Positions 1 to 28,622 of a stretch of DNA of 28,622 bases are shown here, piece by piece. A program made the translations under genes and the position numbers. Numbering within the stretch: the stretch's first letter is position 1; every line of letters begins with the position of its first letter. The notes under the pieces were generated by a model. The model did no database searches. It worked only from the letters and a program-made list of their open reading frames with translations, and was not told the origin of the DNA. Source of the stretch: Nitrospinota bacterium (GTDB lineage Bacteria > 2-12-FULL-45-22 > JACOWJ01); assembly GCA_016176845.1 (NCBI GenBank), contig JACOWJ010000045.1, positions 1 through 28,622 on the forward strand, written 5' to 3'.

Positions 1-191
1 TACTTGGGGTTGCGGTGGGCCGGGTCCCGCAGGTCCTTAATGGGCTCCTTGTATTCGGTCCAGCCCTTGATAGCGCTGGGGGCGGGGGCATATTTGTCGG
101 CGGCAAGGGCCAGGCCCGTCCAGGCCAGAGCCAGGAAGCCGGCCAAAAAGGCCACCCCCAGGATTACGGATGGGTTTTTCGGTGTGCTCAC
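1..191 (-). CDS. DUF1329-family secreted protein, copy 1 (N-terminal part only)
   Basis: This is the N-terminal 63 codons of a third paralogue of the two complete DUF1329 genes next to it; the rest lies beyond the window edge. Translation from a GTG at 191 gives a basic start, a hydrophobic stretch (VILGVAFLAGFLALAW) and an Ala-rich cleavage region, then ADKYAPAPSAIKGWTEYKEP and DLRDPAHRNPK. These match the mature N termini of the copies at 762-2138 and 2594-3970 almost residue for residue. GGAGG lies about 8 nt upstream of the GTG, which supports this start over any ATG. It is presumably exported by Sec. Family function is not established. Expression is probably from the promoter at 647-675, which leaves a leader of about 450 nt. 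Confidence 0.85.
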   Translation of the reverse strand, partial: MSTPKNPSVILGVAFLAGFLALAWTGLALAADKYAPAPSAIKGWTEYKEPIKDLRDPAHRNPK

Positions 192-646
192 GATGGGTCC
201 TCCATTTGGGAAGTTGCGGATGCGGGATCATCGGGTGGAGCCGGAAAGGCCCACTGCCCGCGACCCTCAAGGCATCTGATGGGATAGCAAAGAGATTTCC
301 CCCCTTTCATCCCTCCTTTCTGGGTGAGCCCCCATCCCTGGTCGAATCCTGGCCCGTCCGTGTTGGATCAAGACCTGAGTTCAATGATCAGCTCTATTCC
401 AATCGAGGATCCTGGCACCGACTCCCAGAGAAGGGAAAACCACGGGGGAACAATCCATTCGCTCTCTTCAGCAACTTCCAGCGCATCTCTCTCTGCCACC
501 AGAGGCAGGACAACTCGGAGGCAACAAGGACCTTCATCGTAAGGCTGCCGAGAGGACCACGATGATACCGGAACTAGAGGCCCGGAAAAAAGGTTTTTCT
601 ACACACGACCGACTATCAAAGAGCTTTCCGCGAAAAATAGGACTCT
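192..646 (-). promoter_or_regulatory. Long conserved 5' leader of DUF1329 copy 1
   Basis: This non-coding stretch is homologous along most of its length to the leader of copy 2 (about 2160-2543). Shared blocks include 451-477 (= 2406-2432), 564-584 (= 2484-2504) and the GACTATCAAAGAGC block at 610-623 (= 2530-2543). It contains no convincing ORF. It may be a cis-acting RNA leader or simply the non-coding part of the duplicated unit. The duplication origin is seen in the sequence; a regulatory role is inference. Confidence 0.55.
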
Positions 647-675
647 ACTATAGACAAATTGCCCGGGGTTGTCAA
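647..675 (-). promoter_or_regulatory. Sigma-70 type promoter upstream of DUF1329 copy 1
   Basis: On the minus strand, TTGACA (670-675) and TATAGT (647-652) are separated by 17 nt. This is close to consensus at both boxes. Transcription would start near 640 and run through the conserved leader into copy 1. Confidence 0.7.
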
Positions 676-707
676 CAGATTTTCTTAATGTTTTATTTAG
701 TTTAGGA

Positions 708-741
708 ACGGGAGACACGGCATGGCGCCCATGTCTCCCGT
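708..741 (-). terminator. Hairpin after DUF1329 copy 2
   Basis: A perfect 10-bp stem (ACGGGAGACA at 708-717, TGTCTCCCGT at 732-741) begins about 20 nt after the copy 2 stop codon. The downstream side on the minus strand is A/T-rich but has no clean U run, so it may be a weak terminator or an mRNA-stabilising 3' end. Confidence 0.55.
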
Positions 742-761
742 GAACCTCCAAGGGGACTTGG

Positions 762-2138
762 TTACTTCAGATCCGTGAACTTGGTCCGCTTGGCCCAGCC
801 CCAGGCATCATAGCCGCCCCTCTTGACCCAGAAGTCTCTGCGCTCTTTGATCTTATTCTTTAGAGCAGGATCGACCTGGGCTACCCCTTTCCGCCATTTG
901 GAGACCTTCTCCTCGTAGAGGGGAGGATAAGGGGGCATGTATTCGAACTTATTCACCGTGCGATAGTTCTTGGGCTCCCGCCAGAAGAACTCCTTGGTGA
1001 GCTCCCCCGTGGTGAACTTGTTATCGGGGATCTTGATGCCGAAGAGCCAGTCCATGTACCAGGCCAGCGTCCAGAAGTCCCGCTTGTAATCGACCCCGTA
1101 GAGGAGCTGCCGGCCCCATCCGCCGCCTCCCTTGAAGCCGCCGGGGTAGAGCCTCCAGGCGGTCTCGAAGGCGATCTTCCACAGCTCCCCATGCTTGTCG
1201 TACTGCTCGGCCCTCAGCTCCACCTTGGTCCGCTTCTCGATCCAGTAGAGGAGATATCCCAGGTAGTAGTTGGGGTCCTTGGGCACGGCCTTGACCACCC
1301 AGGCCTCGACGCAGCCATCCTCCCGGTAGGGGTTCTCGCCCGCCCCCCAGGTGCCGGGCATATAAGGGCTGTCTACGATGACCTTGGGATCGCCCAGGAT
1401 GTTGTGGCCCTTCTCCGCGGCCACCTCGCACAGGACGTCCTCGGCGATGATCTCGTAGGTGTACTCCCAAAACTGCCGCTCGCCGTTGTCGTCGTTGCTC
1501 ACCGGGTAGCCCAGGGTATCGTCCTGCCGATCCCCGCCGGCCGAACGCCGCACCCGCCGCAGTGAGGGGATGTAGGCGTAACGGTCGGGGTCATGCCACT
1601 TGCCCGGGGCGTTGTTGTACTTGACGACCAGCTGGGCGAAACCGCGATTCTCAGGGGGGGCATCCAGGATGGTGAAGGCCTTCTGGAAGATCCCCATGAT
1701 TCCACCCTGGGTCTCATAGTTCATCAGCTGGTCGTAATTGTCCCAGTAGTGGGTCCGCTGGATGTAGAAGTTCTTGGAGACGATCAGCCCCCGCTTGTTG
1801 GCCACCGGGGTGTAGCCAGCGTAGTCCTGCGTCTGCCCCCCCCAGAAGGTGTAATCCCGGAAGTAGAGCAGCTCTTCGCCAGTGTAAGGGACATCCTTGC
1901 GGGGCCAAGAGGGCTTGAAGGGAAAGGGGCCCTTGGGCATCCAGGGGTACTTGGGGTTGCGATGGGCCGGGTCGCGCAGGTCCTTGACGGGCTCTGCGTA
2001 TTCGGTCCAGCCCTTGATGGCGTTAGGCGCAGGGGCGTACTTGTCGGCGGCGAAGGCCAGGCCCGTCCAGGCCAAGGCCAAAAGGCCTGCCAGGGCGGTG
2101 GCCCCCAGGATCATGGGTCGTCTTTTAAGCGTTCTCAT
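762..2138 (-). CDS. DUF1329-family secreted protein, copy 2
   Basis: The protein has 458 residues. The start is the ATG at 2138, preceded by AAGGAG; an open frame extends further upstream, but only this start gives a basic signal peptide (MRTLKRRP, then GATALAGLLALAWTG, cleavage near AFA/ADKY). The mature part is rich in Trp, Tyr, Gly and Pro and has no further obvious membrane segment. A central YIPSLRRVRRSAGGDRQDD stretch is typical of DUF1329, a family of envelope proteins of unknown function. Length is identical to copy 3 and most residues match. Differences cluster in the signal peptide and at scattered surface-like positions. The product is probably periplasmic or attached to the outer membrane. 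Its leader is homologous to that of copy 1, but the promoter equivalent is poor, so it may rely on read-through from copy 3. Confidence 0.9.
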   Translation of the reverse strand: MRTLKRRPMILGATALAGLLALAWTGLAFAADKYAPAPNAIKGWTEYAEPVKDLRDPAHRNPKYPWMPKGPFPFKPSWPRKDVPYTGEELLYFRDYTFWGGQTQDYAGYTPVANKRGLIVSKNFYIQRTHYWDNYDQLMNYETQGGIMGIFQKAFTILDAPPENRGFAQLVVKYNNAPGKWHDPDRYAYIPSLRRVRRSAGGDRQDDTLGYPVSNDDNGERQFWEYTYEIIAEDVLCEVAAEKGHNILGDPKVIVDSPYMPGTWGAGENPYREDGCVEAWVVKAVPKDPNYYLGYLLYWIEKRTKVELRAEQYDKHGELWKIAFETAWRLYPGGFKGGGGWGRQLLYGVDYKRDFWTLAWYMDWLFGIKIPDNKFTTGELTKEFFWREPKNYRTVNKFEYMPPYPPLYEEKVSKWRKGVAQVDPALKNKIKERRDFWVKRGGYDAWGWAKRTKFTDLK

Positions 2139-2543
2139 GAATCGGGTCTCCTTCCTGAGTGGCGAAGTTGCAGATGGACGGTCATCGTGTGGGGCCGGAA
2201 AGGCCCCCAGTCCGCGACCCTCAAGGCATCTGAGTTGGAGTGCGAAGCGATCTTCCCCCTTACTCATCCCTCCTTTCTGGATGGGCCCCCACCCCTGGTT
2301 GAATCCTGGCCCGTTCGTGTTGGATCGAAACCTATGCTCGGCGATCGGCATCACAGTCAAGGGTCCTGGCATCGTCTTCCAGAGAAAGGTGAGGGAAGGG
2401 TACAACAATCCATTCGCTCTCTTCAGCAACTTTCAGCGCGTCTCCGTCCTTCGCATTCGAATAGGCTGCCGAGAGGACCCCAAGATACCGGAACTAGAGG
2501 CCCGAAAAAGGCTTTCTATGAACAGCATAGACTATCAAAGAGC
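2139..2543 (-). promoter_or_regulatory. Conserved 5' leader of DUF1329 copy 2
   Basis: This region is non-coding and homologous to the copy 1 leader (192-646). The similarity ends abruptly after the GACTATCAAAGAGC block at 2530-2543, close to where copy 1 has its promoter. The region matching the copy 1 -10 box is partly kept, but no matching -35 box is visible. Confidence 0.5.
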
Positions 2544-2545
2544 AT

Positions 2546-2585
2546 CCTGGGCGAGGGGCTCTACCCTAGAGACCCCCCGCCCAGG
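2546..2585 (-). terminator. Strong GC-rich hairpin after DUF1329 copy 3
   Basis: CCTGGGCG (2546-2553) pairs with CGCCCAGG at the far end (2578-2585), and CTCTA/TAGAG pairs inside, giving a long stem about 10 nt after the copy 3 stop. No U run follows, so it may attenuate rather than end transcription into copy 2. Confidence 0.5.
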
Positions 2586-2593
2586 GAGAAGCC

Positions 2594-3970
2594 TTACTTC
2601 ACGTCCTTGAACTTGGTCTGCTGGGCCCAGCCCCAGGGGTCATACCCCCCGTGTCTGGCCCAGAAATCATTGCGCTCCTTCATCTTCTTCTTGACGGCAG
2701 GCTCGATCTGGGCCACCCCTTTCCGGTACTTGGAGACCTTCTCCTCGTACAGGGGGGGATAGGGGGGCATGTATTCAAACTTGGTTATGGCGCGGAATTT
2801 CTTGGGCTCTCGCCAGAAGAACTCTTTGGTCAGCTCTCCCGTGGAGTACTTGCTCTCGGGGATCTTGGCGCCGAAGATCCAGTCCATGTACCAGTATAGG
2901 CCCCAGAAATCCCGCTTGTAATCGATGCTATAGAGGAGCTGCCGGCCCCAACCGCCGCCCCCCTTGAAGCCGCCAGGATAGAGCCTCCAGGTGGTCTCAA
3001 AGTCGATCCGCCACAGCTCCCCGTAGTGGTCGTACTGCTCGCACCGGAGCTCCATCTTGGTGCGTTTCTCGATCCAGTAGAGGAGATAGCCCAGGTAGTA
3101 GTCGGGGTCCTTGTGCGTGGCCTTGACCACCCAGGCCTCCAGGCAGCCGTCCTGCCGGTAGGGGTTCTCCCCCGCCCCCCAGGTCCCGGGCATGTAAGGG
3201 CTGTCCACGATCACCTTGGGGTCGCCCAGGATGGCCTGGCCCTTCGCCGATCCCACCTCGCACAGGACGTCCTCGGCGACGATCTCGTAGGTGTACTCCC
3301 ACCACTGCCGCTCGCCGTTGTCGTCGTTGCTCAGCGGGTAACCCAGAGAGTCATCCTGCCTGTCCCCGCCAGCCGAGCGCCTCACCCGCCGCAGCGAGGG
3401 GATGTAGTTGTAGCGGTCGGGGTCCTTCCACTTGCCTGGGGCATTGTTGTACTTGACCGTCAACTGAGCAAAACCGCGGTTCTCGGGGGGGTTGTCCAGG
3501 ATGGTGAAAACCTTCTGGAAGATGCCGTTCATCCCCCCCTGGGTCTCATAGTTCATCAGCTGGTCGTAATTGTCCCAGTAGTGGGTCCGCTGGATATAGA
3601 AGTTTTTGGAGACGATCAGCCCCCGCTTGTTGGCAGACGGGCTATAGCCAGCGTAATCCTGGGTCTGTCCGCCCCAGAAGCCATAGTCCCGCATCCACAA
3701 CAGCTCTTCGCCGGTGTAGGGAACATCCTTGCGGGGCCAGGAGGGCTTGAAAGGAAAGGGGCCCTTGGGCATCCAGGGGTACTTGGGGTTGCGGTGGGCC
3801 GGGTCCCGCAAGTCCCTGACGGGCTCTGCGTATTCAGTCCAGCCCTTGATGGTGCTGGGGGCAGGGGCATACTTGTCGGCCGCTAAGGCCAGGCCCGCCC
3901 AGGCCGTGGCCAAAAGGCAGGTCAAGCTCATCGCCCAGATCGACGGTCGTTTTTTTCGGGTCGTTTTCAT
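2594..3970 (-). CDS. DUF1329-family secreted protein, copy 3
   Basis: The protein has 458 residues from the ATG at 3970, preceded by GAAGGAG at good spacing. Extending upstream would add a non-homologous, non-signal leader, so that longer frame is rejected. The signal peptide is MKTTRKKRPSIWAMSLTCLL followed by an Ala-rich cleavage site before ADKYAPAPSTIKGW. The mature protein aligns without gaps to copy 2, including YIPSLRRVRRSAGGDRQDD, the GGGGWGRQLLY stretch and the C-terminal GGYDPWGWA. It is the promoter-proximal member of the array and has its own, unrelated 5' leader with a good promoter (4202-4230) that faces the Rrf2 regulator. The family is known as DUF1329; an envelope role in handling hydrophobic compounds would be speculation. 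Confidence 0.9.
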   Translation of the reverse strand: MKTTRKKRPSIWAMSLTCLLATAWAGLALAADKYAPAPSTIKGWTEYAEPVRDLRDPAHRNPKYPWMPKGPFPFKPSWPRKDVPYTGEELLWMRDYGFWGGQTQDYAGYSPSANKRGLIVSKNFYIQRTHYWDNYDQLMNYETQGGMNGIFQKVFTILDNPPENRGFAQLTVKYNNAPGKWKDPDRYNYIPSLRRVRRSAGGDRQDDSLGYPLSNDDNGERQWWEYTYEIVAEDVLCEVGSAKGQAILGDPKVIVDSPYMPGTWGAGENPYRQDGCLEAWVVKATHKDPDYYLGYLLYWIEKRTKMELRCEQYDHYGELWRIDFETTWRLYPGGFKGGGGWGRQLLYSIDYKRDFWGLYWYMDWIFGAKIPESKYSTGELTKEFFWREPKKFRAITKFEYMPPYPPLYEEKVSKYRKGVAQIEPAVKKKMKERNDFWARHGGYDPWGWAQQTKFKDVK

Positions 3971-4201
3971 CAGTGTCTCCTTCACCGAAGTCGGCTTCCA
4001 TTCAGAGAGAGTTCGGCATGCGGCTTCGTCTACCCGGTTCTCCAATCGATTTCTCTTTCCAGCAGAGAGCTCTTCGGGGCAGACTACGGGATCTACGAAT
4101 CCCTGGCCAGGGACTCGATCTTCTCCTCCTTCACCTCCTTCTGTCTCTTAGACCATTCTATTTCGTAAAGCCCGCCGGCCTTACGTGACAGATTTTTAGC
4201 A

Positions 4202-4230
4202 AGTATACACCTCCATGAACAAGTTTTCAA
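4202..4230 (-). promoter_or_regulatory. Promoter of DUF1329 copy 3
   Basis: On the minus strand, TTGAAA (4225-4230) and TATACT (4202-4207) are 17 nt apart. The predicted start near 4195 leaves a leader of about 225 nt before the ATG at 3970. Confidence 0.65.
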
Positions 4231-4235
4231 CCAAA

Positions 4236-4251
4236 TTTTGCGCCGGCAAAA
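4236..4251. promoter_or_regulatory. Candidate operator palindrome between divergent promoters
   Basis: TTTTGC-GCCG-GCAAAA is a 6+4+6 inverted repeat. It sits just upstream of the -35 box of the DUF1329 copy 3 promoter and 18 bp from the -35 box of the Rrf2 gene. It is a plausible binding site for the neighbouring regulator; this is inference from position and symmetry. Confidence 0.35.
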
Positions 4252-4269
4252 ACGGGCTCCCCGATCCCC

Positions 4270-4299
4270 TTGACCGTTCGGTTGGCCTTGTGGTACACT
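4270..4299 (+). promoter_or_regulatory. Promoter of the Rrf2-type regulator
   Basis: TTGACC (4270-4275) and TACACT (4294-4299) are separated by 18 nt, with TG one base upstream of the -10 box (extended -10). The leader of about 160 nt contains the repeat element at 4309-4409. Confidence 0.5.
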
Positions 4300-4308
4300 A
4301 CGTTCATC

Positions 4309-4409
4309 GCATAGGAATTTCCATTTTTAGGGGTTAGGGACTAGGGGCTAGGGATTAGCAAAACCTCTTCTTTCTTACTAGCCCCTAATCCCTAACCCCT
4401 AACTTGATC
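4309..4409 (+). repeat. Dispersed GCATAGG element, copy A
   Basis: The element begins with GCATAGGAATTTCC. A hairpin of TAGGGG/TTAGGG-type words follows: AGGGGTTAGGG at 4329-4339 pairs with CCCTAACCCCT at 4390-4400. It ends TAACTTGATC (4400-4409). The head is shared with copies at 6377-6504 (reverse) and 18933-19038; the hairpin word differs. Confidence 0.7.
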
Positions 4410-4467
4410 AGGAGTTAAGGAGGACCCGGTAACCATTTTACGGGACGAGTCCCCGGGGGGAGGTACT

Positions 4468-4932
4468 ATGAAGATATCCAGCCGTGGCCATTATGCCTTG
4501 CGGGCCATGGTAGACTTGGCGATACATGGGAAGGAAAGACCACGCACTTTAGCGAATGTTAGCCTCATCCAGGATATCCCTCAGCTATACCTGGAGCAAC
4601 TGATGCTCAAGCTCAGGAGGGCAGGATTGGTCCAGAGCATCCGCGGGCCCCATGGGGGGTTTTTGTTGGCCAAGAAGCCCTCAGAGATTGCCGTAGGCGA
4701 TATCCTTAAGGCAGTGGACGAATCCATTTATCCGGGCGAATGCGTAGAAACGTTGGATTCCCAGCTCGGTTGTCAGAAGGCCGGGGGTTGCGCTACCCAT
4801 CTCTTCTATGAGAAGCTGGCCAAACAGATCGACGAGACCGTCAATTCCGTTAGCCTGGAAGAGCTTTGCTCCGAAGCTGAAGAGCTCCAGAACGGGAAAG
4901 CCTTACGGCACAACTATAATTTCGAGATTTGA
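4468..4932 (+). CDS. Rrf2-family transcriptional regulator with Fe-S cysteines
   Basis: The protein has 154 residues and starts at an ATG with GGGGGGAGG upstream. The N-terminal winged helix is typical of Rrf2/IscR proteins (MKISSRGHYALRAMVDLA; LEQLMLKLRRAGLVQSIRGPHGGF). Three cysteines follow the helix (C92, C102, C108), with a His at 111. The last pair keeps the IscR spacing, but the first gap is longer (nine residues rather than five). It should bind a [2Fe-2S] or similar cluster and sense iron-sulfur or redox status. It is divergent from the DUF1329 array across about 500 bp, so that array is a candidate target, as is its own promoter. Its 3' end overlaps the convergent trmB by 19 bp. IscR, RsrR or NsrR type cannot be separated by sequence alone. 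Confidence 0.88.
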   Translation: MKISSRGHYALRAMVDLAIHGKERPRTLANVSLIQDIPQLYLEQLMLKLRRAGLVQSIRGPHGGFLLAKKPSEIAVGDILKAVDESIYPGECVETLDSQLGCQKAGGCATHLFYEKLAKQIDETVNSVSLEELCSEAEELQNGKALRHNYNFEI

Positions 4933-5573
4933 GCGAGCCCCGCTCCCCCCAGCACCACCTTTTGAAAAACAAGATAGAAGATGGTCTTTCCCTCCCGGAG
5001 GAATTCCTGCTCATATTTGGTGGGCAGGCGTTCTTCGGGAGGATGCGTCAAAAAAGCCTTTTCTCCGGCCAGGTTCAAAAAGCCATCCTGCCCCTCGAAA
5101 GAGGCCAACATCTCCTGGGCGTAATCGAAGTGATCGGTTGCCAGATGAACCCTTCCTCCTCCTTCCAGGACCCGATAGAGAGTTTCCACGAAGGAAGGCT
5201 TGATGAGCCGCCTCTTCCAGTGTCTTTTCTTGGGCCAGGGGTCGGGGAAGTTGATGTAGACCTCTCCGACCTCCTCCGGGCCAAAAAGCCTGGGCAGCGC
5301 GGCTGAAGCCTCGGCGCGCAAAAGACGGACGTTATTCAGGCCGGCCCGTTCTATACGCCTCAGGGCCCTCCTCATCCCACGGCTATAGATCTCTATCCCC
5401 AGGAAATTGGAGGCTGGATCCCGTTGTGCCATCGCCACCAGGAAGCTGCCATTGCCGAAACCTACCTCCACCCGAATGGGGTTTCGGTTTCCAAAAATTT
5501 GAGCCCAATTGACCCGGGTCCATACGATGAGTGGATCGAGCTGGATGAGAGCGGCTGCTGACTCCACTTTCAC
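4914..5573 (-). CDS. trmB: tRNA (guanine-N7-)-methyltransferase
   Basis: The protein has 219 residues. It methylates G46 of tRNA to m7G using SAM. The SAM motif VEVGFGNGSFL lies at 35-45, the family signature NFPDPWPKKRHWKRR at 108-122, and the C-terminal TKYE motif near 186. All are in the expected order and length for bacterial TrmB. The start ATG at 5573 overlaps the stop of the upstream TPR gene (ATGA), so the two are translationally coupled. Its 3' end overlaps the convergent Rrf2 gene by 19 bp. Confidence 0.93.
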   Translation of the reverse strand: MKVESAAALIQLDPLIVWTRVNWAQIFGNRNPIRVEVGFGNGSFLVAMAQRDPASNFLGIEIYSRGMRRALRRIERAGLNNVRLLRAEASAALPRLFGPEEVGEVYINFPDPWPKKRHWKRRLIKPSFVETLYRVLEGGGRVHLATDHFDYAQEMLASFEGQDGFLNLAGEKAFLTHPPEERLPTKYEQEFLREGKTIFYLVFQKVVLGGAGLAQISKL

Positions 5574-6358
5574 TCCTCCCTGACGATATCCACGATCAAA
5601 GAGGTGATCCCTGGGTAATTGGGGTTGACCTCATAAGCCTTTTGGTACATCTTCAAGGCGTCTTTCGGTTGGTTCAGCTTTCGATGAAGCTTTCCCAGAA
5701 GGACATAGGCTTCAACCAACTGAGGATGTTGGCCAACAACCGCCCTCAGCTTGCTCATGGTCTTCTCGGGGCCATCCCCAAAGACCCACACGTCCTGGGT
5801 GGTCAGCTGCCCCTGGGCGATAATGGCCCAAGGATTCTGGGGCTCCATCTGGAGGGCCCGTTCCACGGCCTTTCGGGCCCGAGATCCATGCCTCATGCGG
5901 GAGACGAAACCCGTGACCCGAGCCGCCCACAAACTTCCTTTTAGCCGATGGGAATCGGCGAAGTCCTCCTTGAGCTGCAGGGAGCGCTCGATGGCCTCCA
6001 TCCCCTTCGTGAGATTGGTTTCCAGGGCCTCCTTCTCCTTTTCACTGGGGCTGCGACCACCGTTTTCCTCATCGAAGATGGCCCGATCGGTCCAAACGAG
6101 CCTCTCATAAGCCCTGGCTAAATAATAAAGGACCCGATAATCGGTCGGATGGCGACTGGCCAGATCTTGAAACTGGGCTACGGCCTTCTCCAAGGTGCCT
6201 TTGTCGCACCGAAAGCTGCCCTCCTCCAACAGTCTCTGGCCTTCCTCTAGGGATGGATCGAGACCGGCTCTCCCATGAGCCGGAAACACCAGCCATAGGA
6301 GCCATGTCAGGACCAAGAGGGAGAAAATAAGCCTGAATGCTTGTCTGGTTGGCTTCAC
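5570..6358 (-). CDS. Secreted TPR-repeat protein
   Basis: The protein has 262 residues. A hydrophobic N terminus (about 8-30, LIFSLLVLTWLLWLVFPAHG) suggests a signal peptide or anchor, so the product is likely periplasmic. Several tetratricopeptide units follow: around 50-80, around 135-185 (with AVERALQMEPQNPWAIIAQG) and the C-terminal pair with YVLLGKLHRKLNQPKDALKMYQKAYEVNPN. The layout somewhat resembles TatT-like TPR proteins, but this is not certain. Its stop codon overlaps the start of trmB by 4 bp. Upstream lie six tandem TTTTAGG heptamers (6389-6430) in the likely promoter region. Specific function is unknown. Confidence 0.85.
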   Translation of the reverse strand: MKPTRQAFRLIFSLLVLTWLLWLVFPAHGRAGLDPSLEEGQRLLEEGSFRCDKGTLEKAVAQFQDLASRHPTDYRVLYYLARAYERLVWTDRAIFDEENGGRSPSEKEKEALETNLTKGMEAIERSLQLKEDFADSHRLKGSLWAARVTGFVSRMRHGSRARKAVERALQMEPQNPWAIIAQGQLTTQDVWVFGDGPEKTMSKLRAVVGQHPQLVEAYVLLGKLHRKLNQPKDALKMYQKAYEVNPNYPGITSLIVDIVREE

Positions 6359-6376
6359 CCGTTGTTTATCCTATAC

Positions 6377-6504
6377 GATCAAGTTAAGTTTTAGGTTTTA
6401 GGTTTTAGGTTTTAGGTTTTAGGTTTTAGGTTCCTTGCTTAACACTTAAAACCTGAAACTTAAAACTTTCCCGTAAATCCTGTCAAAAAAGGAAATTCCT
6501 ATGC
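6377..6504 (-). repeat. Dispersed GCATAGG element, copy B, with TTTTAGG tandem repeat
   Basis: Read on the minus strand it starts GCATAGGAATTTCC at 6504 and continues with a body (ACAGGATTTACGGGAAAG and onward) that matches copy 18933-19038 almost base for base. It then runs into a hairpin whose far arm is six perfect TTTTAGG units (6389-6430, plus strand), and ends TAACTTGATC (6386-6377), as copy A does. Confidence 0.8.
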
Positions 6505-6693
6505 CTTTGAATGATAAAATCGGTGATGTTGGGGCTGGATCGGGTTGGGGGAATCGAATCGATGAGATCGCGAGCCAGGCCTGGAGTCCTCTAACGAAGA
6601 GGGGAACCCGCCGGTTCCTTTCGCCAGCAAAATAGCCTTAGGGGCAGGTTTGAACCCTGCCCCTACTTTCCGCCAATGTTCAGAAGGAAAAGG
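6505..6693. other. Intergenic stretch with a GGGGCAGG hairpin
   Basis: No gene is visible. A perfect hairpin, TAGGGGCAGG (6639-6648) with CCTGCCCCTA (6656-6665), lies about 30 nt after the stop of the octaheme cytochrome gene and could act as its 3' end. It shares the TAGGGGC core with the palindrome at 21067-21095, so it may instead be a dispersed repeat. Confidence 0.6.
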
Positions 6694-9384
6694 TCAAGCG
6701 CCCTTTTCTTTGCCCAACATCATGATGTAATCCCGCAGGGCCTCCATTTGCTTCTGCTCGTCGCCATTCAAGACATCCGGCGGGCCGGACTCCGCATCAG
6801 AAAAGAAGGTGGGCATCTTGGTGCCCGGCATGATCTTCTGCGGATCCTGCAACCACTTTACGATCCAGAATGGGTTTAGCCGCATTCGGGCCATCCCCAG
6901 GTCCGGGGCCCAACCCTCGGGCGGCCCCTCCGGCTTCTGGTCCCCCTGCTGGTGGCAATTGAAGCAATCCAGGTACTGCTTGCCGATCATCACCTGGGCC
7001 GCCTGCAGGTTCTCCGGCAGAATCCGCTCATCCTCGACGAAGGTGTACCGGGTCTTGGCCTTATCGGCAGCCATGAAGTAGTTGATCACCATATGGGTGT
7101 CCTCATCGGAGAAACCGAAGGTCGGCATTCGGACCTGGAGCCAGGGGCGTATGGGGATCGGCCGCTTCAAGAAGGTGAAGAGCCAGGTCGATTGGACCTT
7201 CTCTCCCTCAGAGGCCAGGTTGGGTGGGGCGAAGGTGAGGTTCTCGTAAAACTTCGCGATCTTCCCTCCCTTGCCCTCGATCAGATGGCACCCCACGCAG
7301 TTGCGCTCCCGGACCAATCGGCGCCCCTTTTCCCGGTTCAGATCCTCCTCCGTGTACTGCCGGGCATACTTGGCAGGAACCCCCAGGGCCTCGCCGGTAA
7401 AGCTTTGCAGCAGAGTTCGCAGGGCCAACGCCTCCTCATCGGTGAAGGAGAAGTTGGGCATCCGCTGGATGACCCGCTCCGTCTGAAACTGGCGGGGATC
7501 CTTGAGCTTGGCGAAGGTCCAATCGGACCAGGTCTCCTTGACGTGGGTGGCATAGCCGAATTCCAGCTCCAGGACGCGCTTCTCCCCGTACGTCGTCAGC
7601 TCGACGCCGATCTTGGACCGCTTCTCCATTCCCTTGATCTCGTGACAGCCATAGCAGCCATAGTTGGCGATGAGCCTCTCGCCCTCCACGATTTGCATCG
7701 AATCCTTGATCTTCTTCTCGATCCCCGGGATCTCCGACTTCGGCGCCAGGCTCATCAGGTAAGCCACCACGGCCTTGGCCTCCTCATCCGAGAGCCGGAG
7801 GTTAGGCATCCGGGTTTTGGGGAAGTATTCTTTGGGGTCCTTAATCCAGCGGTAGAGCCACTGGGCATTGACCTTGCCGGCCACCCGGGTGAGGTTAGGG
7901 CCGAAGTCCCGGGCGAGATCCTCCGACACCTGGACTACCTTGTCGCCCATGCTGTGGCAACCCAGGCAACCCACCTTCTCCACGATCTCCTTCCCTCGCG
8001 CCGCGAGCTCCGGAGGGATATTGCCCTCCTGGAAGCCCAGATCCACCGGCGGGGCCCCCTCGTTCTGCGAGCTGTCCCACAGGTAGGCCACGATCGCCTC
8101 GGCCTCGTTATCCTTTAAGAAGAAGTTGGGCATGCGGGTGCGGGGCAGGTAGCTTCGGGGATTCTTGACCCAGCGGAAGGCCCAGCTCGGGCTGGTCTTG
8201 GTCGCGATCTTGGTGAGGTCGGGCCCCACCTTGGCGAAATCCTCGTACCCCCGGGTGGTGTGACAGCCAAAGCATCCCACCTCCTCGAAGAGCCGTCGGC
8301 CTTTGGAGAGGACCGGGGCCCCCTCGAGGTTCACCTCCTCGTTGTGGCATTTCCTGCAGGAGGACTGGATCTCGGCCCCTTGCAGCAAGGGCTCGTTCTG
8401 GGTCGGCGTTTGGTCCATATCATGATGGCTGCCATGGGCGTTCTCCACTGAGTCGGTCGCCGAGTCCTGGCCCTTGTGGCAGAAGGTGCAGCCGAACTTA
8501 TTTATCGGGTGCTTCTCCAAGAAGAGCTCCCGTTGAGGATGGGTCGTATAGGGCTGGGGGGCCTTCTCGAAGCCCACCTTGTCGATCCCCAGGTGGCAGG
8601 TGTTGCAGCGATCCACCCGCAGGGTGGGATTCCGGAAGTTGTCCCGTGTATAATCGCTGAGGACCACCTGCATGACCTGGGGCCACCGTTTCTTGATGCT
8701 ATCCAGCATTCGCTCCAGCTCATCGATCTCGGAATAGGCCGCGTCGCGCAGCTTCCGATAATACTCGGCCTCCTTGCTGATTGCCTTGACCTTCTCCTCG
8801 GCCGCTAACAGCTCCTTGGCCAATCGGTCCCTCTCCGGCATATAGGAGGCCCGCTCGGCCGCCAGCGCCTCGACCTCCTTTTCCAGATTCTTATAAGAGC
8901 GCGCCGCCTTCTTGGCCTCCTTGTACTCATAGTAGGCCTCTTCCTCGAGGGACTTGGCGAATTGGATCTCCTGCTCCACCCCGAACTTCATTCGGTTCTC
9001 GAGCCGCTTTGCCTCCTGGACGGCAGCCTGATATTCCGCGCTCTTGAGTCGGGCCTCGGCCGCTGCCAGCCGCTTCATCAGCTCGTTATGAGTGATCTGG
9101 ACCGGCTTTCCCTCTGGGTCCTTCAGGTCGGGGATGGGGGTGTTGGCATAGCTGGCCAGCTTGGCCTTGGCCTTTTCCAGCTGGGCCTGGGTCATCTCGA
9201 ATTCCATCTTGTTGAAGGTCCGCTGGTACATCTTCCACGGCCTGCGCGTGAAGGACTCATCCCAGATGACCCAAAAGGCCGTCAGGACCAAGAGGAGGCT
9301 GACGACAAGGTAGACTGTGCCATACGACCTCGCCTCATCGGGGTCCTCCTGCTGTCGTATCTCGTGCTCTCTGATCTCATCCAT
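6694..9384 (-). CDS. Membrane-anchored octaheme cytochrome c with coiled coil
   Basis: The protein has 896 residues from the ATG at 9384, which has AAGAGGAG upstream. A GTG at 9435 in the same frame would add 17 residues and overlap the previous gene. One transmembrane segment (about 23-41, TVYLVVSLLLVLTAFWVIW) is followed by a Lys/Glu/Ala-rich coiled coil (about 60-235). Eight CxxCH heme sites lie at about 260, 299, 343, 371, 473, 577, 696 and 807. The last five sit in repeated class I cytochrome c domains, each followed by a Met-containing RMPNF/RMPNL/RMPTF/KMPTF motif that can supply the distal ligand. The protein is predicted to be anchored with hemes in the periplasm. As last gene of a Rieske/cytochrome b operon, it probably accepts electrons from the Rieske centre in place of cytochrome c1 or f. 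Confidence 0.92.
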   Translation of the reverse strand: MDEIREHEIRQQEDPDEARSYGTVYLVVSLLLVLTAFWVIWDESFTRRPWKMYQRTFNKMEFEMTQAQLEKAKAKLASYANTPIPDLKDPEGKPVQITHNELMKRLAAAEARLKSAEYQAAVQEAKRLENRMKFGVEQEIQFAKSLEEEAYYEYKEAKKAARSYKNLEKEVEALAAERASYMPERDRLAKELLAAEEKVKAISKEAEYYRKLRDAAYSEIDELERMLDSIKKRWPQVMQVVLSDYTRDNFRNPTLRVDRCNTCHLGIDKVGFEKAPQPYTTHPQRELFLEKHPINKFGCTFCHKGQDSATDSVENAHGSHHDMDQTPTQNEPLLQGAEIQSSCRKCHNEEVNLEGAPVLSKGRRLFEEVGCFGCHTTRGYEDFAKVGPDLTKIATKTSPSWAFRWVKNPRSYLPRTRMPNFFLKDNEAEAIVAYLWDSSQNEGAPPVDLGFQEGNIPPELAARGKEIVEKVGCLGCHSMGDKVVQVSEDLARDFGPNLTRVAGKVNAQWLYRWIKDPKEYFPKTRMPNLRLSDEEAKAVVAYLMSLAPKSEIPGIEKKIKDSMQIVEGERLIANYGCYGCHEIKGMEKRSKIGVELTTYGEKRVLELEFGYATHVKETWSDWTFAKLKDPRQFQTERVIQRMPNFSFTDEEALALRTLLQSFTGEALGVPAKYARQYTEEDLNREKGRRLVRERNCVGCHLIEGKGGKIAKFYENLTFAPPNLASEGEKVQSTWLFTFLKRPIPIRPWLQVRMPTFGFSDEDTHMVINYFMAADKAKTRYTFVEDERILPENLQAAQVMIGKQYLDCFNCHQQGDQKPEGPPEGWAPDLGMARMRLNPFWIVKWLQDPQKIMPGTKMPTFFSDAESGPPDVLNGDEQKQMEALRDYIMMLGKEKGA

Positions 9385-9407
9385 GCAATCAAAGCTCCTC
9401 TTGCGGC

Positions 9408-10247
9408 TCAGATATTGAACCAGGGGGTGATCCACAGGTACTTGATATTAAAGGCCAGCCTCAGGATCATCTTCAGGGGCAACAGCATCATGGTCATAAA
9501 AAGGAAGGCCACGATGCCGTAGCGGACCACGCCCAACTGCTGAAGGACCAAACTCTTCTTGGCTCGCCACAGGTAAAAGAGGACCGCCAAGCCATAGAAG
9601 GCCGCCAGCACGACCAGCCCGATCAGCTCGACGCCGAAGATCTTGGGGTTGCCCAGGAACTTGAAGGGGCCCCAGTAAGGCATGTCCACATTGGTGAGGG
9701 CCACCACCTTGTGGGTGTCCCACTTCTGCCAGGGCCAGAAGAGGTACCAGCCGGGCCCACGAAAGAAGACGCCCACGATGATCAGGGCGATCCACAGAAC
9801 GTGGAAGCCAAAAAAATAGGTGAGGACGGCGAACTTGCGCTCCTTGAAGGTATAATATCCGTTGCCCTTGGGGTTGATGTCGATGTAGGGGATGAGCATC
9901 AATCCCACGATGATCAGGCTGGGCAGGACCACTCCGGCCATCCAGGGATCGAAGTAAACCAGCATCTCCTGCAGCCCCAGGAAATACCAGGGGGCCTTGG
10001 AGGGATTGGGGGTCTTGGTGGGGTTGGCCATCTCCTCCAAGGGGGCATTGATCGTGATCGACCAGATGGTCAACCCGATCGTGACGAGCAGGATGCAGAG
10101 GAACTCAAGCCGTATCAGGTGAGGCCAGGTATGGACCTTGTCCTCCAGCTTCCTCTTGATCCTTTTGGGTCCTTTGGCGGCTGCCGCCCCATCGTCTTGT
10201 TTGGGCGCTACGGGTTTTCCTTCTCTAACCTTCGTTTCGCTCTCCAT
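9408..10247 (-). CDS. Cytochrome b C-terminal subunit (subunit IV type)
   Basis: The protein has 279 residues and starts at an ATG preceded by GAGGG. A charged N-terminal tail (about 1-40) is followed by membrane helices. The quinol-oxidation motif region reads KAPWYFLGLQEML (84-96), where APWY replaces the PEWY of most cytochrome b proteins. More helices follow than the three of a plain subunit IV (around 46-65, 104-120, 138-160, 205-230 and 240-265). Together with the b6-type protein encoded upstream it forms the split cytochrome b of a quinol:cytochrome c oxidoreductase. Its stop lies 24 bp before the octaheme cytochrome start. The role as part of the Qo site is family knowledge; the substrate is probably menaquinol in an anaerobe (inference). 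Confidence 0.9.
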   Translation of the reverse strand: MESETKVREGKPVAPKQDDGAAAAKGPKRIKRKLEDKVHTWPHLIRLEFLCILLVTIGLTIWSITINAPLEEMANPTKTPNPSKAPWYFLGLQEMLVYFDPWMAGVVLPSLIIVGLMLIPYIDINPKGNGYYTFKERKFAVLTYFFGFHVLWIALIIVGVFFRGPGWYLFWPWQKWDTHKVVALTNVDMPYWGPFKFLGNPKIFGVELIGLVVLAAFYGLAVLFYLWRAKKSLVLQQLGVVRYGIVAFLFMTMMLLPLKMILRLAFNIKYLWITPWFNI

Positions 10248-10280
10248 CTTTTTCCCTCACCCTTGGCTCGCTTCGCGAGA

Positions 10281-10347
10281 ATTGTAAAATGCAAAATGCA
10301 AATTGCAGATTGCAAATTTTCATTTTTCATTTTTCATTTTTCAATTC
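10281..10347. repeat. AAATGC/CATTTTTC word repeat between the two cytochrome b genes
   Basis: Tandem AAATGCAAAATGCAAATTGC-type words on the left face CATTTTTCATTTTTCATTTTTC words on the right, with AATTG/CAATT ends, giving an imperfect hairpin. The same AAATGC words recur at 21541-21703. It sits inside an operon, so transcripts would carry it; it could separate expression of the two subunits. Confidence 0.6.
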
Positions 10348-11112
10348 TTACAGGGGCCCCGAGATCCCTCCGTCTTTCCGGATTCGCCAGAAGTGGAGGA
10401 TCATCAGGGTGCCGGCAACCAGGGGGATCACGATGCAGTGGAGGACATAAAACCGCAGAAGGGCCGGCGGCCCGACCAGGCTCCCCCCCAAGAGCAGGGA
10501 CCGGGCATCAAAGCGGGCGTTGACCCCGACATAGTCGGCGAAGGGCCCCTCATGGCCGAACAGCGGGGTAGCCCGGGCCATGTTGGTCCCTACAGTCACG
10601 GCCCACATGGAGAGCTGATCCCAGGGCAACAGGTATCCGGTGAAGCTGAGCAGCAGGGTAAAGACCAGCAGCAGTACCCCGACCACCCAATTGAATTCGC
10701 GGGGGGGTTTGTAGGAGCCGGTCATAAAGACCCGGAACATGTGCAGCCACACTGTGATCACCATTGCGTGAGCGGCCCAGCGGTGCATATTCCGCATCAA
10801 CATCCCAAAAGGCATGTCAAACTGCAAGTATTTCATATCGGCGTAAGCATATTCCCCTACCGGCCGGTAATAGAACATCAGGACAACCCCGGTGACCACC
10901 GTAACCAGGAACATCAGAAAGGTGATCCCGCCCATGCACCAGGTGAAGCGCATCCGCACTCCGTGGCGGCGTATCTTGGCCGGGTGCAGGTGCAGAAAGA
11001 CGTTGCTCATCACCTGTAGGACCCGGTTGCGTGGGGTATCCTCGTAACTGTGTCGGAAGATGGACTTCCACGCCTGGGATTCAACGACCTTCTTGTTCAG
11101 ATCCTTTAACAC
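10348..11112 (-). CDS. Cytochrome b6-type subunit (cytochrome b N-terminal half)
   Basis: The protein has 254 residues from a GTG at 11112 with AAGGAG upstream. Four membrane helices are visible. Heme ligands are H110 (RNMHRW) and H124 (VWLHMFRVF) in one helix, and H225 (FYVLHC) and H240 ([12 protein letters not shown]) in another. The 14- and 15-residue spacings match b6-type proteins. The Qo-side GYLLPWDQ motif (159-166) is present. It carries the two b hemes of a quinol-oxidising complex with the Rieske protein upstream and the subunit IV-type protein downstream. The gap to the Rieske gene is 143 bp and to the next gene 100 bp, the latter filled by a word repeat. Confidence 0.93.
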
Positions 11113-11255
11113 CGACGAATCTCCTTCGCATTGGAATCACAAAGCAGGCCCAAACCGACATGGCCAAGCAAAGTTGACCGCCCCCGGGCATAAAAATGGA
11201 CCTTCGATAGACTTGGGCATTTTCAGGGTAAAATCTCGACCTCTCCCTCCGCTCG

Positions 11256-11786
11256 CTAAGCCTTCAAGAAGGCCTCCGGGTCTTCCCACTGGCCTTTTTC
11301 AAAGGCGAAGATCTTGCCGAAATCGATCAGGAGCTGGCCATCCTCGGCCAAAGCGATCTTAACCCGCTCCAGGGGGCGGGGGGCAGGTCCCTCAAAGTTG
11401 ATGCCGCTCTTCATGAAACCGCTTCCATGGCAAGGACATTTAAACTTCTGCTCCGCATCCAACCAGTTGGGCGTGCAGCCCAGGTGGGTGCACTTGCCGG
11501 AGAGGGCATAGAAGCCATTGGGCTCCCGGATGATCCATACCCGGTAATCTTTGATATACTTGGTGCTGACCATTCCCATGGGATACTCGTCCGGGAAGCC
11601 GGCCTTGAAGGTGGTAGGGGGCTCGAAGAGGACCCGGGGGAACATAAACCTCAGCGTCCCCAGCGAGGTGATCCCCAGGGTCGTTAAGAAGCCTCCCCAT
11701 CCGGCCAGATGAACGAAGTCCCGTCGTGACCACAGGTTTCCCGATGCAGGGTGAATGATTCGTCTTTTGTTGTCCTGTTCCTCCAT
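11256..11786 (-). CDS. Rieske iron-sulfur protein of a bc-type complex
   Basis: The protein has 176 residues. The N terminus contains SRRDFVHLAGWGG followed by a hydrophobic helix (about 24-45), consistent with a Tat-type signal anchor. The [2Fe-2S] ligands are C99 and H101 (CTHLGC) and C117 and H120 (CPCHGSGF); C104 and C119 would form the usual disulfide. The C-terminal PAPRPLERVKI stretch is typical of the family. It is the first gene of the operon with cytochrome b6, subunit IV and octaheme cytochrome c, driven by the promoter at 11884-11912. It takes electrons from quinol at the Qo site and passes them to the c-type hemes. Confidence 0.95.
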   Translation of the reverse strand: MEEQDNKRRIIHPASGNLWSRRDFVHLAGWGGFLTTLGITSLGTLRFMFPRVLFEPPTTFKAGFPDEYPMGMVSTKYIKDYRVWIIREPNGFYALSGKCTHLGCTPNWLDAEQKFKCPCHGSGFMKSGINFEGPAPRPLERVKIALAEDGQLLIDFGKIFAFEKGQWEDPEAFLKA

Positions 11787-11883
11787 AATCTCTTACCCCT
11801 CTCATTCCCGGTCGAAAATGCGTTCCAAGCCCGAACCCTTTGTTCACCAAAACTTACAGTTACCCCAATTTTTTAAGGCGTAA

Positions 11884-11912
11884 TTAATAGCACACCTGTC
11901 CCCTCTTGACAA
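11884..11912 (-). promoter_or_regulatory. Promoter of the Rieske/cytochrome b operon
   Basis: On the minus strand, TTGTCA (11907-11912) and TATTAA (11884-11889) are 17 nt apart, with TG at the extended -10 position. The predicted leader is about 90 nt. Nothing else is recognisable between this promoter and about 12060. Confidence 0.5.
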
Positions 11913-12060
11913 GAAAAATTTTCCCGCCAGATCTCCCGAGCCAGTGAGCAAGCTGGGCCAAAGACCCTATGAGCGAGGACCTCATTTTGACACATGGGAG
12001 CGCTTAGCCGGCACGTAGATTGGATGTATTTGTTTAGCGTCCAAACTCCTTATTTTTCAA

Positions 12061-12820
12061 GGGGTTACAACAGGGGTAAGCCGTATTTCATCACTTTTTG
12101 GCGGCTATTTTCCATCTGTCGGCAACGTAACCCATACACCTTACAACACGCTGGTACGGCTCTTCCTGCTGGGGCAGGCGGTGTCGGTTGAGGCGGCACG
12201 GACGGCCCTGGCCCCGACGGACCTGGACCAGTTGATCGCCATCGGTGTGCTGAAGCGGACCGACGCGGGCATCCGCTCGGAAGCGCTGTTGGTTCCCGTC
12301 GAGGATCTGCTCGTAGTTCACGACTTTGGCTCCGAGGTCACGGGCGAACCGCTGGCGGACAACCATGTGCTGGGGGTAGGGGCTGCCTCCATCACGCTGG
12401 CCAACCTGACGGTTCGTCGGCAGCTGCGGCGAGCAGATCGAGCGCATCTTCGCTGTCGAAGAGCTGTTGCAGGAGATCGAGAACGAACAGGAGCTTTTGG
12501 ATCAATCGCTCATACTGGTGCACGACCACCAAATGGAGCATGTTCTCCAGGCAGAAAATGGGGGCTGGACCGTTAAATCCGCATACTTGAAGCTGACGCA
12601 GGGATTTGAGCTCACGGGCGAAGTGGATCGGCTCACCAGTGCTGTGCTGGCCGGCTGCGATGGCCGGGATAGACTCCGCGAGCTGGCAGCTGACCTGTCT
12701 CGCGGCCTGGGTGTGAATTTCGAGGCCATCGCCCCGACTTGCGTGGGTGTGGTGCGGAAGTTGATGAAGTCGGGCTTCCTTACCGTCCCTTCGAGCCCCG
12801 ACTCGAAGGGGTCAACGTGA
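12061..12820 (+). pseudogene. Remnant of a methyltransferase-like protein (two frames)
   Basis: Two partial reading frames follow each other. Frame one (to about 12420) gives PYNTLVRLFLLGQAVSVEAA through HVLGVGAASITLANLTVR, which resembles the region before the SAM domain of certain class I methyltransferases. Frame two (12428-12820) gives a C-terminal segment with LTQGFELTGEVDRL, VLAGCDGRDRLREL and VVRKLMKSGFL, which resembles their winged C terminus. The SAM-binding core is missing at the junction. No start codon or ribosome site is visible for frame one. The gene is broken and leads into the TssE remnant. The family assignment is from memory of the motifs and is uncertain; that the region is a degraded gene is more certain. 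Confidence 0.45.
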
Positions 12821-12966
12821 CTCTGGAGCCGATGCGAGAGCACGAGCGGGCCCTGCGGTTCCGGATCGATGCGCGGCTGCGGGTGGAGCCGGCCCCGGAG
12901 CCGGTCACTTTCGATACCGTTTTGCAGTTGCACAGCGGGGAATATCTGGTGAAGGGGGGAGGGTAA
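12781..12966 (+). pseudogene. tssE: TssE remnant (C-terminal part)
   Basis: The frame reads PFEPRLEGVNVTLEP, then LRFRIDARLRVEPAPEPVTFDTVLQLHSGEYLV and a stop. This matches the C terminus of TssE, the gp25-like baseplate protein of type VI secretion, which normally has about 140-160 residues. The N-terminal two-thirds are missing; the upstream sequence is the methyltransferase-like remnant, so a deletion joined the two. The stop overlaps the TssF start (TAATG), the usual tssE-tssF arrangement, which supports the assignment. Confidence 0.75.
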
Positions 12967-13985
12967 TGCGCGACGAACTGCTTGCCTACTACGAACGGGA
13001 GCTGACCTTCATCCGCCAGATGGGGGCGGAGTTCGCCGAGAAGTATCCTAAGATCGCCGGCCGCCTCCAGCTGGAAGCGGACAAGTGCGAAGACCCCCAT
13101 GTCGAACGGCTCATCGAGGCCTTCGCCTTCCTGGCAGGACGCATCCACCACAAGCTGGACGACGAGCTCCCGGAGATCACCGAATCTCTATTGAACGTCC
13201 TCTACCCCCATTACCTGGCTCCCATCCCCTCGATGTCCATCGTCCAGTTCGTCCTCGATCCGGACCGGGGGAAACTGACCAGTGGGTACCCCATTGATCG
13301 CCACACCACCCTTTACTCCCGGCCGGTCGGCTTCGAGAAGGACGAGGGGATGTTGCCCTATCCCAGTCGCTCGTTCCTGGGATACCGGCTGCTCCAGGAG
13401 TATTTCACCTTCCCGGACAAGTCCCTGTTCGTGGAGGTAGTGGGGCTCGATCGCGCTGCCCGCGCTGGCTTCGGCGAGACCTTGGAGATCCTGATCTTCC
13501 TGGACCGATCGCCCCGAATCGAGCAGCCCGTCGACGCGGGAAGCTTCCGGCTGGGCTGTACCCCCATCATCAACCTGTTTCCCCAGGTAGCCGAGCCGAT
13601 CCGGCTGACTCATGCCCAGACCGAGTACCGGGTCATCCCCGACCTGCGCCGCCAGGCCGCCACCGAGGTCTACTCCATCGACGACGTCCTGAGCACGGTC
13701 CCCTCTTCGCAAGAGCCCACCCATTTCCGGCCCTTTTACTCTTGAAGGCATGCGGACGACGGCCAGAGGGGCCAGGCATTCTGGTATGCGACCCGCCGGC
13801 CATCTCCCAAGAAAGGGGAGGCGGGGACGGAGGTCTACCTGACCCTGGTCGATCTCGGCTTCAGGCCGACCCTTCCTCCCACGGAGACCCTCATGGTCCA
13901 TACCACCTGCCCCAACCGGGACCTACCGGGAAATCTCCCCTTCGGCAGCGATCAGGGAGAGTTCGAGCTGGAGGGGGCGGCTGGA
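12966..13985 (+). pseudogene. tssF: TssF (ImpG/VasA) with in-frame stop and lost C terminus
   Basis: The first 259 codons are a clear TssF: MRDELLAYYERELTFIRQMG, KIAGRLQLEADKCEDPHVER and FAFLAGRIHHKLDDELPEIT. TssF is a baseplate component of the type VI apparatus, usually about 600 residues. At 13743 a TGA interrupts the conserved RPFYS-RHAD motif. The same frame then continues without shift through [19 protein letters not shown] and [15 protein letters not shown] to about 13985, where TssF similarity ends and TssG begins in another frame. The gene therefore has a nonsense codon and a deleted C terminus and is not expected to be functional. Confidence 0.88.
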
Positions 13986-14247
13986 GATGGCCGATCAGCG
14001 GCTGTTGTTTTACGTGGGGCTGCTGGCGCAACGCCCCCCCTCGGCGCATGCCATGGAGCGCCTGCTCCAGGATTATTTCGGTGTGCCGGTGGGGGTCTCT
14101 CAGTTCGAAGGGGAGTGGATCGAGCTGGACAAGGAGAACCGTTCCTCCCTCGGATCGAGCGGGAAAAACAACGAGCTGGGCTTGAGCACGGTCGTGGGGA
14201 CGCGGATCTGGGAGCAGCAAGCGCGGTTCCGGATACCATCGACCTGA
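13972..14247 (+). pseudogene. tssG: TssG (ImpH/VasB) middle fragment
   Basis: In the frame +1 relative to TssF the sequence reads [40 protein letters not shown] and [20 protein letters not shown] followed by FRI. This is the central part of TssG, another type VI baseplate protein, usually about 330 residues. About one third to one half of the N terminus and the C-terminal region are absent. Both ends are joined directly to other gene fragments (TssF and ClpV), which indicates deletions. Confidence 0.82.
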
Positions 14248-14477
14248 CAGGCCGGGCCCGCAAGGGGGATATCGATCCGGTGCTGGGACGGGACTTCGAG
14301 ATCCGTCAGTTGCTCGATATCCTCACCCGGCGCCGCCAGAACAACCACATCCTCACCCGGACGCTCCTGCCGGAGATCTCGCGGGAGCTCCTGGCGCGGA
14401 TGGCCGCTGGAGAAACGATATCGAGGGTGCATGTCTCGGTGGATGATGGAGGGGCATTTCAGTATGATATTTCGTGA
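14232..14477 (+). pseudogene. clpV: ClpV (TssH) fragment: N-domain piece fused to extreme C terminus
   Basis: The frame reads [20 protein letters not shown] and [16 protein letters not shown], the segment just before the first Walker A motif of the ClpV ATPase. It then jumps at HILT to [15 protein letters not shown] and [16 protein letters not shown], the last ~40 residues of ClpV. More than 600 residues, including both ATPase modules, are missing. The motif ILT occurs in both parental positions of typical ClpV (NNPILTG and [11 protein letters not shown]), so microhomology at the junction is likely. ClpV would normally recycle the contracted type VI sheath. Confidence 0.82.
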
Positions 14478-14547
14478 ATCATTGGGACCAGAAGTAGATC
14501 TTAACGTTACAGATGGCCAGTCAGGAGGGGAAGCGGCGGAAGAACCG

Positions 14548-14946
14548 CTATCGATTTCGCCCAAAGCGGTAGACGAGGAAGTGGGCATCAAAGGCAAAGA
14601 CGTCGTTGATCCCTAGTCGCTCCATCAAGGCAAATGTGGTATAATCCACGAAACTGAACGTTTGATCTGGGAAGGCCTGAGCGACCCGCCAGGCGGCTTC
14701 AAGGTCAACAGATTCCAGGGTCAAGATGGGAGTTCGCGTCTCTCGGAGGGTTTCCCAAAAGGTGAGGGCAGACGAACGACCCAGGTGCGAGTTGAGGAGG
14801 GCCCACGTTTCTGCGACAATGAGATCGGTGGTGACGAAGGGTGTCCGTCCGGCATGGTTGGCGTAAAACTGGCTTGCCTCCTCGTGATGACGGTCCGATA
14901 TTTCCGCAACGGCATACCAAGCCCCCGTATCAACCAGCATGCTCAT
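14548..14946 (-). CDS. vapC: PIN-domain toxin (VapC-like)
   Basis: The protein has 132 residues. The four acidic residues of the PIN RNase site are present: D6 (LVDTGAW), E46 (VAETWAL), D101 (SFVDYTTF) and D120 (FAFDAHF). VapC toxins cleave tRNA or rRNA. The chosen ATG at 14946 overlaps the end of the antitoxin gene by 17 bp; the frame upstream of it is open but lacks family similarity. It appears intact, in contrast to the shredded genes around it, and lies on the opposite strand between two ClpV fragments. Confidence 0.85.
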   Translation of the reverse strand: MSMLVDTGAWYAVAEISDRHHEEASQFYANHAGRTPFVTTDLIVAETWALLNSHLGRSSALTFWETLRETRTPILTLESVDLEAAWRVAQAFPDQTFSFVDYTTFALMERLGINDVFAFDAHFLVYRFGRNR

Positions 14947-15190
14947 GGCGGAGGGCCTCGCCAAGATAAGTGTCGTGACAGTCGGAGATGTCCGGACGAC
15001 CACTTGATCCTAAGGCGACAATCCTGAGGTATGCCTCGGGAGGAACAGCGGGAAGCCCCTGGCATTCTTCAAGGTGCTGTTTAACCAAACGCCGCATGAG
15101 TTCAGCCAGAGAGATCCTTCGGGCCCTGGCCTCAGCCTTTAAAGCTTGAAGCTGCTCAGGATCAAGATACACCATGGTTCGGGATTTCAT
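14930..15190 (-). CDS. vapB: Ribbon-helix-helix antitoxin (VapB/CopG-like)
   Basis: The protein has 86 residues. MKSRTMVYLDPEQLQALKAE and ARARRISLAELMRRLVKQHL form the beta strand and two helices of a CopG/Arc-type DNA-binding dimer. The C-terminal part would wrap the PIN toxin encoded immediately downstream. AAGGAG precedes the ATG at 15190, and a near-consensus promoter lies at 15265-15292. Such antitoxins normally repress their own operon. Confidence 0.8.
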   Translation of the reverse strand: MKSRTMVYLDPEQLQALKAEARARRISLAELMRRLVKQHLEECQGLPAVPPEAYLRIVALGSSGRPDISDCHDTYLGEALRHEHAG

Positions 15191-15264
15191 CGTTTCCGCT
15201 CCTTACCCCTTTTCAAGGTGACTAGCCCTTCTTGGGTATGACCATTTAGGGTTTTACGATTGGC

Positions 15265-15292
15265 ATTATAATTCTGTTGCTGGATATGTCAA
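15265..15292 (-). promoter_or_regulatory. Consensus promoter of the toxin-antitoxin pair
   Basis: On the minus strand, TTGACA (15287-15292) and TATAAT (15265-15270) are both perfect, with a 16-nt spacer. Transcription would begin near 15258, about 70 nt before the antitoxin start. Confidence 0.78.
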
Positions 15293-15329
15293 GGCCAAGG
15301 AATATTCTAGTCCACAGCCCTAGATCGGG

Positions 15330-15506
15330 GTGCCTTACTACCCAATCACGAACGACGTCATGCGACGGATCATCGAATTACAACTGGGCAGGATCCGCAC
15401 CCGGCTCCAGGAGAACAACCGGGCCCAGTTCTCCTACAACGAGGCCTTGGCCACCGAGATCGGCCGCCGCTGCACCGAGGTCGAGAAACGTATTGAAAAT
15501 GTTTAA
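15330..15506 (+). pseudogene. clpV: ClpV (TssH) fragment from the C-terminal D2 domain
   Basis: The frame reads VPYYPITNDVMRRIIELQLG, RLQENNRAQFSYNEALATEI and RRCTEVEKRIENV, then a stop. This is the C-terminal D2 small domain of ClpV. In an intact protein it would directly precede the [12 protein letters not shown] segment, yet that segment lies about 970 bp upstream at 14355-14477, so the two are in swapped order. A stop (TAG) occurs three codons before the fragment, so it has no start of its own. Confidence 0.8.
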
Positions 15507-15554
15507 ACCTTCGCGTCGCTATCGGGAATTCAGTAACAATGGGGGACAGGTGTC

Positions 15555-15995
15555 ATGATCGTCCGTATACCTCCCGATGAACCACAGGCTCTTCCGGTCA
15601 TTACTACGGAGGGAGGCAGAATCTCTATCGCAATTGACCCGATGAGCAACCCATCGGTAGCCGAATGGCACAAGCGGCGACAGGGTTTACAGTATAGCTC
15701 CTCGAACCAGGCCGGATCTTCCATGGTGCCGCCCATGGTTCACGAGGTGCTGGAATCCGGCAGAAGCCGGCCGTTGGATGATCCCATCCGCGCATGGATG
15801 GAACGCCGCTTCGGCCACGACTTTGGCCGGGTACGCATCCATACCGACCCCCGCGCAGCGGAGTCAGCCCGGGCGGTGAATGCCCGAGCGTACACGCCGC
15901 GAGTTGTGTATTTTGTGAACCGGCTCGTAAGTGTGAACCGGGAGCTCTGTAGCGAGGGAGAATCCGAGCTGCAGGATGAAACGCACCACACGTAG
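15555..15995 (+). pseudogene. DUF4157 (eCIS core) protein, truncated before its HExxH motif
   Basis: The frame has 146 codons with a plausible start (GGGGGA upstream of the ATG). Residues about 57-115 give VHEVLESGRSRPLDDPIRAW, RRFGHDFGRVRIHTDPRAAE and SARAVNARAYT, the signature of DUF4157. This domain is common in proteins linked to contractile injection systems. The usual continuation, a VFG...Y segment and the HELTHVVQQ metalloprotease-like motif, is missing: after RAYT the sequence diverges and ends within 35 residues, at the junction with the PAAR remnant. It may be translated as a short protein but is most likely a relic. Confidence 0.72.
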
Positions 15996-16213
15996 GCGGG
16001 CCGATCTTGCCGCCGTGCTGTCCAACAGTGATCATTGCCGGAATGCCCGCCGCGCGCGTCGGCGATATGGCCACGTGCGTCGGCCCGCCGGACATTATTG
16101 CCCTTGGCTCTTTCACCGTCATGATCGGTGGCCAGCCTGCCGCTCGCCTGGGTGACATGACGGCCCATGGCGGAGTGATTGTGATGGGCTGTCCAACTGT
16201 GATGATCGGTTGA
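15992..16213 (+). pseudogene. PAAR-domain protein lacking its N terminus
   Basis: The frame reads VGGPILPPCCPTVIIAGMPA, ARVGDMATCVGPPDII and QPAARLGDMTAHGGVIVMGC, ending PTVMIG. This is nearly all of a PAAR spike-tip protein, which caps the VgrG spike of type VI machines. Only the first part (typically MPPAAR...HTCP...) is absent, replaced by the DUF4157 remnant in a different frame. A TTG at 16007 could serve as a start for a 68-residue product, but there is no clear ribosome site, so I call it a remnant. Confidence 0.75.
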
Positions 16214-16289
16214 TAAGCAAGGCGACAGAAAACAAGGAGACATTCTCGAACTCTGTGACATCGAGTAGGGAATTTCCAGGCCCTTTCTC

Positions 16290-16538
16290 TTTCATCTCAA
16301 CCTGCTCTCGGAAAATCCCTCGATCCCCTTTAAGGCCATTGTCGGCCAGAACGTCACCCTTACGGTCGTCCTGGCCGACAATGGCGTCCGTTACTTCAAC
16401 GGGATCATCGGCCGCTTCTCCCAAGGGCATAGCGAGGCGAGGTTCATCTATTACCAGGCGGAGATCGTGCCCTGGCTGTGGTTTCTCACGCAGACCGCCG
16501 ACTGCCGGATCTTCCAGAACCTGACGGTACCCGAATGA
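16290..16538 (+). pseudogene. vgrG: VgrG (TssI) fragment
   Basis: A frame with no start codon reads FHLNLLSENPSIPFKAIVGQ, NVTLTVVLADNGVRYFNGII, GRFSQGHSEARFIYYQAEIV and PWLWFLTQTADCRIFQNLTV, ending in a stop at 16536. This is the gp27-like N-terminal domain of VgrG, the type VI spike protein, normally over 600 residues. Both the first ~25 residues and everything after about residue 105 are missing. It follows the PAAR remnant by about 80 bp. Confidence 0.85.
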
Positions 16539-16696
16539 TCCTGGCTGAGGTGGGTGATGATCAGCACAATAAAAAGGCTAAAGAATATTTCGAATATTTG
16601 GTAAAGCATCGATTGGCACCCGAAAAAGCAATGTTACGTCAGGCAATATTTCTATCGGGATTTCACCGTCCAATCTCTGAAAGGAAAATAAGATGA
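16535..16696 (+). CDS. Hypothetical 53-residue ORF after the VgrG remnant
   Basis: An ATG overlapping the VgrG stop (ATGA) opens a frame with GDDQHNKKAKEYFEYLVKHR and LRQAIFLSGFHRP. Base composition is clearly more AT-rich than the surroundings, which suggests different ancestry. I do not recognise a family. It has no good ribosome site of its own and could be another gene fragment. Confidence 0.25.
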   Translation: MILAEVGDDQHNKKAKEYFEYLVKHRLAPEKAMLRQAIFLSGFHRPISERKIR

Positions 16697-17109
16697 ACTT
16701 GCTTTAAACAATTTAAGGTTGAGCAATTTCGTAAAATGAAAATATCCGGAATAGATTATATTATCGATGGAAGCGCTTTTCTAATTAATCGGAAATAATG
16801 CAGGTTCCCGGTTGCCAGGGTCTCGCCTTGACACTTCAGATCGAGGGAAGTACAGGGGACATTCCAGGGGCCACCTACCAGGAGAAAAGTCGGTTCTGCT
16901 CCTCGGATTCCCAGCGCAGGATTTCTCAGGGGTTCTTGGGCCAAAAAGCGGAACTGACTTTTTTCCGCTGGGGGCGGGTCCGGAAAGTTTCCTGAAGTAA
17001 AGAGAAAGCCACGAAGTGGAAGAAGCCAAATGCTCAGACGCCCCTGCGAACCTGTAAGACCTCGCAAGCCGCGAACCATCGCTTCTCCCCCACTCCCAGA
17101 AAAGGGATA
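16697..17109. other. Intergenic stretch with an imperfect inverted repeat
   Basis: No gene is supported. The first 100 bases are AT-rich. An imperfect inverted repeat with arms at 16884-16900 and 16947-16964 (AAAAGTCGGTTCT-type, mirrored) may extend outward over CTTCAG-containing flanks (about 16834 and 16990). Antisense and sense ORFs here are low-complexity products of this repeat. Confidence 0.45.
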
Positions 17110-17137
17110 TTGACAAGGGGCGGGTTTTTGGTAAAGT
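17110..17137 (+). promoter_or_regulatory. Promoter of the flavoprotein/MaoC operon
   Basis: TTGACA (17110-17115) and TAAAGT (17132-17137) are separated by 16 nt, with TG at the extended -10 position. The leader to the ATG at 17220 is about 75 nt. Confidence 0.6.
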
Positions 17138-17219
17138 ACGTCCGTGGTCTAACCCTTGTGTTTCGCTTCGCAGGAACATTTGCAGGATCAACCGAGTTCA
17201 ACCAAGAGGAGATCGAAGG

Positions 17220-17777
17220 ATGAAACTCTTAGGGATCATCGGAAGTCCAAGGAAGGGCGGTAATTCTGCAGTTTTGACGGAGCAGGTGGCGGCTGGGGCC
17301 CAGAGCAAATGGGCGCAGGTGGAAAGCGTGACACTCAGCGACCTGAACATCGCTCCCTGTCGGGCCTGTATGGCCTGCAAGCCGGAAGGGGGCACCTGTG
17401 CCCAGAAAGACGATATGATCCCGCTGCTGGAAAAGATGCGGTCGGCCGATGCCCTGATCCTGGCCACCCCGATCTACTGGGGCGACGTCACCGCCCAGAT
17501 GAAGGCCTGGATCGATCGTTGTTACTGTCTGATGGACATGCAGTTCAACACCTCCCTCAAGGGGAAGAAGGTGGCCCTGGTTGCCGTCTGCGCTGATCCC
17601 CAGGAGACCATGACCGATCATGGGCTGAAGACCCTCGCTCAGTTCTGCAACTTCAATCAGATGAAGATCGTCGGAGAAGTCAAGGGGGCGGGCTTGCTCA
17701 TGCCGGGACAGGTGAAAGAAAAGGCCGAGCTCTTGAAGGCAGCAAACGATCTGGGCGCGAAGCTGATCGAAAGCTAG
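17220..17777 (+). CDS. Iron-sulfur flavoprotein / NADPH-dependent FMN reductase family
   Basis: The protein has 185 residues with GAGGAG upstream. The N terminus LLGIIGSPRKGGNS is the FMN phosphate-binding loop of the flavodoxin-like reductase family. Cysteines C47, C50, C53 and C60 (PCRACMACKPEGGTC) form the compact CX2CX2CX6C motif of the archaeal/bacterial iron-sulfur flavoprotein type, which would hold a [4Fe-4S] cluster. TPIYWGDVTAQMKAWIDR (about 83-100) is the second flavin-contacting region. It probably shuttles electrons between ferredoxin and other acceptors. It is the first gene of a three-gene unit with two MaoC-type proteins, 18 bp before the next start. Confidence 0.85.
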   Translation: MKLLGIIGSPRKGGNSAVLTEQVAAGAQSKWAQVESVTLSDLNIAPCRACMACKPEGGTCAQKDDMIPLLEKMRSADALILATPIYWGDVTAQMKAWIDRCYCLMDMQFNTSLKGKKVALVAVCADPQETMTDHGLKTLAQFCNFNQMKIVGEVKGAGLLMPGQVKEKAELLKAANDLGAKLIES

Positions 17778-17795
17778 AAGAAAGGAGAGGCCGCC

Positions 17796-18242
17796 ATGAC
17801 GGACAAGAGTGTCATCGGGAAGGTGTACCCTTCCTTCATTTACGAAGTGGAGAAGGTAAAGATCAAGGAGCTGGCCGAGGCGATCGGGGATGAAAACCCC
17901 CTCTACCGAAACGAAGAGGCCGCCAGGGCCAGCAAGCATGGAAGTCTAATCGCCCCTCCCACCTTCCCCACCCTGTTCCGGTCCGAGGAATGGGACATCA
18001 TGGACATGCTAAAGGACCTGAAGGTGGATATCTCCAAGCTGCTCCATGGCGAGCAGGAGTACGAGTATTTTCGGCTTATCAAGCCCGGCGACAAGCTCAC
18101 CTGCACTACCCGGATCAAGGATATCTACACCAAAGAAGGGAAAAGCGGCTCGATGGATATGATCACCACCGAGACCGATTGTGTGGATGAGAAAGGGGAG
18201 CTCGTGACCCGGGCCCGGGCCCTGTTGGTCGTTCGGAACTAA
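17796..18242 (+). CDS. MaoC-like dehydratase, N-terminal type (hot-dog fold, no catalytic His)
   Basis: The protein has 148 residues with AAAGGAG upstream. It resembles the non-catalytic half of two-part MaoC/hydroxyacyl dehydratases (HadA-like or FAS1 dehydratase N-terminal region). The region that usually carries the hydratase-2 Asp/His pair reads AIGDENPLYRNEEAA, with Asp but Tyr in the His position. KHGSLIAPPTFPTLF is the usual following loop. It likely forms a heteromer with the product of the next gene, 22 bp downstream, and contributes to acyl-CoA binding. The substrate is unknown. Confidence 0.8.
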   Translation: MTDKSVIGKVYPSFIYEVEKVKIKELAEAIGDENPLYRNEEAARASKHGSLIAPPTFPTLFRSEEWDIMDMLKDLKVDISKLLHGEQEYEYFRLIKPGDKLTCTTRIKDIYTKEGKSGSMDMITTETDCVDEKGELVTRARALLVVRN

Positions 18243-18264
18243 AAGGAGGAGAAGGAGAAGGCTT

Positions 18265-18693
18265 ATGAAGCAGTCACCTTTTTTCGAGGACATCAACGAA
18301 GGGGATGAGATTCCCCCTTTGACCAAGGGACCCGTTACCCGAACCCAGCTGGTCAAGTATGCGGGCGCCTCCGGGGATTTCAATCCCATGCACCACGATG
18401 AGGTCTTCGCCAAGAACGCAGGTATGCCCAGCGTCTTTGCCCATGGGATGCTCAGTATGGGATTCGTGGGGCAGCTGATCACCGACTGGGTGGGTAACGC
18501 ATCCTTGCGGCGCTTGGGGGTGAGGTTCGCCTCGATCACCTGGCCGGGAGACGTCATCACCTGCAAGGGGAGGGTAGTCAAGAAGTACCAGAAGGAAGGG
18601 AAAAACCTGGTTGACTGCGAGGCTTACACCGAGAACCAGAACGGCCAGAAGACCGTCATCGGCACGGCCACCGTGGAGCTGCCCTCTAAATAA
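18265..18693 (+). CDS. MaoC-like enoyl-CoA hydratase / hydroxyacyl dehydratase, catalytic type
   Basis: The protein has 142 residues and follows a long purine-rich ribosome site (AGGAGGAGAAGGAG). The hydratase-2 motif ASGDFNPMHHDEVFAKNAG (35-53) has the catalytic Asp38 and His43, followed by VFAHGMLSMGFVGQL. It would hydrate enoyl-CoA or dehydrate 3-hydroxyacyl-CoA. Pairing with the His-lacking MaoC protein just upstream resembles HadAB-type heterodimers. A role in processing acyl-CoA from the aromatic pathway encoded at 23.5-27.8 kb is possible but not shown. Confidence 0.85.
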   Translation: MKQSPFFEDINEGDEIPPLTKGPVTRTQLVKYAGASGDFNPMHHDEVFAKNAGMPSVFAHGMLSMGFVGQLITDWVGNASLRRLGVRFASITWPGDVITCKGRVVKKYQKEGKNLVDCEAYTENQNGQKTVIGTATVELPSK

Positions 18694-18695
18694 AT

Positions 18696-18910
18696 AGACA
18701 TTATCGCAAATAAGGCCCTAGAAGTGTCATTTCGAGGGCGCGTAGCACCCGAGAAATCTTTATCGGATTGAAATAAGTTTTAGGTTTTAAGTTTTAGGTT
18801 TTAGGCGCTTAAAACTTAAAACCTAAAACTTAAGACCTAAAACTTATTAAAGTCGCTCCGCTCCTTCGAAATGACATTCATGGAGGTTTTATTCGTGATA
18901 ATGTCTATTA
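18696..18910. repeat. Three-layer nested palindrome
   Basis: Outer pair: ATAGACATTATC near 18696-18707 mirrors GATAATGTCTAT near 18897-18909. Middle pair: GTGTCATTTCGAG (18724-18736) mirrors TTCGAAATGACA (18865-18876). Inner pair: TTTTAGG/TTTTAAG words (18778-18803) mirror CTTAAAACCTAAAAC words (18807-18847). The arms of each layer are separated by the next layer. It follows the MaoC gene and may also end its transcript. Confidence 0.75.
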
Positions 18911-18932
18911 TCTGAGTATCTATAGCTTGATC

Positions 18933-19038
18933 GCATAGGAATTTCCTTTTTAGACAGGATTTACGGGAAAGTTTTAAGTTTCACGTTTTAAGTGTTAAGC
19001 AAGAAACCTAAAACTTAACACTTAAAACTTAACACTTA
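18933..19038 (+). repeat. Dispersed GCATAGG element, copy C
   Basis: It starts GCATAGGAATTTCC, then ACAGGATTTACGGGAAAG, then a hairpin of TTTTAAG/AACACTTAAAAC words. It matches copy B (6377-6504, opposite strand) nearly base for base through the first ~75 positions, including AAGTGTTAAGCAAG in the loop. Confidence 0.8.
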
Positions 19039-19065
19039 CCTTGCCTGAGATGGCTCCCTCCCCCA

Positions 19066-20391
19066 CTATCCGACCTTCTGATCCAGCACCCGCTTGACCG
19101 CGTCCAGATCGGGCGAAAGCTCCACGGGCAGGTTGGCATACCGAGGATGGATGTCCCGGAGTCGACCTTCGTGGTAGTCGATCTTGAACTCGGGAAATTT
19201 GAGGCCGTTGGCGGTGGAAATCACTACTACCCGGTCGGTACGCCGGATTTCCTTGCGCTCCAACAGTTTCAGCAGCACGGCGAGGGCCACCCCCGTATGG
19301 GGGCAGTTGAAGAGGCCGGCCCGGTCGGCCTGGGCTGCCGCATTGGCCAGCTCATCCTCGCTGGCCTGTTCCACAATCCCATGAAAGGTCTGGAGGATCC
19401 GAATGGCCTTGTTGATGCTGACGGGGTTGCCAATCTGAATGGCGCTGGCCAAGGTCGGCTGGGCACGAACGGGGTGGTACTCCCGAAAGCCATTTAAATA
19501 GCTGAGATAGAGCGGATTGGCTCGCTGGGCCTGGGCGCAGACGATGCGGGGCAGGGCGTTAATCAACCCCAACTCTTTCATCAACAGAAAGCCCTTGCCC
19601 ACGGCGGTGACATTGCCCAGGTTCCCTCCCGGAATAACGATCACATCGGGGATCTCCCAGTCAAACTGCTGCACGATCTCGATGCTGATCGTTTTCTGCC
19701 CTTCGATTCGCAAGGAATTGATGGAGTTCGCCAGGTAGATATCCTCCTCCGCGCAGACCTTCTGTACGATCTCCATGCAGCCATCGAAATCGGTATCCAG
19801 GGAGAGGACCAGGGCCCCGTTGGCAATGGGCTGAATGAGCTGGGCATGAGAGACCTTGTCCTTGGGCAAAAAGACGACGGCCTGAATGCCCGCTGCAGCG
19901 CAGTAAGCGGCCAGGGCGGCGGAGGTATCCCCCGTGGAGGCGCAGGCCACCGCCCGGATGGGCTTCCCTTCCGCGATCATCTGCTTGACCATCGAGACCA
20001 GGACCGTCATACCCAGGTCCTTGAAAGAGCCGGTGTGGCTGTTGCCACACTGCTTCACCCAAAGATCCTCCACGCCGATCTCTCGGCCAAAGCGCTCGGC
20101 CCAGAAGAGATTGGTTCCCCCTTCGTACATCGAGACCACATTCTCGTTCGCTACCGTGGGGCAGACCCATTCCTTCTTTCCCCAGACGGAACTGCCATAG
20201 GGCCAGGAACTGCGCTTGTAGCGTTCATCGAAGAGCATCATCCAGGCCGAAGGGCTACGCTTGCGGAGCTCCTCGATGTCGTGGACCACATCGAGGAGGC
20301 CGCTACAGCGGCGGCAGCGATAGATCACCTCGGTCAACGGATATCTCTCTTCGCATCCCTCGATACACTGAAACCAGGCCGAATAGCTCAT
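19066..20391 (-). CDS. thrC: Threonine synthase
   Basis: The protein has 441 residues from the ATG at 20391 (GAGGGAG upstream); an in-frame ATG at 20403 is the alternative. It converts O-phosphohomoserine to threonine with PLP. An N-terminal zinc-ribbon-like pair (C9, C13, C26, C29) is common in this subfamily. The PLP lysine is K124 in [10 protein letters not shown], the substrate loop region is [19 protein letters not shown], and the phosphate-binding glycine loop is [11 protein letters not shown]. The C terminus is complete. It is codirectional with the aminotransferase pseudogene and moaA, but repeats separate them. Confidence 0.93.
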
Positions 20392-20424
20392 GATCTCCCT
20401 CATCTTTCGAGAGCGGCCAGCACC

Positions 20425-20493
20425 TCTAGCTCGTAGCTCGTGGCTCATAGCTCGTAGCTCATAGCAGTTAAGAGCTATGAGCTATGAGCTCGT
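20425..20493. repeat. AGCTCAT word hairpin
   Basis: Repeats of AGCTCGTAGCTC/AGCTCATAGC on the left mirror GAGCTATGAGCTATGAGCTC on the right around CAGTTAAG. The 22-bp right arm (20468-20489) is the exact reverse complement of 26184-26205. It supplies the final Ser-Ser-stop codons of the aminotransferase pseudogene. Confidence 0.7.
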
Positions 20494-20988
20494 CTTAAGC
20501 CGACCGTGCACCTTTTTCAGCCGTTGACCGGCCGCCAGCAGGGTCTCCTCCTTCTTCGAGAAGGTGAAGCGGATCTGGTTCCTCCCCAAACCGGGCTCAT
20601 GGTAGAAACTGCTGCCCGGCACGGCCGCCACTCCGACCTCCTGGACCAGGTACCGGGCGAACTCTACATCGTTCTCGCAGCCGAAGCGGTCGAGGTTACA
20701 GAGGATGTAGTAAGCCCCCTGCGGGCGATAGGGGTCGAAGCCGGCCTCCGTCAGGATTCCCCATAACAGGTCCTTCTTGGCCAGGTAGATCTTGCGCAAC
20801 CCCTCATAGTAAGAGTCTGGGAGAGCCAGCGCAACGGCTGCGGCCTCTTGCAAAGGGGCGGGCGCCCCGACTGTCAGAAAATCGTGCATCTTGCGGATCC
20901 CGGAGGTCAACCTCTCCGGGGCCAGGATGTAGCCCAGGCGCCAGCCGGTGACGCTAAGGAACGGGGATTAAATAACTTACTCATTTCT

Positions 20989-21016
20989 CGTCATTCCGGC
21001 GAAAGCCGGAATCCAG
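20989..21016. repeat. CGTCATTCCGGC REP-like hairpin
   Basis: TTCCGGC-GAAA-GCCGGAA forms a tight stem-loop inside CGTCATT...TCCAG. This form is widespread as a dispersed intergenic repeat in several bacterial groups. Here it lies in the gap of the aminotransferase pseudogene. Confidence 0.65.
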
Positions 21017-21032
21017 GAAATGCGGTGTGTGG

Positions 21033-21146
21033 CTATAGATGTTGCGGTTTGCTTTTGGAATTTTTAGTAGGGGCGACCGGGCCGGTCGCCCCTACATCTG
21101 CCGCGGCAAAATTCCAAATTGTTTTCCCAACATCTAATGACTATAG
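21033..21146. repeat. Three-layer nested palindrome in the aminotransferase pseudogene
   Basis: Outer pair: CTATAG and AGATGTTG (21033-21044) mirror CAACATCT and CTATAG (21128-21146). Middle pair: TTTTGGAATTTT (21053-21064) mirrors AAAATTCCAAAT (21108-21119). Inner pair: GTAGGGGCGACCGG (21067-21080) mirrors CCGGTCGCCCCTAC (21082-21095), a perfect 14-bp palindrome. Confidence 0.78.
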
Positions 21147-21540
21147 AATCACTGAAATTCCAACATAAGCCCAGTCTTCTTGGCTAACCCATTGAAATCA
21201 TTGAGGCTACTGCCTAAAGTGGGGAATTGCCAATTTTCCCTGTAAATGGTCTCGGGGTCGGCCGTGATCCCATTGTAGCGAAGGGCCTTTCGGCTGATCG
21301 CCTCACGGAAGCTGGGGCTGCCCCAGGTAATGGCATACTGGTTAACCCCATCTCGGATGGCCCGGATGGCCGCCTCTTTGATCTCCTCCGGGGCCTCGAA
21401 ATCGGGGAAGCCCTGTGCGAGGTTGACACCCCCAACCTTGAGACACTGCCGGGTCATCTCTCGAATGACCGATTCGGTAAAATGTTTGACCTTTTCCGAG
21501 AGCACCTTACCCCTCCGGGGAAATGAGAACGGAAGAATGT

Positions 21541-21703
21541 AAAATGCAAAGTGAAAAATGCAAAATGCAAAATGGAAGATATAAGCCCGCATAGGGGGCC
21601 AAATAATGTGAGGGGCGCGTTTTCGAGCCTGGGAGTGGCCAGACGCTATCGGGCGATGATGGCTTCATTTTGCATTTTTCACTTTGCACTTTGCATTTTT
21701 CAT
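21541..21703. repeat. AAATGC word inverted repeat between moaA and the aminotransferase remnant
   Basis: The 22-bp arm at 21546-21567 is exactly mirrored at 21666-21687; the arms are flanked by further AAATGC words and separated by about 98 bp. The words match the repeat at 10281-10347. Confidence 0.75.
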
Positions 21704-21723
21704 TGGAGGGCTTTTCGAGCCCT

Positions 21724-22779
21724 CTACCCTCCGATCGCCGACATCTGCCCTCGAGCATGGGAGCGGCCGGCAGGGCTGAGTTGATGACCGGGGGGCTTGC
21801 TCCTGGCGGCCCTCTCGATCAATCTCTTTAGCGCCTCTTTCGTCCCTCCTTCCCTCAAGGATGGCCTCAGGTCGATCTCCTCGTCGGCCAACAGGCAGGA
21901 GCGCAGCCGACCCTCCGCCGTCAGGCGAAGCCGATTGCAACGATGGCAGCTATGCTGAGTCATCGAGCTGATAAACCCCACCCGGCCCACCGCTCCGGGG
22001 GTCCTCCAATAGATGGCCGGCCCATTGCCGACCATCGCCGATCGCGTTTCCGGATGGAATGCGGGCGACAAGCCCTGCTCCAGGGCAGATGGCCCCCCTG
22101 AGCTCCACTGGGGTAAGGCTTCCAGGGAATAGCGCTCGAGCACCCGCTCCTTTACTTCCTCACTGGGAATGAACTTCTCAGGAGTCCAGAAGCTCTCCCC
22201 CCCCATGGGCATAAACTCGATGAAGCGTACCCATACTGGAAGAGTTCGAGCGAGCTCCACGAAATCAAGCACCTCATCATCGTTGACCCCCCGGATGACG
22301 ACGACGTTAAGCTTGACCGGATTGAGCCCAACCTCCAGGGCAGACCGGATTCCTCGAAGCACTTGATGGAAGTCTCCCCCTCGGGTGATGTAATGGTATC
22401 TCTCGCTGTCCAAGGAGTCGAGGCTGATGTTGACTCGCCGAAGGCCCGCCTGTTTGAGCTCCAAGGCATAACGATCCAACAGGAGACCGTTGGTGGTCAA
22501 GGACAGATCTTCAACCCCATCCAATCCGGCCAGGCCTCGGATCAATTCCGTAATCCCCTTTCGGATCAAGGGCTCGCCCCCCGTAATCCGAAACCGGGTC
22601 ACCCCCAGTTGGATGAACTCCCGGGCCACCCGCTCGATCTCCTCGTAACGCAGCATCTCCTCTCGGCCTTTCGGCTCGAGGCCTTCGGGGGGCATGCAGT
22701 AGATACAGCGGAGGTTACATCGATCGGTGATGGAAATCCTCAGGTAATCGATCACCCGGCTATAAGGATCGATCAACAC
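21724..22779 (-). CDS. moaA: GTP 3',8-cyclase of molybdenum cofactor synthesis
   Basis: The protein has 351 residues from a GTG at 22779 (AAAGGCG upstream). It catalyses the first step of molybdopterin synthesis with MoaC. The radical-SAM cluster is C21, C25 and C28 (CNLRCIYCMP). TGGEPLIR (66-73) binds SAM. The second cluster is C278, C281 and C295 (HSCHRCNRLRLTAEGRLRSC). The C terminus ends in the conserved double glycine (MSAIGG). It looks fully functional. A promoter lies at 22911-22939, leaving a leader of about 125 nt. Molybdenum enzymes encoded elsewhere are the expected consumers. Confidence 0.95.
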   Translation of the reverse strand: MLIDPYSRVIDYLRISITDRCNLRCIYCMPPEGLEPKGREEMLRYEEIERVAREFIQLGVTRFRITGGEPLIRKGITELIRGLAGLDGVEDLSLTTNGLLLDRYALELKQAGLRRVNISLDSLDSERYHYITRGGDFHQVLRGIRSALEVGLNPVKLNVVVIRGVNDDEVLDFVELARTLPVWVRFIEFMPMGGESFWTPEKFIPSEEVKERVLERYSLEALPQWSSGGPSALEQGLSPAFHPETRSAMVGNGPAIYWRTPGAVGRVGFISSMTQHSCHRCNRLRLTAEGRLRSCLLADEEIDLRPSLREGGTKEALKRLIERAARSKPPGHQLSPAGRSHARGQMSAIGG

Positions 22780-22910
22780 TGCTTTCGCCTTTCATGAAAA
22801 CCCGGACACCGAAATCCGGTTGCCATCGAATCAGCAGAGGGGACACCCCTCCGTTCGCTGTGGGAAACGGAAAAACCGGTAGACCGCCTCCCCCCCTCCC
22901 GGTTCCCTTT

Positions 22911-22939
22911 ATCATATCTTATCCTCTACCCGGTTACAA
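22911..22939 (-). promoter_or_regulatory. Promoter of moaA
   Basis: On the minus strand, TTGTAA (22934-22939) and TATGAT (22911-22916) are 17 nt apart. The leader contains several short GC-rich hairpins (for example GAGGGG/CCCCTC around 22836-22852) but I cannot match it to a known riboswitch. Confidence 0.5.
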
Positions 22940-22961
22940 GGACTTTTACCGCGCCCCCCCA

Positions 22962-23318
22962 TCACCTCTGAGGATCGATCGGATTTCGCAAAAAGGGATG
23001 GACCAACTGGAAGCCATAAAAGAAGCATAGCAGGGAAACTAGCCAGAGCTTAAACTCCGAGCTGGTCAGGGAGATATAGAAAAGGTAGCCCCCTGCCATA
23101 AACAGAGAACCGCTCACGAGGATCCTCCAGATTTTATCGCCCACCCTGCGATGACGAGGCCTGACGCGCCGGGTACGAGGATCGCTGGAGGATGGAAAGT
23201 GGAGGATCTTGGCCCTGCGCAGATCTTTTTGGCAAAAGCCGCAGACGACGCTCTCCAGCTTATTGGGATAGCCGCACTTGGGGCATAAGACATATTGGGT
23301 ATTCTTTTCTGCGCTCAT
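22962..23318 (-). CDS. Small zinc-ribbon membrane protein
   Basis: The protein has 118 residues with GAGGGA upstream of the ATG. C12, C15, C26 and C29 (CPKCGYPNKLESVVCGFC) form an N-terminal zinc ribbon. A basic linker (RTRRVRPRHRRVG) precedes two predicted membrane helices (about 64-83 and 88-107). The topology puts the ribbon in the cytoplasm. I do not recognise a specific family or function. Confidence 0.75.
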   Translation of the reverse strand: MSAEKNTQYVLCPKCGYPNKLESVVCGFCQKDLRRAKILHFPSSSDPRTRRVRPRHRRVGDKIWRILVSGSLFMAGGYLFYISLTSSEFKLWLVSLLCFFYGFQLVHPFLRNPIDPQR

Positions 23319-23440
23319 CTACGTTCCCTCAATATTTTTTATCTTTTCATGATATCATGGCGAAGGGAGGGCTGGCAATGGCATAGACCGGATGGCACTC
23401 CCCAGGCTTTCACATCGGGGGTCGCTATCTGGGACCAATA

Positions 23441-23449
23441 TGGTATAAT
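23441..23449 (+). promoter_or_regulatory. Extended -10 promoter of the benzoyl-CoA reductase-like operon
   Basis: TGGTATAAT is a perfect extended -10 (TG-N-TATAAT). No clear -35 box is visible at the expected distance. The predicted start near 23456 leaves a leader of about 90 nt before the ATG at 23546. Confidence 0.5.
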
Positions 23450-23545
23450 ACGAAATCTTGCTGAAGGAACCCCCCAAAAGGATGATCTACGCCAAAGCTT
23501 TCACCCGGGCCTCAAAAGCCCGGGCCAAGAGAGGAGGGAAAGGCC

Positions 23546-24856
23546 ATGTCCATCCAACAGGAGCAGAGGATCAAGACTTCCAAGTCGAAGAAGTCCATCC
23601 AGACGGCCACCGAGACCTGGGCCTTTATCAAAGAGGATTACGCCAACGGCCATAAGGGCAAGGCCGAGGGCCGGCCCATCGCCTGGTCCTGCGCCGCCAT
23701 GGACAAGGAGCTGTACCATTGTATGGGCGTCCTGCCCTTCTTCCCCGAGCAGTTCGCGGCCCTCAGCGCGGTCCAGCGGAGGGGAGGAACCCGCGACGAA
23801 TCGGTGGAGAAGGAGGCGGTGCGGTTTGCCCGGGCGGCAGAGCAGGAGGATTACGCCTCCTACCTCTGCGGCTACCAGAGGGTCGCCACCGGCTTCGTGA
23901 TCGAGTCCCTGCGGACCGGAGATTGGCACGATGCCCCCCTGGGAGGAATGCCCAAGCCCGACATGATCGTCACGACCAGCTGCGTCTGCGACGTGCGGGT
24001 CAAGTGGTTCGAGGATATGGCCCAGCGCCTCAATGTGCCCTATTTCTGCATGGATCGGCCGGAGCGGATCTTCAAAGGGATCCTGTCGACCCCCAAAGAG
24101 CACGAGGTGGATTACTATGCCTCGCAGATCGAGGATTGCCTGACCTTCATCGAGGAGGTCACGGGGACCCGGTACGACCCGGCGAGGCTCAACGAATGCC
24201 TGGATTGGGCTTACAAGACCAACAACGTGCGGCAGGAGATCCTGCAGCTGCGCAAGGCCGTTCCCTCCCCCATGGGCTGTGCCGATGGCTTCGGCACCAT
24301 GTACCCGGGCATGTACCAGAGCGGCACGAAGCGGTGCTACGACTTTTACGCCAAGATGCGAGACGAGCTGCGGGAGCGGGTCGAGAAGGGCATCGGGCAG
24401 ATCGAGAACGAGCGGTTCCGCCTGCTCTGGTACGGCCTGCCCACCTGGTACAACATGGGCATCTTCAACTATTTTGAGAAGTTCGGCGGGGTGTTCGTCT
24501 ACGAGCCCGCTTACAACCCCGACCCCTGGCCCCCCCGGAGGCCGGAGGAGCCGATCCGGGAGATCGCCCACCGCTTCCTCCTGCGGGGCACCGGAATGGG
24601 CAACGTGGTCGACTCCATCCTCCATGACTGCCAGGAGTACAAGATCTCCGGGGCCGTCCTCTCGTACCTGATCACCTGCCGCCCCATTGTCTTCCCCGCC
24701 GTGGAGATCTCGGCGGCCCTGGAGAAGGAGCTGGGGATCCCCAGCGTGAACCTGGAGGGCGACCTGGTGGACGAGCGGCTCTTCTCGGAGGGGCAGGTCT
24801 ATACGCGGCTGGATGCCTTCGCGGAGCAGCTCTTGCAGCGCGGGCCCAGGGCGTGA
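23546..24856 (+). CDS. bzdO: Benzoyl-CoA reductase subunit, BzdO/BcrB-like (2-hydroxyacyl-CoA dehydratase D family)
   Basis: The protein has 436 residues; GGAGGG precedes the ATG. Its length and motifs fit the larger catalytic subunit of class I (ATP-dependent) benzoyl-CoA reductase: AWSCAAMDKELYHCMGVLPF near the N terminus, DMIVTTSCVCDVRVKWFEDM in the middle, NERFRLLWYGLPTWYNMGIF, and a C-terminal SYLITCRP. Conserved cysteines in these segments would hold a [4Fe-4S] cluster. The enzyme reduces the aromatic ring of aryl-CoA two electrons at a time. It starts a four-gene cluster with two ATPase subunits, which separates it from plain 2-hydroxyacyl-CoA dehydratases with a single activator. The symbol follows the Azoarcus-type naming by size and order; the exact substrate is unknown. 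Confidence 0.75.
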   Translation: MSIQQEQRIKTSKSKKSIQTATETWAFIKEDYANGHKGKAEGRPIAWSCAAMDKELYHCMGVLPFFPEQFAALSAVQRRGGTRDESVEKEAVRFARAAEQEDYASYLCGYQRVATGFVIESLRTGDWHDAPLGGMPKPDMIVTTSCVCDVRVKWFEDMAQRLNVPYFCMDRPERIFKGILSTPKEHEVDYYASQIEDCLTFIEEVTGTRYDPARLNECLDWAYKTNNVRQEILQLRKAVPSPMGCADGFGTMYPGMYQSGTKRCYDFYAKMRDELRERVEKGIGQIENERFRLLWYGLPTWYNMGIFNYFEKFGGVFVYEPAYNPDPWPPRRPEEPIREIAHRFLLRGTGMGNVVDSILHDCQEYKISGAVLSYLITCRPIVFPAVEISAALEKELGIPSVNLEGDLVDERLFSEGQVYTRLDAFAEQLLQRGPRA

Positions 24857-25003
24857 AGTTGGGTTCATGAATCTGATGGTACAGGTCGCCAGTTTTCGCT
24901 GGACAAATGGCCCTGAAGATGTGTATATTCAACAATCCCTGATCCCCTGGAGGAAACGGGGAAAAAACCCGACCTCTGAGTTTTGAAAGAAGGAGAACCG
25001 GCG

Positions 25004-26179
25004 ATGATCGAGGAATTCGAAAAGACCATCCAGGATCGCCACCAGGCCGCGATGCAGTGGAAGGAGGCGAACCAGAAGAAGGTCTTCGGTTACCTCTGCT
25101 GTTTGACGCCCGAGACGATCCTCCATGCCGCAGATGTGTTGCCGGTGAGGATCTTCGGCAGCCCCGAGAAGCTTCAGGTGGCCGACGAGCATCTGGTCCC
25201 CTACGGCTGCCGCTACGCCGCCAGCTGTCTGGACCTGGCCGCCCGCGGCGTTTACGACTATCTGGACGGTGTGGTCATCCCCAACTCCTGTGACCTGATC
25301 TCCAAGCTGGAATACTGGTGGAAGGAGCTGGTCCCGAGAAAGGGTCCGACCCTCGCCGGCGTGGAGCTCTGCCCCTACGTCCTCTATATCGCCTATCCCG
25401 AGAAGAGGACGGGCCGGAAGGTGCTCGATTACTACAAGCATGAGCTGCGGGAGTTCAAGCAGGCCCTGGAAAGGGGCCTGCGCCGCGAGATCACCGATGA
25501 GGACCTGAGCCGGGCGATCGCGGTCTACAACGAGCATTACCAACTGATGGGACAGCTCAAAGAGCTGAGGAAGCGCTCTCCTCTCCCCATTTCGGGGTCC
25601 GAGGCCTGGCAGATCGAATACGCCAGCCAGCTGATGCCCAAGGAGCAGCATAACCGTCTCCTGAAGGGGCAGTTGGACCAGCTCTCTCAGGGGACGAAGG
25701 CCGCCTCGGGCGTGCGCATCTTCCTCTCCGCCAGCGCCACGGACGTGGTGAACGCCCGCCTTTACCAGATCATCGAAAAGGCCGGCGGCCAGGTGGTGAG
25801 CGAGGATATCAGCTGCCACACCAGCTATTATGGGAACACTATCCAGACGAATGGGGATCCCCTCACCGCCATCGCCCAGCATTCCCTGGAGATCGATTGC
25901 CCCCGCTCCACCGAGACCTGCTCCCCTGCCACCTATCCCTACCCCACCAGCCGGTGGGATCGCACGCGAAGCCGGCTCGAGGGATACAACGCGCAAGGGG
26001 CCATCTTTTATATTATCAATTACTGCGAATGCCGGGCGATCGAGTATCCGTATCTCCGCGACAAGATCCGGGAAGAGCTCGACATCCCGGTCCTCCTCCT
26101 GCAAGGGGATTACTCCCTGGAGGGGTTGGAGCAGGTCCGGGGAAGGATCGAGGCCTTCGTGGAGATGATCGGAGGCTAA
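25004..26179 (+). CDS. bzdN: Benzoyl-CoA reductase subunit, BzdN/BcrC-like (2-hydroxyacyl-CoA dehydratase D family)
   Basis: The protein has 391 residues from the ATG at 25004 with AAGGAG upstream; a TTG 21 bp earlier is less likely. Family landmarks are LCCLTPETILHAADVLPVRI, YGCRYAASCLDLAARGVYDY, GVVIPNSCDLISKLEYWW, SCHTSYYGNT and INYCECRAIEYPYL, followed by IPVLLLQGDY and the final helix. It is the smaller catalytic subunit that pairs with the BzdO-like protein and would carry the second [4Fe-4S] cluster. The gap to the previous gene is 147 bp without recognisable features. Confidence 0.75.
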   Translation: MIEEFEKTIQDRHQAAMQWKEANQKKVFGYLCCLTPETILHAADVLPVRIFGSPEKLQVADEHLVPYGCRYAASCLDLAARGVYDYLDGVVIPNSCDLISKLEYWWKELVPRKGPTLAGVELCPYVLYIAYPEKRTGRKVLDYYKHELREFKQALERGLRREITDEDLSRAIAVYNEHYQLMGQLKELRKRSPLPISGSEAWQIEYASQLMPKEQHNRLLKGQLDQLSQGTKAASGVRIFLSASATDVVNARLYQIIEKAGGQVVSEDISCHTSYYGNTIQTNGDPLTAIAQHSLEIDCPRSTETCSPATYPYPTSRWDRTRSRLEGYNAQGAIFYIINYCECRAIEYPYLRDKIREELDIPVLLLQGDYSLEGLEQVRGRIEAFVEMIGG

Positions 26180-26183
26180 TGGT

Positions 26184-26205
26184 AGCTCATAGCTCATAGC
26201 TCTTA
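26184..26205 (+). repeat. AGCTCAT word repeat, single arm
   Basis: These 22 bp are the exact reverse complement of 20468-20489, the right arm of the hairpin at 20425-20493. Here the arm occurs alone, between bzdN- and bzdP-like genes. Confidence 0.65.
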
Positions 26206-26230
26206 TGATGAGCTGAAAGGGAATGAGCAG

Positions 26231-27019
26231 TTGGAAGGGAAAATCTGCGTAGGGGTCGATGTGGGCACTCACAGCACCAAGGTGGCCATCCTGCGAGGGG
26301 GGGAGATCCTGGCCACGCGCGTGATGCGGGCCCAGGACCCGGAGGCCGAGACCCCCGAGGCGGCCTTAAGAGCGATGCTGGCGGAGGCGGGCCTCTCCTG
26401 GAAGGAGGTCTCCTTCACGGTGGCCACCGGTGTAGGCCGCGATACCATCCCATTCGCCCAGCGGACCCGTTCGGAGCAGCTTTGTCACGCGCGGGGGGCT
26501 TACTACCACTTCCCGCAGGCCCGAACGGTGCTGGACATTGGGTCCGAAGGGGTCCGGGCCATGCGGCTGAACGAGAAAGGGGAGGTCCGGGATTTCGTCT
26601 GCAACAGCAAGTGCGCGGCCGGCACGGGGGCCTTCCTGGAGGTGATCTCCGAGGTCCTGGAGGTCTCCATCGGGGAGATGGGGGAGCTGGCCCTCCGCGC
26701 CCCCGGACGAGAGATGGTCAGCAGCTACTGCACGGTCTTCGCCGAGTCGGAGGTCATCTCCCTGATCCACCGGGGGAGGTCCAAATGGAGCATCCTGGCC
26801 GGCGTGATCCAGGCGGTGGCGGAGCGTTCCTTTGAGCTCCTCAAGAAGATCGGGTTGCGGCCCCAGGTCGTCCTCACCGGAGGCGGCAGCCAAAACCCGG
26901 GGCTCAAGAAGGCCCTGGAGGAGATGGCCGGGGAGGAGATGTGGGTTCCTCCCGAGCCTCAGATTATAGGGGCATTGGGGGCCGCCCTCTGGGGGGAGGT
27001 TCTGACGATCTCTCCGTAA
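26231..27019 (+). CDS. bzdP: Benzoyl-CoA reductase ATPase subunit, BzdP/BcrD-like (BadF/BadG/BcrA/BcrD family)
   Basis: The protein has 262 residues from a TTG at 26231 with AAGGGA upstream; no in-frame ATG gives a better N terminus. It is an ASKHA ATPase: GVDVGTHSTKVAIL is the phosphate-1 motif and CNSKCAAGTGAFLE the cluster-bridging motif. C128 and C167 would share a [4Fe-4S] cluster across a dimer. The usual DxGGQD motif of the second phosphate loop reads DIGSEGVRAM (102-111), a change I recall as typical of the D/G-type subunit rather than the A/F-type. It uses ATP to drive electrons to the catalytic subunits. The start lies 51 bp after bzdN. Confidence 0.75.
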   Translation: MEGKICVGVDVGTHSTKVAILRGGEILATRVMRAQDPEAETPEAALRAMLAEAGLSWKEVSFTVATGVGRDTIPFAQRTRSEQLCHARGAYYHFPQARTVLDIGSEGVRAMRLNEKGEVRDFVCNSKCAAGTGAFLEVISEVLEVSIGEMGELALRAPGREMVSSYCTVFAESEVISLIHRGRSKWSILAGVIQAVAERSFELLKKIGLRPQVVLTGGGSQNPGLKKALEEMAGEEMWVPPEPQIIGALGAALWGEVLTISP

Positions 27020-27039
27020 AGGGTGGGGGAAACCTGACG

Positions 27040-27816
27040 ATGGATCATATCATAGCAGGAATCGATATCGGGTCGGCCACTTCCAAAGTAGTAATCTTAC
27101 GAGAAGGAGGGATCGTCGCTTCCAGTCTGATCCGCACGGGAGCGGATAGCGCGGACACCGCCCATCGGGCGATGGCCATGGCCCTGAAGGAAATCGGCCT
27201 TGGCCTGGCCGATCTGCATTACATCGTGGCCACGGGTTACGGGAGGATCATCGTTCCCTTCGCTCACGAGATCATTACCGAGATCGCCTGCCATGCCAAG
27301 GGGACCCACTTCGTCTTTCCCCACGTCCGGACCATCCTGGATATGGGGGGACAGGACTGCAAGGCCATTCGAATCGACGAGAGGGGCCTCCATACCAGCT
27401 TCGCCATGAACGACAAGTGCGCGGCGGGGACCGGCCGCTTCCTGGAGGCCATGGCCCGGGCCCTCGACCTATCCATTCAAGAGCTCGGGCCCCTCTCCTT
27501 GCAGGCCTCGGAGAGCGTGGCGGTCAGTTCCATGTGTGCCGTCTTCGCCAAATCGGAGGTGACGGCCATGGCCCGGAGGGGCATCCCCCAAAGCACCATC
27601 CTGGCCGGCCTTCATGAGGCGATCGCGGAGCGGGTCCATGGGCTCTTGAAGCGCGTGGGGATCGAGCCGGAGTTCGCCATCTCCGGCGGCATTGCCAAGA
27701 ACGTGGGGGTCGTCCGCAAATTGGAAGAGAGATTGGGCCTGAAGGCCCATATCGCCCCGGAGCCTCAGATCATGGGGGCCTTGGGCGCCGCCCTCTTTGC
27801 GGCAGAAAGGGGATAA
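27040..27816 (+). CDS. bzdQ: Benzoyl-CoA reductase ATPase subunit, BzdQ/BcrA-like
   Basis: The protein has 258 residues from the ATG at 27040, 20 bp after the previous stop; a longer frame upstream overlaps bzdP and lacks family similarity. The ASKHA landmarks are GIDIGSATSKVVIL (7-20), DMGGQDCKAIRID (101-113), MNDKCAAGTGRFLE (123-136) and SSMCAVFAKSEV. C127 and C166 coincide in position with the cluster cysteines of the well-studied activator HgdC. Unlike the previous subunit it keeps the canonical GGQD. The pair would form a heterodimeric ATPase/electron activator. It is the last gene of the cluster. Confidence 0.78.
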   Translation: MDHIIAGIDIGSATSKVVILREGGIVASSLIRTGADSADTAHRAMAMALKEIGLGLADLHYIVATGYGRIIVPFAHEIITEIACHAKGTHFVFPHVRTILDMGGQDCKAIRIDERGLHTSFAMNDKCAAGTGRFLEAMARALDLSIQELGPLSLQASESVAVSSMCAVFAKSEVTAMARRGIPQSTILAGLHEAIAERVHGLLKRVGIEPEFAISGGIAKNVGVVRKLEERLGLKAHIAPEPQIMGALGAALFAAERG

Positions 27817-27827
27817 AGCCCGTTTCG

Positions 27828-27849
27828 CCCCATATTTTCGGGGGTTTTT
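27828..27849 (+). terminator. Weak terminator after the reductase cluster
   Basis: CCCC (27828-27831) pairs with GGGG around an 8-nt loop and is followed by five T, 12 nt after the stop of the last gene. The stem is short. Confidence 0.45.
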
Positions 27850-27894
27850 GGCAATTCGCTCGGGATATTGACGCCAACTCGCCCCGCACCCCTG

Positions 27895-28262
27895 TCAATC
27901 GTTTGGTGCAGCCATAATCCCCCGTCTAATTTTGCTTGCCCCGCAGGAAAACCTTACGGCGTCACCGTCACCTCCACCCGCTTTCCTCACGATCTCCCGG
28001 TAGGCATAAAGCCGGCCATCCCGCAGATCCCCGGAGGCGGTCTGCAGGATCGGGTCCCCAGCATCGTTTACGCTCATCCCCTCGATCCTGTTGTAGGCCA
28101 GCCGGATCTGTCTTGGATCTGCCCCCGGCTTCACGATGAGCTCGTATTTGAGCCTCCCTCCCTGCCCCCGGTAGACCAGATCGATCCCCGGCCACAGCTC
28201 CCGGTAGCGGACCTGCCCATAGGTGGGAAGCACGCTCTTCCACCTTGTTGGGCTTTCGAAAG
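27895..28262 (-). pseudogene. Fragment of an SBBP-repeat/DUF7948-type surface protein
   Basis: Read on the minus strand from about 28262, the frame gives ESPTRWKSVLPTYGQVRYRE, LWPGIDLVYRGQGGRLKYEL, IVKPGADPRQIRLAYNRIEG and DLRDGRLYAYREIV. This is the N-terminal domain found before SBBP beta-propeller repeats in large secreted proteins. After YREIV the sequence becomes unrelated and ends at 27895. Neither the signal peptide nor the propeller repeats are present, so it is a gene relic. Confidence 0.65.
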
Positions 28263-28622
28263 ATTGCAGGCAGAGGTGTCAAAAAGGGGGAGGAAGGCAG
28301 GGAGCAGCATCTCGCATATCTCCTTCCTTGCAAGGAAGTAAGGCTCTTCCGCCTTCCCGGGGTCGGCAGAGAAGGAAGCAGCAGCAAATGGATCTGTCGA
28401 GCGAGAGGCCGATCAACACAGGTGGGCGAAACGAAGAAGTGGCCTCTCTACACGAGGGGCATTATGCGACCAGGAGACCTCTCCTGTCAAGAGGGAATTT
28501 GCTTTGAGCTGGATAGTATTCACAGGAGCGTTCGGGATTAGGGACCGAAATTGACCGCGCATGACTCGACCCTCATGGATAGGGGGGTATTGAGGTAGCC
28601 CCACAAAGGGAGGTGGCGGACC
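28263..28622. other. Stretch without recognisable genes
   Basis: Short ORFs occur on both strands, but none has family similarity, a convincing ribosome site or codon-like composition. I see no RNA gene or clear repeat here. Confidence 0.4.

Follow-up and report, generated by a model that had tools for sequence, protein, structure and literature searches.

Three nested inverted repeats in a Nitrospinota genome: a probable composite of a MITE-like shell, a REP dimer and a heptad palindrome

The window, i.e. the whole 28,622-nucleotide stretch that was analysed (contig JACOWJ010000045.1 of assembly GCA_016176845.1, Nitrospinota bacterium), carries at positions 18693-18909 a nest of three inverted repeats, 217 bp in length, that forms one continuous hairpin. 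Table 1 lists its parts together with the features on either side. The 5' end of the element lies directly behind the stop codon of a MaoC-like gene, the genes on either side are convergent, and no ORF of at least 80 aa exists between 18693 and 19066. A MaoC partner gene was found nearby in none of the 80 relatives of the neighbouring gene. The role of the element at this locus is probably limited to that of a strong hairpin separating the two convergent genes. Twenty-five bases downstream of the nested palindrome comes a copy of element B, a distinct dispersed repeat, and a second copy of it is located at 6381-6503 of the window. Genomes and loci are cited below by our working labels. The window is contig C34 of genome G000 (1.53 Mb, 61 contigs, 68% complete), and of the 60 genomes nearest to it in the collection, one (G001) belongs to the same order. 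Our survey of G000 covered 20 stretches of 20 kb and the window (428 kb), plus targeted loci.

Table 1. Features at and around the nested palindrome, in window coordinates.
Feature	Position	Strand	Remarks
MaoC-like dehydratase gene, upstream neighbour	18265..18693	+	Pfam PF01575
Outer layer, left arm of shell C, AATAGACATTATCGCAAATAA	18693..18713	+	TAGAC at end, TA-flanked; 14 arms in own genome
Shell-internal spacer, left, GGCCCTAGAAG	18714..18724	+	Like spacers of single C arms elsewhere
Middle layer, left REP	18725..18759	+	TGTC tag + ATTTCGA...GAGAAAT + CT; inverted-repeat arm 18725-18746
REP-dimer spacer, left part, TTATCGGATTGAAATAAG	18760..18777	+	Matches heptad-free REP spacer, G265 C31
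Inner layer, left arm of TTTTARG heptad palindrome (with AATAAG)	18772..18803	+	
Inner layer, right arm of heptad palindrome	18817..18848	-	
Middle layer, right REP	18852..18876	-	Without GATTTCTC part, which copy C9 retains; inverted-repeat arm 18855-18876
Outer layer, right arm of shell C	18889..18909	-	
Dispersed element family B, separate neighbour, CATAGGAATTTCC...GACAGGATTTACGGGAAAG + heptad palindrome	18934..19038	+	
PLP-dependent enzyme gene (PALP), convergent neighbour	19066..20448	-	Pfam PF00291

The outer arms are 21 nt long and complementary at 19 of 21 positions (90%), including a 13-nt perfect run; the middle arms pair at 19 of 22 positions (86%) and the inner arms at 31 of 32 (97%). 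The short stretch that separates the outer arms from the middle arms is itself partly paired, so that these two layers become a single long imperfect arm. When the 217-bp element was folded as single-stranded DNA, a single hairpin of -60.5 kcal/mol was obtained, compared with -18.6 +/- 3.3 kcal/mol for 200 dinucleotide shuffles (z = -12.7), none of which reached the value of the element. With the heptads taken out, the longest perfect stem is 12 (13 including the first base), against at most 11 in 500 shuffles. All three inverted repeats of the original prediction are thus present.

We refer to the outer layer as shell C. Its arms occur 12 times in G000 outside the window, while the complete pair exists in the window only. 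At C1, C31 and C61 the arms stop before any REP sequence, and so the outer layer does occur elsewhere without the inner ones. A shell spacer similar to that of the window, GGCTATAGAAG with its close variants, was found in the single arms at C37, C47, C58 and C61. With 21-nt arms, 217 bp and noncoding content, shell C has the dimensions of a MITE (terminal inverted repeats of 15-30 bp, 70-300 bp, noncoding); MITEs have several complete copies per genome, whereas shell C has 14 arms and one complete pair, unlike shells D and S5 described below, which are present as many complete copies. The ends are TA-flanked, and a TA duplication is assumed from those flanks. For neither shell C nor shell D did we find an autonomous transposase. 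An IS630-type transposase (PF13358) was considered and rejected, as there is none in G000 (68% complete) and the other loci have no matching paired ends. At L266:160-195 (C43) and L267:194-226 (C40) there are very short palindromes that resemble shell C (about 24-29 nt; TAGAC...GTCTA, TAGACATT...AATGTCTA) and are candidates for its empty form. The three-layer composite itself is complete in a single copy; copy C9, at another place, has the heptads, the right REP and the right shell C arm in common with it, which suggests that the composite has been mobilised as one piece on at least one occasion.

The middle layer is a REPIN-like REP dimer, TGTCATTTCGA...GAGAAATCT plus its inverse. Complete dimers were found in six of 386 genomes with a strict pattern, and a looser pattern gave more than 60 REP matches in G265 alone, which bears out the claim that this layer is a dispersed repeat of other genomes. 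As in REPINs (PMC3116915), two inverted REPs and a spacer form one hairpin, and the dimer mostly measures 70-82 nt; here, on the other hand, a transposon-like shell surrounds the dimer and no Y1/RAYT gene was found in its own genome (68% complete). Y1 genes are present in G001, G030, G073 and G265, and paired GTCATTTCGA REPs flank none of them, L302 possibly excepted, so the attempt to link REP and RAYT through flanking REPs failed. The dimer resembles the CGTC/TGTC superfamily (PMC3733652) in its TGTC tag, in AT at the stem foot and in its head-to-head arrangement with the tags outside. The superfamily, however, has a stem of 8-9 bp, a loop of 4-5 nt and a CCA tail, whereas here a 5-bp stem is followed by paired GA steps, the tail is CTT and the loop of the window copy reads as longer than 4-5 nt. 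Because stem length and tail disagree, we call the repeat REP-dimer-like on the basis of its sequence, without assigning it to the superfamily. We did not find the GTCATTTCGA REP described as a repeat in the open-licence literature, and the papers that were found appear unrelated to repeats.

The inner layer consists of tandem 7-nt units. The genome has roughly 45 sites at which TTTTARG heptads form inverted arms, and in the 428 kb surveyed there are 49 runs of period 7 compared with 6 of period 8, 20 of the harmonic 14 and none of periods 4-6 and 9-13. Several 7-mer families coexist (TTTTARG, ATTGAAA, AGGGAAC, TTAGGGA and others). At 10280-10351 of the window, an array of another family (AAATTGC / ATTTTTC) has inverted halves, and at L071:9211-9340 the direct and inverted blocks of an array are farther apart than usual. 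Tandem, intergenic 7-mers, often as convergent inverted pairs, are also known from the heptamer arrays of Xanthomonas and Nostoc, the inverted pairs being known in Xanthomonas (PMC4692102); the present heptads differ in being A+T-rich, in having several families per genome and in lying inside a REP spacer. The heptad palindrome is also the core of element A and a part of element B. Only 9 of the 45 heptad palindromes lie inside an outer inverted repeat, namely the window copy, six copies of element A and two at the p = 0.01 limit, so that heptad hairpins do not in general prefer tips. The REP spacer left of the heptads in the window, ATCTTTATCGGATTGAAATAAG, matches a heptad-free spacer in G265 (0 of 2000 shuffles), which suggests that the heptads were added later.

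How the REP dimer is placed carries most of the argument. Twenty of the 26 dimers, found by the REP search alone and counted by hand with the window copy included, are enclosed by an outer inverted repeat (p <= 0.01, flank shuffles), a tally in which copies from the same shell family do not count as independent. About nine shells, unrelated to one another and distributed over six genomes, have the same dimer near the centre: shell C (window copy), shell D (TAGTGYCTGAACGAAAAC, in G000 and G265), shell E (TCGTTTCGGCCA, G000), shell S5 (TGATGGTNTCGTAAAAAGTC, G265), and the shells TAGGAGGCTGTCC (G265), ACTAGTRTANCGTTTCAT (G001), GTAACNGTTCA (G001 and G389), ATGAGTCCACTC (G073) and GAACGTGTGAAAAAAT (G030). 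A candidate tenth shell, TTAACCCYACAAC in G265, is weak (p = 0.06 and 0.58). The outer ends are mostly 24-35 nt from the REP core on each side, with a less even core position in shell E (16/43 nt) and a few others. In the viral contigs the dimers are mostly free, one of seven loci being inside a palindrome, and therefore the dimer can exist without a shell.

The shells in turn hold different cores. Within G000, shell D has the REP dimer at C2, C27 and C57, and at C32, C56, C58, C37, C21 and C61, six loci in all, its core is unrelated and of the CCCTTCGACAAGC type. Shell S5 is MITE-like, with 311 arms in the single 4.9-Mb genome G265; the 29 pairs read comprise 10 REP cores, 18 other cores and one coreless pair of 58 bp. 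S5 copies with the REP and those without it have the leftmost 36 nt in common, and their sequences separate precisely where the REP begins. The coreless pair was the only one returned by a search for short S5 pairs, and no empty D shell was among the pairs read in G000 and G265; empty shells are thus nearly absent. At L363:191-223, in a viral contig, a 33-bp D palindrome (TAGTGCCTGAACGAAAACCCCGTTCAGGCACTA) has nothing inside. In G265, the D left ends at L261, L263 and L273 are followed by one shared sequence up to the contig ends, which may represent a larger element bounded by D ends and present in several copies. REP spacers from the same shell family look alike, as judged by eye from the listed sequences with no score, which points to a few captures followed by spread of the composite and not to a fresh insertion at each locus.

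We therefore favour, at a probability of about two in three, a composite MITE-like element whose shell captured a REP dimer, whose spacer gained the heptads and which then spread as a unit. A short TA-flanked shell C with terminal inverted repeats would have gained the TGTC-tagged REP dimer at its centre, in a rare event that the hairpin geometry may have favoured, and the TTTTARG heptad palindrome would have entered the dimer spacer later. A transposase acting on the shell ends would have moved the composite, which after each capture would have spread as a unit. Because empty shells are almost absent, the assembly order rests on few comparisons. The heptad-free spacer of G265 agrees with the stepwise nesting originally proposed; the spacer likeness within shells points to few captures, each followed by spread of the composite.

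A possible, though on the whole unlikely, alternative is that REP dimers and other small elements insert repeatedly into the exposed loops of palindromic MITEs. In its general form, which is just as tentative, TGTC-tagged REP dimers would prefer the single-stranded tips of many unrelated palindromic MITEs, the MITEs would be REP carriers and the nests would record successive single-strand insertions. The central REP dimer in about nine unrelated shells agrees with this, as do the coreless S5 pair and the empty-looking D palindrome. Mobilisation of REPs by RAYTs is thought to use single-stranded DNA, with a putative REPIN excision reported (PMC3116915), and PMC3733652 mentions REP dimers within palindromes of Anabaena variabilis and Halothiobacillus neapolitanus. 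A further point in favour is a 101-bp dispersed element that sits in the REP spacer at C2, while C27 has the same spacer without it. A second full-length copy of this element, at C7, has ends identical to those of the C2 copy. However, the copies read follow CAAT or CAATA with no evident duplication and only the C2 copy is in a loop, so that sequence rather than shape seems to pick the site; judged from these junctions, the insertion resembles that of the IS200/IS605 type. Against the alternative stand also the scarcity of empty shells, the lack of heptad enrichment in tips, the free dimers of the viral contigs and the spacer likeness, which suggests one founding event per shell. In the lone empty S5, moreover, CA from the end of the REP is still present, and this copy may have arisen by deletion. 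The idea that elements insert specifically into hairpin tips is therefore partly supported, for the REP layer only: the 20 enclosed dimers in their roughly nine shells speak for insertion into the centres of older elements and the C2 locus for insertion into a loop, while the heptads, the CAAT(A) sites and the mostly free viral dimers do not. It stays unproven because empty shells are almost absent.

It is unlikely that the nests arose by module shuffling, in which recombination or template switching between palindromes would swap ends and cores with no REP transposition. S5 and D do each have several unrelated cores between common ends, at C37 a heptad array is joined both to a different core and to a right arm of shell C, and C15 (L079:2600-2800) is an apparent hybrid in which an E-like left flank and a D-like right flank surround a single REP dimer. 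Nevertheless, the shells share no homology outside the REP from which recombination could start, and the first transfer into each shell would still require an insertion. Quite improbable is the retention of REP and heptad hairpins by selection as two-way transcription terminators between convergent genes, a role that could be read from the very stable hairpin directly behind a stop codon; other copies read (C61, C7) are just upstream of genes, and such a function would account for retention, not for assembly. Chance or a single fixed three-layer unit is virtually excluded, with no point in its favour found, since both shuffle tests rule out a match at chance level and shell, REP dimer and heptads were each found without the others, in line with the expected distinct repeat family for each layer.

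The composite MITE-like element has several partial parallels. The longer palindromes around REP dimers in A. variabilis and H. neapolitanus take up one paragraph of Di Nocera et al. 2013 (PMC3733652), where palindromes without the REP were not found in these organisms. The likeness lies in the REP dimer inside a longer palindrome; here, one REP family is held by about nine unrelated shells in six genomes, one and the same shell occurs with different cores, and the dimer itself encloses a third layer. Insertion sequences that target REPs are also known (IS1397, ISKpn1 and IS621; PMC1525189). They likewise are mobile elements inserting into a palindromic repeat, whereas here the REP dimer is the inner element of an outer palindrome. 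What is new, with regard to the open-licence literature, is one REP family in many shells, the exchange of cores within shells and the third nested layer, and earlier descriptions may exist.

Few repeats in bacteria are as common as REPs, and the way in which they spread is still debated. If they travel in the centres of transposon-like shells, where they occur would be governed in part by other transposases besides RAYTs, which may account for REPs in genomes that yielded no RAYT. The pattern of many shells with one core makes target choice by small palindromes testable.
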